Of a stretch of 64,000 bases of DNA, positions 1 through 64,000 are shown in pieces (the stretch's first letter is position 1; the number at the start of each line of letters is the position of its first letter). The stretch lies in the NCBI RefSeq assembly GCF_003324485.1, contig NZ_QODK01000002.1, positions 124,001 through 188,000 on the forward strand. The letters run 5' to 3'. The position numbers were made by a program, and so were the translations under genes. Under the pieces are notes generated by a model, which was given only the letters and a program-made list of their open reading frames with translations, made no database searches and was not told where the DNA came from. Origin of the DNA: Cohaesibacter intestini. Its GTDB lineage: Bacteria; Pseudomonadota; Alphaproteobacteria; Rhizobiales; Cohaesibacteraceae.

Positions 1-322
1 CATTGTTGGATGGGACGGCTTCATATCCTGCCTGCCGCATCATATCAACCCGTTTCTGCCATTCTTCGCGCTCAGGCAGGTAGAAAACCAGCAAAGCCTC
101 ATGATCCGGCGCCCGCGGCGCCGTCACACCATGCTCAATGGTGAATTCGAGATGATAAGGGGCATTGGGGTGACCGATGATCAGGCCATCAAAGCCGTTA
201 TGCCCCTCAAAGGAGCCAAGAAGAGCGAAGCCCAGACCCTCGCAATAAAAAGCTTTAATTGCTTCAAAATCGCAACAAGAACGAGCAACGCGCATTTTAG
301 GAAAGTGAATGTCGTAACTCAT
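1..322 (-). CDS. VOC-family (glyoxalase/bleomycin-resistance fold) protein, 3' end outside window
   Basis: The reading frame is open from an ATG at 322 down to the window edge, giving 107 residues with no stop, so the C-terminus is missing. The visible part looks like the first beta-alpha-beta-beta-beta unit of a vicinal-oxygen-chelate fold: an N-terminal MSYDIHFPKMRVA strand, the helix and turn DFEAIKAFYCEGLGF (residues 18-32), then strands around GLIIGH and YHLEFTIEHG. That places it among small glyoxalase or dioxygenase-like proteins; the substrate cannot be told. It starts 26 bases after the ppiB stop on the same strand, so it may be read from the same transcript. The family call rests on pattern recognition only. 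Confidence 0.75.
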   Translation of the reverse strand, partial: MSYDIHFPKMRVARSCCDFEAIKAFYCEGLGFALLGSFEGHNGFDGLIIGHPNAPYHLEFTIEHGVTAPRAPDHEALLVFYLPEREEWQKRVDMMRQAGYEAVPSNN

Positions 323-348
323 GCAAGGTCCGGGCTTCGAGAACGGTC

Positions 349-822
349 TTAGACGTCAGCAGCGACGCGCATGGAAACGATGCTGTCAGGATCCTGCACC
401 GGCTCGCCACGCTTGATTTCGTCGATATTTTCCATGCCTTCGATCACATCACCCCAGTAGGTATACTGGTTGTCGAGCCAAGGGGCACGGTCAAAGCAGA
501 TGAAGAACTGGCTGTTGGCAGAATTCGGGTTCATCGCACGGGCCATCGAGCAGGAACCGCGCACATGCTCGGTGGTGGAGAATTCAGCTTTCAGGTCAGG
601 CTTGTCAGAACCACCGGTACCGGTGCCATGAGGGCAGCCAACCTGAGCCATAAAGCCATCGATAACCCGGTGGAACACGATACCGTCATAGAATTTTTCG
701 CGCGCCAGCTCTTTGAGGCGCTCGCAATGGGCCGGAGCAAGGTCCGTACGCAGGGCGATGACAACTTTGCCCTTGGTGGTTTCCATGATCAGGGTGTTTT
801 CGGGATCTTTGATCTCTGCCAC
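349..822 (-). CDS. ppiB: Cytoplasmic cyclophilin-type peptidyl-prolyl cis-trans isomerase
   Basis: A 157-residue protein with no signal peptide, so probably a cytoplasmic prolyl isomerase (protein-folding helper). Cyclophilin active-site elements are present in order: FHRVIDGFMAQVG (catalytic Arg52, Gln60), an RGSCSMAR segment near 88-95, SANSQFFI near 101-108, and the W of APWLDNQYTYWG. The start codon is GTG, preceded by an AAGGA-like ribosome site at a normal distance. It lies 111 bases downstream of a second, exported cyclophilin on the same strand, a pairing common in alphaproteobacteria near coaD and gyrA. Residue 91 is Cys in the RGxxSMAR motif, a mild oddity. Family certain; the ppiB symbol is by family and location. 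Confidence 0.93.
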   Translation of the reverse strand: MAEIKDPENTLIMETTKGKVVIALRTDLAPAHCERLKELAREKFYDGIVFHRVIDGFMAQVGCPHGTGTGGSDKPDLKAEFSTTEHVRGSCSMARAMNPNSANSQFFICFDRAPWLDNQYTYWGDVIEGMENIDEIKRGEPVQDPDSIVSMRVAADV

Positions 823-933
823 TTGTCTCTTCCTTTTCTAAGAGAGTAGGCCCCGCTCCATTCTGCGATGGATATCGGAGCTGTTTGCAAAGGCCTGTCT
901 TGGCAACAGCCCTTACATATTGAATTGCTAGGA

Positions 934-1479
934 TTATTCGGCGTCAGCTGCAACCTGCATCTTGACTATAACGTCGGGATTTGCAGGCGGTTCGCCCTTT
1001 TTCAGGCGATCAATGAATTCCATGCCTTCGGTCACTTCACCCCAGACCGTATATTGGCCATTGAGCCAGGACGCGCGATTGAACATGATGAAAAACTGGC
1101 TGTTGGCACTGTTCGGAGATGAGGAACGCGCCATGCCCACCACGCCGCGTTCAAACGGACGGGCATTGAACTCGGCCTTGAGATCCGGCAGATCCGAACC
1201 CCCGGTGCCATTGCCACGCGGGTCGCCAGTCTGGGCCATAAAGCCATCAATCACACGATGGAACTTCAACCCGTCATAAAAGCCTTTGCGGGCCAGTGTC
1301 TTGATCCGCTCCACATGATTGGGGGCAAGATCCGGCCGCATCTTGATGACAACACGGCCATGCACCGTGTCAAGATAGAGCATATTGTCCTTTTCGTCCG
1401 CGAAGGCAGTCTGCGATCCGCTCCAAACGAGAGTAGCCAGAAGACCAGCAGTCAGAAACAAGCGTCGGGTAAGGGTCAT
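934..1479 (-). CDS. Exported cyclophilin-type peptidyl-prolyl cis-trans isomerase
   Basis: A 181-residue cyclophilin. Residues 1-27 form a clear Sec signal peptide (basic MTLTRR, hydrophobic core, probable cleavage after AFA before DEK), so it should act in the periplasm as a folding catalyst for exported proteins. Catalytic motifs FHRVIDGFMAQTG (Arg75), RGVVGMAR and SANSQFFI are intact. It sits 11 bases downstream of coaD and upstream of the cytoplasmic paralogue, so the two isomerases appear to come from a local duplication with different targeting. It could be called ppiA by location, but I leave the symbol empty because naming of alphaproteobacterial cyclophilins is inconsistent. Confidence 0.93.
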   Translation of the reverse strand: MTLTRRLFLTAGLLATLVWSGSQTAFADEKDNMLYLDTVHGRVVIKMRPDLAPNHVERIKTLARKGFYDGLKFHRVIDGFMAQTGDPRGNGTGGSDLPDLKAEFNARPFERGVVGMARSSSPNSANSQFFIMFNRASWLNGQYTVWGEVTEGMEFIDRLKKGEPPANPDVIVKMQVAADAE

Positions 1480-1490
1480 GTATTTTCCGT

Positions 1491-1991
1491 TCAGCTAGAG
1501 AGCTTTTTGTCAAAGGCCGCTTTAACGACATCGGGCACGAAGGGTGAAATGTCGCCCCCCATGACGGCAACCTGACGAATCAGACTGGCAGCAATATGGC
1601 GTACCGAGCTGCCTGATGGCAAATAAATGGTCTGCACTTCCGGCGCCAATGTTTCATTGATCCCCGCCAACTGCATTTCATAATCAAAATCGGTGCCGTC
1701 GCGCAACCCACGGATCATAATGGTCGCATCGGATCGTTTGGCGGCATTGATCACCAAATCATCAAACGTCACCACTTTCAGCTCGGTTTCCGTTTCTTCG
1801 GCAATCGGCGAGACCACCGCATGAATAAGGTCATGACGTTCCTCTGGCGTGAAAAACGGGGCCTTGCCATGATGCACCCCGATGGCCAGCACCAACTCAT
1901 CAACCAGATGGCAGGCGCGATGGACAATATCGAGATGACCAAAGGTGATCGGATCAAAGGATCCGGGATAAAGGGCGACTTTCTTTGACAT
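1491..1991 (-). CDS. coaD: Pantetheine-phosphate adenylyltransferase
   Basis: Catalyses transfer of AMP from ATP to 4'-phosphopantetheine, the fourth step of coenzyme A synthesis, in the cytoplasm. The N-terminus MSKKVALYPGSFDPITFGH carries the nucleotidyltransferase GSFDPxTxGH motif, and the C-terminal half has the family's SGSSVRHIA segment that contacts ATP. From this ATG the product is 166 residues, the usual family length; the frame continues 21 codons upstream to another ATG at 2054, but that extension (with HAMQWKQT) is not family-like. Gene order gyrA, coaD, cyclophilin, cyclophilin is typical of the Hyphomicrobiales. No regulatory element seen. Confidence 0.95.
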   Translation of the reverse strand: MSKKVALYPGSFDPITFGHLDIVHRACHLVDELVLAIGVHHGKAPFFTPEERHDLIHAVVSPIAEETETELKVVTFDDLVINAAKRSDATIMIRGLRDGTDFDYEMQLAGINETLAPEVQTIYLPSGSSVRHIAASLIRQVAVMGGDISPFVPDVVKAAFDKKLSS

Positions 1992-2221
1992 TGTCTGCTT
2001 CCATTGCATTGCGTGCCTGCCCTTTTCAAGACAGGAAATATACAACGCTGTCAATAGTGCAATACTCGAATTCAGGCTTGCCTTCCAAAACGAATAATGA
2101 GAGACATCCGTAAAAATGAATAGGAGATGAACACGATGCTCAGCCCTACTTCATATAGGTTTCGATAAAAGATTTTTTAACGTTGATTTCGTAATAATGC
2201 TGATAATTTGGGGATGTTGAT

Positions 2222-2446
2222 ATGGCTTCTATGGAAAAAACCAAATTCTTCGTGGCAACTGGCATCATGATTTGCGTGATGGGGCTTGGATTCATTGCAT
2301 TGAGCGGCACGTCAGCCTTGTCTGATGGCTATGGCACTCCACTCGACATTTCGAGCTTGGGCTTCTTCGGTGAGTCGAACTCCGGCGCCTGCGTCGCCCA
2401 AAAAGGCACCAGCTCCTGCAGCAGCGAGCTCGCGCTGGTCAACTGA
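2222..2446 (+). CDS. Possible small exported protein, unknown
   Basis: A 74-residue frame on the plus strand between divergent coaD and convergent gyrA. It begins MASMEKTKFFVATG, followed by a hydrophobic stretch of about 20 residues ending in GTSALS, which reads like a signal peptide or one membrane anchor; the remainder is short, Gly/Ser-rich and contains two cysteines (CVAQKGTSSC). A second ATG at 2231 would also serve. The upstream region is AT-rich and has no strong ribosome site (GGGG at 2210-2213 is the nearest purine block). It matches no family I know. The hydrophobic leader with basic start argues it may be real; the length and lack of homologues keep confidence low. Confidence 0.35.
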   Translation: MASMEKTKFFVATGIMICVMGLGFIALSGTSALSDGYGTPLDISSLGFFGESNSGACVAQKGTSSCSSELALVN

Positions 2447-2606
2447 GCTCTTGAGAACACGCCATTTCTCTTAGCGATCATGCATAGCTCAGGCACCACG
2501 TGCCAGAGCGAAGTATCAGAGCATTTTCCATTTTCTTCGATACTCAGAACACAAGATTCTGTCCTGTGCAGTTGCCAGCCCATGCAATCTTGACCATCTG
2601 ACCAAT

Positions 2607-2638
2607 AAAAAAGGCCCGTCTTGCGGGCCTTCTTTTTT
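2607..2638 (-). terminator. Rho-independent terminator for gyrA (bidirectional)
   Basis: AAGGCCCG (2611-2618), a 5-base loop and CGGGCCTT (2624-2631) form a strong hairpin; the A-run before it gives a U-run on the minus transcript just after the gyrA stop. A T-run on the other side would also stop plus-strand transcripts from the small frame upstream. Confidence 0.85.
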
Positions 2639-2667
2639 ATCTTGTCGCACATAGTTTCCGTGGGAGA

Positions 2668-5448
2668 TTAGCTTTCATCTCCAGATGGTTCGGCGTCTGG
2701 AGGCGTTGCACCACCCTCGGCGTCCCCATCCAGCTCATCAGCATCTTCCACCTCGTGATCTTCCTCGGAGATTTTCTCCACGGACACCACGCGCTCGCCT
2801 TCGCGGGTCTTGAACACTGTCACGCCCTGCGTCGAGCGCCCCGCAATACGAATACCATCGATTGGACAGCGGATCAGCTGACCACCATCGGTCACCAGCA
2901 TGATCTGGTCGCTTTCCTCTGCCGGGAAGCTGGCAATCAGCGGGCCGTTGCGGTCATTCACGGCCATGGCAACAATGCCTTTGCCACCGCGACCCGAGGT
3001 CCGATATTCATAGGACGAGGTCCGCTTGCCAAAGCCATTCTCAGAAATGGTCAACACGAACTGCTCGGCTGCGTCCATGGCGGCATATTTGTCGCCAAGT
3101 TCAGCGCCGGCTACTGCAGTTGCTTCAAGCTCTGAGCCATCTTCGGTCTCTTCGCCAGTCAAGGCACGGCGCATCGCACTGGCCCGACGCAGATACTCAC
3201 TGCGCTCATCCGGCGTAGCATCGAAGTGACGCAGGATCGACATGGAAATGACCTTATCATCCTCTTCGAGACGAATGCCGCGCACACCGGTTGAGCCACG
3301 GCTCTGGAAGATGCGCACATCCTCTACCGGGAAGCGAATGCACTGGCCATTGGCCGTCGTCAGCAACACATCATCATCTGCGTTGCAGGTCTCAACCCCG
3401 ACAATGCCATCATCGGACCCTTCTTCAAACTTCATGGCAATCTTGCCATTGCGATTGACCAACTTGAAGTCAGACAGTTTGTTGCGGCGCACCGATCCGG
3501 AGATGGTGGCAAACATCAGATCGAGGGTTTCCCAGCTCTCCTCATCCTCAGGCAATGGCAGGATCGAGGTAATGCGTTCGCCCTGCTGCAACGGCAAAAG
3601 GTTGATCAGAGCCTTGCCTTTGCCTTGTGGAGCGGACAATGGCAGACGCCAGACCTTCATCTTGTAGGCAATGCCGCGCGAGGAGAAGAACAGCACCGGC
3701 GTGTGGGTATTGCCCACAAACAGCCGCGTGACAAAATCCTCATCCTTGGTCGCCATGCCAGAGCGTCCCTTACCACCACGGCGCTGGGCGCGATAGGTGG
3801 AGAGCGGCACACGCTTGATGTAACCGGCATGGGATACGGTCACCACCATTTCCTCACGCTGGATCAGGTCTTCATCGTCAAAGTCGGCGCCACCTTCGAC
3901 AATCTCGGTGCGCCGTGGGGTGGCGAATTCTTCCTTCAGATCAAGCATTTCCTGCTTGACGATGGAATAGATCCGCTCACGCGAGCGCAGAATATCGAGA
4001 TAGTCGGTGATTTTCTCACCCAGCGCATTCAGCTCATCGCCGACCTCGTCACGACCGATTGCCGTCAAACGGGCCAGACGCAATTCAAGAATGGCGCGGG
4101 CCTGTTCTTCTGACAGATAGTAAGTGCCGTCGTCATTGATCCGATGGCGCGGATCATCGATCAACAGGATCAAATCCGCCACATCCGTGGCCGGCCAGCG
4201 GCGTTCCATCAACTGGTTACGCGCGGTCGTTGGATCAGGCGCATTGCGAATGGTGCGAATGACTTCGTCAATATTGGCAACCGCGATCGCCAAGCCGACC
4301 AAAATGTGGGCGCGATCACGGGCTTTATTGAGCAGATATTTGGTCCGGCGGCTGACGACTTCTTCCCGGAACTGGTTGAAGGCATGCAGCACGTCACGCA
4401 AATTCATCAGTTCAGGCTTGCCACCATTCAGCGCCACCATGTTGGTGCCAAACGAAGTTTGCAACTGGCTGAAGCGATAAAGCTGATTGAGCACCACATC
4501 AGGCACCGCATCGCGCTTCAACTCGACCACAACCCGCATACCCAGACGGTCGGATTCATCGCGAATATCGGAAATACCCTCAATACGCTTGTCACGCACC
4601 GCCTCGGCGATCTTCTCGATCATCGTTGCCTTGTTCACCTGATACGGGATCTCGGTGACAATCAGCGCCATGCGATCCTTGCGGATCTCCTCGACATCAA
4701 CCTTGCCGCGCATCATCACCGATCCGCGACCGGTATTGTAATAGCTGCGGATGCCTGCCCGGCCCAGAATGATGCCGCCGGTCGGGAAGTCCGGACCCGG
4801 TGCATATTCGAGCAACTCTTCAGCCGACAAAGCCGGATTGTCGATCAAGGCAATCGAGGCATCAATCACTTCACCCAGATTGTGCGGTGGAATGTTGGTC
4901 GCCATCCCGACAGCAATACCACCCGCCCCGTTGACCAGAAGGTTCGGGAAGCGGGCTGGCATCACACCAGGCTCTCTCTCGGATCCATCATAGTTATCGA
5001 GGAAGTCAACGGTATCCTTGTCAAGATCGCCGAGAATGGCCTCGGTGACCTTTTCCAGACGACATTCCGTATAACGCATTGCAGCCGCGCTATCGCCGTC
5101 AACAGAGCCAAAGTTGCCCTGCCCGTCGATCAGCGGCAAGCGCAGAGAGAAATTCTGCGTCATGCGCACGAGGGCTTCATAGATCGCGCTATCACCATGC
5201 GGGTGATACTTACCCATCACGTCACCGACCACACGGGCCGATTTGCGGTAGGGCTTGTTCCACTCGTAGCCATTCTCATGCATGGAATAAAGAATGCGTC
5301 GATGCACCGGCTTGAGGCCGTCGCGCACATCGGGCAAGGCACGGCTGACGATCACGCTCATGGCGTAATCGAGATAGCTGCGCTTCATTTCATCCGTGAT
5401 GGAAGTGGGCTTGATATCGACGGTTAGTCCGTCGCCCGAATCGTTCAT
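2668..5448 (-). CDS. gyrA: DNA gyrase subunit A
   Basis: Breakage-reunion subunit of the type II topoisomerase that introduces negative supercoils. From the ATG at 5448 the product is 926 residues: winged-helix/tower domain with catalytic Tyr126 in AAMRYTECR, then the C-terminal beta-propeller with the GyrA box QRRGGKG that wraps DNA, and an acidic tail of about 28 residues. The frame could start 13 codons earlier at a TTG (5487), but the ATG product matches family N-termini better. In the quinolone-resistance region ([10 protein letters not shown]) Ser87 equals E. coli Ser83 and is wild type, while the Asp87 position is Glu91. Followed by its own terminator. coaD lies downstream beyond a 680-base gap. 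Confidence 0.98.
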
Positions 5449-5680
5449 GTTTTTGTCTGTCAAAGGAGTGTCTCGAATCCCTGTCAAAAAGGTAGTTCTG
5501 TATAAACGATTTGCGCCGCCACATCAAAATTTTGCTCTTGCCCTGTTAGCAAATAGGCTGAACATTGTCGACTAGGGCCATTCCTGATATGCGAGTGGTT
5601 TCCATATGTTGTTGGCGGACCGTTTCCTCAGCGTTTCAGCCCTTGCCATCAGGCGCAAAAAAAATGCGGGAAAGTGAGAC

Positions 5681-6310
5681 ATGCTGCCATTTGATACATT
5701 GCTGAATGCCTTCGTTACCCTGTTCGTGACCATCGACCCGATCGGCCTTGCGCCAATCTTTCTGGCGGTCACCAGTGGCGCATCCAAGCAGGAACGTTTC
5801 AAGATCGGAACCCGCGCGGTGATTGTGGCCGCGGGCATCCTGTTGACTTTTGCCTTTGTCGGCCAGATCATCCTGTCAGTGCTTGGCATCTCTCTGCCCG
5901 CCTTCCGGATTGCCGGTGGCTTGCTGCTCTTTTTCATTGCCTTTGAAATGGTTTTCGAGAAACGCAAGGAGCGCAAATCAAAATCTGCTGAGGAAGCCTT
6001 GTCCGACGATGAAATGCACGACATTGCAGTTTTCCCATTGGCCATCCCGCTGATATCGGGCCCTGGTGCCATATCGGCGGTGCTGCTTCTGTCTTCCCAG
6101 TCCACCAACTGGGTCGAGATGACCTCCATTCTTGCCATCATTGCCAGCGTGCTTCTGCTGGTGTTGCTCACCTTTGCCATTGCAGGCTGGGTGGAAAAGG
6201 CCCTTGGTGACAGTGGCCGCAACATTCTGACCCGCCTGCTCGGAGTGCTGCTCTCGGCGCTGGCCATTCAGTTCATCGCCGACGGTGTCCGTGCCATGAT
6301 CACCGGCTAA
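5681..6310 (+). CDS. MarC-family integral membrane protein
   Basis: A 209-residue polytopic inner-membrane protein with six predicted membrane segments. The start MLPFDTLLNAFVTLFVTIDPIGLAPIF has the family-typical DPIG signature in the first segment, and the later FPLAIPLISGPGAI segment is the other MarC hallmark. A charged loop of about 35 residues (EKRKERKSKSAEEALSDDE) separates segments 3 and 4, as usual. The name MarC is historical; the family is no longer thought to confer multidrug resistance and its function is unknown. The gene lies 116 bases upstream of the CYTH-CHAD gene on the same strand and is divergent from gyrA. Confidence 0.92.
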   Translation: MLPFDTLLNAFVTLFVTIDPIGLAPIFLAVTSGASKQERFKIGTRAVIVAAGILLTFAFVGQIILSVLGISLPAFRIAGGLLLFFIAFEMVFEKRKERKSKSAEEALSDDEMHDIAVFPLAIPLISGPGAISAVLLLSSQSTNWVEMTSILAIIASVLLLVLLTFAIAGWVEKALGDSGRNILTRLLGVLLSALAIQFIADGVRAMITG

Positions 6311-6426
6311 CGCACAGCCCAACATGCCCGCCGAAAGGAGATGCTCCCAAAGGCAGGTGCACCAGGTACGTCCAATCTTGTCAAGCACCCGAGGCGGGCT
6401 TATCCTTCATTGCGGAGGACATGCGT

Positions 6427-7986
6427 ATGAGTAACAAGACAGCCGAAGAGCTCGAGCTGAAAATCCAGATGGATGTCGGCGAGCTTCGTGCTCTGCAAGC
6501 AAAAGCCGAAGCGCGTGCGGGCGGCGACGCCCTTCCGGCCCAACGGCGGTTGCGCTCCATCTATTTCGATACAGCCGATCATGCCCTGCGGAAAGCAGGC
6601 ATCGCGCTGCGGGTGCGCGATGATGATGGCTGCTGGATCCAGACCATCAAGGCCAAGACCAAGGTTCAGGGCGGTGTGTCGAACCCGCAGGAAAGCGAAA
6701 CAGAGATTGCCGGACCCAAGCCGCAGCTGGACCAGATCCTCGACGGCAGCTTGCGTGCCAAGGTCCAAGACGCAACCAACGGCGCGCTGGTCTTGCCCAT
6801 CTTCGAAACCGTTGTTGAGCGCACCAGCTTTGATTTGCACACGGCCAATGGTGGCTGCGTCGAGTTGGCCATCGATATGGGGCATGTCTTCAGCGACAAG
6901 GGCCTCCAACCCATCGGCGAAGCGGAACTGGAACTCAAATATGGAAATGTTGCCGACCTGCTCGATTTGGCCGGGGCGCTGTTCGAAGGTCAGCATTGTC
7001 GTCTGGCCAGTCGCAACAAAGCCACCCTTGGTTACGTCCTGATCGGAGCGGAGAGCGCCAAACCGCCCAAACCCAAACCTGTCAGCTTGCCCGCTCTCAC
7101 AACAGGCCAAAGCATCGAGCAGACATTCATCCAGCAAATGGACCCCATTGTTGCAGCGATCCTGCACAATTGGCACGTCATGACGCAAAGCCCCAATCCA
7201 GAAGGACCGCATCAACTGCGGATCAATCTGCGCCTGCTTCGCAGCCTGTTACGAGCCTTTCGCCCGGTGATCGACGGCCCGCCGCTGCGTGCCCTCGACA
7301 AGAAGGCACGCACTCTGTCGCGGCATGTGGGACAACTGCGCGACATGGATGTGCTGGTCGAAGACATCTATTTGCCCGTCGTCGCGCAAACTGACGGGGA
7401 TTTGAGCAACGAGCAACGCATCCTGACCGGCCGGCTCAAGCGCTATCGCGACATGGTCCGCAGGCATGTGCTCGAAGAGCTGGAACAATGGTCCCACGCC
7501 TCCTTCCAAATCGAGTTGGCACTTTTCACCCGACAGAAAGCCTGGCGCAAATATGTCTCCAAACCAGACAGGAAAGCACCCATCGACGGGTTGGCGGCCA
7601 AGGCACTGGACAAATCCCTCGGGCAAGCCAAACGTCATGGTGACCATCTGACGAAACTCACCCCGGATGAACGCCATGCCATGCGCAAGCGCCTCAAGAC
7701 GCTGCGCTATCAGGGACAGCTCTTCGCCACCCTCTATGACACCGATAAAACCAACGCCTTCAACAAGCGTCTGAAGGCGTTGCAGAAAATCTTTGGCTAC
7801 ATCAATGACGTGGAAATGGCGGAAAAGCTTGGTGCCGTCACCCAATTGGCAGGCGGCAGCGACGAGAGCGATGCAGCCATCGTCGCCCATGTGCTTGAAA
7901 CGCATCAAACCGAAGCCGATCACGCTTGGCACAAGGCAAAGAAACGCTGGAAACAATTCGACAAGGCCAAGATGTTCTGGCACTGA
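6427..7986 (+). CDS. CYTH and CHAD domain protein (probable inorganic triphosphatase/polyphosphate binding)
   Basis: A 519-residue two-domain protein. The N-terminal CYTH domain (about 1-205) begins with the ExExK signature (E8-L-E-L-K12), which coordinates metal and triphosphate in triphosphate tunnel enzymes. The C-terminal CHAD domain (about 225-510) is helical, rich in conserved His, Arg and Lys (HQLRINLRLLRSLLRAF, RHVGQLRDMDVLV, HAMRKRLKTLRYQGQL), and in this family binds inorganic polyphosphate. Together they suggest a triphosphatase linked to polyphosphate metabolism. I prefer the ATG at 6427 because GGAGG at 6414-6418 then sits 8 bases away; the in-frame ATG at 6421 would leave only 2. 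It ends at a strong bidirectional terminator. Confidence 0.93.
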   Translation: MSNKTAEELELKIQMDVGELRALQAKAEARAGGDALPAQRRLRSIYFDTADHALRKAGIALRVRDDDGCWIQTIKAKTKVQGGVSNPQESETEIAGPKPQLDQILDGSLRAKVQDATNGALVLPIFETVVERTSFDLHTANGGCVELAIDMGHVFSDKGLQPIGEAELELKYGNVADLLDLAGALFEGQHCRLASRNKATLGYVLIGAESAKPPKPKPVSLPALTTGQSIEQTFIQQMDPIVAAILHNWHVMTQSPNPEGPHQLRINLRLLRSLLRAFRPVIDGPPLRALDKKARTLSRHVGQLRDMDVLVEDIYLPVVAQTDGDLSNEQRILTGRLKRYRDMVRRHVLEELEQWSHASFQIELALFTRQKAWRKYVSKPDRKAPIDGLAAKALDKSLGQAKRHGDHLTKLTPDERHAMRKRLKTLRYQGQLFATLYDTDKTNAFNKRLKALQKIFGYINDVEMAEKLGAVTQLAGGSDESDAAIVAHVLETHQTEADHAWHKAKKRWKQFDKAKMFWH

Positions 7987-8014
7987 ACCGCAAACCGATA
8001 CGATCCCGCAAACC

Positions 8015-8046
8015 AAAAAGGCCCGATCCTGTGATCGGGCCTTTTT
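8015..8046. terminator. Bidirectional terminator between convergent CYTH-CHAD and RND genes
   Basis: A perfect 14-base-pair stem (AAAAAGGCCCGATC / GATCGGGCCTTTTT) around a CTGT loop; T-runs on both strands let it end both converging transcripts. Confidence 0.9.
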
Positions 8047-8069
8047 GTTTCATATCAGAAGAGACCAGC

Positions 8070-11274
<3,205 letters not shown>

Positions 11275-11288
<14 letters not shown>

Positions 11289-12336
11289 GCTCGCCCCCTT
11301 GCGGCTGGATCAGAATGTCACCAGCCTCAATGCCAGAGAGAATTTCGACCATCAGACCGCTCTGTTTGCGGTGACTGCGCCCCACTTGCACGGCGATGTC
11401 AGCTGTTTTGTCATCGGCCAGTCTGGACGTGACAAAATCAACCCCAAAGCGCGTGAAAACCAGATCTTCAGGCACCAGCAAGGCGGATCGTTCCCCGGCA
11501 CTGACGCGCACCTGAATGCGCTCTCCGACAAAATAGTCGCCCAAATCCGGAACCGTTGCATCGGCAAGCACACGACCATTGGCGATTTGCGGGTACACCT
11601 TGACGATTGTTCCAGTCCGATCACAGCCTTTGGCGCAATCCTGCCCTCGGGCCGCGAGCGCAACGCTATCGCCCTTATGCAAGAAACGCGCATGGCGCTC
11701 TGGCAGCGAAAGGCGCAATATATAATGTTCCTTGGCAATGGTGGCGACAGCCTCTCCGGGCATCACGACCGACCCGACCGTGATCGGCACATCCAGCACC
11801 CGACCCGTCTGTGGCGCCAAAACGGCGCCCTCTTCCAGCTGACGCACAATCACGGCCTTCTCGGCCTCAGAAGCCTCAAGCTTGCTTTTTGCAACGTCAT
11901 ATTGGGTGTTGATCTGATCGAGCCGTGCCTTGGTGGTTGACCCGCGCTGGAACAGAGCCTGTGTCCGCTCCAACTCTGTCTTGAGATTGGCAATCTCCCG
12001 TTCCGCAGCGCGGATCTGCGCCTCGATGGCCTCAATCTGCAGATCAAGCTTTGGGTCCTTGACCAAAGCGATGACGGCACCTTCTTGCACAAGATCGCCC
12101 TCGGTCGCACTCAACTCGGTCACCGTTCCGGAAATGCGCACCCGCGCCGCAATCGCATCGGTGCTTTCAACGGTCGCGAAGACCGCCTTTTTGTCTGCAA
12201 TGGTCATTGCCTTGACGACAAACCCCTCCGCTTGCGCGGCAGTCACCGCCAAAAGCAGGCTCATCAGGCTTGCGACATGCAAAGAAGCCCTGAAAGGGTT
12301 GAAGAGTGGGTTTGAAATGGTGCGCATGGTTCTCAT
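11275..12336 (-). CDS. RND efflux periplasmic adaptor (membrane fusion protein)
   Basis: A 353-residue adaptor joining the RND permease to an outer-membrane channel. A long signal peptide ends around AQA-36; after it come a beta-barrel/lipoyl half (about 62-95), an alpha-hairpin (about 96-168, EAIEAQIRAAEREIANLKTE onwards), the returning lipoyl half (AVLAPQTGRVLDVPITVGSVV) and a barrel domain. Two cysteines four residues apart (Cys234 and Cys238 in GQDCAKGCDR) are unusual for this family and may form a disulphide. A candidate operator and promoter lie directly upstream (12354-12397). The start ATG at 12336 has AGGA only 2 bases upstream; the ATG three codons later at 12327 is an alternative. 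Confidence 0.93.
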
Positions 12337-12353
12337 GATCCTGCCTGAGTGAA

Positions 12354-12397
12354 TTATATTAGTATTTACGAATATAAGAAACTATTTGCTTTGTCAA
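12354..12397 (-). promoter_or_regulatory. Candidate promoter and operator of the RND pump operon
   Basis: The minus strand shows a TTGACA -35 (12397-12392) and a TATATT -10-like block inside an inverted repeat, TTATATT-N10-AATATAA (12354-12377), ending 17 bases before the adaptor start codon. The spacer of 15 is short, so the exact -10 is uncertain. The central ATTTACGAAT resembles the core of AcrR/TetR-type operators. Placement over the core promoter suggests repression by an unlinked TetR-family protein. Confidence 0.5.
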
Positions 12398-12494
12398 AGG
12401 CCAGACATCGCAATTCGCTATTTTCTTCTGCGCGCCCATCAGATAGGAATCAAACATCACTCTGTTCCGGGGCGACAGAAAGAGGAGAAGAGAC

Positions 12495-13439
12495 TTGGCT
12501 GCTGGGTCCAAAAAGGTCATTTATGCCGCATTGGCAGGCAACGCGCTGATTGCCGTAACCAAATTCATCGCGTCATCCATCACCGGCTCATCAGCCATGA
12601 TGGCAGAAGGCATCCACTCACTGGTGGATACTGGCAATCAGGGCCTGCTGCTCTATGGCATCCGTCGGGCCGCCCAACCCGCAGACAAGAAGCATCCGTT
12701 CGGCTATGGGTCAGAGCTCTATTTCTGGGCCTTTGTCGTGGCTTTGTTGATCTTTGCTGTTGGCGCAGGTCTCTCCATTTATGAAGGCATTCACAAGGTG
12801 CTTGAGCCCTCCGAGATCGCCGATCCGACCATCAACTTCGTGGTGCTTGGCCTTGCCATCTGCTTTGAGGGCTGGGCCTGGATGGTGGCATTCAAGGAAT
12901 TCAGCAGCACAAAAGGCAAGAAAGGCTGGGTGGCTGCGGTCAAGGACTCTAAGGATCCTACCGTTTTCACTGTCCTGTTTGAAGACTCAGCGGCCATGCT
13001 GGGGCTGGTTGTCGCAGGCATAGGCATCGCCATCGCTTACTATTTCCACATTCCGTGGATGGATGGTGCTGCCTCCATTGTCATCGGCATCATTTTGGCG
13101 ACAACAGCCTTCCTGCTCGCCTATGAAACCAAGGGGCTACTGATCGGGGAAGCTGCGTCAGACGAGTTGGAGAGCGAGATCGCCAGCGTGGTGGCCAGTC
13201 ACCCGGCAGTGACGACCGTCAATGAATTGCGCACACTGCATCGCGGCCCCAACGAGGTTTTGTTGACCCTCAGCCTCGATTTCCGCAATGATCTGATGGT
13301 GGGTGAGTTGGAGAAGGTCATCGCTGACCTTGAAACCCAGATCAGGGACCGCTTTGACAGCATCCATCGGATTTTCATTGAAGCCCAGTCCTACAAAGAC
13401 CATCTTTCCGTTGCCCAGACGATGAATGAGCAAGCCTGA
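12495..13439 (+). CDS. Cation diffusion facilitator, ZnT9-like
   Basis: A 314-residue metal/proton antiporter of the CDF family. Six membrane segments are visible; the second carries EGIHSLVDTGNQ and a later one FEDSAAMLG, the patterns of the SLC30A9 (ZnT9)-like branch rather than the classic DxxxD zinc exporters. HPFGYGSELYFW after segment 2 is also typical of the group. A C-terminal cytoplasmic domain of about 90 residues follows. Translation should begin at a TTG (12495): GGAG at 12484-12487 lies 7 bases upstream and the product MAAGSKKVIYAALAGN fits the family, with no better ATG. Divergent from the RND operon; a strong terminator follows. Transported metal unknown. Confidence 0.92.
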   Translation: MAAGSKKVIYAALAGNALIAVTKFIASSITGSSAMMAEGIHSLVDTGNQGLLLYGIRRAAQPADKKHPFGYGSELYFWAFVVALLIFAVGAGLSIYEGIHKVLEPSEIADPTINFVVLGLAICFEGWAWMVAFKEFSSTKGKKGWVAAVKDSKDPTVFTVLFEDSAAMLGLVVAGIGIAIAYYFHIPWMDGAASIVIGIILATTAFLLAYETKGLLIGEAASDELESEIASVVASHPAVTTVNELRTLHRGPNEVLLTLSLDFRNDLMVGELEKVIADLETQIRDRFDSIHRIFIEAQSYKDHLSVAQTMNEQA

Positions 13440-13473
13440 CCAGCACCTAGGCAACGCTCCTCTTGATTCTTCA

Positions 13474-13507
13474 AAAAGCCCCGCACTGCTACATGTGCGG
13501 GGCTTTT
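13474..13507 (+). terminator. Rho-independent terminator after the CDF gene
   Basis: A 13-base-pair stem AAAAGCCCCGCAC / GTGCGGGGCTTTT around an 8-base loop, ending in a T-run, 35 bases after the CDF stop. Confidence 0.9.
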
Positions 13508-13562
13508 GTTTTGCCCGTCCTCGGCGCAAAATGGGTAAAGCACATCCAATCAGGAGGGCCAC

Positions 13563-14165
13563 ATGCGCTTATTCCCTTCATCTTTGCCGCACATCTGGAA
13601 CGCCAGCCGTCCCCTTGCCTGCCTCATTCCTCTGCTTGGCTTCACCATGTCGGCAGAAGCGGGCAACTGTGACCGCATCCATTATGGCACCGAACTGGTC
13701 GACGATGTCACCTATTGCGCCAGCTCCATCCTCCCCAACTCGCGGGTCGCCACCTACCGACCGGGCAACCTTGAAGGTTGGGGCCTATCAAAGGCACACC
13801 GGGCCTGGTGCGAAGGTGCCTATGGCTCGGGCGAAGGCGAATGGATTGCCCTACAGGTGCGCCCCGGCACCCGCATTCGCAAGATAATGTTCCTGAATGG
13901 CTATCAGAAAAGCACCAAAAGTTATCGAGAGAATGCCCGGGCGCGGGACATAACGATCGAAACCGACCAAGGGGCACGCTTCTCTCATCGACTGGACGAT
14001 CGCCCCGGCGTGCAGGAAGTCTATCTTGGTGGTTGGCACGATGTGCAAACCCTGCGGGTCTATATCGAGACTATCTATCCGGGCTCAAGATATGACGATC
14101 TGTGCCTGTCTGGAATGGCGCTGGATTTCGAAGATCTCCGTGACTTCGAATACCAGCAGCAATAG
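13563..14165 (+). CDS. Exported protein with an NADase-type glycan-binding-like domain
   Basis: A 200-residue secreted protein. The first 33 or so residues are a signal peptide (hydrophobic stretch to GFTMSAEAG, cleavage probably after AEA). The mature part is one compact domain with the pattern of the NADase-type glycan-binding (discoidin-like) domain: an N-terminal variable strand with SSILPNSRVATYRPGNLEGW, then W-CEGAYGSGEGEWIALQV, IMFLNGYQKSTKSYRENAR and DITIET strands. Cysteines at the start (CDR), YCAS, WCEG and DLCLSG could form two disulphides. There is no catalytic domain, so it is probably a periplasmic or surface binding protein. Single gene with its own terminator; ligand unknown. 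Confidence 0.8.
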   Translation: MRLFPSSLPHIWNASRPLACLIPLLGFTMSAEAGNCDRIHYGTELVDDVTYCASSILPNSRVATYRPGNLEGWGLSKAHRAWCEGAYGSGEGEWIALQVRPGTRIRKIMFLNGYQKSTKSYRENARARDITIETDQGARFSHRLDDRPGVQEVYLGGWHDVQTLRVYIETIYPGSRYDDLCLSGMALDFEDLRDFEYQQQ

Positions 14166-14187
14166 GTCAGGCAAGGCCAGACATAAG

Positions 14188-14211
14188 AAAACCCGGCCAA
14201 AGCCGGGTTTT
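14188..14211 (+). terminator. Terminator between the exported protein gene and ssb
   Basis: A 10-base-pair stem AAAACCCGGC / GCCGGGTTTT with a 4-base loop. T-runs on both sides let it serve the plus gene and, 27 bases beyond its stop, ssb on minus. Confidence 0.88.
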
Positions 14212-14237
14212 GCATCGCATCGACAAGATCCGATCGG

Positions 14238-14768
14238 TCAAAATGGAATATCGTCGTCCAGATCGTCGCGGAAGTTGCTTGCCTGTGGGCTGCTCTGCTG
14301 TGGTCCACCACGCTGACCACCAAAGTCGCCCCCCTGCTGACCACCGAAATTGCCGCCGGGACCGCCAAAATCGCCGCCTTGCTGACCACCAAAGTTGCCA
14401 CCACCGCCGCCTTCACCGCGATTGTCCAGCATGGTCAGATTGCCGTTGAAGCCCTGTAGAACCACTTCGGTCGAATAGCGATCCTGACCATTCTGATCCT
14501 GCCATTTACGGGTCTGCAGCTGGCCTTCCAGATACACTTTCGACCCCTTGCGCAGATACTGCTCGGCAATACGGCACAAACCTTCATTGAAAATGACCAC
14601 CCGGTGCCATTCGGTTTTTTCGCGACGCTCGCCGGTGTTGCGATCCTTCCAGCTTTCGGAAGTGGCGACCGAGAGATTGGCGATGGGGCGGCCGTCCTGC
14701 GTGCGGCGAATATCCGGGTCATTGCCCAAATTGCCCACGAGGATGACTTTGTTCACACTACCGGCCAT
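14238..14768 (-). CDS. ssb: Single-stranded DNA-binding protein
   Basis: A 176-residue SSB that coats single-stranded DNA and recruits repair and replication partners. The OB fold (about 1-110) starts [19 protein letters not shown] and includes [19 protein letters not shown]; a Gly/Gln/Phe-rich linker of about 50 residues follows, then the conserved acidic tip DDDIPF that binds partner proteins. The linker contains the unit [14 protein letters not shown] twice, an evident internal duplication. I chose the ATG at 14768, preceded by AAGGA, because the frame above it (59 more codons) is not SSB-like. It is divergent from uvrA with a LexA-like site between, matching SOS control of this pair in many bacteria. 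Confidence 0.97.
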
Positions 14769-15200
14769 TCGATTGTCCTTTTTATATCTGATCTTTCCGG
14801 CCCGTTTGTAACGGGATTGAATTGTTCGCCAGCATAGGCAAGAACTAAGATCAGTTCCATCCTCTCTTGCTTCAATCCCCGACAATCCCGCAAAATGGAC
14901 TGAAAACCTCGTCATTCCGGCTTCGATATCGATGCCTGATGCCATATTTTAAACGATTCACACCATAGAACAAAATGTGTACATTTTAAATTTGTCTCGC
15001 TAATATGACCAAAAATTGAATCACTCAAACCGCGTGATTGCCATAGGTTTGACAAAGCACTATTGGAAGCTGTGAAGGCGTCATCAGGACTTTCCCAGAG
15101 GAATGATCCTTTGCGCTTCGTCACACGTACCAACGACTTCAGCGATTGTGCCCACAAAGCCCATTGGAATACAAAGCGATCCGTCCCGAAAAGGTCTGTC
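14769..15200. other. Divergent promoter region between ssb and uvrA (432 bases)
   Basis: No gene is supported here: frames on either strand are upstream extensions of ssb and uvrA. It holds AT-rich blocks on both sides of a LexA-like site and an imperfect inverted repeat GAAC-N8-GTTC near 14851-14866. It must contain promoters for both genes. Confidence 0.7.
14968..14982. promoter_or_regulatory. Candidate LexA (SOS) box between ssb and uvrA
   Basis: GAACAAAATGTGTAC matches the alphaproteobacterial SOS consensus GAAC-N7-GAAC with one mismatch (GTAC for GAAC) and lies between two divergent genes that are classic LexA targets. Binding is inferred. Confidence 0.6.
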
Positions 15201-18104
15201 ATGTACAAGGATAACGAGAAATCCGTTGCTCCCTCCCAGGTTTCATCCCAGAAAATGATTTCGATTCGCGGCGCGCGGGAACATAACCTCAAGAATGTCG
15301 ATCTGGACATTCCGCGCGATCAGCTGATCGTCATGACCGGCCTGTCTGGTTCGGGCAAGAGTTCGCTTGCCTTTGACACCATCTATGCGGAAGGCCAACG
15401 GCGTTACGTGGAATCGCTCTCCGCCTATGCTCGGCAGTTCCTTGAAATGATGCAGAAGCCGGATGTCGACCAGATTGACGGCCTGTCGCCCGCCATTTCC
15501 ATCGAGCAGAAGACCACGTCACGCAACCCGCGCTCCACCGTCGGTACGGTGACCGAGATCTACGACTATATGCGTCTGTTGTTTGCCCGCGTCGGCATTC
15601 CCTATTCACCAGCCACGGGACTGCCGATTGAGAGCCAGACCGTCAGCCAGATGGTCGACCGGGTGATGGATCTACCGGTCAAATCGCGCTTTCTTCTGCT
15701 CGCTCCGATTGTGCGTGGCCGCAAGGGAGAGTTCCGCAAGGAGCTGGCCGAACTGGTCAAACGCGGCCTCACCCGCTTCCGCATCGATGGGCAGATGTAT
15801 GACGATGGTGACCTGCCGACACTGGATAAGAAGTTCAAGCATAATATTGAGGTCGTGGTTCACCGCATGGTGGTCAAAGAAGGCATTGAAAAGCGCCTTG
15901 CCGACTCCCTCGAATTGTCTCTGGAGCTGGCCGACGGTCTGGCGATTGTCGAACTGGTTGACGAGAAGGACGATAAGGGAGAACCAAAACGCATCACCTT
16001 CTCGGAAAAATTCGCCTGCCCGGTCTCCGGCTTCACAATTCCGGAAATTGAACCACGGCTTTTCTCGTTCAACAATCCCTTTGGTGCCTGCCCGACCTGC
16101 GATGGTCTGGGCAGTGAATTGCAGATCAGTCCCGATCTTGTCGTCCCAGACACCTCACTCAGTCTCAAGGATGGGGCCATTGCGCCATGGGCCAAAGGCA
16201 CCTCGCCATTCTATCGCCAGACACTGGACGCCCTTGCCAAGCATTATGACTTCAAGCTGACCGTGCCGTGGATCGAATTGCCCTTCAAGGCACAGGAAGT
16301 GCTTCTGTATGGCACGGGCGAGGAAAAGGTTCAGTTCGTCTATGACGACGGTGCCCGCTCCTACAAATCGCAAAAACCATTCGAGGGGGTCATTCCCAAT
16401 CTCGAGCGCCGCTTCCGCGAAACCGAAAGCAACTGGGCGCGCGAGGAGATCGGCAAATACCAGTCAAGCCACCCCTGCTCGGCCTGTGATGGCCACCGCC
16501 TGAAGCCCGAGGCCTTGGCGGTCAAGCTCGACAATAAGCATATTTCTGAAGTCTCCAGCCTGTCGATCCGCGCTGCCGCTCACTGGGTGCGCGACCTGCC
16601 GGACAGCTTGACGCCCAAACAAATGGAAATTGCCGAGCGGATTCTCAAAGAAATCCGTGAGCGCCTGACCTTCCTGAATGATGTGGGGCTGGAATATCTG
16701 ACCCTGTCGCGCAATTCCGGCACCTTGTCGGGCGGCGAAAGCCAGCGCATCCGACTCGCCTCGCAAATAGGCTCCGGCCTGACCGGTGTGCTTTATGTGC
16801 TCGACGAACCTTCCATCGGCCTGCATCAGCGCGACAATGCCCGCTTGCTCGAAACCCTCAAACATCTGCGCAATCTGGGCAACACCGTCATCGTGGTCGA
16901 ACATGATGAAGACGCGATCCTAACCGCAGACCATGTCATCGATGTCGGCCCCGGTGCAGGCATCCATGGGGGACGGATTGTCTCACAAGGCACCCCAGAC
17001 CATATCAAGAATGACCCGGCATCGCTGACCGGCCAGTATTTGTCCGGCGTTGAAGTGATTGGCGTTGACCACGAGCGCCGCAAGGGCAAAAAAGGCAAAA
17101 ATATCACGGTCGTCAATGCCCGCGGCAACAACCTCAAAAATGTCACGGCATCGATCCCACTTGGCACATTCTCCTGTGTGACGGGCGTTTCGGGTGGCGG
17201 CAAGTCCACCTTCCTGATCGATACCCTTTACAAGGGTGCAGCCATGAAGCTCAATCGTGCCCGTGCCATGCCATCCCCGCACGACCGGATCGAAGGCTTG
17301 GAACATGTCGACAAGATCATCGATATCGACCAGTCACCGATTGGCCGCACGCCACGCTCCAATCCGGCCACCTATACCGGGGCCTTTACCCCGATCCGCG
17401 AATGGTTCGCCGGTCTGCCGGAAGCCAAGGCACGCGGCTATGCACCGGGTCGTTTCTCCTTCAACGTCAAGGGCGGTCGTTGTGAGGCCTGTCAGGGCGA
17501 CGGGGTGATCAAAATCGAAATGCACTTCCTGCCCGATGTCTATGTCACCTGTGACGTCTGCAAGGGCCACCGCTACAATCGCGAAACCCTTGAAGTGGAA
17601 TTCAAAGGCAAATCCATCGCCGATGTGTTGGAAATGACCGTCGATGAAGCCGCCGACTTCTTTGCCGCGGTGCCATCGGTGCGTGACAAGATGGTCACCC
17701 TGCAAAGAGTGGGGCTTGGCTATATCAAGGTCGGCCAGCAAGCGACCACTTTGTCGGGCGGCGAAGCCCAGCGCGTGAAATTGTCCAAGGAATTATCCAA
17801 ACGCTCAACGGGTCGCACGCTTTATATTCTAGACGAGCCGACCACAGGTCTGCATTTCCACGATGTGGCCAAGCTGCTCGAAGTGCTGCACAAGTTGGTG
17901 AATCAGGGCAATACGGTGATTGTCATCGAGCACAATCTCGAAGTGATCCAGACTGCGGACTGGATTCTCGACCTTGGCCCTGAAGGTGGCGATGGCGGCG
18001 GCCAGATTGTCGCTCAGGGCACGCCGGAGGATGTTGCCAAGCATGAGCGTAGCTATACCGGCATTTTCCTCAAGGAGCTGCAGGACCGCCGCAGCAAGCC
18101 GTAA
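15201..18104 (+). CDS. uvrA: Excinuclease ABC subunit A
   Basis: DNA-damage recognition ATPase of nucleotide excision repair. From the ATG at 15201 (AAGG 6-9 bases upstream) it is 967 residues. It has two ABC ATPase modules: Walker [11 protein letters not shown] near residue 52 with signature LSGGESQR, and [11 protein letters not shown] near 665 with LSGGEAQR. Zinc-finger cysteines are visible as [23 protein letters not shown] and CDVCKGH, and the UvrB-binding part lies between the first Walker A and its signature. A shorter start at the Met just before [10 protein letters not shown] (15255) is possible; the 46 residues upstream of 15201 are not conserved-looking. Divergent from ssb, terminator downstream. 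Confidence 0.98.
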
Positions 18105-18180
18105 TTCTGTCCACAGCGCCCACTTTTTCCACATGGCGCGAAAATAGGCACTCCAAGACAGACGCCGAAAAGACGGAATC

Positions 18181-18214
18181 AGGGTTGGCATCGCATGATT
18201 GCCAGCCCTTTTTG
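18181..18214 (+). terminator. Terminator after uvrA
   Basis: AGGGTTGGCA and TGCCAGCCCT (one G-T pair) enclose a 9-base loop and are followed by a T-run, 77 bases after the uvrA stop. Confidence 0.8.
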
Positions 18215-18640
18215 CTTCAAAAACGCATGGCTTGTGCACATTGATATACAGAATTGTTGTCTTTGAACTAGATCAAACCCTTTAGCTCGCCTTATGTTGC
18301 AGTGCATAATATCAAGGCAGATTTGGCAGAAAATGCTGTTATTTTGCTCGTATTCACCGACACAAATTTCGGCCTAAGCGCTCTCTACGCGCCAACTTAC
18401 GTAGATACCTCTAATTGGAAGGTCGAAACCTGACCTTTTGGGTAATTTTTTAAACCATTGTAATTGCAAAGAAAATACATCTACTCACCATTTCTCAGGT
18501 GGGAAACCCAACTAGACTGCGACAATTTTACAGATTTGCACGAGATGCAGAACTGCTATGCAATATTGTGCAGTGCACATTCATTTCTGATTTGTTAGAA
18601 ATATTCCAACAACAGTGATCAACAAGATCACTTCAGAAAT
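18215..18640. other. AT-rich non-coding stretch upstream of the small RNA
   Basis: No gene-like frame on either strand. It contains an FNR/FixK-like site TTGAA-CTAG-ATCAA at 18263-18276 (one mismatch to TTGAT-N4-ATCAA) and a weak hairpin AAGGTC-N7-GACCTT at 18419-18437 followed by TTTTGGGTAATTTTTT. The promoter of the downstream small RNA must lie in its last part; I could not pick it with confidence. Confidence 0.5.
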
Positions 18641-18747
18641 TCAGGTTTCCTCCTCCTCCCAGAAACCTGATGGTTTCAAAACGACCTCCTCCCCGTTTTG
18701 AGACGTTCAATAAGCCCACCGGACCTCCTCCCCCGGTGGGCTTTTTG
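18641..18747 (+). ncRNA. Small RNA with three anti-Shine-Dalgarno (CCTCCTCCC) stem-loops, alpha-r14/suhB or 'cuckoo' type
   Basis: Three hairpins follow each other on the plus strand. Hairpin 1 pairs TCAGGTTTC (18641-18649) with GAAACCTGA (18662-18670); hairpin 2 pairs TCAAAACG (18676-18683) with CGTTTTGA (18694-18701); hairpin 3 pairs AAGCCCACCGG (18712-18722) with CCGGTGGGCTT (18733-18743) and ends in a T-run, making a terminator. Each loop exposes the same nine bases CCTCCTCCC, complementary to ribosome-binding sites; loops 2 and 3 are identical (ACCTCCTCCC). This is the architecture of the alphaproteobacterial alpha-r14 (suhB motif) RNAs, such as NfeR1 of Sinorhizobium, and of Rhodobacter CcsR RNAs. 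It probably represses translation of many mRNAs, likely with Hfq. The 5' end is a guess: transcription may begin some 10-30 bases upstream. Confidence 0.88.
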
Positions 18748-18870
18748 CTTTCCGCCTTTCTGAAACCCCGGAAACGGACACAAGTCTCATCAATCAGCGC
18801 GCGCAACAGCACACTCCCGGACAGGATCCATGCGCATTCTGTTATTTTGAAGGGATTAATGCAGTCCGGC

Positions 18871-19512
18871 TCAGCTTGCCTGTCGGGACGGGGATTCGCG
18901 ATACCAGGCTTCCAACGGCTTGATGATCGGCAGAACGCCATTGTCGTGACGCCAGCTATCAACCGCGTGCCTTTTTCCGCTTTCCTTGTCCTTTACCACG
19001 GCTGTGGCATGAGGATAACGACCATCAAGGAAAAAGCCGCGAGCCACCGGTGCAAGCACGGTGTGATATTTGAGCAATCCGTTTTTCTCGGCATAGGTCA
19101 GATAAGACGTGGTGTTGCTGGCTTCATCGATGCAATCCATTTGTCCTGCGACACCGGAATTGCGCATATCAAGCCCGCCAATATCCTTGTCAGAGCCGAC
19201 AATCGGCCCAACCCGCTTCTCGAACCATTGAACGGCCTTGCCGATGGCTTCGCGCTCAGCTTCCGGGCTCGCCTTGCCACGCGCCAGAATGGACTTGAGC
19301 TTTGCCAGATCCTTTTCACCGGGTCTGAAACTGTGCTTCAGTTTGCACCCGAAGGCATGGCAAATGTAAATCTGGCTGCTGCTCGGCGCGCGATAGCTCA
19401 TCCGCGAGGACCAATCGTCCAGAGAACTGGTGCTCTGGGTCTGGCACCCGGCCAGCAAGGCTGACAATCCGCCGACTAGGCAAGAAAAAGAAATGGCTTT
19501 GATGCGGGTCAT
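18871..19512 (-). CDS. Lipoprotein of unknown function with probable Cys-His-Asp triad
   Basis: A 213-residue lipoprotein: MTRIKAISFSCLVGGLSALLAGC is a type II signal with lipid-attached Cys23. I start it at 19512 because the 15 residues above this Met (MIRRDTAFRSRL...) would spoil the signal. No family name comes to mind, but the second half has Cys127 in QMDCIDEASNTTSYL at the start of a predicted helix, His168 in GRYPHATAVV and Asp185 in RHAVDSWRHDNG. That order and context resemble papain-like/transglutaminase-like proteases, so I infer a thiol enzyme on the periplasmic side of a membrane. Monocistronic, divergent from trmFO, downstream of the small RNA on the opposite strand. Confidence 0.82.
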   Translation of the reverse strand: MTRIKAISFSCLVGGLSALLAGCQTQSTSSLDDWSSRMSYRAPSSSQIYICHAFGCKLKHSFRPGEKDLAKLKSILARGKASPEAEREAIGKAVQWFEKRVGPIVGSDKDIGGLDMRNSGVAGQMDCIDEASNTTSYLTYAEKNGLLKYHTVLAPVARGFFLDGRYPHATAVVKDKESGKRHAVDSWRHDNGVLPIIKPLEAWYRESPSRQAS

Positions 19513-19749
19513 GATGTGAATGAGTCGGCTCCGAAAGGCTGTGTCGCGTCTAATCATGTATCACCGCACCTTGGCAATGCCAAATGGAAAAATTCCAATA
19601 GACGCCCATCATGATGCAGATCTGCGAGCCAACGACAGGGCCATCTTTCTGCGCTCAAGGCACAAGTCAGGCTTTGCTTCTGAGCCGAAGGATGATAGGA
19701 AAACCCACTTTCCCTCGCTTTGCAAATCTATCTGGAGTGTTGGCAGATC

Positions 19750-21147
19750 ATGCAAACCAAAAAATCCGTTCGTATCATCGGCGCCGGTCTTGCAGGCTCT
19801 GAAGCCGCTTGGCAATTGGCCAATCAAGGCGTGCCCGTGATCTTGCAGGAAATGCGCCCTGTCCGCTCGACCGATGCCCATGTCACGGATCACTGTGCAG
19901 AGCTGGTCTGCTCCAACTCTTTTCGCTCTGACGACCATGAGGCCAACGCGGTCGGTCTGCTGCATCAGGAAATGCGAGAGGCGCAGTCTCTGATCATCTC
20001 CGCAGCCGATGCCAATGCCGTGCCTGCAGGTGGCGCGTTGGCAGTTGCGCGTGAAGCGTTTTCCGAAGCGGTCACCGACCGTTTGGCGGCTCATCCTTTA
20101 ATCACCTTGGTGCGTGGCGAAGTGGACGCATTGCCTGATCCTGAGGCGGGCCCTTGCCTGATCGCCACCGGCCCCCTTACCTCCAAGTCACTTTCCGAGG
20201 CAATCTTGGCGGCAACAGGCGAGGAATCCCTCGCATTTTACGATGCCATTGCACCGATCGTCCATTTCGACTCGATCAATATGGACAAAGCATGGTTCCA
20301 GTCCCGCTATGACAAGGTCGGCCCGTCAGGCACAGGCGCGGACTATATCAATTGCGGCATGAACGAAGCCGAATACAAGGCCTTCATCGCGGCGATGCTG
20401 GAAGCAGACAAAGCTGAATTCAAGGAATGGGAAGAAAAGGCGAAATATTTCGACGGCTGCCTGCCGATTGAAGTGATGGCCGAGCGCGGCATCGACACGC
20501 CTCGCTATGGTCCGATGAAACCCGTCGGCCTGACCAACCCCCATGATCCGGATACCGATCCCTATGCGGTGGTGCAATTGCGCCAGGACAACAAGCTCGG
20601 CACCCTCTACAACATCGTCGGCTTCCAGACCAAAATGAAATATGGCGCACAAGCAGACGTATTTCGCATGATCCCCGGTCTCGAAAAGGCCCAGTTTGCG
20701 CGCCTTGGCGGCATTCACAGGAATACTTTCCTGAACTCGCCGAAGCTGCTGGACCAGAGCCTGCGCCTCAAATCGATGCCTCATCTACGCTTTGCCGGTC
20801 AGATCACCGGCTGCGAAGGATATGTGGAATCAGCGGCGATTGGTCTGTTGGCGGGTCGCTTCATCGCTGCTGAGCTTGCCGGACAAACCCTTGCCCCACC
20901 GCCGGAAACCACCGCATTTGGTGCGTTGCTTGGCCACATCACCGGGGGACATTTGATCGATTCCAACGGCGGTCAGCGCTCTTTCCAGCCGATGAATGTC
21001 AATTTCGGGCTGTTCCCACCCGTGGAATTTTCGCGCCGCCGGGAAGATGGCTCGAAAATGCGGGGGCCAGAAAAGCAGTTGTCGAAGAAAAAAGCGCTCA
21101 CCAAACGGGCATTGGAAGACATCAAGGGCTGGTTGCAACAGGCATAG
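19750..21147 (+). CDS. trmFO: Methylenetetrahydrofolate-tRNA-(uracil-54-C5)-methyltransferase
   Basis: Folate- and FAD-dependent enzyme that makes ribothymidine at position 54 of tRNA. The 465-residue protein begins [20 protein letters not shown], a dinucleotide-binding motif for FAD, followed by the family signature [19 protein letters not shown], which includes a conserved cysteine near residue 51. [20 protein letters not shown] near 355 is the second FAD-contacting segment. The frame reaches 10 codons further up to an ATG at 19720, but the Met at 19750 matches family N-termini. GGAG lies about 12 bases upstream, slightly far. It converges on the squalene-synthase-like gene with only 24 bases between stops. 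Confidence 0.96.
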
Positions 21148-21171
21148 CCAGCCAACAGGCCTTGGGGCGCA

Positions 21172-22035
21172 TCAGACAGCAGCTGCCATTCGCCAAATCG
21201 CCCCGTAACAGCGCCACCTCGCCAAACGAAGCAACCTTGCGGGGTGCTTCTTGCGCATCCGGATCATCAAACGGGCCGGAGCAAGCCGCAAAAAGGCGGG
21301 GGCGATCTGGCTTCGCACATCCTTGGGTACCAACTTCAATTCTGCCATTGCCTTGGCATGATGCATTTCAGCCAGCTCCCCAAGGGTCAGAAGGGCCGCG
21401 GCCACGTTGGCTTTAGACTTGTCGGCAATCAAATCTGCCTGAGCCAAGCCATGGGCGGCAAAAGCATCGGCAGGCAGGAATAGTTTTTGCCGCTCCACAT
21501 TTTGAGGCCAGTCAAACAGATGCTGTGCCAGACAGATCGCCATCGCGGCATGTCCACACAAACCGGAAATATCAGCAACATCCTTGCAAAGAATCTGTGC
21601 CGAGAGCATCAGGGCCAACGCTTCTGTTTCTCCCGCATAGGTCTCGAAATGCGGCATATCTGGCATCGGGTCATTATAGAGATCAAACCGACGCGCTTCG
21701 ATGATCGGAACCAAACGGTCGATCGGCAATGCATGCCGATGCTGAACCACTTGTAAGGCCGAGGCGACGGGTCCAACATTTACCACCTCATTTCCAGGGC
21801 TCTGATCAACAGTGGCGTCAGCGACAATATCCCGCCACCATGTCAGACGGATATCTCCCATCGCGGGCTCGCTAACGCGCGTTGGAATCACGGCGACATC
21901 AGCAAGGAAACATTGAAAAGCAAGAAAGTCAGCGCGAACAGCCTCAGGCGCTGTCAGGCTGGCAAAATACCGCACAGAATCAAGACGTTTCAGCTCGGAC
22001 TGACAGAAGGCAAACGCATCATGCAGGTCTGACAT
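21172..22035 (-). CDS. Squalene/phytoene-synthase-fold protein, NDUFAF6-like
   Basis: A 287-residue all-helical protein of the trans-isoprenyl diphosphate synthase fold. The two Asp-rich substrate motifs of active synthases are not recognisable: the first region reads QCFLADVAVIPTRVSEP and the second AQHLFDWPQN. Loss of these residues, and position beside the Mth938-like and secDF genes, points to the NDUFAF6 branch, whose mitochondrial members help assemble respiratory complex I, rather than to carotenoid or hopanoid synthesis. I start at MSDLHDAFAF (22035); the longer frame to 22131 overlaps the neighbouring gene. It begins 19 bases after that gene's stop, so the two are probably co-transcribed. 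Confidence 0.82.
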   Translation of the reverse strand: MSDLHDAFAFCQSELKRLDSVRYFASLTAPEAVRADFLAFQCFLADVAVIPTRVSEPAMGDIRLTWWRDIVADATVDQSPGNEVVNVGPVASALQVVQHRHALPIDRLVPIIEARRFDLYNDPMPDMPHFETYAGETEALALMLSAQILCKDVADISGLCGHAAMAICLAQHLFDWPQNVERQKLFLPADAFAAHGLAQADLIADKSKANVAAALLTLGELAEMHHAKAMAELKLVPKDVRSQIAPAFLRLAPARLMIRMRKKHPARLLRLARWRCYGAIWRMAAAV

Positions 22036-22054
22036 GCTGGAGCACCCTTCCGGC

Positions 22055-22573
22055 TCAATCGACGGGCAACAGGACGGCAGCGACGGCTCGATCTTCGGAC
22101 AACAGGATATTGAGCGTGCGCACAGCCGCACCCGTATCCATCACATCCAGTTTCAGCCCTTCACCACGCAAGTGCCCTGCAACTTTGGGGTCCAGCGGAG
22201 TGAGCCTAAGTCCCGTACCGATCAGCAGGATCTCGATGTCGTCTTTCTCTGTGAGAATCCGCTCAAAGCTCGCAAGGCTGAACGGGCCATCCTCAGGCAG
22301 GTCCCAACGGCGGGTGCCGCTCGGCAGGACCATCAAGGCACCTTGATGGGACATATCGCCGAAGCGAAAGCCACCATTGCCATAATAGTCGATGGGGTCT
22401 CGTCCGGGATAAAAGGCATCGACCATTTCGATACCAGCGGCCAGAGCGACGGCATTCTCGATGAAGCCATCGGCTTGAGGCGCGACGCCGGGCGGAGTGT
22501 CCCCCTGCCCGGCGCGCGGTTTTGGATTGGAATCGGGCTTGTCTTTGTTGCCCTTCAACCAGTTGAAAATCAT
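22055..22573 (-). CDS. Mth938-like domain protein, NDUFAF3-like
   Basis: A 172-residue protein. The first 40 residues are polar and variable; the rest is the Mth938-like domain: IEMVDAFYPGRDPIDYYGNGGFRFGDMSHQGALMVLPSG, then IEILLIGTGLRLTPLDP and the C-terminal MDTGAAVRTLNILLSEDRAVAAVLLPVD, where the TGAAVRTLNILL stretch is typical. The mitochondrial member NDUFAF3 is a complex I assembly factor. The stop lies 19 bases before the NDUFAF6-like gene and the start is 4 bases after the secF stop, so it belongs to the yajC-secDF transcript. That location fits a role in inserting or assembling membrane complexes. Confidence 0.9.
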   Translation of the reverse strand: MIFNWLKGNKDKPDSNPKPRAGQGDTPPGVAPQADGFIENAVALAAGIEMVDAFYPGRDPIDYYGNGGFRFGDMSHQGALMVLPSGTRRWDLPEDGPFSLASFERILTEKDDIEILLIGTGLRLTPLDPKVAGHLRGEGLKLDVMDTGAAVRTLNILLSEDRAVAAVLLPVD

Positions 22574-22577
22574 CGGA

Positions 22578-23537
22578 TCAAGAGGCCGTCACATTGCCAG
22601 CTTCGTCCGTTTCGGACGGCACCGCAACCTGTTCGGAGCGCAGCTTCAGGAAGATGAGCAACGGAGAGGCGATGAAGATCGACGAATATGTACCGACAAA
22701 GACACCCCAGATCATCGCGAAGGTAAAGGAACGGATCACTTCACCGCCGAGGAAATAGAGCGAGCCGAGAGCCAGCAAAGTGGTCACCGAGGTCAGAAGC
22801 GTCCGGGACAGGGTCTGGTTGATCGACAGATCCAGTACTTCCGTCAGAGGCTTCTTCTTATATTTGCGCAAATTCTCGCGAATACGGTCATAGACCACCA
22901 CGGTATCGTTGAGTGAGTAACCGACGATGGTCAGAACCGCTGCGATGGTGGAGAGGTTGAACTCCATTTGCAGCAAGGCAAAGATACCAATGGTCAGGAT
23001 CACGTCGTGCGAGGTGGCTATCACGGCCCCAAGCGCGAACTGCCACTCAAAGCGGAACCAGATATAGACCAGAACTGCGAACAGGGCAGAAATCACGGCA
23101 ATGGAACCGGCACTTGCCAGCTCACCGGAGACACGGGGCCCGACCACCTCGACACGGCGATATTCCACCGTGTTGCCGAGGGTTTCCTTGACCAGCGTGA
23201 CAACATTCTGCTGGGCTTTTTCGTGGCCTTCTTCACCGGCATCCTGCGTCTGAACGCGGATCAAGACCGTGTCGGGCGCGCCAAACTCCTGTACTTCCAC
23301 GTCCCCCAAACCAAGCGTGCCAAGTTTGGCGCGCATGTCGCCAACATCGGCCACCTGTTCAGCGGTCTTGACTTCAATCAGCGTGCCGCCTCTGAAGTCG
23401 ATGCCGAAATTGAGGTTGAAAATCAGGTAAAGAGCAAGCGAGGCGATCACCAGCAAACCGGAGAGCGGAAAGCTCCAAAACCGATCTTTCATGAACGGGA
23501 TATGGGTGCCATCCGGGATAAAACGAAGCGGTTTCAT
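22578..23537 (-). CDS. secF: Protein translocase subunit SecF
   Basis: A 319-residue inner-membrane protein which, with SecD, uses the proton gradient to pull proteins through SecYEG. TM1 lies near residues 22-42, followed at once by NFGIDFRGGTLIEV (the SecF DFRGG signature), a periplasmic domain to about 145, and five more segments including SIAVISALFAVLVYIWFRFEW and the VGYSLNDTVVVYDRIREN stretch with the proton-relay Asp. Starts 18 bases after the secD stop. A conserved tail of about 15 polar residues follows the last membrane segment. Confidence 0.97.
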   Translation of the reverse strand: MKPLRFIPDGTHIPFMKDRFWSFPLSGLLVIASLALYLIFNLNFGIDFRGGTLIEVKTAEQVADVGDMRAKLGTLGLGDVEVQEFGAPDTVLIRVQTQDAGEEGHEKAQQNVVTLVKETLGNTVEYRRVEVVGPRVSGELASAGSIAVISALFAVLVYIWFRFEWQFALGAVIATSHDVILTIGIFALLQMEFNLSTIAAVLTIVGYSLNDTVVVYDRIRENLRKYKKKPLTEVLDLSINQTLSRTLLTSVTTLLALGSLYFLGGEVIRSFTFAMIWGVFVGTYSSIFIASPLLIFLKLRSEQVAVPSETDEAGNVTAS

Positions 23538-23555
23538 ATCAGTCTCTCCGTTGGA

Positions 23556-25190
23556 TCAAATAGGCAAGTTGGCAGGACGGCGGGCCTTGACCCATGTCGC
23601 CACCAGCAAGCGGTTGAAGGTGAAAGCGGAGAAGACGGTCGTCACGATACCGACAGCGAGGGTCACAGCGAAGCCACGCACAGGACCGGAGCCGAGCGAG
23701 AACAGAATGATCGCCGCGATGAAGGTTGTGATGTTGGCGTCAAGAATGGTTCCCAGCGCCCGGCTGTAACCGGCATCAATCGCCGCAATGGTCGACCGAC
23801 CGAAATTGTTTTCTTCGCGAATGCGCTCATAAATCAGCACGTTGGCGTCCACTGCCATACCCACAGTAAGAACGATACCGGCAATACCCGGCAGGGTCAG
23901 CGTGGCACCAAGGCCGGACAGAACACCAATGATCATGCCGACATTGACCACCAGAGCAATGTTGGCAAACACGCCGAACAAACCATAGCTGATCAACATG
24001 AAGATCACGACGGCACAAGCCCCGACAAGACCGGCAACTTCGCCTGCCTCAATGGAGTCCTTGCCAAGGCCCGGACCAACGGTGCGTTCTTCGATGATGG
24101 TAAGATCGGCAGGCAACGCGCCAGCCCGCATCAACACCGCCAGATCATTGGCGCTATCCACGGTGAAGGATCCGGAAATGATACCGGAGCCACCGCGGAT
24201 CGGTTCGCGAATGGAAGGCGCGGAGATGACCTCATTGTCAAGCACAATGGCGAAGGGCAGACCGACATTCTGCTCCGTGACGCGCGCAAATTTCGTTGCA
24301 CCCGACGTGTTGAAACGGAACGAGACAACAGGTTCGTTGGTCTGCGGATCAAAGGTTGGCTGTGCATCATCCAGCTCATCACCGGAAATCAGCACCCGTT
24401 TGTTGACAAGATAAGGTGTGCGTTGGTCGGCAGGCAGAGGATTTTGAGGATCTTGCGCTTCGAACAACACTTCCGAGTCCAGTGGCGGACGGGTTTGCAG
24501 CGCATTTTCCGGAGCCATCGAGGTATCCACCATCCGGAACGTCAGCTTGGCGGTGGATTCAAGAATTTTCTTCAGGCGATCGGAATCCTGCAGCCCCGGC
24601 ACTTGAACCAGAATGCGGTTGTTCCCCTCACGCTGAATGGAAGGTTCTGTGGTACCCAGTTCGTCAACACGTCGGCGGATCACTTCAATCGACTGCGCCA
24701 CGGCATTCGAGACGCGCGACGTGATACCTTCCTCGGTCAGGCTGAGGCGGAACAGACCATTCTCATTGACATCAAGAACGGTTTCCATCGCACCGCCCCC
24801 TGACAGAATTGACGAGGTGACCGGTTGAACGAGGGTTTGAAGTTTCGTCCGCGCTGCTTCCAGATCGCCAAGTTCGCGAAGGCGTACTTGCACTGCGCCG
24901 TCTTTGACTGCGAGACCTCTATAACCGATCTTGTCTTCACGGAGCCGGGAGCGGACATCGCCGCGCAGAACTTCAAGGCGTTCCTTGATGACACCCTCTT
25001 CCTCAACTTGCAGCAGGATATGGGCCCCGCCCTGAAGATCAAGACCAAGAACCAATTGTCCGGACGGCATCCAGCTTGGCATCGTGTCTTTGAGGAATTT
25101 TTCGGAAAAGAGATTGGGAAGAGAAAACAGGATGCCCACGATCACGGTGATCAGGACCAAACCCACTTTCCATTTGGCGAAATGTAGCAT
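23556..25190 (-). CDS. secD: Protein translocase subunit SecD
   Basis: A 544-residue partner of SecF. TM1 (about 8-26) is followed by LVLGLDLQGGAHILLQV, the SecD D1 signature; the large periplasmic P1 domain spans about 50-365 and includes RRRVDELGTTEPSIQREG; then TM2-TM6 with the GMAVDANVLIYERIREE motif holding the functional Asp. It is separated from yajC by 76 bases that contain a strong hairpin without a T-run. Length and order of segments are normal for the separate (unfused) SecD of alphaproteobacteria. Confidence 0.97.
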   Translation of the reverse strand: MLHFAKWKVGLVLITVIVGILFSLPNLFSEKFLKDTMPSWMPSGQLVLGLDLQGGAHILLQVEEEGVIKERLEVLRGDVRSRLREDKIGYRGLAVKDGAVQVRLRELGDLEAARTKLQTLVQPVTSSILSGGGAMETVLDVNENGLFRLSLTEEGITSRVSNAVAQSIEVIRRRVDELGTTEPSIQREGNNRILVQVPGLQDSDRLKKILESTAKLTFRMVDTSMAPENALQTRPPLDSEVLFEAQDPQNPLPADQRTPYLVNKRVLISGDELDDAQPTFDPQTNEPVVSFRFNTSGATKFARVTEQNVGLPFAIVLDNEVISAPSIREPIRGGSGIISGSFTVDSANDLAVLMRAGALPADLTIIEERTVGPGLGKDSIEAGEVAGLVGACAVVIFMLISYGLFGVFANIALVVNVGMIIGVLSGLGATLTLPGIAGIVLTVGMAVDANVLIYERIREENNFGRSTIAAIDAGYSRALGTILDANITTFIAAIILFSLGSGPVRGFAVTLAVGIVTTVFSAFTFNRLLVATWVKARRPANLPI

Positions 25191-25216
25191 GCGGCTATCC
25201 TACCATTATAGGCAGA

Positions 25217-25238
25217 GCACCCGGCGCGAACCGGGTGC
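25217..25238 (-). repeat. Hairpin in the yajC-secD spacer
   Basis: GCACCCGG and CCGGGTGC form a perfect 8-base-pair stem with a 6-base loop. No U-run follows on the minus strand, so it is more likely an mRNA processing or stability element than a terminator. Confidence 0.6.
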
Positions 25239-25266
25239 GACTTGAAATGAAATAAGGCTCAGGCAA

Positions 25267-25554
25267 TCAGGCTTTGCCAGCAGGCTCGGTCTTGGAGCGA
25301 ACTTCTGCAATCGACTTGCGAACAACTTTGATTTTCACGCCTTCAGAAAATTCAACGGTGACTTCGTCACCTTCGGTCGCGTTGGTGATCTTGCCCACCA
25401 GACCGCCACCGGTCACGATGGTGTCGCCACGGCGCACATTGGCCACCATCTCGGCGTGTTTTTTCACCTGCTGGCGTTGCGGACGGATGATCAGGAAATA
25501 CATGATCACGAAGATCAGGACAAACGGCAGGAGTTGCAGAATTTGCGCGTCCAT
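25267..25554 (-). CDS. yajC: Preprotein translocase subunit YajC
   Basis: A 95-residue accessory subunit of the SecDF complex. One membrane segment (QLLPFVLIFVIMYFLIIRP, about 5-23) is followed by the family's RPQRQQVKKHAEMVANVRRGD and a small cytoplasmic beta-domain (VTGGGLVGKI, VTVEFSEGVKIKVVRKSIAEV). The ATG at 25554 has AGGAGG at a good distance upstream, whereas the frame continuing to 25719 runs through the promoter region and is not protein-like. First gene of yajC-secD-secF-Mth938-squalene synthase-like. Confidence 0.96.
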   Translation of the reverse strand: MDAQILQLLPFVLIFVIMYFLIIRPQRQQVKKHAEMVANVRRGDTIVTGGGLVGKITNATEGDEVTVEFSEGVKIKVVRKSIAEVRSKTEPAGKA

Positions 25555-25644
25555 AGAGGCCTCCTTTGCGGTGTGTACCCACCCATCGGGCACATTCCGT
25601 GGATATGTTGGACCATGATTATGGTCGGGAATGGGGTCGAGCGG

Positions 25645-25678
25645 ACTATAGCGATCCAACGACACTTTGCAAAGTGTC
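25645..25678 (-). promoter_or_regulatory. Candidate yajC-secDF promoter overlapped by an 18-base perfect palindrome
   Basis: On the minus strand CTTTGC and CTATAG are separated by 17 bases, matching the rhizobial CTTGAC-N17-CTATAT promoter. The -35 lies inside GACACTTTGCAAAGTGTC (25661-25678), a perfect palindrome, which would suit a dimeric regulator. No regulator gene is adjacent. Confidence 0.5.
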
Positions 25679-25832
25679 CGTGAACGGTTTGCAACGCTGT
25701 ATCCAACTCTGCTAATCAAGGGCTAGACATAATGATCCTTTGCACAAGATGAAAGGGGCAACAGGCGGTTCCTCCCGTTTTTTCGCCACCTTTTCCGCGG
25801 CTTGGGACGCCAATCACGGAGCCTTTCCTTCC

Positions 25833-26708
25833 ATGTCCGCCAGTGAGCTCGAAAGAATCGCAAAACTGCTGAAGAAAATCCACATCTCAATCGATCGCGC
25901 CGTGCCGCCAGAGACACCGAAAACGGATCTCAACGCGGCTGATGCCTTTGTTTGGCACGCGACCCCGGTCGCTTACCTCCAGCCGGTCACAAAGGTCAAT
26001 CGTGTGGATATCAGTCTGCTCAAGGCAATCGATCGAAACCGCGACATCATCCTTGAAAATACCCGGCGCTTTGCCAAGGGCCTGCCGGCCAACAACGCAC
26101 TTTTGTGGGGTGCCCGTGGCATGGGGAAATCATCGCTGGTCAAGGCCTGTCATGCAGCGGTGAATGAGCAGACAGCAACAGAAGACCGCCTGAAACTGAT
26201 CGAAATTGCCCGCGAGGACATCGAAAGCCTGCCGATCCTGATGAACCGTCTGCGGGGACGCACGGAACGCTGCATCCTCTTCTGTGATGATCTGTCCTTT
26301 GACAGCGGCGAGAATGCCTACAAATCCTTGAAGGCCGTGCTTGATGGCGGCATCGAAGGCCGCCCGGACAATGTACTATTCTATGCCACATCCAACCGCC
26401 GCCACCTGATGCCGCGCGACATGATCGAAAACGAAAAGTCGACCGCCATCAATCCCGGCGAAAGCGTGCAGGAAAAAGTCTCCCTGTCCGACCGTTTTGG
26501 CCTCTGGATCGGCTTCCACAACTGCTCGCAGGATGACTATCTGGCCATGGTCAATGGCTATGTCGCTGATTATGGCATCGAGGTTGACCCTAGCGTCTTG
26601 CGCGCCGCAGCTCTGGAATGGGCCACCACCCGCGGCTCCCGCTCCGGTCGCGTCGCCTGGCAGTTCATTCAGGATCTCGCCGGTGAAAAGGGCGTCAAGC
26701 TGCGCTGA
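25833..26708 (+). CDS. DUF815 AAA-type ATPase
   Basis: A 291-residue single-domain P-loop ATPase. Walker A is LLWGARGMGKSSLVKA (about 90-105) and Walker B ILFCDDLSFD; FYATSNRRHLMPRDM is sensor-1 like and the C-terminal region has an arginine-rich SRSGRVAWQFIQDLAG. DUF815 proteins are widespread but uncharacterised. The start at MSASELERIAKLLKKI (25833) gives the usual family length; a TTG-initiated frame begins 31 codons upstream with unconserved sequence. GGAG lies about 12 bases before the ATG. Divergent from yajC, with a 278-base shared upstream region. Confidence 0.92.
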   Translation: MSASELERIAKLLKKIHISIDRAVPPETPKTDLNAADAFVWHATPVAYLQPVTKVNRVDISLLKAIDRNRDIILENTRRFAKGLPANNALLWGARGMGKSSLVKACHAAVNEQTATEDRLKLIEIAREDIESLPILMNRLRGRTERCILFCDDLSFDSGENAYKSLKAVLDGGIEGRPDNVLFYATSNRRHLMPRDMIENEKSTAINPGESVQEKVSLSDRFGLWIGFHNCSQDDYLAMVNGYVADYGIEVDPSVLRAAALEWATTRGSRSGRVAWQFIQDLAGEKGVKLR

Positions 26709-26790
26709 CAGTGCCCGGAACAACCATCAAGGAAGCAACGAGTGCAGTGATGGCTTTGCCGAATAAGGACAAAAGCCACCCCTATCCAGA

Positions 26791-27261
26791 TCAAGGCACC
26801 CTGCATATTTCCGCTGCGAAGCAACCCGGCTTAGCATAGTGAGCGTGGATATATCTGACGGCCGGGTCTGCCAGAAACGCCTCGATACTGGTCCTGATTT
26901 CGTCACCACTGGCAAGATCCGCATGGATAATATGATGCGCTTCATCGAAGGCCCGAAGGGAAATAACCCGGCGGGTCATAACGTCTGGCACTTGATCGAT
27001 ATAGTGGGCGGCCTGTTGTGGTCCCTCACAGATAAAAATGGCGTGACGGGATCGATAGGGCGATTGGACGGGCAAATGCTCATAATTGAGCAGCAAGGCC
27101 GTTTCACCAATTGCCATGTCTCTTAGTCCCACACGATCCGGAAAGCCTGGGCATTCTTCCACCTGATAGCGAATGACCCCTTGTTGTTTCAGAACGTCAT
27201 CCGACAACCCGAACAAATGAGAAAACTGGTCAGGCTCCAGCCCGGAAATTTGAAAAGACAT
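26791..27261 (-). CDS. DUF1203 family protein
   Basis: A 156-residue soluble protein matching the DUF1203 pattern: MSFQISGLEPDQFSHLFGL at the start, a CPGFPDRVGLRDMAIGETALLLNYEHLP core, SPYRSRHAIFICEG, and a C-terminal YIHAHYAKPGCFAAEI with Cys and His residues that are conserved in the family and may bind a metal. Function unknown. The start at 27261 is chosen over a frame beginning 9 codons earlier because the family starts at MSFQI. It lies alone between the DUF815 gene (convergent) and the valS terminator. Confidence 0.88.
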   Translation of the reverse strand: MSFQISGLEPDQFSHLFGLSDDVLKQQGVIRYQVEECPGFPDRVGLRDMAIGETALLLNYEHLPVQSPYRSRHAIFICEGPQQAAHYIDQVPDVMTRRVISLRAFDEAHHIIHADLASGDEIRTSIEAFLADPAVRYIHAHYAKPGCFAAEICRVP

Positions 27262-27363
27262 GGTTTGCTCCGTTTGAATACCAATCAATGTCCTGCATCC
27301 TAGGAACAGCCATCACCATCGGCAGCCCGTTTCTTGCTTGCCAACAGAAAAGCCTTCAGAAAC

Positions 27364-27399
27364 AAAAAAAGCCCCGGCCAAACCAATGACCGGGGCTTT
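27364..27399 (-). terminator. Terminator for valS
   Basis: AAAGCCCCGG (27368-27377) and CCGGGGCTTT (27390-27399) enclose a 12-base loop; the A-run before them gives a U-run on the minus transcript 20 bases after the valS stop. Confidence 0.9.
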
Positions 27400-27419
27400 G
27401 AACAGTCTCTGGGATCAAC

Positions 27420-30281
27420 TTACAAAGCGGAAAGAATGCGCTCGAGCGCTTCCTGAACCTTGGCTTTCAGAGCATTCTGCTCTTCCAGCTTGGCCTTCTG
27501 CTCGGCAACGATGTGATCCGGCGCATTGGCAAGAAACTTCTCATTGCCAAGTTTGGCCTCGAACTTAGCCGCGACTTTGGAGATCTTGTCGATTTCCTTT
27601 TCCAGACGGGCCTTTTCAGCGGCCAGATCGATCACACCAGCCAGTGGCAGAGCGACGGTTGCTTCATTGACAACCACCTGCGCAGCCCCTTGCGGCACTT
27701 CGTCAGAGATCTTGATATCTTCAACACGTGCCAAACGTTTCAGAACGGCATCCTGATTGGCAAGGCGTGCTTTGGTCTCGTCACTCGCCCCAACAATTTC
27801 CAACTTTAACTGGCTGGACGGTGGAATATTCATTTCCGAGCGCACCGAACGAACCGCGCTGATGATATCAACCAACCAGTTGATTTCATCGGCCGCACCC
27901 GTGTCAGCAATGTCATAGCTTGGCCAGCTTTCGGTGATCAGCAGACCATCGCGCGCCGGGCCGATCTTGCCGGTTTCCGCCCACAGCTCTTCGGTGATGA
28001 ATGGCATCAACGGATGCAGCAGCAAGCAGATCTGATCGAGCACCCAAGCCGCACAGGCTTGCGTCTCACTCTTGGCATCGCTCTCGCCGTCGGCCTGCAA
28101 AATGGGCTTGGACAGCTCGATATACCAGTCGCAATAGAGGTTCCAGACGAAGCGATAAAGCCCGTTGGCCGCATCATTGAAGCGATAGGTCTCGATCGCG
28201 TCGGAGACTTCCTGCGCGGTCTTGGCCACTTCGGTGACGATCCAGCGGTTGATGGTTTCTTTGACACTGTTCGGGTCGAACCCTTCGACGCGGGCGCAAC
28301 CATTCATCTGGGTGAAGCGGGTTGCATTCCACAGCTTGGTACCAAAGTTCCGATAGCCAGCCACGCGGCTGGTGGCGAGCTTGATGTCACGCCCTTGCGC
28401 GGCCATCGCCGTCAGGGTGAAGCGAACGGCATCCGCGCCATATTCTTCAACCAGATCCAGCGGATCGATGACATTGCCCTTGGACTTGGACATTTTCGCG
28501 CCATGCTCATCACGCACCAAGGCATGGACATAAACCGTGTGGAACGGCTCCTGCTTCATGAAATGCATCGACATCATCATCATCCGGGCAACCCAGAAGA
28601 AAATGATATCAAAGCCGGTGACCAGCACGTCGGTTTGATAATAGCGGTCCAGCTCAGGGGTTTTGTCCGGCCAGCCCAAAGTCGAGAAGGGCCACAAGGC
28701 AGACGAGAACCATGTATCAAGCACGTCTTCGTCGCGGGTCAGTTCAACCTCTTTGCCGAACTTCGCCTTGGCCTGCTCCATCGCCTCTTCTTCGCTGTAG
28801 GCAACAAAAACGGACTCGTCCGGGCCGTACCATGCCGGGATCTGATGGCCCCACCAGAGCTGACGGGAAATACACCATGGCTCGATATTTTCCATCCACT
28901 CGAAATAGGTCTTTTCCCAATTTTGCGGTACGAACTTGGTGCGGCCTTCGCGAACAGACGCGATGGCAGGCTCGGCCAAGGTCTTAGCATCGGCAAACCA
29001 CTGGTCAGTCAGCATCGGCTCAATGACAACGCCGGAGCGGTCACCAAATGGCTGCATGATCTTTTTATTCTCAACGTAAGGCACGTCATTGCCGTCTTCA
29101 TCCTTGGTGAAAACGCAGAGGCCTTCCGCGTTGATAGCCGCAACGATTTGCTTACGGGCTTCAAAGCGATCCAGACCGCGATATTCATCCGGCACAAGGT
29201 TGATGGCATCAACTTCGCTCTCGCTCGGCAGGTCGCCGGATTTGGCAATCGCAACAGCCGTCGCAGAGCATTCCGCATAAGGCGCGCCATCGGCACGCAG
29301 AGCTGCTTTCACATCCATAAGGCGGTAGCAAGGAATGTTGCCGCGACGCGCAACCTGATAGTCGTTGAAATCATGCGCACCGGTGATTTTCACCGCACCA
29401 GAACCGAAATCCGGATCAGGATAGTCATCGGTGATGATCGGGATCAGCCGGCGATGCTCTTTCGGACCAACCGGGATTTCACAGAATTTGCCAACAATCG
29501 GCGCATAGCGTTCATCGGACGGATGAACCGCAACCGCACCGTCACCCAGCATGGTTTCCGGACGGGTCGTGGCAATCGAAATATAATCGCGCTCTTCCTG
29601 GAAGGTGATGTTTCCGTCTTCATCCTTCTCGGTGTAGGTGTAGGTCTCCCCACCAGCCAGCGGATATTTGAAGTGCCACATATGGCCGTCGACTTCTTTA
29701 TTCTCAACCTCGAGATCGGAAATCGCGGTTTCAAATTTCGGGTCCCAGTTGACCAGTCGCTTGCCGCGATAGATCAGACCGTCATTATAAAGCTCGATAA
29801 AGACCTTCTGAACGGCCTTTGACAGACCTTCATCCATGGTGAAACGCTCACGCGACCAGTCGGCAGTCGCCCCCAGACGGCGCAGCTGGTTGAAGATCGT
29901 GCCACCAGACTCGCCCTTCCATTGCCAGACGCGCTCGAGAAATTTCTCGCGGCCCATATCCCGGCGGGACGGTTCCTTGTTGGCCGCCAACTGGCGCTCG
30001 ACAACCATCTGCGTGGCAATACCGGCATGGTCCATGCCCGGCTGCCACAGCACATCCTTTCCATGCATGCGGTGGTAGCGGATCATCACATCCTGCAGGG
30101 TATTGTTGAGCGCATGGCCCATATGGAGCGAGCCGGTCACATTCGGTGGAGGGATCACGATGCAGAAGCTGTCCTGCCCGTCCTTCTTGCCAGCACCTGC
30201 CTTAAAGGCACCGGATTGTTCCCACGCATCATAAAGGCGCGGCTCAACCGCCGCCGCATCGAATGTTTTCTCCAGCATCAT
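27420..30281 (-). CDS. valS: Valyl-tRNA synthetase
   Basis: Class I aminoacyl-tRNA synthetase charging tRNA-Val, 953 residues. PPPNVTGSLHMGH near 45-56 carries the HIGH-type motif and AKMSKSKGNVIDP the KMSKS loop; a CP1 editing domain lies between, and a C-terminal coiled-coil arm (AEKARLEKEIDKISKVAAKFEAKLGNE, split over the last 65 residues) is present. Two adjacent Met codons (30281, 30278) follow GGAAG; the second has slightly better spacing. The frame extends 26 codons further to 30359 without family-like sequence. popZ lies upstream on the same strand, an order common in Hyphomicrobiales. Confidence 0.97.
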   Translation of the reverse strand: MMLEKTFDAAAVEPRLYDAWEQSGAFKAGAGKKDGQDSFCIVIPPPNVTGSLHMGHALNNTLQDVMIRYHRMHGKDVLWQPGMDHAGIATQMVVERQLAANKEPSRRDMGREKFLERVWQWKGESGGTIFNQLRRLGATADWSRERFTMDEGLSKAVQKVFIELYNDGLIYRGKRLVNWDPKFETAISDLEVENKEVDGHMWHFKYPLAGGETYTYTEKDEDGNITFQEERDYISIATTRPETMLGDGAVAVHPSDERYAPIVGKFCEIPVGPKEHRRLIPIITDDYPDPDFGSGAVKITGAHDFNDYQVARRGNIPCYRLMDVKAALRADGAPYAECSATAVAIAKSGDLPSESEVDAINLVPDEYRGLDRFEARKQIVAAINAEGLCVFTKDEDGNDVPYVENKKIMQPFGDRSGVVIEPMLTDQWFADAKTLAEPAIASVREGRTKFVPQNWEKTYFEWMENIEPWCISRQLWWGHQIPAWYGPDESVFVAYSEEEAMEQAKAKFGKEVELTRDEDVLDTWFSSALWPFSTLGWPDKTPELDRYYQTDVLVTGFDIIFFWVARMMMMSMHFMKQEPFHTVYVHALVRDEHGAKMSKSKGNVIDPLDLVEEYGADAVRFTLTAMAAQGRDIKLATSRVAGYRNFGTKLWNATRFTQMNGCARVEGFDPNSVKETINRWIVTEVAKTAQEVSDAIETYRFNDAANGLYRFVWNLYCDWYIELSKPILQADGESDAKSETQACAAWVLDQICLLLHPLMPFITEELWAETGKIGPARDGLLITESWPSYDIADTGAADEINWLVDIISAVRSVRSEMNIPPSSQLKLEIVGASDETKARLANQDAVLKRLARVEDIKISDEVPQGAAQVVVNEATVALPLAGVIDLAAEKARLEKEIDKISKVAAKFEAKLGNEKFLANAPDHIVAEQKAKLEEQNALKAKVQEALERILSAL

Positions 30282-30538
30282 ACTTCCATATCGCAGGCAT
30301 AAATGGGGTGTCCCCCTCGCCTGTCTCTCAAATGTCAGATCCCGGCCATGGCACGCCAAGCCTGATCAAAAAAGTCTCGGGTAAGGTGTAAATCCCATTC
30401 CGCCCCGGCCTGTCAACCATTTGAGAGGCCTTGCGCGCAATCTTGCGCCAACTGACGCATATTTCACGCACAAAAAGAACGCAAACGCATCAATCGGGTG
30501 GCGAATATGAGGATTTCATAAGGGATTGGTGCGGGTGA

Positions 30539-31270
30539 TCAGCGGAAATGCTGCTCACCCCTGGACACTCGCTCAATCTCGGCACGGACAAGCCGCTCGA
30601 CCATAATTGGCAAATTCTGATCCAACCATGCCTTCAGCATCGGCCGCAGCATGTCCTCGACCACATTTTCCATGGTGCGTGGATTGTTGGACAAAACCGT
30701 ATGGGTAAGATTGCCAAACGCACTGGTGACGATGGATGAAACCTCATCGGAGACCAATGGAGAGCCACGACCGACATCTGGCAACGGCCCTGTCGGCGTC
30801 GGTTCGGTTTCAATGCTCGCCTTGAGCATCTCCGGCACCTTCTGCTCCAGCGTTTCCTGAACCTTCTGTTCCAGTGCAGATGGTTCGGGTTTTTCAGGCT
30901 CAGGAGCCGGTTCCTTTTCGGCGAACATTAGGTCGTCATCGCGCGGCTCGACTAGATCTGGCTCCTGCCAAGCGGTCTGAAGCTCGAGAACCTCTTCTTC
31001 CTCTTCCGGCTCGTCGGCTTCCGCCGCCATGGCCGCAGCCATGTCCATTTCGAGGTCTTCTTCCGGTTCTGGCTCTGGATCCGGGGCTGGGCTGTCAAAC
31101 AGCGCATCCAAGTCATCCTGACTAAGCTCGGTATCGCCCGCGGGCAACTCTGCTTCAGGTTCTGGCGCACTATCTTGACTGATGGCAGCTTCCTCGTCGG
31201 AAATGATGCGACGAATAGACGCCAGAATTTCCTCCATAGAGGGTTCTTGAGCTGCACTGGAATTCGACAT
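30539..31270 (-). CDS. popZ: Polar organising protein PopZ (DUF2497)
   Basis: A 243-residue scaffold that gathers at cell poles and anchors the chromosome centromere and cell-cycle regulators. It has the PopZ layout: an N-terminal helix EPSMEEILASIRRIISDEE that binds partners, a long acidic proline-rich linker (about 35-160, e.g. PDPEPEPEEDLEMDM) and a C-terminal helical oligomerisation region ENVVEDMLRPMLKAWLD...IVERLVRAEIERV. Start MSNSSAAQEP (31270); an ATG-equivalent 8 codons up is less likely. The linker is longer than in Caulobacter, as usual in rhizobia. It precedes valS by about 260 bases. Confidence 0.92.
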   Translation of the reverse strand: MSNSSAAQEPSMEEILASIRRIISDEEAAISQDSAPEPEAELPAGDTELSQDDLDALFDSPAPDPEPEPEEDLEMDMAAAMAAEADEPEEEEEVLELQTAWQEPDLVEPRDDDLMFAEKEPAPEPEKPEPSALEQKVQETLEQKVPEMLKASIETEPTPTGPLPDVGRGSPLVSDEVSSIVTSAFGNLTHTVLSNNPRTMENVVEDMLRPMLKAWLDQNLPIMVERLVRAEIERVSRGEQHFR

Positions 31271-31575
31271 GGCCTCACCCGAAACTACTGACAAACTAGG
31301 TCGATGACCGCCCCACGCTCCGCCGTGAACATGATTCGGTTATCTCTTAACTATAGGCGGTTTCAATATTTGTTGAAATCCGAACAGCCAAAAACCGCCA
31401 AACAGATGTGGAGGGACCACCTAAATCCCCCAATTTTAGCGCCTTTGTGCGGGCAATTCGACCAAAGGCACACCAAAAACACCAAGCCAACCCGATGGCG
31501 TTGGTCATAGGAAAGCATTCCCCGAACTCAAAAAGGGACGCAATTGCGTCCCTTTGAAGTAAAAACCTAGCCTCA
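31271..31575. other. Intergenic region upstream of popZ
   Basis: About 300 bases holding the popZ promoter region and, at its far end, the terminator of the LysM-M23 gene. No frame in it looks like a protein; the plus-strand frame at 31304-31510 lacks a ribosome site and has unlikely composition. Confidence 0.6.
31530..31555 (-). terminator. Terminator for the LysM-M23 gene
   Basis: AAAGGGACGCAA joined directly to TTGCGTCCCTTT makes a perfect 24-base palindrome; the minus transcript ends in UUUUU, 21 bases after the stop codon. Confidence 0.85.
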
Positions 31576-33579
31576 TTAGCTGCTGACCAGATAGGGAACC
31601 GGATCAACCGGATCACCCTTGATACGCAGTTCGAAATGCAATTGCGGGCTATCCACATCCCCCGAGCGACCGGCTTGAGAAATAATCTGACCGCGACGCA
31701 CCTGTTGCCCCTTGGACACCATAATCTTCTCGTTATGCGCATAGGCCGTCACATAGCCGTTTGCATGCTGTACAAGAACCAGATTGCCATAGCCCTTCAG
31801 CTTGTCACCCGCATAGATGACCGTTCCACTCTCTGCGACCCGAACCGATGTACCGGCAGGCACTGCGAGATTGATACCGTCATTGCGACCGCCATCACGC
31901 TTTCGGCCATAATTGGAGATGATCCGCCCCCGAACTGGCCAACGGAACTGTGGATCGTTTGATGCGACACGCGCGTCAGAGGGCTTGGATGGCTGCGAAA
32001 CAGGGCGCGCATCGGACTGAACATCATCGGGCAGTCCGACAGGCTGGCTCAGCGCGGCAACTTTGCGTCGGGTCACCTTGGACTTTGGCGTTGAAGCTTT
32101 GCTGACAAACCGTGGTTTGGTTTTCGGCAGCTTGGCAAGCCGCAGCGGTGTTTTCACCTTTTGCTGAGAAACAGCAGTCATTACGGTCGACTGACGATTG
32201 ATCGACGCAGTTGATGTGTAATCAACATTCTTTTGCGGAATCCTGAGACGCTGCCCCATGCGGATACGCGATGTAGGCGACAAACCGTTGACCTGAGCCA
32301 GAGTCTTTGTCGACACACCATATCGGCTGGCAATACCACTCAGCGTATCGCCGGGCATGACCATGTGACGGTTCTGCGCGTTGGCCTGCTGCTGATGACG
32401 CGACACATTCACGGCATAAGGGGTGTTGGACTGCAGCCGCAAAGGATTGGCCTTGGGCACCCGAAGCGCAATCGGCATGGTCGGCAGACTGGACGTCTGA
32501 ACAGAGGGCGACTGCCAACGGGTCTGAGGCTGCACGGATGCAGCCGGCTGAATCTGCGCCTGCTGGTAGACAGGAATGATCAATTGCTGACCCGGTGCAA
32601 TAAAGCTCTGATCTACCAATCCATTGACATCGGCAATTGCCTTTGCAGGCACACCATAGCGACGCGACAGCCCCTGAATATCGTCACCCGGCAAAGCAGT
32701 GATCATCGACCCGCCAGCGCTGGTCCATTGACCACTGGTGCGGGGAGCAGAAACCCTCTGCTGGTTCAAGATCTGCTGGTTGGTTACAGGCACGCGTGCA
32801 TTTTGTGACTGGATCGCAGCGGGCGGCTGGATCGAAGCAGTCGATGTATAGTCGACCGCCTTTGGCTTGGGCGATGACTTTGGCAGGGAGAAGAATTTTG
32901 ATATCGAGAAGCGACGTGTCTGCTCAACCGGCTTTGGCGGCATTGGCTGCGCTGCAACAGGCACATTCACCGTAGCTCGTGGTGCCAAAGTCTGAGGCCG
33001 ATAGGTCGCCAGTTGCGTCTGTTTCGCACGTGGCGCTGCTTTTGGCATACTGTCAAAGCGCGAGACAACAACCGGAGGCCCACTAAGAGGGGTAGAATTG
33101 ATGGAACTGGTTGCAGTATAATCCGCTGAGCGCACATTCACCGGCACAGAGACAGGAGCGGTAACGGGCACCCGATTGCTCGCCACTGTGACCGGAACGG
33201 ACTGGGTTGGCGCCTGCACGATCGGCGGCATCGGCTGGGAATAAACTGGCTGCGGCGTTGCGCTTGGAATCGAATTGGTGACGAACTGTTGCTGTGCTGG
33301 CGGCGTTACATAAACCGTTTGAGGCGGGCTATAGACAGGGGCCGGTTGGGTGACAGGGCGTGCAGGAGCGACCGCAGCAGGCATCGACTGAACGGCAGCG
33401 CTCTGAACAGGCACCTGCTTGGTTGAGTTGGTGAAAATGCTTTGCTGATTGGGCGTATATCCCCTTTTGCTGGGATCGCCCCATTGTCGTTCCAAATCTC
33501 CACTACAAGCCGCCAGCGTCGCTGCAATGGCAACGATGGACGTTGTTGAGAGACATTTACGCAATACAGAATAGTTCAT
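31576..33579 (-). CDS. NlpD/DipM-like lipoprotein: two LysM domains and a degenerate LytM (M23) domain
   Basis: A 667-residue envelope protein. The leader MNYSVLRKCLSTTSIVAIAATLAAC is a lipoprotein signal (Cys25). A Pro/Gln/Val-rich disordered region follows, then LysM 1 (GDDIQGLSRRYGVPAKAIAD, about 295-340), LysM 2 (GDTLSGIASRYGVSTKTLAQ, about 405-450) and a C-terminal LytM domain of about 110 residues. The zinc ligands of active M23 peptidases appear lost: the HxxxD site reads GRNDGINLAVP and the HxH site reads QLHFEL. It is therefore likely an activator of amidases or a division factor, like NlpD, EnvC and DipM, not a hydrolase. Three copies of a DYTSTASI-like motif lie in the linkers. It follows surE, the usual place for nlpD. 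Confidence 0.88.
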   Translation of the reverse strand: MNYSVLRKCLSTTSIVAIAATLAACSGDLERQWGDPSKRGYTPNQQSIFTNSTKQVPVQSAAVQSMPAAVAPARPVTQPAPVYSPPQTVYVTPPAQQQFVTNSIPSATPQPVYSQPMPPIVQAPTQSVPVTVASNRVPVTAPVSVPVNVRSADYTATSSINSTPLSGPPVVVSRFDSMPKAAPRAKQTQLATYRPQTLAPRATVNVPVAAQPMPPKPVEQTRRFSISKFFSLPKSSPKPKAVDYTSTASIQPPAAIQSQNARVPVTNQQILNQQRVSAPRTSGQWTSAGGSMITALPGDDIQGLSRRYGVPAKAIADVNGLVDQSFIAPGQQLIIPVYQQAQIQPAASVQPQTRWQSPSVQTSSLPTMPIALRVPKANPLRLQSNTPYAVNVSRHQQQANAQNRHMVMPGDTLSGIASRYGVSTKTLAQVNGLSPTSRIRMGQRLRIPQKNVDYTSTASINRQSTVMTAVSQQKVKTPLRLAKLPKTKPRFVSKASTPKSKVTRRKVAALSQPVGLPDDVQSDARPVSQPSKPSDARVASNDPQFRWPVRGRIISNYGRKRDGGRNDGINLAVPAGTSVRVAESGTVIYAGDKLKGYGNLVLVQHANGYVTAYAHNEKIMVSKGQQVRRGQIISQAGRSGDVDSPQLHFELRIKGDPVDPVPYLVSS

Positions 33580-33780
33580 GCCAACACCGGTTTCAAACGC
33601 ACTACACCCCAGGTTTGGCTACAATTAAACCGCAGTAACCTTTCCAAACCCTTAAAAATGCATCTAAAACTGTCGATTGGCTGAACCATCCAGCATTACG
33701 GATTCAGCAGAGATTCCAATTCACTGACAGGAGAAACAACACAGACAACGCGCCGTCCGAAACGGGTAAACACCTAGCCT

Positions 33781-34527
33781 CTAGCTTAGCTTTCCGAGCG
33801 TGACGTGATCCGTCATATCCAGATTGAGTGGCGTCACCGATATCTGCTGGTTGTAAATAGCATGCAAATCGGTTCCCGGCTTTGGATCAAACCGGCGGCC
33901 TTCAAATCCAAGCCAGAAATAGCTCTGCCCGCGCGTATCCACCCGCGGCTCCACGCTCAATTGTGCCTGATCCCGCCGCCCTTGCTTGGTGAAAACAACA
34001 TCTTTCACCTCATCGGGATGGCAATCGGGGAAGTTGATATTGAGCAGGGTCTGGAAAGGAAGATCGTGATCAAGCAGGCCTTTCACCACCTCCGCGCCTT
34101 TTTCTGCGGAACAGGTCCAGTCGACCCCGTCCTTTGATTGCCAGCCATAGGATTGGCTGAGCGCGAAGGAGCGGATGCCGAGCAGCGCCCCTTCCATGGC
34201 ACCAGCCACCGTGCCCGAATAGGTCACATCTTCGGCCATATTCTGTCCGCGATTGACGCCGGACAGAACAAGGTCGGGTTTTTCGGGCAACACATGCCCG
34301 ACACCCATAATCACGCAATCAGTCGGTGTGCCATGCACGGCAAAGCGCTTTTCGCCCAGCTCACGCAGACGCAGCGGGTCATGCAAGGTCAGGGAATGGG
34401 ACATCCCGGACTGCTCACTTTCCGGAGCGACAATCCAGACATCATCGGAGAGGGAACGCGCAATTTTCTCCAGAACTTCCAGACCTGGAGCATTGATACC
34501 ATCGTCGTTGGTCAGCAGAATACGCAT
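33781..34527 (-). CDS. surE: 5'/3'-nucleotidase SurE
   Basis: A 248-residue metal-dependent nucleoside monophosphatase linked to stationary-phase survival. [16 protein letters not shown] carries the metal-binding Asp8-Asp9; SGMSHSLTL gives the third ligand Ser and [19 protein letters not shown] the Asn, in the expected order. Length is normal. It sits between serS and the LysM-M23 gene on the same strand. In most alphaproteobacteria I would expect pcm (protein L-isoaspartate methyltransferase) right after surE; the 200 bases downstream contain no trace of it. Confidence 0.96.
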
Positions 34528-34621
34528 CTTTCCCTCTTTTCTTCAAAATTACGATCGCGCACGTCCATGTGCGCGATACGGAAAACCCGCCAAACGGATC
34601 AATGGATCATACGCACCGAGT

Positions 34622-35899
34622 TCATGCGCTGATCACCTCAAGACCACCCATATAGGGACGCAGAACCTCAGGGATCACGATCGACCCATCGGCAGTCTGA
34701 TAATTTTCCATGACAGCGATCATACAACGGCCAACCGCAACACCGGATCCGTTCAGCGTATGCACAAATTTCACATGCTTCTCACCGGGCACCCGATAAC
34801 GGGCATTCATCCGGCGGGCCTGAAAATCGCCACAGGTGGAAACGGACGAAATTTCGCGATAGGCATTCTGCCCCGGCAGCCACGCTTCGATGTCAAACGT
34901 CCGGCGCGCCCCAAAGCCCATGTCGCCACAGCAAAGGGTCATGACACGATAGGCAATGCCCAGCTTCTGCAACACGGCCTCGGCACAGGAGAGCATCCGC
35001 TCCTGTTCGGCGACCGAGCTGTCCTCGTCGGTAATGGAAACCATCTCGACCTTGTTAAACTGGTGCTGACGCAACATGCCGCGCGTATCGCGCCCAGCCG
35101 ACCCGGCCTCGGACCGAAAACACTGGGACAAGGCCGTAAAGCGCATGGGCAACTGATCCCCGTCAACGATATTGTCACGCACCAGATTGGTCAGCGGCAC
35201 TTCAGACGTTGGAATGAGCCAGCGGTCATCGTCGGTATGAAAGGCATCTTCGGAGAATTTCGGCAATTGTCCGGTGCCATACATCGCATCCGAACGCACC
35301 AGTGTCGGCACAGACACTTCATCATAGCCATGTTCATTGACATGGAGATCGATCATAAACTGGCCAATCGCCCGTTCCAGCCGCGCCAGCTTGCCCTTCA
35401 GAACAACAAAGCGCGAACCGGAAATCTTGGCAGCGGCTTCAAAATCCATCCCGCCCAATGCTTCGCCAAGTTCGTAATGTTCCTTTGGCTCGAAGTCCAT
35501 CTGGGGAATATCACCCCAGCTGTGATGCAGAACATTGTCCGCTTCATCCGCTCCGGGAGGCACATCATCCAACGCAAGGTTCGGCAGGGTGCTCAGCGCT
35601 TCATTCAGCTCGTCCTGCAAGGCACGGGTCTTGGCTTCACCGTCCTGAATGATGCCTTTCAGGTCGCTCACCTCGGCCATCAGGGCCTGTGCCTTTTCCT
35701 CATCGCCCGAGCCCTTGGCCTTGCCAATTTCCTTCGAAGCAGCATTGCGTCGCTGCTGGGCGTCCTGCAAGGTCTGAACATAAGCGACGCGCGCATCATC
35801 CAGTGCGATCAAACGGGACGAGGAGGCTTCGGCGCCGCGCGCAATCTGGCCTTGATCGAAGCTTTCCGCATTTTCGCGTATCCATTTGATATCAAACAT
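34622..35899 (-). CDS. serS: Seryl-tRNA synthetase
   Basis: Class II aminoacyl-tRNA synthetase of 425 residues. The N-terminal arm ([17 protein letters not shown], then a long antiparallel coiled coil to about 100) contacts the long variable arm of tRNA-Ser; the catalytic domain has class II motif 2 ([21 protein letters not shown]) and motif 3 ([19 protein letters not shown]). Length and motif order are normal. It lies between tatC and surE on the minus strand. The 280 bases between it and tatC hold only the tatC terminator and probably its promoter. Confidence 0.97.
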
Positions 35900-36142
35900 G
35901 ACAATAGTTCCGTTTGTTGCACTGTCACAAAATCTTTCGGGAGACCGACCGGATCGACACCCGCGCTCGAAGACAGCTTGGCCACGAGGCCCTGCCCGAT
36001 AAGCAAATCAGGAAGGACACGAGTCGGCAAGATGCTAATGGTCGCGCGAAAAATAGGTAAAGGCACCAGAAGACGCAACCCCCATGCAGGAGCCGACTGC
36101 CATTCAGCCAAGTAACCCACAAACTGTGTTACTTCCGCAACG

Positions 36143-36164
36143 AAAAAGGGCGGCCAAGCCGCCC
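36143..36164 (-). terminator. Terminator for the tat operon
   Basis: GGGCGGC and GCCGCCC with a CAA loop, followed on the minus strand by a U-run, 15 bases after the tatC stop. Confidence 0.88.
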
Positions 36165-36178
36165 AATTTCGTGGAGAT

Positions 36179-36979
36179 TTATTCCGAGAATTCCTCGCCT
36201 TCAAGTTCCTTCTCAAGGCGTTTCTTCTCAACCAGTTTCACCGACCAGATTGACAACTCATAGAGCAGCAACGTCGGCACGGCCAAACCCAACTGGCTGA
36301 CCGGGTCTGGCGGCGTGAGAACCGCAGCCATCACGAAGGTCGCCACGACCGCATATTTGCGCTTGGCCTTGAGGCCTTCCGCATCCACCAGTCCGGCGCG
36401 CGCCAGAAGGGTCAGAACCACCGGCAGCTGAAACACCAGACCGAAGGCAAAGATCAGGGTCATAATCAGCCCCAGATATTCACTCACCTTTGGCAAGTGG
36501 GTGATTTGCGCCACCCCTGCCCCGGTCTGCTCCATCGACAGGAAGAATTGCATCGCCAACGGCATCACCACGAAGAACACCAACGATGCCCCTATGGCAA
36601 ACAGGATCGGCGTGGCGATCAGAAACGGTGCAAAGGCCTGCCGCTCATGTTTGTAGAGCCCCGGTGCCATGAACATGTAGATCTGACTGGCGATGATCGG
36701 AAAGGCGATGAACAGCGCACCAAACAGAGCCAGTTTCAACTGGGTGAAGAAATATTCTTGCGGCGCGGTGAAGATCAGTTCGACCTGACGCGACTCGCCC
36801 ACTGCCGTCTCGTAAGGGATGATCAGGATATTGAAAATATCAGCTGCAAAGAAGAAGCAGACAATAAAGGCAATCGCTACCGCAATGACCGCTTTCATCA
36901 ACCGGCTGCGCAACTCGATCAAATGCTCGATCAACGGAGCTTTGCTCTCCTCGATCAGTTCCTTGTCACTCTCAGTCAT
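36179..36979 (-). CDS. tatC: Sec-independent protein translocase TatC
   Basis: A 266-residue inner-membrane receptor that recognises twin-arginine signal peptides. The cytoplasmic N-terminus with PLIEHLIELRSRLMKAV is the TatC signature that binds the signal; six membrane segments follow, including the FTAPQEYFFTQLKLALFGALF region with the conserved Phe/Glu and the PDPVSQLGLAVPTLLLYE stretch near the end. It starts at the base after the tatB stop, so translation is coupled. A charged C-terminal tail (EKKRLEKELEGEEFSE) follows the last helix. Confidence 0.97.
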   Translation of the reverse strand: MTESDKELIEESKAPLIEHLIELRSRLMKAVIAVAIAFIVCFFFAADIFNILIIPYETAVGESRQVELIFTAPQEYFFTQLKLALFGALFIAFPIIASQIYMFMAPGLYKHERQAFAPFLIATPILFAIGASLVFFVVMPLAMQFFLSMEQTGAGVAQITHLPKVSEYLGLIMTLIFAFGLVFQLPVVLTLLARAGLVDAEGLKAKRKYAVVATFVMAAVLTPPDPVSQLGLAVPTLLLYELSIWSVKLVEKKRLEKELEGEEFSE

Positions 36980-37480
36980 TTAATCGGCCTTTGCGCTGGA
37001 TTTGTCAGCAGAAGCGTCTGTCTTGTCTTTGGAATCTTCAGCCGGTGCCGCAACAGGGGCCGGGTCGGCGGCCGGTTTGGCATCCCCCTCGTCCACCAGA
37101 TCCGCAGCGGCCGTGTTGGCAGCTTCTTTTCTGGCGGCCACATCAGCCATTGCTTCGTCAAAATCCCAACTCGCTTCATTGAGATCTTTCTTGAGTTCAT
37201 CGGTCACATCGTCAAGCGAGCCAATTTCCTTGGTCACAGCATCCTTGATGGCATTGGTCGGGTTCAACTTGCGTGCGTCACTGATGGTATTCTTGACATC
37301 CTCAAGCTCCGCTTCCCGCAGGGCTTCATTGAACTGGCCCTGAAAGTCTCCCGCCATCTTGCGCATACTACCCACCGTCTTGCCGATGGTACGCAACAGA
37401 CCAGGCAATTCCTTTGGCCCTACCACCAAAATGGTGACGATGACGATGACGAGTATTTCCGTCCAACCGATATCAAACAT
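36980..37480 (-). CDS. tatB: Sec-independent protein translocase TatB
   Basis: A 166-residue Tat component. MFDIGWTEILVIVIVTILVVGPKELPGLLRTIGK shows the TatB hallmarks over its first 34 residues: FDIG start, Glu8 in the membrane helix and the GPKELP hinge. An amphipathic helix (SMRKMAGDFQGQFNEAL) follows, and the last 70 residues are Ala/Asp/Pro/Lys-rich and probably disordered. It lies 155 bases after tatA and abuts tatC. Function: with TatC, binds substrates before TatA recruitment. Confidence 0.96.
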   Translation of the reverse strand: MFDIGWTEILVIVIVTILVVGPKELPGLLRTIGKTVGSMRKMAGDFQGQFNEALREAELEDVKNTISDARKLNPTNAIKDAVTKEIGSLDDVTDELKKDLNEASWDFDEAMADVAARKEAANTAAADLVDEGDAKPAADPAPVAAPAEDSKDKTDASADKSSAKAD

Positions 37481-37634
37481 GGATGCACACCGGCTCCGCT
37501 AAAGAGAAAAGAGAACAGGCGACGACGGACAAATCCCGGTGGCGCGACCCCTTCACGCCACCCTTGCACGCGCCACCAAAGCAAAGCAATGCCTGCCAAT
37601 GGTCACATGAACCCGGCAGGCACGACAACAGGTC

Positions 37635-37853
37635 CTAGCTGACCTTGTTTTTCTCTTCGCTTTCGGATTCCACTGTCTCGGACGGCTTGTTTTCGATCGC
37701 GTCCTGCGCGGTGTCTTCGTCCTTGAGGCCTTTTTTAAAGCTGTTGATGCCTTTGGCCACATCACCCATCAATTCGGAGATTTTGCCACGGCCGAACAGC
37801 AATACGACCACAACCGCGATGATGACAATCTGCCAGATACCAATCTGTCCCAT
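37635..37853 (-). CDS. tatA: Sec-independent protein translocase TatA
   Basis: A 72-residue pore-forming Tat subunit. One membrane helix ([21 protein letters not shown], split at the FGRGKISEL hinge) is followed by the amphipathic helix [19 protein letters not shown] and a short acidic tail. The FGRGK hinge distinguishes it from TatB's GPKELP. First gene of tatA-tatB-tatC; the 100 bases upstream are AT-rich and likely hold the promoter. Confidence 0.96.
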
Positions 37854-37952
37854 TTGAATTCCCTGTAATTGATCTTGTCGTTATAGGAAGCATAGCTCCC
37901 GATTATATTTATGCCTGGTTTGCTGGCACTGTTTCCTAGAGAGATAAGCCCT

Positions 37953-39068
37953 TTAGTCTTCCTTGGCAAATATCAGCACATCTTTTTTACGAAAGGATAC
38001 ACCGATATTCTCGCCAACACTGAATATCTGCCCGGCACTCGAGCGCACGAAAAACGGCTGATCCACCCCCTTGACCGAAATCTCATACAGATCCACTTCG
38101 CCAAGGAACATGCGCCGCCGCACCCTTGCGGCAATGGCCGGCACATAGGAGCCATCAATCGCCACATGCATTTTGACACCCTGCTGACGGACACAAACCA
38201 TCAATGGCTGCTCTTCGTCAAAGCCCTCACAGGCAAAGTCACCGACCACCGTTCTGGCCTTGCCCGAGCGATAGACGCCTTCAATTTCATTGAGATCCGA
38301 GAAAAAGCGCGCAGCCCAATGATTGGCTGGATGATAGTAAAGCTCTTCGGGTTTCGCATATTGAACTATCCGACCATCCCGCAGCAGCACAATTCTGTCA
38401 CTCATCCGCAAGGCTTCTTCCGGGTCATGAGTAACGATGATGCAGGTTGCGCCAATCTCACGCAGAACTGCCAGTGTTTCGTCGCGAACCCGGTCACGCA
38501 AACGATTGTCCAGACCGGAAAAAGGCTCATCCATCAACAGGATGCTGGGGCGTGGCGCAATCGCTCGCGCCAAGGCGACCCGCTGTTGCTGCCCACCGGA
38601 AAGCATATGTGGATAATGGTCGGCATAGTCCGCAAGCCCCACGCGGCCGAGGGCAGCCAAAGCCTCGATCTCCGACGCTTTGGAGGGCAGATCTGTGAGG
38701 CCAAACATCACATTGCGCAGGATCGAAAGATGGGGGAACAGCGCATAATCCTGAAACATCAGACCGACACTGCGCTTTTCGGGCGGCACAAAGATGCGAC
38801 CGGACGATACTTCGCGGTCATTGATCAACACCGTACCCGCCGTCTGCCTTTCAATCCCGGCAGCGATCCTGAGCAGGGTCGTTTTGCCCGAGCCGGACTG
38901 ACCGAGCAGGGACACAACCTCACCGGGCTTGATACTCAGCGAGATATCACGCAACACCTCTAACCCGTCAAAGCTGCAGGCGACCGATTGGAAGGTCAAC
39001 CCGGCGGCAAAAGTGGTTCTCGCCGTGCCCCGGTGACCCCATTCGCCATTCTGTCGCTCTGCGCTCAT
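37953..39068 (-). CDS. ABC transporter ATP-binding protein, FbpC/PotA-like, orphan
   Basis: A 371-residue importer-type ATPase. Walker A GQSGSGKTTLL, Q-loop FQDYALFPHL, signature LSGGQQQRVALARAIAPRP, Walker B ILLMDEPFSGLD and H-loop VTHDPEEAL are all intact. After about residue 250 comes a TOBE-type beta-domain (about 260-370), as in iron(III), putrescine or sulphate importers. The closest match in my judgement is the ferric FbpC group. No permease or binding protein is near, so it must work with a partner elsewhere or have another role. It lies between scpB and tatA, where I would not expect a transporter gene. The first 25 residues are variable, and a shorter start is possible. Confidence 0.88.
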   Translation of the reverse strand: MSAERQNGEWGHRGTARTTFAAGLTFQSVACSFDGLEVLRDISLSIKPGEVVSLLGQSGSGKTTLLRIAAGIERQTAGTVLINDREVSSGRIFVPPEKRSVGLMFQDYALFPHLSILRNVMFGLTDLPSKASEIEALAALGRVGLADYADHYPHMLSGGQQQRVALARAIAPRPSILLMDEPFSGLDNRLRDRVRDETLAVLREIGATCIIVTHDPEEALRMSDRIVLLRDGRIVQYAKPEELYYHPANHWAARFFSDLNEIEGVYRSGKARTVVGDFACEGFDEEQPLMVCVRQQGVKMHVAIDGSYVPAIAARVRRRMFLGEVDLYEISVKGVDQPFFVRSSAGQIFSVGENIGVSFRKKDVLIFAKED

Positions 39069-39179
39069 TCAAAACTCCGCACTCGGTCTTCCCCAACCAT
39101 GTAGCGCGACTGGGGCCCAAAACTCAAATTGAAATTGATTGAAACACTTATATCCAAAAGCAGGGCAACCACAACGTGG

Positions 39180-39899
39180 TCACTCATCCTCAAGTGCGAC
39201 GGCCTCCAATGCCTCGGCCTCATCAGCATCAAGTGGATCTTCATCCTCCGCAAGATCCTCATTGTCATCGGGCGTCGGCATCGAGAATGCAGGCGGGAGT
39301 GCGGAATCAATCATGCCCGCCCCCTTCAATTCTTCCAGCCCCGGCAAATCCTGAATCGTGGTCAAATCGAAATGGACCAGAAACCGGTCGCTGGTGCCAA
39401 AAGTCACCGGACGGCCTGGCGATTTCCGCCGTCCCCGCACCCGGATCCATTCGGTCTGCAACAATACGTCCAGTGTCCCACGCACTGTCGACACACCCCG
39501 GATCTGTTCGATCTCCGCCCGCGTCACCGGCTGATGATAGGCAATGATGGCAAGGGTTTCGAGCGCCGCGCGGGACAATTTACGCGGCTCAATTGATTCG
39601 GCCTGCATCAGGAAGCCCAGATCTTTTGCGGTACGGAACAACCATTTTCCCTCGACCTCAATCAGATTGACCCCACGCTCCGCATAATCCTGCTGCACCT
39701 GCCTGAGCAAAGATCGCACATCGAGATTGTCCGGCATTCTGAGTGCAATCTCACCGATGCTCATTGGCTCGACGCTGGCAAACAGCAACGCCTCCAGCAT
39801 GCGCTTGAGCTGCAACCGCGCTTCAGCCGCCAGCGCTGACAGGTCGGGATCCTGTTCAAAATCGCCAAAATCCGGCAGCATGCCATCGTCTTGCATCAT
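39180..39899 (-). CDS. scpB: Segregation and condensation protein B
   Basis: A 239-residue subunit of the SMC-ScpAB condensin that organises chromosomes for segregation. The tandem winged-helix core runs from ARLQLKRMLEALLFASVEPM to GRPVTFGTSDRFLVHFDL, with the hallmark RAALETLAIIAYHQPVTRAEIEQIRG in the middle; an acidic tail of about 45 residues (NEDLAEDEDPLDADEAEAL) follows. It overlaps the scpA stop by 4 bases, so the two are translationally coupled and made in ratio. Confidence 0.95.
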   Translation of the reverse strand: MMQDDGMLPDFGDFEQDPDLSALAAEARLQLKRMLEALLFASVEPMSIGEIALRMPDNLDVRSLLRQVQQDYAERGVNLIEVEGKWLFRTAKDLGFLMQAESIEPRKLSRAALETLAIIAYHQPVTRAEIEQIRGVSTVRGTLDVLLQTEWIRVRGRRKSPGRPVTFGTSDRFLVHFDLTTIQDLPGLEELKGAGMIDSALPPAFSMPTPDDNEDLAEDEDPLDADEAEALEAVALEDE

Positions 39900-40771
39900 C
39901 GTGCCTTCCTTGAAGTACGAATATAAATGGTGCCAAAGGCATCCGTCTGTTTGAGCTCGAGCTTACCTTCACGCACCAGCTCCAGTGAGGCCGCAAAAGA
40001 GCTGGCCATCGCGGTCACCTTAATGTCGGTCATTTGCAGATAGCTCTTGAGGATCACGTCAACCGGCGTCCAGTCCGGCTGCAGCCCGACCAATCGGGTC
40101 AGGACATCCCGCGCTTCCTGCAAGGACCAGACCTGCCGCTTGCGCACATGGACCAACGAGACCGATTGCCGTTGCCGCAAGGCCGCATACGAGGTCAGTA
40201 AGTCATAAAGAGAGGCCGAAAAATGGATTTTGCGGTTCAGCGACATATCTTCTGGCTGTCCCCGCAGGAAAAAGTCCTTGCCCAATTGCTGCCGCTCCAT
40301 CAACGCACCCGCCGCCTTGCGCATCGCCTCCAGTTTACGCAAACGAAAGGCAAGCATCGCCGCCAGTTCTTCCCCGCTCGGCTCGTCGCCCTCATCCACT
40401 TGCGGAATAAGAAGCCGCGATTTGAGATAGGCCAGCCAAGCCGCCATCACCAGATAATCCGCCGCCAGCTCCAGACGCAGTTGCCGCGCCTGTTCAATGA
40501 ACAACAGATATTGTTCAGCCAATGCCAGCATCGAAATCTTGGTCAGGTCCAGCTTCTGTTGCCGCGCCAATGCCAACAGGAAATCAAGGGGGCCTTCAAA
40601 GCCCTCGACATCAACAATCAGTGCCTCTTCGCCGACACCTGCCTTCTGCACCAGATTGATGCCCGCCATGTCCGCCCATTTGTCTGCCTCATCATTGGCT
40701 GCGACAGAATCCGCCGCCTCTGAAGAGGCGTCTGAGGAAGGTGCATTGATTTCATCGTCTGTGACCGACAT
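39896..40771 (-). CDS. scpA: Segregation and condensation protein A
   Basis: A 291-residue kleisin that bridges SMC heads. After a 50-residue acidic N-terminus comes the family motif VDVEGFEGPLDFLLALARQQKLDLTKI (over residues 53-79) that contacts SMC, a helical middle with LAADYLVMAAWLAYLKSRLLIP, and a C-terminal winged helix around VTAMASSFAASLELVREGKLEL. It starts 171 bases after the SPOR gene's stop and runs into scpB. In related genomes nagZ usually lies just upstream of scpA; it is absent here. Confidence 0.95.
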   Translation of the reverse strand: MSVTDDEINAPSSDASSEAADSVAANDEADKWADMAGINLVQKAGVGEEALIVDVEGFEGPLDFLLALARQQKLDLTKISMLALAEQYLLFIEQARQLRLELAADYLVMAAWLAYLKSRLLIPQVDEGDEPSGEELAAMLAFRLRKLEAMRKAAGALMERQQLGKDFFLRGQPEDMSLNRKIHFSASLYDLLTSYAALRQRQSVSLVHVRKRQVWSLQEARDVLTRLVGLQPDWTPVDVILKSYLQMTDIKVTAMASSFAASLELVREGKLELKQTDAFGTIYIRTSRKAR

Positions 40772-40890
40772 TGGATCGTTCCTGCAGCCTTACGCTGCAA
40801 ATCGTATGGGCACGCGGGCAAGCATGGTTGTAGCAGTCTCATTCATGCAAAAGACTACCCCCTTATCCCGGCACAACCAAGAGGATAACC

Positions 40891-40918
40891 AAAAAACCCG
40901 GCACATAGGCCGGGTTTT
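40891..40918 (-). terminator. Terminator for the SPOR-domain gene
   Basis: AAAACCCGGC (40893-40902) and GCCGGGTTTT (40909-40918) enclose 6 bases; the minus transcript ends in a U-run 24 bases past the SPOR stop. Confidence 0.9.
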
Positions 40919-40941
40919 CTCTTAGTCTCAGACAGCCCGTC

Positions 40942-43413
40942 TTATCGAGTGGCAACCAGACAGTCGCCGCCAGCATTCTTGATGCTTTGACAGAAAGCAG
41001 TTGCCCCGGCACGGTCTCCAAACTGGCCAACCCGCACCCGATAGAAGGTGCCACGATCACCCAGATTGGCTTCTTTGATGTCCGGCTGATAGCCATTGAG
41101 GATTGGCAGGCGAGCCTGAATGTTGGCAAAGCTTGCCCGTGCCTGATCCGGCGTCCGCTGCGAGGTGATCTGAACGGTATATCCGCCAAGCGAGTCATTG
41201 TTGGCTTGAGCAACCGGCCGAGGTGGCACTGGCTGCGCCGGAGTGCTTTGCGGCACCAGAAGCGTCGGGCTGTTGCTTGCAGGTTGCTGAGCCACCGGCT
41301 GAGCCGGTGCTGCGGCCTGTGCAGCCTGCTGCAAAGCCACCAGTTCATCCGGCTTGGCGCGTGGCAGCGGCAGTCCAGTTGCCGCATTGCCTGCATCATT
41401 CACATTTGCATCTGTGTTGGTGTTGGCGTTGGCATCGGTCCCTTGCAGAAGGCCACCTTGTTCGATCCCGTTGTTGAAGGTCGAGTTCATCGCCTGCTCG
41501 GACGGGGTCTGGTTCAGCAATTGCTGGTCAACGGATGGCGCTTGAGTCTGGTTGGCCGTGTCACCGGAATTTGCCGTGACAATGGTGCCATCGGGACGTA
41601 CCACAACAGTCCGCACCTCTTTGGGCCGCACCGGATTGGTTGATGCATCCGTATCCCCGTTCTGGGCAACGTTGGTTTCACCACCTGACAGTGAAATAAC
41701 CCGTGGAGCCTGACCATCGCGGGTCAGTGCCAGTGGTTTTTCGGTTGCCGGCATCAGGGTGCTCGGTCCTTCGTCACTCTTGGTGCCATCGATGCGGTCG
41801 TAAACGGCAGCATTCTGATTCGGGATCACTTTGCCACCCGGATCATCGGGAACTTCCTTGACCGGACCCGTATTGGCCTCGACCACAGGGGTTTCGGTGC
41901 TGTCTGAATCGCTCTGACCAAAGCCCCAAGCGATCAGACCACCAACGGCAATCACACCCACCGCGGCCAAAGCAGCGATCAAACCTTTGCGTGATTTCTG
42001 CTGTTTGGGAGGCTGGGCGGTGGTCATGTCAGGACCGAGGGCAGAATAATCCTCATCCCCCAAATACGGAGAGCTTTCAGCCGCAGCCTGAGCAACACCC
42101 GGATCTGCATACGTCCCATGTGGGCCGGATGCCATTGGATAATCATTAGGGGCAGCATATCCACCTTGCTGCGCAGCATAGGCATCGGACTGGGCATAAG
42201 GCTGTTGCTGATAATGCGCGTCCTGATCCTGATACCCGCTTTCATAGCCAGCCTCCTGAGGCTGCTGATCGGGATAGCTGGAATAGCCATGCTCGCGACC
42301 ACTCACATCAACCGCTGGTGCAACAGGTGCACGGTCGAGCATCGGATCGGGATAATGCGAAGACGGCTGAGCCGGAGCCTGATTGAACGCAGCAAACGGA
42401 TCACTGGCCGGGTCGCTGGCAACAGGCGCACGCACCTCAGGCACGGGCTGGTGCACATAGCTCTCAGGCTCCTGCGGAGCGGCAGAAGGATAGTCAGGCG
42501 CACTTTCCCGCGCAGGCTGTGACCAGGAGGCCTGTTCCTCTTGCCGTGTCTGACGGGCAGACCGGTCGAGAGATACGGAATCTGGTGCGGCTTGCCCCAG
42601 ACGGAACCCGCTCATTGGATCGGCGGGATTTTCCTCTCGTACAGGTTCCCGCGACTGATAGCTTGGAGCCGTCTCCCGCTGGGACGGACGTCTCAATTGG
42701 CCATAGCTGCCACTGGTCGCCACATCGTCCGCATCACGCGCCGAAACGGCCGGAGCCGCAGGACGCTCAGCAGGGCTCTCGGTCGAGCCACCCCGGATCA
42801 GGCTGCTCCAGTCATCAAGACTGGGTGCACGCCGCTCGGCTGCAGCAGGAGCCGCTGGCGCATCAGAATCTGCAGGGGTTGGCTCATATCGTGGCGACGC
42901 CGCAACCGGCGGCGCAAGTGGAGCATCTTCAGTCTGAGCAGCCGGTTTTTCTTCGGCCGTTTTTGGCATCTCGAAGCTTTCTGGCTGGGACCCGCGCAAA
43001 CCTGCAGAGAAATCCTGAGACGGTACGGACGCAGGCTGTGGCGCTTGCGGCGCCGAAGCTTGCGGTGCCGAAGCTTGCGGTGCTTGCCGAGCCAGAGGAT
43101 GTGGACGCGTTATTGGATCCGGCTCGCGCTCAGCCACCGGCTCAGATGGACGGGAGGCCGCATCAAGCCCTTGCTGCAAACGCAACTCGCGGATCAACTC
43201 CTGTTCGAGCTCTCGCAATTCTTCTTGGGAAACTGCCGCAGGCTGCCCTTTCGGGGATGCTGCAAAATCGAAGTCCTGATTGACGATTCGATCCAGCTCA
43301 GCGAGTGGATCCTCTATCGCCTGTCCCGCATCGGGTTTAGGCTGCCCCTGCTCGTTGGAGGAGGGCCAGCCTGGAATCGGCGGAATGGGCTTCTTGTCAT
43401 TGGTATCAGACAT
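40942..43413 (-). CDS. Large bitopic membrane protein with C-terminal SPOR domain
   Basis: An 823-residue protein. A long, low-complexity Pro/Ala/Gln/Ser-rich cytoplasmic part (about 1-480, with the repeats PQASAPQASAPQ and Tyr/Gln-rich YQDQDAHYQQQPYAQ) precedes one membrane helix (GLIAALAAVGVIAVGGLIAWGFG, about 22 residues starting near 480). A periplasmic linker with NANTNTDANVNDAG leads to the SPOR domain over the last 85 residues (GGYTVQITSQRTPDQARASF ... VRVGQFGDRAGATAFCQSIK). SPOR domains bind denuded glycan strands at the division site, so it is probably a division or envelope protein. Lies between argS and scpA, as is usual for the group. Confidence 0.92.
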   Translation of the reverse strand: MSDTNDKKPIPPIPGWPSSNEQGQPKPDAGQAIEDPLAELDRIVNQDFDFAASPKGQPAAVSQEELRELEQELIRELRLQQGLDAASRPSEPVAEREPDPITRPHPLARQAPQASAPQASAPQAPQPASVPSQDFSAGLRGSQPESFEMPKTAEEKPAAQTEDAPLAPPVAASPRYEPTPADSDAPAAPAAAERRAPSLDDWSSLIRGGSTESPAERPAAPAVSARDADDVATSGSYGQLRRPSQRETAPSYQSREPVREENPADPMSGFRLGQAAPDSVSLDRSARQTRQEEQASWSQPARESAPDYPSAAPQEPESYVHQPVPEVRAPVASDPASDPFAAFNQAPAQPSSHYPDPMLDRAPVAPAVDVSGREHGYSSYPDQQPQEAGYESGYQDQDAHYQQQPYAQSDAYAAQQGGYAAPNDYPMASGPHGTYADPGVAQAAAESSPYLGDEDYSALGPDMTTAQPPKQQKSRKGLIAALAAVGVIAVGGLIAWGFGQSDSDSTETPVVEANTGPVKEVPDDPGGKVIPNQNAAVYDRIDGTKSDEGPSTLMPATEKPLALTRDGQAPRVISLSGGETNVAQNGDTDASTNPVRPKEVRTVVVRPDGTIVTANSGDTANQTQAPSVDQQLLNQTPSEQAMNSTFNNGIEQGGLLQGTDANANTNTDANVNDAGNAATGLPLPRAKPDELVALQQAAQAAAPAQPVAQQPASNSPTLLVPQSTPAQPVPPRPVAQANNDSLGGYTVQITSQRTPDQARASFANIQARLPILNGYQPDIKEANLGDRGTFYRVRVGQFGDRAGATAFCQSIKNAGGDCLVATR

Positions 43414-43490
43414 GACGATTTGCCTTTATAATCATACTCTTCACTCGTAATGCCTGGCAAAGCTTGTCTGGAACTGGGTCCGAGGCGACA

Positions 43491-45251
43491 TTATCGCATT
43501 TCTTCTGGTGCCGTCACACCAAGCAAGCTGAGGCCCGTAGCAATGACGGTCGCAACAGCTTGAACAAGAGCCAAGCGCGCTTGAGTCATCTTTTCATCTT
43601 TAGCGTTAATAAAGCGTAATTGCGGCATTTCCTTGCCTTTGTTCCACACAGAATGGAAATATCCGGCAAGATCATACAGGTAAAAAGCCACCCTGTGGGG
43701 CTCTTGTGTTTCAGCAGCACCTGCTGCAATACGTGGAAATTCAGACAGCTTGCGAATAAGGGCCAGTTCAACTTCGTCCTCTAGGGCGCTCAGATCGGCT
43801 TTTGCAAGATCAGCCTGAGCAACTGACAGATTCGGAATCTCGGTTGCTGCCTGACGGAAGATCGATGCCGTCCGGGCATGCGCATATTGCACATAAAAGA
43901 CCGGATTGTCCTTGCTCTGCTCGGTCACCTTGGCAAAGTCGAAGTCGATGGTCACTTCGGACTTACGGTACATCATCATGAAGCGCACCGCATCGCACCC
44001 CACTTCCTCGACCACGTCGCGCAAGGTGATGAAATTTCCGGACCGCTTGGACATTTTCAGCTGTTCGCCATCGCGCATCAGGTTGACCAGCTGGCAGATT
44101 TTGACATCCAGTCCACCCTTGCCTTCGGTGATCGCCGCAACGGCTGCCTTGAGGCGTTTCACATAGCCACCATGGTCAGCCCCCAGAATATCAACCTGTT
44201 GGGCATAGCCACGTTTGAACTTGTCGAAGTGATAGGCAATGTCGTTGGCAAAATAGGTATTTGAGCCGTCCGATTTCTTCAGCGGCCGATCGATGTCATC
44301 GCCAAAGTCGGTAGAGCGGAACAGGGTCTGTTCGCGATCTTCCCAATCATCCGGCAACTGGCCTTTTGGTGGTGGTAATGTGCCGACATAGACCTGCCCC
44401 TTGCCCGTCAACCAGTCGATGGCTTCCTTCACCCGATCATGCTCGCCGTGAATGAGGCTGCGTTCGGAGAAGAAGACGTTATGTTTGACATTCAGCGCTT
44501 CAAGGTCGCCGCGAATCATGTCCATCATCTTATCGACGGTGAAGGCCCGCACCAGCGGCAGCCATTCTTCTTCTGAAGCTTGTTTCAGCTTGTCGCCATG
44601 CGCCTTGGCCAGAGCCTCTCCGACCGGCACAAGATAGTCGCCGGGATAAAGCCCTTCGGGGATATCGCCGATTTCTTCGCCCAGCGCTTCGCAATAGCGC
44701 AAATAGGCAGAGCGAGCGAGCACATCGACCTGCGCACCTGCATCATTGATGTAATATTCACGACACACATCATAACCGGCAAAGTCCAGCAGATTGGCGA
44801 TACAGTCACCCAACACCGCGCCACGCGTATGCCCCACATGCATCGGGCCGGTCGGGTTGGCAGAGACATATTCGACATTGATCTTGGCACCCTGCCCCAG
44901 ATCGCCGCGGCCAAAGTCAGCGCCGCTCTCGACAATGGTACGCACCACGCTGCGCCAGAAATCGTCAGACAGGGTCAGATTGATAAAGCCCGGCCCCGCG
45001 ACATCTGCTTTGGCAATGTCGCCATCTTCCACCAGAGCATCGACAATCTTGTTCGCCACGTCGCGCGGCTTCATGCCCACCTGCTTTGCCAGAACCATGG
45101 CAGCATTGGTCGCCAGATCACCGTGGGACGCATCGCGCGGCGGTTCCACATTGACCCGTGACAGATCAAGCGCCGCCCCATCGCGTGCCGCAAGATCCGT
45201 CTTGCCAACAGCAGCAACAACCCGTTCGGTAAACAGCGTAAAGACGTTCAT
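43491..45251 (-). CDS. argS: Arginyl-tRNA synthetase
   Basis: Class I synthetase charging tRNA-Arg, 586 residues from [17 protein letters not shown]. The N-terminal additional domain (about 1-115) is followed by [19 protein letters not shown] with the HIGH motif, the [10 protein letters not shown] loop (KMSKS equivalent) and the C-terminal DALR anticodon-binding domain with [15 protein letters not shown]. The 15 codons above this Met (up to 45296) do not look protein-like. It lies 78 bases upstream of the SPOR gene and downstream of dgt on the same strand. Confidence 0.97.
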
Positions 45252-45468
45252 TTCATTTCCAGTCTGATGTCTTGATGGACCGCAGCCCGGCGCCAACCTG
45301 TTCGGCGCACGGCTCGACTGCGTCGTCCGTTTCTTTCAAAGCGTCCAAGGGACAAGGGCATGTCTCACGACACTTGACCTGTTCAGATCAAGCCCGGTGA
45401 GGAACAGCTTGCTCGCATCAAGCCGTCAAGCGGCTCTGTCCCTGTTCTTTCAAGGGTTCGGCTACGCT

Positions 45469-46695
45469 CTAGCGCAAATCCGGGGTGACGTCAAACAATC
45501 GCAGATGCTCCAAAATGGCAAACCGATCCGTCATCCCTGCCACATAGTCCGCCACCCGTCGGGCAAACACCTCCTGGTCGCAATCATCCAGCCCATAGCG
45601 CCATTCCTGCGGCAAGGTCTCAGGACCGGTCATGTGGTAGGTGAACAGATCGCGCAGCACCTGTTCCGCATTGCCCATCACCTGCATCACATGCGGATCT
45701 CGATAAACCCGTTCAAACAGAAACCGCTTGATTCCGGCCTCCGCCTTGGCCATGTCCTCAGAAAAACAGACAATGGTCTCCCCCGCCCGGCGCACAGCCT
45801 CCACATCACCGGGCGCAATCCGTTCAAGATTGGCCATCGAGGTCTTGATGACATCTTCCACCAAGCGCGTAATCAGGCGGCGAACAATCTCATGCACCAC
45901 CCGCGGCTCTTCCAGCCCCGGATAGCGGGTCCGCACCTCGCGCAGCGCCTCCCCCGCCAACGGCACATCGTTCAAGTCATCCAGCGAAATCAACCCGGCC
46001 CGCAAGCCATCATCGATGTCATGGGTGTTATAGGCAATGTCGTCAGCCACGGCAGCCGCCTGCGCCTCGATGCTGGCATGGGACCACAGCATCAGATCCT
46101 GCTGCTCCGCATAGACACGAATGCCAAATGGCAGACCATCGGCATAATGGCCAATGCCGTTGCCCTCACGATCCGTCAGCGGGCCGTTATGCTTCACCAG
46201 CCCTTCAAGGGTTTCCCAACTAAGATTGAGCCCGTCATAGTCGGCATAATGCCGTTCCAGCTCAGTGACCACCCGCAAGGATTGGGCATTGTGATCAAAG
46301 CCCCCATATGGCTGCATCAAATCATCCAGCGCCCGCTCCCCCGCATGACCAAATGGCGTGTGCCCCAGATCATGAGACAGAGCCAGGGCTTCGGCCAGAT
46401 CCTCATCGACCGACAAGGCACGGGCAATGGAACGGGCAATCTGACTGACTTCGATCGTATGGGTCAGACGGGTCCTGTGCAAATCGCCTTCGTGATAAAG
46501 AAAGACCTGTGTCTTGTGTTTGAGCCGACGAAAGGCCGAGGAATGAATGACCCGGTCCCGATCCCGCTGAAACGGCGTCCGCGTCGGGCTGTCTGCTTCC
46601 GGGACCAGACGCCCCTTGCTTTCCAGCGGTTGAACCGCATAGACAGCTCTGGGCTGCGCACCGAAACCGATCATTGCCGACATATTATCATCCAT
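45469..46695 (-). CDS. dgt: Deoxyguanosinetriphosphate triphosphohydrolase-like protein
   Basis: A 408-residue HD-domain dNTPase that hydrolyses dGTP and possibly other dNTPs to nucleoside and triphosphate. Family motifs in order: [39 protein letters not shown] (metal His), [15 protein letters not shown] (the HD pair), and [11 protein letters not shown]. This is the shorter, dGTPase-like subtype. Start sites are uncertain: ATGs at 46695, 46683 and 46674 are all in frame and none has a clear ribosome site. Divergent from erpA with about 220 bases between. Confidence 0.93.
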
Positions 46696-46914
46696 TTTGC
46701 ATTCAACAATTCGCAAGCCACGCGCCAAGACCATTGACTTAAGCCCAGCCTGCCTTAACTATCAGGGTAACTCGAACACTGTGTGAATGTCTGACCAAAT
46801 TGGTCCATCCACAGAAGACACATCACTCTTCTAGGCAAGTGATTGAGGATCGGGGCCATGTCGGCCCACTTCTCCACCACCACGAACCAGAAGAGCAAAA
46901 CGGGACACTTTTCC

Positions 46915-47244
46915 ATGTCACAAACCATCACAGTCACCGATAGTGCCATTCGCCGAATCGCCTTCATCCTTTCCAAGGAGCAGGAAGGCTCGATGCTGCG
47001 TATTTCCGTCTCCGGCGGTGGTTGCTCGGGTTTTCAGTATAATTATGATCTTGTCACCCAGAAGGAAGGGGACGATCTTGTCATTGAGCGCGACGGCGCT
47101 GTGGTTCTGATTGATCCAATGACCCAGCAATATATGGAAGGATCCGAGGTCGACTTCGTTGACGACATCATGGGACAGGCTTTCCAGATCAAGAACCCAC
47201 TGGCCACCGCCTCCTGCGGCTGCGGTACCAGTTTCGCGCTCTGA
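46915..47244 (+). CDS. erpA: Iron-sulphur cluster insertion protein ErpA
   Basis: A 109-residue A-type carrier that passes Fe-S clusters to apo-proteins. The three cluster cysteines are present: SVSGGGCSGFQYNY in the centre and CGCGTSFAL at the C-terminus. MSQTITVTDSAIRRIAFIL is the usual start, so I chose the ATG at 46915; the frame upstream to 46843 is not family-like. The stop is 58 bases before xthA, probably one transcript. Its product may help mature lipA, encoded later in the window, though that is only inference. Confidence 0.95.
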   Translation: MSQTITVTDSAIRRIAFILSKEQEGSMLRISVSGGGCSGFQYNYDLVTQKEGDDLVIERDGAVVLIDPMTQQYMEGSEVDFVDDIMGQAFQIKNPLATASCGCGTSFAL

Positions 47245-47302
47245 AACGCGCAATCATCCCCTCGTAAAAGATTTATCGCCCGGACGGGCAAAGGCAAACT
47301 CC

Positions 47303-48094
47303 ATGCGCATCGCAACCTGGAACATCAACGGCATCAAGGCCCGTCATCCCAACCTCCTGCGCTGGCTGGAAGAGGAAAAACCCGACATTGCCTGCCTGCA
47401 GGAAATCAAGTCGGTCGACGAAGCCTTCCCGCGCACCGAAATCGAGGCTTTGGGCTATAATCTCGAAACCCACGGCCAAAAAAGTTTCAACGGCGTGGCC
47501 CTGCTCAGCCGCACGCCATTTGAGGAAGTCAATCGCCGCCTGCCCGGTGATGACAGCGACGAGCAGGCGCGCTTTATCGAAGGCGTTTTGGCAACCGACA
47601 AGGGCCCCTTGCGGGTCGTCAGCCTGTATCTGCCAAACGGCAATCCGGTCGATACCGACAAATATCCATACAAGCTCAACTGGATGCGCCGTCTGATCGA
47701 TTGGAGCCGGAACCGGCTCGAGCTGGAAGAAGCCTTCATCCTGTCCGGTGACTATAATGTCATCCCGACGGCCGACGATGTCCACGACCATGAGGCATGG
47801 TGGGGCGATGCGCTCTATCGCACCGAGACGCTGGAATTGTTCCGTGAGTTGAAGGCCCTTGGTCTGACTGAAGCCTTCCGCGCCTGCAATGCAACCCCGC
47901 ATCTTTATTCCTTCTGGGATTATCAGGCCGGTGCATGGCCACGCAATCACGGCATCCGCATTGACCATCATTTGATGTCGCCAGAAGCAGCCAATCATCT
48001 CAAGGGCTGCATCATTCAGAAAGACACCCGCGATTGGGAAAAACCATCCGACCATGTCCCGGTGATGCTGACGCTCGATTGTACACCGCAATAG
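47303..48094 (+). CDS. xthA: Exodeoxyribonuclease III
   Basis: A 263-residue AP endonuclease/3'-exonuclease of base-excision repair. Starts MRIATWNINGIKARHPN with the catalytic Asn; DIACLQEIKS supplies the metal-binding Glu, LSGDYNVIPT the Asp/Asn pair, and NHGIRIDHHLMS and KPSDHVPVMLTL the C-terminal Asp-His. Length is normal. I use the ATG at 47303, where the family begins; the longer frame overlaps erpA. Second gene after erpA, followed by a strong terminator. Confidence 0.95.
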   Translation: MRIATWNINGIKARHPNLLRWLEEEKPDIACLQEIKSVDEAFPRTEIEALGYNLETHGQKSFNGVALLSRTPFEEVNRRLPGDDSDEQARFIEGVLATDKGPLRVVSLYLPNGNPVDTDKYPYKLNWMRRLIDWSRNRLELEEAFILSGDYNVIPTADDVHDHEAWWGDALYRTETLELFRELKALGLTEAFRACNATPHLYSFWDYQAGAWPRNHGIRIDHHLMSPEAANHLKGCIIQKDTRDWEKPSDHVPVMLTLDCTPQ

Positions 48095-48116
48095 AGCGCG
48101 CCCATATAAGACCAAC

Positions 48117-48149
48117 AAAAAAGCGGACCGTTTCGGATCCGCTTTTTTT
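48117..48149 (+). terminator. Terminator between convergent xthA and exoR
   Basis: AAAAAAGCGGA and TCCGCTTTTTT form the outer stem with CCG-TTT-CGG inside; T-runs on both strands suit termination of both genes. Confidence 0.88.
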
Positions 48150-48170
48150 GTAGACTAATCTCTGCCGGGT

Positions 48171-49010
48171 TTAGCGTTTGCCGCCATAAACCCATTCTTC
48201 GGCCATGACCACGGCTTTCTTGCGCGTTGTGTCATCAGCCAAAGCAAAGGCGGCTTCCTGACGGTCCAGCACCACAGGATTGCCGGAATCAAGCAGCCGC
48301 GCAATGGTCAGCCATTTCAGGCCATTGACCGGTTGGCGAGGCACTTTTTCCCCTTCAAGCAACAGATCACCCAGCTGCAATTGAGCCTTGATATGTCCCT
48401 TGCGCGCAGCCTTGTTCAACCAGCGGGCAGCCTGACGTGGATTGGTCTTGCCATTGCCTTGATCCAGATAGGACAAGGCCAGGTGATACTGAGCATCAGG
48501 GTCACGGAAATAGGACGCGGCATATTGCAGGATTTCGTGTGCCTTCTCGCGATCAGGCCGCACCTTGCTCTTGATACCGACTTTGAGAAACTCACTGAGT
48601 TTGACAAAAGCGTTGGACACATAGCGCGCCTCGATCGAACCGGGTCGCGCGTCGCCATGCTGGGCCACAATGCCATTGAACAGATCGAATGCCCGTGCCT
48701 GATCTTTCGACACGCCATCCCCTTCTGCATACATCCGCCCCAGCTTCCACTGAGAAACCATATGCCCATTATGCGCCGCATAGGTCAGCGCATCGACAGC
48801 CGTGGTCTTATCGCCGAACTGATAGGCCTGAGCACCGAACCGGAAAGCATCATCCGGTTTCGCGCCACCTTGCAGCATCGTGCGAGGATCAAAGGCAGAA
48901 CCCGGCGTTGACACAATGCCTGCGACAAGCGCAGTCATGGCCAAGGCACATGCCCTGCTCAGCCATTTACCGTGCATCCCGTTCATGTTAATCACCGAAC
49001 GCTTCACCAT
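48171..49010 (-). CDS. exoR: ExoR-like exopolysaccharide regulator with Sel1 repeats
   Basis: A 279-residue exported Sel1/TPR-repeat protein. After a signal peptide (hydrophobic SRACALAMTALVAGIVSTPGSAF, cleavage near residue 39) come FRFGAQAYQFGDKTTAVDAL, then Sel1 units such as WKLGRMYAEGDGVSKDQARAF, AQYHLALSYLDQGNGKTNPR and KGHIKAQLQLGDLLLEGE. The order and wording match rhizobial ExoR, the periplasmic inhibitor of the ExoS-ChvI two-component system that controls succinoglycan, motility and stress responses. ExoS and ChvI are not in the window. The start could be at any of three close ATGs (49010, 48986, 48977). A 480-base upstream region may hold complex control. Confidence 0.85.
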   Translation of the reverse strand: MVKRSVINMNGMHGKWLSRACALAMTALVAGIVSTPGSAFDPRTMLQGGAKPDDAFRFGAQAYQFGDKTTAVDALTYAAHNGHMVSQWKLGRMYAEGDGVSKDQARAFDLFNGIVAQHGDARPGSIEARYVSNAFVKLSEFLKVGIKSKVRPDREKAHEILQYAASYFRDPDAQYHLALSYLDQGNGKTNPRQAARWLNKAARKGHIKAQLQLGDLLLEGEKVPRQPVNGLKWLTIARLLDSGNPVVLDRQEAAFALADDTTRKKAVVMAEEWVYGGKR

Positions 49011-49491
49011 TCTGTTGAGCTGGCCTCATATCGGACCTGCTTCATTGCTTTCGTCCGCGTGGTGCGGCTCCCTGTCTCATGGGTGTCACATACAACGGAC
49101 ATCCCAATCGCGTTTGCGCCTGACTTGTCTTCCAATCATGTCGATAGTTTGACGAAACGACGAAAGTGTCTGACGTGGTAAACGGCGATGGTCTGTCTCT
49201 GACCTGCCTGCTCAGATCTGTCTGAGGTCTGTTTTGGCAGTGTCGGGGGCGCTTCCTTAGTCCGTCTGCAAGACTGTTTCTGGAAGCAACCTCCGGCGTC
49301 GCGCCTGTGTCCCGTGATCCCAATTTGTCAGCATAATGTGGCTGAAGCCGGGCAGAAACCATGAAGCAACATGGTTAACGAATTACTTTCTTGTAATCCG
49401 TGTCTTTTGTGCAACGCATGACCGTTTGGCAACCAACATACAAAGGTTGACCGTCATGACGAACTTCATATGGAAAGACAAAAAGAAGGCA
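49011..49491. other. Long non-coding region between exoR and the COQ10-like gene
   Basis: About 480 bases with no supported gene. It contains a 7-base-pair hairpin AACCATG-N6-CATGGTT at 49357-49376 and several CTG/TCTG-rich partial repeats near 49185-49240. It probably holds the exoR promoter and leader; the length is notable for this gene-dense window. Confidence 0.5.
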
Positions 49492-49944
49492 TTAGCCGTA
49501 AATCAGATCGGCCCGCTTCTCAAAGGCCGTTGAGAATTTATGAAAGGCCTTGTCAAACATGGCCCCCATCAAGCCTGCCAGCATGCGGCTGCGGAACTCG
49601 TAATCGATATAAAAAACGATCACCGACTGATCATCCCGCCCCTCAACCGGCTCAAAGGTCCAGCGATTTTCCAGATGCTTGAAGGGCCCGTCGAGATACT
49701 CCACCAGAATCTGATGGGTCTGGGGCTTGACTGTCACCTTCGAGGTGAAGCTTTCCTGCACCATCTTGTAGGCCACTGTCATGTCGGCGACCATGATGGC
49801 ACCATCCGCAGTCGCCTTCTCACCGCGGACATGCAGGCTCTTGCACAAGGGAACAAATTCCGGATAGCGGCGAATATCTGCAACCAGATCAAACATCTGC
49901 TGGGCGGAATGCTGAACCGTCTGGCGGGTCTCAAACTTCGGCAT
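49492..49944 (-). CDS. COQ10/RatA-type START-domain protein (coenzyme Q-binding)
   Basis: A 150-residue helix-grip (START-like) domain. MPKFETRQTVQHSAQQMFDL and the following VADIRRYPEFVPLCKSLHV are the family's opening helix and strand, YLDGPFKHLENRWTFEP is the conserved centre, and the last helix is GLMGAMFDKAFHKFSTAFEKRA. The mitochondrial member COQ10 binds ubiquinone and helps deliver it to respiration; the E. coli member RatA was described as a ribosome-association toxin. In this metabolic setting (beside lipA, lpd and pdh) the quinone role seems more likely. Follows lipA by 19 bases on the same strand. Confidence 0.92.
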   Translation of the reverse strand: MPKFETRQTVQHSAQQMFDLVADIRRYPEFVPLCKSLHVRGEKATADGAIMVADMTVAYKMVQESFTSKVTVKPQTHQILVEYLDGPFKHLENRWTFEPVEGRDDQSVIVFYIDYEFRSRMLAGLMGAMFDKAFHKFSTAFEKRADLIYG

Positions 49945-49963
49945 GAGTGGGTATTGTCCTCAC

Positions 49964-50947
49964 TCAGCGTCCGAGTTTGGCAAGCCGAGCGGCTTTCAGT
50001 TTGGCAAAATCCTCGCCTGCATGATGCGACGAACGGGTCAGTGGATTGGCCGACACCAGCATGAAGCCCTTGGTATAGGCGATGGTCTCATAGCCTTTGA
50101 ACTCTTCCGGCGTGACAAAGGACATCACCGGATGATGTTTCTTGGTTGGCTGAAGATACTGACCGATGGTCAGGAAGTCGACGTCAGCAACTCGGAGATC
50201 ATCCATCAACTGAAGCACTTCGTTGCGCTCTTCCCCAAGGCCCACCATGATACCGGACTTGGTGAACATGGTCGGATCGATTTCCTTCACCTGCTGCAAC
50301 AGACGGATTGAATGGAAATAGCGGGCACCGGGACGGACCTTGAGATAATTGGACGGCACGGTTTCCAGATTGTGATTGAACACGTCCGGCTTGGCCGCAA
50401 CCACTGTTTCAAGGGCCCCTTCCTTGCGCAGGAAGTCAGGCGTCAGAACCTCGATGGTGGTCTCGGGCGATGCTTCGCGAATGGCGTGAATGACATCGGC
50501 AAAATGCTGAGCGCCGCCATCGTCGAGATCATCCCGGTCAACGGAGGTGATCACCACATGCTTCAGCGCCATCTGCGCCACGGCCCGACCGGTATTTTCC
50601 GGCTCTTTGGGGTCCAGCGCACCGGGCATGCCGGTGGACACATTGCAGAAAGCGCAGGCACGGGTGCAGATCTCACCCATGATCATGAAACTCGCATGTT
50701 TATGCGACCAGCATTCCCCCATATTCGGGCAGCCAGCCTCTTCACAGACCGTGACGAGATTGTTTTCTTTGACGATCGCGCGGGTCTCTTTATAGGTGGG
50801 AGATCCCGGCGCTTTCACACGGATCCAGCTTGGCTTGCGTTGGATCGGATTGTCAGGCCGATGGGCCTTTTCAGGATGGCGTGGACGCGGAGCCGCTGGA
50901 GCCGGTGCGCCTGCATTTTCGGAAACCGTATCAATGATGGTGACCAT
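49964..50947 (-). CDS. lipA: Lipoyl synthase
   Basis: A 327-residue radical-SAM enzyme that inserts two sulphurs into octanoyl groups on E2 and H proteins. Both iron-sulphur sites are visible: [13 protein letters not shown] (auxiliary cluster, CxxxxCxxxxxC) and [12 protein letters not shown] (radical-SAM CxxxCxxC), with the C-terminal [10 protein letters not shown] serine ligand. The 45-residue N-terminus is Pro/Ala-rich. Located in the pdh-lpd block whose lipoyl domains are its targets. It lies between glsB and the COQ10-like gene on the same strand. Confidence 0.97.
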
Positions 50948-51021
50948 TCACTCTTCCTCGCCATCCCGCTTTTCAAGAAACTGACCTGCTGTATCTGACC
51001 GCCTTCACACGGTCAAGCCGG

Positions 51022-51264
51022 TTAGCTTCGAACTTTTTGATAGATGAACAACACCAGGATCGCCCCCAGCGTCGCAATGATGGTCGTATCCAGCAAGGCA
51101 TTCTGCACGAATGAAATGTGAAAGCGGCTGGCAATGAAACCACCCACAAATGCCCCAACAAGACCAACAATCAAATTGGTCACAAGCCCGTGATTGGACT
51201 TCGTGACTTTCTCAGCAATAAAACCGGCTACGATGCCGACAATGATCCAACCGATAAACCCCAT
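51022..51264 (-). CDS. GlsB/YeaQ/YmgE-family small membrane protein
   Basis: An 80-residue protein with three membrane segments and the Gly-rich pattern of the family: MGFIGWIIVGIVAGFIAE, LIVGLVGAFVGGFIAS and TIIATLGAILVLFIYQ. These transglycosylase-associated-like proteins are tied to stress responses, with no known biochemical role. It lies between lpd and lipA, the usual place in Hyphomicrobiales. The HISFVQNALLDT insert before the last helix is a little longer than in the shortest members. Confidence 0.93.
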   Translation of the reverse strand: MGFIGWIIVGIVAGFIAEKVTKSNHGLVTNLIVGLVGAFVGGFIASRFHISFVQNALLDTTIIATLGAILVLFIYQKVRS

Positions 51265-51497
51265 ATCTTCGCCTCTCTCACGCTTTGCATCCTTGGGCCC
51301 TGCCCACCGGATGATATCTTTAGCCAGTCAATCCCCTGACTGACCTCGATCAGAGCCCGAACCAATTGCGCCCCTTCCCATAAATAGCATCTTATTGGCC
51401 ATCTTCAAGGAAAAGCACGCCCTCGAGGTCGGCTTCCCGACCCCGATGTCCGACACGGCAGACGAAGCCATCATCTCTCCAGAGAGACAATGTCGGC

Positions 51498-52892
51498 TTA
51501 GGACTGGATCATCATGCCATAAGCATCACGCACCGATTCCGGCATCATTTCCGAAAGGGTCGGATGCGGGAAGATGGTGTGCATCAATTCTTCTTCCGTG
51601 GTTTCCAGACCCATGGCGACACAGAATCCCTGAATGAGCTCGGTCACTTCCGCGCCAATCATGTGCGCCCCCAGAAGCTGGCCGGTCTTTTTGTCGAAGA
51701 TGGTCTTGACCATGCCTTCCGGCTCCCCGAGGGCAATGGCCTTGCCGTTGGCGATGAACGGGAAGCGACCAACGCGGACATCAAGGCCTTTTTCCTTGCA
51801 GGCCTGTTCGGTGAGGCCAACGGAGGAGACCTGCGGATGGCAATAGGTACAGCCTGGAATCTTGCTCTTATCCATCGGATGCGGTTTTTTGCCAGCGATT
51901 GCCTCGATACAGACCACGCCCTCATGCTCGGCCTTGTGCGCCAGCATCGGAGGACCGGCGACATCGCCAATCGCATAGATGCCTTCGACATTGGTCCGCC
52001 CATAGCCATCAATCACGATGCAACCACGGTCGGTTTTCACCCCAAGCTTCTCAAGGCCAAGATTTTCGACATTGCCCACCACACCAACAGCGGAGATCAA
52101 ACGATCTGCCTTGATGGTTTCAGTCTTGCCACCTTTTTTCTCAACCTTGGCAACCACATTATCGCCGCCCTTGGTGACGCTGGCCACCTTGGCTTCCGTC
52201 AAGATCTTGATGCCCTGCTTTTCCAGAGCCTTGCGGGCCATGCCGGAAATCTCGTCATCTTCCACAGGCAGGATCTTCGGCAGCATTTCCACCACAGTCA
52301 CCTCGGCACCCATCGTGCGATAGAAGCTGGCAAACTCAATGCCAATGGCACCCGAGCCGACAACCAGCAGGCTCTTTGGCATGATGTCCGGCTTCAGGGC
52401 ATCAAAATAGGTCCAGATCAGCTTCTTGTCCGGCTCAAGACCCGGCAGAACGCGCGGACGAGCGCCAGTGGCCAGAATAATATGCGGCGCCTTGTAAGTG
52501 CCAGCATCATCTCCGGTCACCTTGATTGCACCCTTGCCTTCCAGCACGGCAGCGCCCTTGATAACGGTGACCTTGTTCTTCTTCATCAGGAAGCCAACGC
52601 CATTATTCAGCTGTTTAGACACTCCACGGGACCGTTCGACCACTTTCTGCAAATCGAAGCTGATGCCGTCTGCCGACAGGCCATAATCCTTGGCATGCTG
52701 CATATAGTGATAGATCTCGGCCGACCGCAGCAACGCCTTGGTCGGGATACAGCCCCAGTTCAGGCAGATGCCACCAAGATCATTCTTCTCGACGATCGCG
52801 GTTTTCAAACCAAGCTGGGAAGCGCGGATCGCGGTCACATAGCCCCCCGGGCCAGAGCCGACGATGATCACGTCAAATTCATTTTGTGCCAT
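51498..52892 (-). CDS. lpdA: Dihydrolipoyl dehydrogenase (E3)
   Basis: A 464-residue flavoprotein that re-oxidises dihydrolipoyl groups, passing electrons to NAD. MAQNEFDVIIVGSGPGGYV is the FAD site, GGICLNWGCIP holds the redox-active cysteine pair, VVGSGAIGIEFASF is the NAD site, and IFPHPTLSEMM carries the catalytic His of the dimer interface. I start at 52892; the 42 codons upstream to 53018 are not family-like. In related genomes lpd follows pdhC directly; here an MFS gene on the other strand intervenes, so lpd needs its own promoter in the 230-base gap. Probably the E3 of pyruvate dehydrogenase, though another copy may exist elsewhere. Confidence 0.96.
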   Translation of the reverse strand: MAQNEFDVIIVGSGPGGYVTAIRASQLGLKTAIVEKNDLGGICLNWGCIPTKALLRSAEIYHYMQHAKDYGLSADGISFDLQKVVERSRGVSKQLNNGVGFLMKKNKVTVIKGAAVLEGKGAIKVTGDDAGTYKAPHIILATGARPRVLPGLEPDKKLIWTYFDALKPDIMPKSLLVVGSGAIGIEFASFYRTMGAEVTVVEMLPKILPVEDDEISGMARKALEKQGIKILTEAKVASVTKGGDNVVAKVEKKGGKTETIKADRLISAVGVVGNVENLGLEKLGVKTDRGCIVIDGYGRTNVEGIYAIGDVAGPPMLAHKAEHEGVVCIEAIAGKKPHPMDKSKIPGCTYCHPQVSSVGLTEQACKEKGLDVRVGRFPFIANGKAIALGEPEGMVKTIFDKKTGQLLGAHMIGAEVTELIQGFCVAMGLETTEEELMHTIFPHPTLSEMMPESVRDAYGMMIQS

Positions 52893-53121
52893 TCCTGAGG
52901 TTCCTCTACTGTAAGTCTTCGCAGCGGATCCGATCCGCCCCTCTTGCATCTCTTGCGCATGCCCGCACAACCGCCAAAGCATGCTGTCATTCCATCTTTC
53001 GTCACGCCAACAGGCCACCCTGCCCGCGCCATATCCTACATTGTTAAACGGATGGCCAAATTACAGCCGCTCACGCAGCTGTTAGCCTGCCGCTTCACGC
53101 CCCATCAAGACAGGACGAACC

Positions 53122-54333
53122 ATGACATTGCTGTCCATCAAATCCCGTTCTCTGGCCTTGTTGTGTCTTAGTCAGGTTGCCGTATTGTCCCTGTGGTTTT
53201 CGGCGTCCGCCGTGGCCCCAAGCCTTGCCAAGGAATTTGCTCTGAGCGGCGGCGATGTCGCGCTCTTGTCCTCGTCCGTACAGGCGGGCTTTGTCCTTGG
53301 TTGCCTGATCAGCGCTGCCCTCGGGCTTGCGGATCGCACTGATCCACGCTTGCTCTATGCCATTTGCGCGGTGGCTGGCGCGCTCGCCAACTTCGCCTTC
53401 ATGCATGTGGAACCGGGCACGCCCTTGTCGATCTTCTTGCGCCTGCTGACCGGCGCAGTGATTGCGGGGGTTTATCCGGTGGGCATGAAAATCGCCATGA
53501 GCTGGGCCAAAGGCGACGCAGGCATGCTGGTCGGCATGCTGGTCGGCTCGCTGATGATCGGCTCGGCCTCCCCACACATCATCGCCTATTGGGGCGATGT
53601 CGACTGGCGCGCGGTGCTGTCTGCCACCAGCATCATATCCGCCGTTGGCGGCTTGTCGGTGATGCTGGTCGCCATCGGCCCCAACTTTGCCAAAAGCCCG
53701 AAATTCAAACTCGGCCTTGCCTTTGAGGCCCTGACCAACAAACCCATCCGCCTCGCCAACTTTGGTTATTTCGGCCATATGTGGGAGGTCTATGCCATGT
53801 GGACCTGGATTGTGCTCTATCTGGGTGCCAGCTTCGAGGTGAGCGGCATCGACAATCCCGGCAAATGGGCCTCGCTTGTTGCCTTCTTCACGCTGGCTGC
53901 AGGCGCGCCGGGTTCCATTTGGGGCGGACGCATCGCTGACAAGGTCGGCCGCACCCTGATGACCAGTGTGGTGCTCGCGGCCAGCGGCACCTGCAGCCTG
54001 ATCATCGGCCCACTCTTTGGCGGCCCGGTCTTCCTGGTGGTTCTGGTTGCCATTCTCTGGGGCGCAACGGTCTCGCCGGACAGTGCGCAATTCTCCACCG
54101 CCGTGGGCGAATTGTCCAAGCCGGAAAATCGCGGCACGATGCTGACCATGCAGACAGCAATCGGCTTTTCCCTTGCGCTTGTCTCTGTTCAACTCATGCC
54201 CCATTGGATCGCCCTGGTTGGTTGGCATTGGGCCTTCACACCGCTGGTGGCGGGCCCGATCTTCGGAATTATCTCGATGCTCAGACTGAGACGCCTTCCG
54301 CAATCCCGACAATTGGCGAGCGGACGCCGCTAA
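53122..54333 (+). CDS. MFS transporter, substrate unknown
   Basis: A 403-residue major-facilitator carrier with about 12 membrane segments. The first reads LALLCLSQVAVLSLWFSASAVAP; GLADRTDPRLLYAI between TM2 and TM3 is a weak form of the family's loop motif, and GGRIADKVGRTLMT between TM8 and TM9 is the second copy and is well conserved. The closest general pattern is nitrate/cyanate or drug-type MFS, but I cannot name a substrate. It lies alone on the plus strand between pdhC and lpd, which are both minus and normally neighbours. A 405-codon frame on the opposite strand is a shadow. Confidence 0.92.
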   Translation: MTLLSIKSRSLALLCLSQVAVLSLWFSASAVAPSLAKEFALSGGDVALLSSSVQAGFVLGCLISAALGLADRTDPRLLYAICAVAGALANFAFMHVEPGTPLSIFLRLLTGAVIAGVYPVGMKIAMSWAKGDAGMLVGMLVGSLMIGSASPHIIAYWGDVDWRAVLSATSIISAVGGLSVMLVAIGPNFAKSPKFKLGLAFEALTNKPIRLANFGYFGHMWEVYAMWTWIVLYLGASFEVSGIDNPGKWASLVAFFTLAAGAPGSIWGGRIADKVGRTLMTSVVLAASGTCSLIIGPLFGGPVFLVVLVAILWGATVSPDSAQFSTAVGELSKPENRGTMLTMQTAIGFSLALVSVQLMPHWIALVGWHWAFTPLVAGPIFGIISMLRLRRLPQSRQLASGRR

Positions 54334-54408
54334 CCTACCTTTGCGCCGGGAGAACCGGGTCGCAGAGGCTGCGGCCCGGACAATGTGTGTCTTTCAGGGA
54401 TGCCGGTA

Positions 54409-55761
54409 TCAGACCAGCATGCTCATTGGCTTCTCGATATAGGCCTTGAAGGCCGCGAGAAGCTGGGCACCAAGAGCACCGTCAACGACCCGGTGATCGC
54501 ACGACAGGGTCACGGACATGACGTTGGCAACAGCCACCGCGCCATCCTTGATCACCGGACGTTTTTCACCAGCACCAATGGCAATGATCGTGCCATGCGG
54601 CGGGTTGATCACCGCAGAGAAGTTCTTGACGCCGAACATGCCAAGGTTGGACACAGCAGTGGTGCCACCCTGATATTCTTCTGGCAGAAGCTTCTTGTTA
54701 CGGGCACGGCCAGCCATATCTTTCATTTCATTGGAAATGGCAGACAAGGCCTTCTGTTCAGCCTTGCGAATGACCGGTGTGAAGAGACCATCTTCAACAG
54801 CAACAGCAACACCAACATCGGAATGCTTGTGCAACAGACGTGAGCCTTCGGTCCAGGTGGCATTGGCCATTGGCACCTTCTGCAGCGCCATTGCCATCGC
54901 CTTGATGATGAAGTCATTGACCGACAGCTTGAACATTGGCTTGCCATCCGCATCAAGCGGCGCTTCGCCATTGATCTGACCACGCAGGGCGAGCAGAGCG
55001 TCGAGCTCCACATCCATTTCGAGATAGAAATGCGGCACGGTCTGCTTGGCTTCGGTCAGGCGACTTGCCACAACCTTGCGCATGCCACTATGCGGCACTT
55101 CCTCGTAAGTCCCCTCTTCATAAAGCGCCTTGATGGCATCATCGCTTGGGCCACTTGGTGCAGACTTGGCAGGAGCTGGAGCAGCATCGGCGGACGCTGC
55201 TTTGTCGGCCGCTGGAGCCGAAGCAGACGCACCCGCAGTGCCAGCTTCAAGAGCCGCATCAATGTCGCGCTTGACGATACGACCGCGTGGACCGGTGCCT
55301 TCAATCTTCGCCAGATCCAGATCATTGATCTTGGCCAGACGACGGGCCAATGGCGAGGAGAAAATCCGGTTGCCATCAGCCGAAGTTGCCACAGGACCAG
55401 CAGAGACGTCAGCAGCAGGAGCCGCAGGCGCTGCCTCAGCTTTCGAAGCCTCTTCAGCAGGGGCTGCCGCCGGGGCCGGAGCGGCGGCAGGCGCCTCATC
55501 GATGGCAGAAGCGTCTTCGCCTTCCTCAAGCAGAATCGCAATCGGTGCATTCACGGCGACATCAGCAGAACCGGCTTCGACCAGAATCTTGCCAATCACG
55601 CCTTCATCAACGGCTTCCACTTCCATGGTCGCCTTGTCGGTTTCAATTTCGGCAATCACATCACCGGCAGAAACCTCATCGCCTTCTTTCACCAGCCATT
55701 TGGCCAGATTGCCGCTTTCCATGGTCGGGGAAAGGGCCGGCATCGTAATCGTTACAGGCAT
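54409..55761 (-). CDS. pdhC: Pyruvate dehydrogenase E2, dihydrolipoamide acetyltransferase
   Basis: A 450-residue core subunit. Domains in order: lipoyl domain (1-80, lipoyl-Lys in [15 protein letters not shown]), an Ala/Pro-rich linker, peripheral-subunit binding domain (about 130-170, [20 protein letters not shown]), a second linker and the catalytic acetyltransferase domain ending [17 protein letters not shown] (the HRxxDG active site). One lipoyl domain only. It starts 11 bases after the pdhB stop, so pdhA-pdhB-pdhC form an operon. Converges with the MFS gene downstream. Confidence 0.97.
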
Positions 55762-55772
55762 ATCACTCTCCC

Positions 55773-57158
55773 TCAGGCGTAGGTTACGGCTTTGACAGCA
55801 TCAATCACCTCGGCAATGCTTGGCAGGGCCAGCTTTTCGAGGTTGGCAGCATAGGGCATTGGCACGTCTTTACCCGTGACGCGCGCGACCGGTGCATCCA
55901 GATAGTCGAAGGCCTGTTCCATGATCCGGAAACCAAGCTCCGAGGAAATCGAGCATTGCGGCCAGCCTTCCTCGACGGTCACACAGCGACCGGTCTTGAT
56001 GACGGAACGCAGCACCGTGTCCATGTCCAGCGGACGAACGGTCCGCAAATCGATCACTTCAGCATCGATGCCTTCTTTGGCCAGCTCTTCAGCCGCACCC
56101 AGCGCATAGGTCATGCCGATCCCGAAGGAAATGATGGTCACGTCATTGCCGCGGCGGGCAATGCGCGCTTTACCGAGCGGCACAGCGTGATCTTCCAGAT
56201 CCGGCACATCGAAGCTGTGACCGTAAAGGATCTCGTTTTCGAGGAAGACCACCGGGCTGTCGGACTGGATGGCAGACTTGATCAGACCCTTATAGTCAGC
56301 GGCGGTGTATGGCTGAACAACCACCAGACCGGGCACGGACGAATACCATGCAGAGAAATCCTGACTATGCTGGGCACCGACGCGTGCAGCAGCCCCGTTG
56401 GCACCACGGAAGACAATCGGGTTGGTGATCTGGCCACCGGACATGTAAAGCGTCTTGGCAGAAGAGTTGATGATGTGGTCCATCGCCTGCAGGGCGAAGT
56501 TGAAGGTCATGAACTCAACGATTGGACGCAGACCCGCCATCGCGGCCCCGGCTGCAAGACCGGTGAAGCCGTGCTCGGTGATCGGTGTATCAATCACGCG
56601 TTTCGGACCAAATTCGTCCAGCATGCCCTGGGTAATTTTGTAGGCACCCTGATATTGCGCCACTTCTTCACCCATGACAAAGACACGGTCATCCTTGCGC
56701 ATTTCTTCCGCCATGCCGTCGCGCAATGCTTCGCGTACAGTCTGGGTTTTCATGGGTGTGCCTTCCGGCACTTCTGGCTCTTCCTCGACATCCGGCACGG
56801 TCACTGGCGCTGGCTTGGCAGCTTCGGCAGGGACGCTCTCCGCAGGCGTGGCTTCTTGCGAAGCTGGCGCCGCAGGCGCTTCAACAGCGGCATCATTGAG
56901 AGCAGACTCGTCTTCGCCCTCTTCGAGGATCAAGGCGATCAGGCTGTTGACCTTCACCCCTTGCGAGCCTTCCGGCACCACGATCTTGCCGAGCGTGCCT
57001 TCTTCAACCGCTTCGACTTCCATCGTCGCCTTGTCGGTTTCGATTTCGGCAATCACGTCACCAATGGCAACCGCATCACCTTCATTCTTGAGCCACTTGG
57101 CCAGATTGCCCTCTTCCATGGTTGGAGACAGAGCTGGCATCAAAACTTGGATTGGCAT
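55773..57158 (-). CDS. pdhB: Pyruvate dehydrogenase E1 beta with N-terminal lipoyl domain
   Basis: A 461-residue fusion. Residues 1-80 are a complete lipoyl domain ([20 protein letters not shown], lipoyl-Lys in [15 protein letters not shown]), then an Ala/Pro/Glu linker to about 135, then the E1-beta transketolase-type domain ([27 protein letters not shown] onwards, in two pieces around DRVFVMGEE). The extra lipoyl domain on E1-beta is typical of alphaproteobacteria and gives the complex more swinging arms than E2 alone. Starts 12 bases after the pdhA stop. Confidence 0.97.
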
Positions 57159-57170
57159 AATCTCTACCTC

Positions 57171-58214
57171 TTACCCTTCAACGTAAATATCGGTCCACAG
57201 CTCGGACACATCCGGCTCGGGATCGTTCTGGGCAAACTCGGCGGCTTCGGAAACGACCGCACGAATATCCTTGTCGATGGATTTCAGCTCGTCCTCGGTC
57301 GCCATCCCGGCATCAATCAGACGCGCACGCACCTGCTCGATCGGATCATGGTCGTTGCGCATCTTCTGCACTTCTTCCTTGGAGCGATATTTCGCCGGGT
57401 CCGACATGGAGTGACCGCGATAGCGATAGGTCAACATTTCAAGGATGTAAGGCCCTTTGCCCTCGCGCGCCCATTCAACAGCCCGCTCGGCGGCAGCAAG
57501 AACAGCACGCACGTCCATCCCGTCAACCTGTTCACCCGGAATACCAAAAGAGGCACCGCGCTGGGAAAGGTCGGTGTTGGAAGAAGACCGCTCAACCGAG
57601 GTCCCCATGCCATATTTGTTGTTTTCAATGATATAGATGGCTGGCAGGTTCCAGAGCTTGGCCATATTGAAGCTCTCATAGACCTGACCCTGGTTTGACG
57701 CGCCATCACCGAAATAGATCAGCGAGACATTGTCATTGCCAAGATAATAGTTGTTGAAGGCAAGACCAGTACCGATAGAGACCTGAGCACCGACGATGCC
57801 GTGGCCGCCGAAGAAATTCTTCTCGCGGCTGAACATGTGCATCGAGCCGCCCTTGCCCTTGGAATAGCCACCCTTGCGTCCGGTCAACTCCGCCATTACG
57901 CCTTTAGGATCCATTCCGCAGGCCAGCATGTGGCCATGGTCGCGATAGGAAGTGACAACCTGATCGCCATCCTTGGTGGCCATCTGCATGCCGACAACGA
58001 CCGCTTCCTGACCGATATAAAGGTGACAGAAACCGCCGATCAGCCCCATGCCATACATCTGGCCAGCCTTTTCCTCAAAACGGCGAACCATCAGCATTTC
58101 ACGGTAAGCGTGAAGCTCCTGTTCCTTATCAAACTCAACAATGGTACGATTAACTTGGGTACGAGACCCTTTGGCCACCGTCTTCTTGGTGGCACTTGTT
58201 CCGGATGCTGCCAT
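57171..58214 (-). CDS. pdhA: Pyruvate dehydrogenase E1 alpha
   Basis: A 347-residue thiamine-diphosphate subunit that decarboxylates pyruvate. The ThDP/Mg motif is GDGASNQGQVYESFNMAKLW, ending with a conserved IIENNKYGMGTS; the phosphorylation-loop region of the eukaryotic enzyme reads YRYRGHSMSDPAKYRSKEE here. A 25-residue Lys/Thr-rich N-terminus precedes ELHAYREMLMVRRFEEKAG. First gene of pdhABC. A 6-base-pair hairpin sits directly before the ribosome site (GGGAG), see separate entry. Confidence 0.97.
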   Translation of the reverse strand: MAASGTSATKKTVAKGSRTQVNRTIVEFDKEQELHAYREMLMVRRFEEKAGQMYGMGLIGGFCHLYIGQEAVVVGMQMATKDGDQVVTSYRDHGHMLACGMDPKGVMAELTGRKGGYSKGKGGSMHMFSREKNFFGGHGIVGAQVSIGTGLAFNNYYLGNDNVSLIYFGDGASNQGQVYESFNMAKLWNLPAIYIIENNKYGMGTSVERSSSNTDLSQRGASFGIPGEQVDGMDVRAVLAAAERAVEWAREGKGPYILEMLTYRYRGHSMSDPAKYRSKEEVQKMRNDHDPIEQVRARLIDAGMATEDELKSIDKDIRAVVSEAAEFAQNDPEPDVSELWTDIYVEG

Positions 58215-58225
58215 GCTGGTGCTCC

Positions 58226-58243
58226 CTCAAGCGTTTCCTTGAG
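58226..58243 (-). promoter_or_regulatory. Hairpin next to the pdhA ribosome-binding site
   Basis: CTCAAG and CTTGAG pair around CGTTTC in the pdhA leader; the next bases on the mRNA are GGGAG and the start codon follows 7 bases later. It could tune ribosome access. The stem is short, so this is tentative. Confidence 0.4.
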
Positions 58244-58389
58244 CGCACCATAACTTAGAAATGCACGCACCGCAATTGCGTCATAGTCGCTATTAAGCAC
58301 CTAAAATAACGCTTCATATTATTGACATTTCTATGGAATTTTATTTTAACTGATTTTCAGTTAACTGAACTTCGTAAACCGAATTCAAG

Positions 58390-58701
58390 TTAATTTGTCA
58401 AAATGACAATCTCATCAGGATGCGCGACATTCATATTGGCACGGGCCCGCTCTTCCATCATGTCAGGATCGAGAGTCTCACGACGAAACAACGCGATGCG
58501 ATGCTCACGCGATTCACGCACCAGCCGCAAGGCATGCAGATCAGCTTCCAGTCCATCCGCACGCGCCTTCATGGCCGTCAGGGAATAAACCCCATACCCG
58601 CCATGCAACGCGTGAAACACAAAATACGCAAGAATCAACAGAAAGCTGATCGGCAGCATCAATTGACGCAGCACTGAATTTCGTCTCTGGCGAGTAGCCA
58701 T
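58390..58701 (-). CDS. ftsB: Septum formation initiator FtsB/DivIC family
   Basis: A 103-residue bitopic division protein. A short basic cytoplasmic tail (MATRQRRNSVLRQ) is followed by one membrane helix (MLPISFLLILAYFVFHAL) and a periplasmic coiled coil (MKARADGLEADLHALRLVRESREHRIALF) ending in EERARANMNVAHPDEIVIL, the family's C-terminal motif. Such proteins join FtsL and FtsQ in the divisome. I use the ATG at 58701; a GTG three codons earlier is possible. It lies 175 bases upstream of pdhA, the usual position between eno and pdhA in rhizobia. Confidence 0.9.
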   Translation of the reverse strand: MATRQRRNSVLRQLMLPISFLLILAYFVFHALHGGYGVYSLTAMKARADGLEADLHALRLVRESREHRIALFRRETLDPDMMEERARANMNVAHPDEIVILTN

Positions 58702-59141
58702 GCCGTACACCCTAACTAATCGGCTTATCGAGCAGTACGCAAAACCCTTTCTGCTCGATACAGTCTCTTTTTACGCCTCCTAGCGTTAACAAACGCTTTC
58801 ATTTCCCGTCCAAATCTCAGAATTGCAGACATTTTTGGTATATGAAAACTTAATAAATTCAATCAGTTAACGATTGATTTACAAAACTGAATCAAAGCGG
58901 CACAGCCAGACAAATTAGCTTAGGAACATTGCCCATTCATCAGGACAAAGTGAGCCGACCACCACATCGCCCCTTCATTTGATCTTGGTCATGGGAATAT
59001 GCGATCAACAATGCGATGCCAGACAGAGCGCTCATTTTGGCTCACAATGTCCTTTGCTGCTTCTACTCAGCCACCTCTATCGATCCCGCCGGAAAGGTCG
59101 ACATCCATCCACTTCCCGGTCCCTCATCACAAGGCCCGATC
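58702..59141. other. Divergent non-coding region between ftsB and ubiD
   Basis: About 440 bases without a supported gene. It has two inverted repeats near ftsB: TATCGAGCAG-N15-CTGCTCGATA (58726-58760) and AGCGTT-N4-AACGCT (58782-58797), then AT-rich sequence around 58830-58910 that could carry promoters. The first half of the ubiD-side frame from 59016 is not protein-like before 59142. Confidence 0.6.
58726..58760. repeat. Perfect 10-base inverted repeat upstream of ftsB
   Basis: TATCGAGCAG and CTGCTCGATA separated by 15 bases, 25-59 bases before the ftsB start. It can fold into a leader hairpin of ftsB or act as an operator. Confidence 0.6.
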
Positions 59142-60659
59142 ATGCCTCTTTACAGCCGCACACTCCCTGCCTTCACCGACTTGCGGGATTTCATGCGCTT
59201 TTGCGAGAAGAAAGGGCAACTCCTGCGGATCAGTGAACCGGTCTCCATGAAGCTGGAAGCCACCCAGCTACAGCGCCGGATCATGGAGCAGGACGGCCCC
59301 GCCCTGTTGCTGGAGCATCCCATCTGCAGCAATGGCGCACCGAGCGACATGCCTGTCCTGCTCAATCTGTTCGGCACCGTGGAACGGGTCGCATGGGCCT
59401 TGGGCTGCGAAAGGGATGCCTTGCTGGAGCTGGGACAATTTCTGGCCTATCTGCGCCAACCCCAGCCGCCGACCCGCTCGGAATTGCTGGGAGCCATTTC
59501 ACCGTTGCTCAAAGCCGCCACCAGCCTGCGCGGCAAGATCCAGTCCGCCGCCTTTTCGCAGGAAGTGGTCGACACGGGCGACGCCATCAATCTTGATCGC
59601 TTACCAATCCAGACCTGCTGGCCCGGCGAACCCGCCCCCCTGATCACCTGGCCGATTGTCATTACCCGTCCGAATGACAAACAGACAGACGCTATCAAAC
59701 ACTATAATTGGGGCGTCTATCGCATGCAGCAAGTCAGCCGCAATCAGGCTTTGGTGCGCTGGCTGGAAAATCGCGGTGGCGCCGCCCATTTCCGCTCATG
59801 GCAGCAACAGGGCGAAGACATGCCCATCGCCATCGCCATTGGCGCAGACCCTGCGACCATCATGGGCGCTGTCACACCCATCCCCGAAACGCTGAGCGAA
59901 GCACAATTTTCCGGCTTGTTCCGGGGCAAGCCAACCCAATTGGTCAGGGCCAAGACCCAGCCGCTGCTGGTGCCCGCCAATGCGGAAATCATCATCGAGG
60001 GCACTGTCTCGGCAACCGAAACCCGCCCCGAAGGCCCCTATGGCGATCATACCGGCTATTATAATGCAGTCGAACCCTTCCCCCTGATGACGGTCACCGC
60101 TGTCACTCGCCGCCACGAACCTGTCTATCTGTCGACCTATACCGGCCGCGCACCGGACGAACCCTCGGTTATTTCTGAAGCGATGAATGATGTCTTCATG
60201 CCGCTGGTCCAGCAGGCCTTCCCGGAGGTCACCGATTGCTGGCTGCCGCCCGAAGCCGCCTCCTATCGCATTGCCGTCATCGCCATCGACAAGCGCTATG
60301 CCGGACAGGCCCGTCGGGTGATGATGGGCATGTGGTCCATGCTGCCGCAATTCAACATGACGAAACTGATCATCATCGTCGACAAACACATCAATGCCCG
60401 CAACTGGGCCGACGTCATGTGGGCGGTCGCCACCAAGACGGACCCGTCACGTGATCTGTTGACCATCGACAACACCCCGATGGACTATCTCGATTTCGCC
60501 TCAATCCGCGAAGGCCTTTCCGGCAAGCTCGGCATCGACGCAACCGACAAGATCGGCACCGAGACTGACCGCGAATGGGGGGCAGAGATGCGGATGGATG
60601 ACGAGATCTGCACCAAGGTCGATGACCTGCTTGCCTCCATCCATGCGAAAAAACAGTGA
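59142..60659 (+). CDS. ubiD: UbiD-family 3-polyprenyl-4-hydroxybenzoate decarboxylase
   Basis: A 505-residue decarboxylase of ubiquinone synthesis that needs the prenylated flavin made by UbiX. DLRDFMRFCEKKGQLLRI is the family start; NWGVYRMQQVSRNQALVRW carries the prenyl-FMN/metal-binding Asn and Arg, PEGPYGDHTGYYNA the catalytic Glu region, and VDKHINARNWADVMWA the C-terminal motif. I use the ATG at 59142, where similarity to the family begins; the frame runs 42 codons further up. Its stop is 7 bases before ubiX. Family certain; substrate assumed from length and partner. Confidence 0.92.
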   Translation: MPLYSRTLPAFTDLRDFMRFCEKKGQLLRISEPVSMKLEATQLQRRIMEQDGPALLLEHPICSNGAPSDMPVLLNLFGTVERVAWALGCERDALLELGQFLAYLRQPQPPTRSELLGAISPLLKAATSLRGKIQSAAFSQEVVDTGDAINLDRLPIQTCWPGEPAPLITWPIVITRPNDKQTDAIKHYNWGVYRMQQVSRNQALVRWLENRGGAAHFRSWQQQGEDMPIAIAIGADPATIMGAVTPIPETLSEAQFSGLFRGKPTQLVRAKTQPLLVPANAEIIIEGTVSATETRPEGPYGDHTGYYNAVEPFPLMTVTAVTRRHEPVYLSTYTGRAPDEPSVISEAMNDVFMPLVQQAFPEVTDCWLPPEAASYRIAVIAIDKRYAGQARRVMMGMWSMLPQFNMTKLIIIVDKHINARNWADVMWAVATKTDPSRDLLTIDNTPMDYLDFASIREGLSGKLGIDATDKIGTETDREWGAEMRMDDEICTKVDDLLASIHAKKQ

Positions 60660-60666
60660 GGCAGCC

Positions 60667-61278
60667 ATGACCAATCCCACAAAAAAGAAAATCGGCATCG
60701 TGGTTTCTGGCGCATCCGGATCGGTTCTGGCACTTGAAAGCCTCAAGCTCCTGCGCCAGCTGGCAGAGACAGATCCAACGCTTCAGATCCACGCCATCCT
60801 CACCGACGGTGGCCGTCAGACCGCCTCTTTGGAGCTTGAGTCACATGAACAGGCACTGCTCGAAAGCCTGCCAGATCATCTCCATGATGATCGCGACCTG
60901 ACTGCCTCCATCGCCAGCGGCTCCAACCCGCTGGACGCCCTGCTGATCGTTCCCTGTTCGGTGCGCAGCCTGTCAGCCGTGGCGCACAGTCAGACCGACC
61001 GCCTGTCGATCCGTGCCGCCGATGTGATGCTGAAAGAACGCCGCACGCTCGTTTTGGCCGTCCGCGAAAGCCCGCTGCATCTGGGCCACCTGCAAGCCAT
61101 GCAGATGGTCACCCAGATGGGCGGCATCATTGCCCCGCCCCTGCCCGCCTATTATCTCAAACCACAAAGCATCACCGAACTTGCCCGCCAGAATGCAGCG
61201 CGCCTGCTGTCGCTTTGCGGTCTCCCGGTCGACGACCTAATGCAACGCTGGCGGCCCGAGACACCCTCTCAGAGCTGA
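60667..61278 (+). CDS. ubiX: UbiX-family flavin prenyltransferase
   Basis: A 203-residue enzyme that attaches dimethylallyl to FMN, making the cofactor for UbiD. KIGIVVSGASGSVLALESL is the flavin-binding start, VPCSVRSLSAVAHSQTDRLS the central motif and RAADVMLKERRTLVLAVRESPLHLGHL the conserved C-terminal helix and strand. The usual 'PRETP' reads VRESP here, a mild change. It follows ubiD with 7 bases between, so the two are co-expressed and functionally paired. Start 60667 is the Met just after the ubiD stop. Confidence 0.93.
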   Translation: MTNPTKKKIGIVVSGASGSVLALESLKLLRQLAETDPTLQIHAILTDGGRQTASLELESHEQALLESLPDHLHDDRDLTASIASGSNPLDALLIVPCSVRSLSAVAHSQTDRLSIRAADVMLKERRTLVLAVRESPLHLGHLQAMQMVTQMGGIIAPPLPAYYLKPQSITELARQNAARLLSLCGLPVDDLMQRWRPETPSQS

Positions 61279-61390
61279 TTTCGATAATTCTAAACAGGAT
61301 CGACCGGAATGACTGTAAAAAGGCCTGACAGCCCGCCTGTCTTCGCCTAAGGTCTCTTTGGCACGCCAAGGGACGAAAAAGGGGAAAGAC

Positions 61391-61708
61391 ATGCTGTTGT
61401 GGGTCGCATTGAAGCAAACTCTGGCAGGCGCTTGGCGCTTGGCCATTGGCATCATTCTTGGCACAGCGCTCTATATCTATTGCTTTCTTTATCGCGAAGA
61501 TATCTACCGGCAGGTCCACCTTTCCACCCGTCAGGCCGTCGACTGGCTGGAGACACAGCCCTTCATCATGAATTATGCCAAATGGTATGAGCTGTTGAAG
61601 ATCGATGACAAGCTTGCCTTTGCCCTCTATGTCCTGTTCGCCCGCATCGTGTGGATGTTCTTTGAAACAGTGATTTCCTATCTCTTCCGCAAAATGAGCG
61701 AAGGATAA
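61391..61708 (+). CDS. Small two-helix membrane protein, unknown
   Basis: A 105-residue protein with a predicted membrane helix near the start (AWRLAIGIILGTALYIYCFLY) and a second near the end (LAFALYVLFARIVWMFFETVI), joined by a polar loop of about 40 residues containing two short amphipathic stretches. GGGGAAA lies 5 bases before the ATG, a good ribosome site. No family recognised. It follows ubiX by 112 bases on the same strand and may be in the same operon. The frame begins 11 codons earlier at 61358, but that part overlaps the ribosome site. Confidence 0.65.
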   Translation: MLLWVALKQTLAGAWRLAIGIILGTALYIYCFLYREDIYRQVHLSTRQAVDWLETQPFIMNYAKWYELLKIDDKLAFALYVLFARIVWMFFETVISYLFRKMSEG

Positions 61709-61789
61709 GACACAAAAAAAAGCCCGCCCAACAAGACCCACGAGCCCTCAAGGGAACACGGCTCTTCCAGTTCAGGCAGGCTGATTGTC

Positions 61790-62143
61790 TTAACGTGTGG
61801 ACACAGAAACTGGTGCGTCAATCGGCAGAATGACCGAAGCATTGAGCAATTTGCGGAAAACCGCGAACCAATAGACGATATAAGCAATCCCGAAGGTTAC
61901 GATCGACAAAAGCAACCAAATCACTGCATGCCCGACAATTTGCGCAAGCGTGAAATCGACATACAGTCGTCCGATTTTGTTTCCATGTTCATCAACCACG
62001 AATGTTCGGTTGATTGGTGCCTTGTTCAAATAATAGGGCATGACAAACAATGCCAAACCGAAGGTGATGAAAGACAGCACCACCCACAAGACAACCAGCC
62101 CAATTCCCTCAATCAATTCCAATTCACATCTCAAACTACGCAT
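61790..62143 (-). CDS. Small membrane protein, DUF6693-like
   Basis: A 117-residue protein with two similar halves: GLVVLWVVLSFITFGLALFVMPYYLNK and, after a polar middle NRTFVVDEHGNKIGRLYVDF, AVIWLLLSIVTFGIAYIVYWFAVF. Each has an LS-x-x-TFG signature, so it looks like an internally duplicated helical hairpin. I recall this pattern as DUF6693 but hold that name loosely. GGGGAAA precedes the ATG at 62143 by 5 bases; the frame above it to 62227 is less likely. Lies between the small plus-strand gene and the eno terminator; function unknown. Confidence 0.75.
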   Translation of the reverse strand: MRSLRCELELIEGIGLVVLWVVLSFITFGLALFVMPYYLNKAPINRTFVVDEHGNKIGRLYVDFTLAQIVGHAVIWLLLSIVTFGIAYIVYWFAVFRKLLNASVILPIDAPVSVSTR

Positions 62144-62286
62144 TGCGCTTTCCCCAGATAAACTTTCAGCGGTCCGCCTTGACCGCAACAACAATAAAAA
62201 AAGTAGCCACCCCTGAAGGCAAAACAACTTGATACAATTTTAAGTAGTCACCACCAAAAGCCCAACATCAGAAGTGCAAGCATTCA

Positions 62287-62323
62287 CAAAAAAACCGACG
62301 CACCCGTCAGGATGCGTCGGTTT
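62287..62323 (-). terminator. Terminator for eno
   Basis: AAACCGACGCA and TGCGTCGGTTT form an 11-base-pair stem with a 10-base loop; the minus transcript ends in a U-run 44 bases past the eno stop. Confidence 0.9.
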
Positions 62324-62366
62324 CAATCTTGTCAGCTGAACCCGAAGGCCCGGCTCAATCCAGCAA

Positions 62367-64000
<1,634 letters not shown>

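Follow-up and report, generated by a model that had tools for sequence, protein, structure and literature searches.

The closest described relatives of the RNA reported here belong to the ar14 family, whose members fold into three hairpins that carry an identical CCUCCUCCC motif on stems of variable sequence (PMC10746234). NfeR1 of Sinorhizobium meliloti, also called Smr14C2, is the founding member. It is 123 nt long, acts independently of Hfq, and pairs its redundant loops with the translation start regions of mRNAs (PMC10746234). In reporter assays, two transporter mRNAs and ntrB were silenced, and the loops could stand in for one another (PMC10746234). S. meliloti carries six NfeR1-type copies, and in the conditions tested only one of them gave a signal on Northern blots (PMC7143759); therefore, an ar14 copy need not be expressed. 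Three- and four-hairpin RNAs with the CCUCCUCCC motif, SmelA075 and SmelA099, were also described in earlier work (PMC3927594).

A second described layout associates such RNAs with a gene encoding a small DUF1127 protein, an association named CIN1 by Reinkensmeier and Giegerich in 2015 (quoted in PMC10253847). What the DUF1127 protein does is debated, with RNA binding reported in Rhodobacter and protein contacts in Agrobacterium (PMC12501420). In Brucella, VtlR, a homologue of LsrB, activates three DUF1127 genes, and a binding box, CAATGCAGCCATGCA, has been reported for it (PMC12595884). Finally, a partial likeness to suhB has been credited in a review to the alpha-r15 (AbcR) and alpha-r8 (MmgR) families (PMC7143759).

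Here we describe an ar14 locus of Cohaesibacter intestini that lies in a 64-kb stretch of the genome, hereafter the window, to whose first base all coordinates refer unless a contig or locus is named.

The locus encodes an ar14 RNA

Three hairpins follow one another on the plus strand between positions 18641 and 18743, with stems of 9, 11 and 11 bp, and each of them carries CCTCCTCCC in its loop. This arrangement had been proposed in an earlier analysis made from the letters of the DNA alone (the sequence-only reading), and it is present where that analysis placed it. Hairpin 1 (18641-18670) has 9 bp and the loop CTCCTCCTCCCA. Hairpin 2 (18673-18704) has the loop ACCTCCTCCC and a stem of 11 bp, including one G-U pair, rather than the 8 bp first counted; the lengths of 9 and 11 bp given for hairpins 1 and 3 were correct. 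Hairpin 3 has an 11-bp stem (18712-18743) and again the loop ACCTCCTCCC, and is followed by T residues up to 18746. The whole feature (18712-18746) is terminator-like, in keeping with the terminator previously suggested. It is missing from the output of a consensus terminator scan because its 10-nt loop exceeds the limit of 8 set in that scan.

The 9-mer CCTCCTCCC occurs three times on the two strands of the window, each time as one of these loops, while a mean of 0.59 occurrences would be expected and 1 of 100 shuffles reached three. Folding of positions 18620-18760 gave -46.7 kcal/mol, compared with -26.85 kcal/mol (s.d. 3.33) in 200 shuffles, none of which folded as well (z -5.96).

The Rfam model for ar14 (RF02344) matches the plus strand at 18636-18748 over model positions 1-123, with 84.2 bits against a gathering cut-off of 58.8 (E 9.7e-14 in a search of the whole window). 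It is the sole Rfam family that exceeds its cut-off in the window. CCUCCUCCC is unpaired in each of the three hairpins, and the stems vary among relatives while their pairing is kept, as detailed below. The locus is a copy of an already described sRNA family, ar14.

The likeness to alpha-r14 noted from the letters alone thus corresponds to a match above a curated cut-off. The Rfam check proposed along with it, run on this region, found ar14 and no suhB: the suhB label has to be dropped, as the suhB/MmgR model (RF00519) gave no match in 18400-18900 even at E <= 10 and instead matches one other locus of the genome, at 62.5 bits. A relationship to Rhodobacter RNAs had also been suggested. The design is indeed similar, but membership of the CcsR1 family (RF02791) is rejected, with 29.1 bits against a cut-off of 65.3 in a permissive scan of 18400-18900; the CcsR1 model has no match at E <= 0.001 in the genome of C. 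intestini.

Stems covary and loops are conserved

We searched 61 genomes, comprising that of C. intestini and others from its genus, family and order, with the ar14 model. Matches at E <= 0.001 were present in 34 of them and matches over the Rfam cut-off in 23; the latter include all 18 genomes of the genus, that of C. intestini among them. Forty stretches around the genus and family matches, together with L001, L002, L018 and L024, yielded 40 three-hairpin copies. Four weak matches in genome G019 were left out, and five loci (L054, L062, L068, L071 and L076) were dropped from the counts as weak relatives with 31-35 bits, below the Rfam cut-off, and fewer than three detectable hairpins. The alignment contains 39 copies in 31 distinct rows, the first copy of a tandem pair in locus L077 having been left out.

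When the hairpin structure of the window copy was imposed on the 31 distinct rows, 96.4% of cells were paired, compared with 89.8% (s.d. 0.5) after shuffling. Double changes were found in 67 cells, against 24.1 (s.d. 4.2) in shuffles, and 13 of the 31 pairs showed two-sided changes, against 7.3. The weakest measure, the number of further pair types, was 33 against 29.2, a value of 33 being reached by 10 of 500 shuffles. Sliding the partner column by one position lowered the pairing to 58-59%. RNAalifold predicted 30 pairs, 29 of which are identical to pairs of the window hairpins.

Regarding the loops, the core TCCTCCC is present in 119 of the 120 loops of the 40 three-hairpin copies and the full 9-mer in 89, counts that are mildly biased towards the motif because hairpins were sought around C/T-rich 7-mers, two of them without TCCTCCC. 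The sequence-only reading had made its proposal depend on covariation and loop conservation in related genomes, and both are found.

Proposed mode of action and candidate targets

Our preferred explanation, to which we assign a probability of roughly 0.8 as a whole, including the gene deletion described in the next section, is that 18636-18748 is the core of a trans-acting ar14 regulatory RNA of the NfeR1 family. The three hairpins would keep CCUCCUCCC single-stranded. By analogy with NfeR1, from which both the pairing mechanism and the redundancy of the loops are carried over, any one loop would pair with translation start regions rich in G and A, in several mRNAs. This pairing would block the entry of ribosomes and lower the translation of those mRNAs. 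Repression of translation by anti-Shine-Dalgarno loops, as previously suggested for this locus, has been reported for NfeR1 (PMC10746234) and, on that analogy, may well apply here.

Alternatively, the RNA could be a decoy or mimic of a ribosome site, with loops that act globally as competitors for Shine-Dalgarno sequences, or that sequester a protein with affinity for C-rich or anti-Shine-Dalgarno-like RNA, instead of silencing selected mRNAs. Such a role would suit the three identical loop motifs per molecule, the presence of two ar14 gene copies in the genome and the small number of perfect genomic sites. We nevertheless consider it unlikely. TCCTCCC is the most conserved part of the loops, and it is the leading bases of the 9-mer that often change. 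The tail of the 16S rRNA, CCUCCUUU, lacks the conserved CCC end, and hence selection on the loops is not like that expected for a copy of the 16S anti-Shine-Dalgarno sequence. Furthermore, NfeR1 reporters showed loop-dependent repression of named mRNAs (PMC10746234).

The search for targets of the proposed regulatory RNA, which covered pairing with yajC, the CYTH-CHAD gene and ntrB and the perfect sites of the whole genome, yielded no convincing one. AGGAGG or GGAGGA had been pointed out before yajC and the CYTH-CHAD gene, and both genes and both sites were confirmed. As specific local targets, however, they were rejected, since pairing extends over about 6 nt, with -9.7 and -10.7 kcal/mol, and cannot be distinguished from that of other, ordinary Shine-Dalgarno sites; a perfect site would reach -20.5 kcal/mol, a reference value calculated for a loop with one additional base. 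ntrB, a target of NfeR1, was likewise rejected as a conserved target, with a pairing energy of only -10.5 kcal/mol here. Its start region (locus L032, contig C2:15284-19675 of the C. intestini genome) has AGAGGCAGG, a poor match to the loops, so the NtrB-NfeR1 loop of S. meliloti may not hold in this organism. Across the genome, perfect GGGAGGAGG-N-ATG sites number nine, compared with three for the reversed pattern. None of the nine lies before an obvious gene; the frames that follow have 2 to 56 codons in eight cases and 319 codons in the ninth.

Four further places in the genome (C2:1000127, C3:699996, C4:368090 and C5:88548; L225-L228) have two TCCTCCC sequences 18-45 nt apart, an arrangement that the reversed control gave 0 times; they are not ar14 matches.

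The DUF1127 gene has been lost beside the RNA

The RNA lies between uvrA (15063-18104, plus strand; NCBIfam NF001503, 1592 bits; the start codon of the listed reading frame is uncertain) and, on the other side, a gene for a hypothetical protein of 228 aa (18871-19557, minus strand) followed by trmFO (19720-21147, plus strand; NCBIfam NF003739, 668 bits; start codon uncertain). Searches of Pfam and NCBIfam with the 228-aa protein gave nothing at E <= 0.001. By eye, it has a lipoprotein-like start, and its gene is kept in place across the genus and family.

These flanks are shared by 18 loci, including the window copy: 16 in the genus and two in other genera of the family. A small DUF1127 gene precedes the RNA in 16 of the 18, with 12-29 nt between the end of its matched part and hairpin 1. 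It is absent only from the window copy and from locus L064 of a sister species. The CIN1 layout, with DUF1127 directly upstream, is therefore rejected for the window locus, and no remnant of the gene was found in 18105-18640 (best tblastn E 0.33, best HMM E 0.35). In the other two genomes of the genus (L018 and L079), the locus or probable locus lies at a contig end, with DUF1127 present.

In a tree, L064 groups with the window copy as its sister (support 0.969), and DUF1127 is kept on the branch that comes next, L073 (support 0.782); therefore, a single deletion explains the pattern. As part of the explanation given above, and under the same overall probability, we propose that the ancestral unit would have consisted of a promoter, the DUF1127 protein gene and the ar14 RNA. 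The protein gene would then have been deleted in the common ancestor of C. intestini and its sister species, which would have put the upstream element described below directly before the RNA.

Besides the window copy, the C. intestini genome contains a second ar14 locus, at C1:151517-151631 on the minus strand. This second copy (L001:1501-1615) lies directly downstream of a DUF1127 reading frame (L001:1665-1874; Pfam PF06568, 56.4 bits), in a CIN1-type layout. Its neighbours are presumably trxA-like and folC-like genes. The genome contains one further DUF1127 match, of 32.8 bits. A DUF1127 protein encoded elsewhere could still act in trans on the window RNA.

Other arrangements were seen in relatives. 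In L077, from another genus of the family, two tandem ar14 RNAs with a DUF1127 gene between them occupy the place between uvrA and trmFO (about 2057-2624 of that locus), which suggests a duplication of the DUF1127-ar14 unit. In L043, L046, L056, L060 and L066, a further ar14 locus has DUF1127 present and no uvrA, trxA or folC in the fetched stretch.

The window copy could also be read as a decaying, non-functional remnant of a DUF1127-ar14 unit that lost its protein gene. DUF1127 is gone in both species, and neither the -10 region nor the upstream element has the form usual in the genus. Against this, the window and L064 agree in 111 of 113 columns of the RNA, compared with 59 of 150 in the downstream flank and 289 of 426 in the upstream flank, both non-coding, and 495 of 630 in neighbouring coding sequence. 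Moreover, the full 9-mer is kept in all three loops and the stems are still paired, which makes decay very improbable. The idea that the RNA belongs to a longer one, as the read-through 3' end of uvrA or a cis element for a neighbour, has its position 3' of uvrA on the same strand in its favour, but it is just as implausible, given the 536 nt between uvrA and hairpin 1, the terminator-like site at 18415-18441 between them, the conserved element just upstream and the opposite strand of the next downstream gene.

A broader possibility is that a unit of protein and RNA has turned naturally into a lone sRNA gene at this locus. On this reading, the RNA would have remained under strong selection, its three loops complete, after the loss of DUF1127, and would therefore have to be processed and to act with no partner encoded in cis. 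Across the Alphaproteobacteria, layouts of both kinds, with DUF1127 and without it, occur and can share a GCTATGCA-type upstream motif, so free-standing NfeR1-type genes may have arisen in this way repeatedly. We put this conversion forward tentatively, at a little short of even odds. A literature search that included few papers from subscription journals found no description of the DUF1127 loss, or of a motif common to both layouts, among titles and beginnings of abstracts; on that basis alone we make no claim of novelty.

Putative promoter region and upstream element

The most likely product of the locus would be a free-standing transcript of about 140 nt, with a promoter immediately before it, a start near 18608 and hairpin 3 as its end. 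The start at 18608 (plus strand) is placed at a recurring CAACA by comparison with relatives and with the layout of the NfeR1 promoter (PMC10746234), and would give a transcript of about 141 nt. A possible, weak -10 region, TTAGAA (18595-18600, plus strand), was identified by eye from the CTATAT or CTATCT of relatives; a sigma-70 promoter scan of 18400-18900 found none.

Folding of the presumed transcript (18608-18748; z -7.65) adds a 5' hairpin at 18614-18632 on the plus strand, with 7 bp and the loop AACAA. The same hairpin can be recognised by eye in L064, where one pair is changed on both sides and another from C-G to T-G, a thin comparison of two species. The gap between uvrA and the RNA contains two other blocks that by eye also occur in L064, one at 18296-18350 around TTGCAGTGCATAAT and the other a terminator-like hairpin with a T run at 18415-18441.

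Upstream of the possible -10 region lies a conserved element, TGCA-N6-GCA-N5-GCTATGCA (18537-18562, plus strand), a putative site for a LysR-type regulator like LsrB or VtlR. In relatives it stands before the DUF1127 gene; in the window, and with one mismatch in L064, it stands directly before the RNA, and 40 of 44 columns are identical between the two. Distances to the RNA differ: GCTATGCA is 86 nt from hairpin 1 in the window and 83 nt in L064, against 256-318 nt in the 15 of 16 same-flank DUF1127 loci that have the exact word. Of the 40 copies, 34 have GCTATGCA within 700 nt upstream; in L051 and L074, which are among the 34, its place is a different one.

The exact long pattern has two sites in the 4.79-Mb genome of C. 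intestini, both before ar14 loci. With two mismatches allowed, 17 more appear, and the reversed-pattern control gave one in all. Throughout the 18 genomes of the genus, the exact form has 20 sites, all of them 74-350 nt before an ar14 match (coordinates compared by eye). The one-mismatch form has 27, of which 11 lie before ar14 and 16 elsewhere, against two in all for the reversed pattern. As the exact form occurs only before ar14 loci in these genomes, the element suggests that a single regulator acts on the ar14 genes of the genus.

We also scanned genomes of named species for three exact 9-mers, which gave at least 120 stretches, 80 of which were analysed. Among the 80 matches listed, 31 are preceded, at no more than 900 nt, by a DUF1127 reading frame. 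In 18 of the same 80 (nine with and nine without DUF1127), the preceding 700 nt contain GCTATGCA or its complement; about 665 control stretches, likewise 700 nt long, gave five occurrences. These counts include three non-alphaproteobacterial records taken for chance matches (L086, L130 and L156) and some stretches with short upstream DNA (for instance, 12 nt in L082, 143 nt in L151 and 150 nt in L147).

As to the regulator, TGCA-N6-GCA lies at -71 to -59 of the presumed start, and the NfeR1 promoter has an LsrB motif, TGCA-N6-GCAT, at -72 to -60 (PMC10746234). The VtlR box is matched at 11-13 of 15 positions in 38 of the 40 copies, scores reached by 0 to 30 of 200 shuffles, with the matches in L077 lying off the element. 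In the window, the best match has 10 of 15 positions, a score that 74 of 200 shuffles also attain, and L064 also has 10 of 15, at another place. An LsrB/VtlR-type regulator is therefore plausible for the ar14 genes of the genus, and a weaker proposition for the window copy. By eye, TGC-N11-GCA, which has been reported as the NtrC motif of the NfeR1 promoter, can also be fitted to positions 18546-18562; these lie at about -62 to -46 of the presumed start as opposed to -116 to -101 in NfeR1.

Comparison with known systems

The finding itself is ordinary, since the RNA is a member of a described family; the comparison of loci has some value. At one and the same chromosomal place, some related species have DUF1127 and others lack it, which provides a natural test of the effect of DUF1127 on the adjacent RNA.

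With suhB/MmgR (RF00519) and AbcR (alpha-r15), the window RNA has in common that all are alphaproteobacterial sRNAs with anti-Shine-Dalgarno motifs (PMC7143759). It resembles the CIN1 locus of Rhodobacter sphaeroides, which comprises CcsR1-4 and the DUF1127 gene CcaF1, in its CCUCCUCCC hairpins, and most relatives of the window locus, like the second ar14 copy of the genome, also have the DUF1127 gene directly upstream. In contrast, the window locus has no DUF1127 gene and one three-hairpin RNA instead of four RNAs, and the R. sphaeroides promoter is of the RpoHI/RpoHII type (PMC10253847).

The closest counterpart is NfeR1 of S. meliloti. The window RNA exceeds the cut-off of the ar14 model and, like its counterpart, has three hairpins with unpaired CCUCCUCCC, variable stems and a terminator-like third hairpin; its gene is probably free-standing too, and both genes have TGCA-N6-GCA near -70, counted here from the presumed start (PMC10746234). 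The window RNA differs from the ar14 model in its shorter stems, with 113 nt aligned to 123 model positions. It differs from NfeR1 in the extra 5' hairpin of the presumed transcript, in its weak pairing with ntrB, and in its position, where most of its relatives have a DUF1127 gene.
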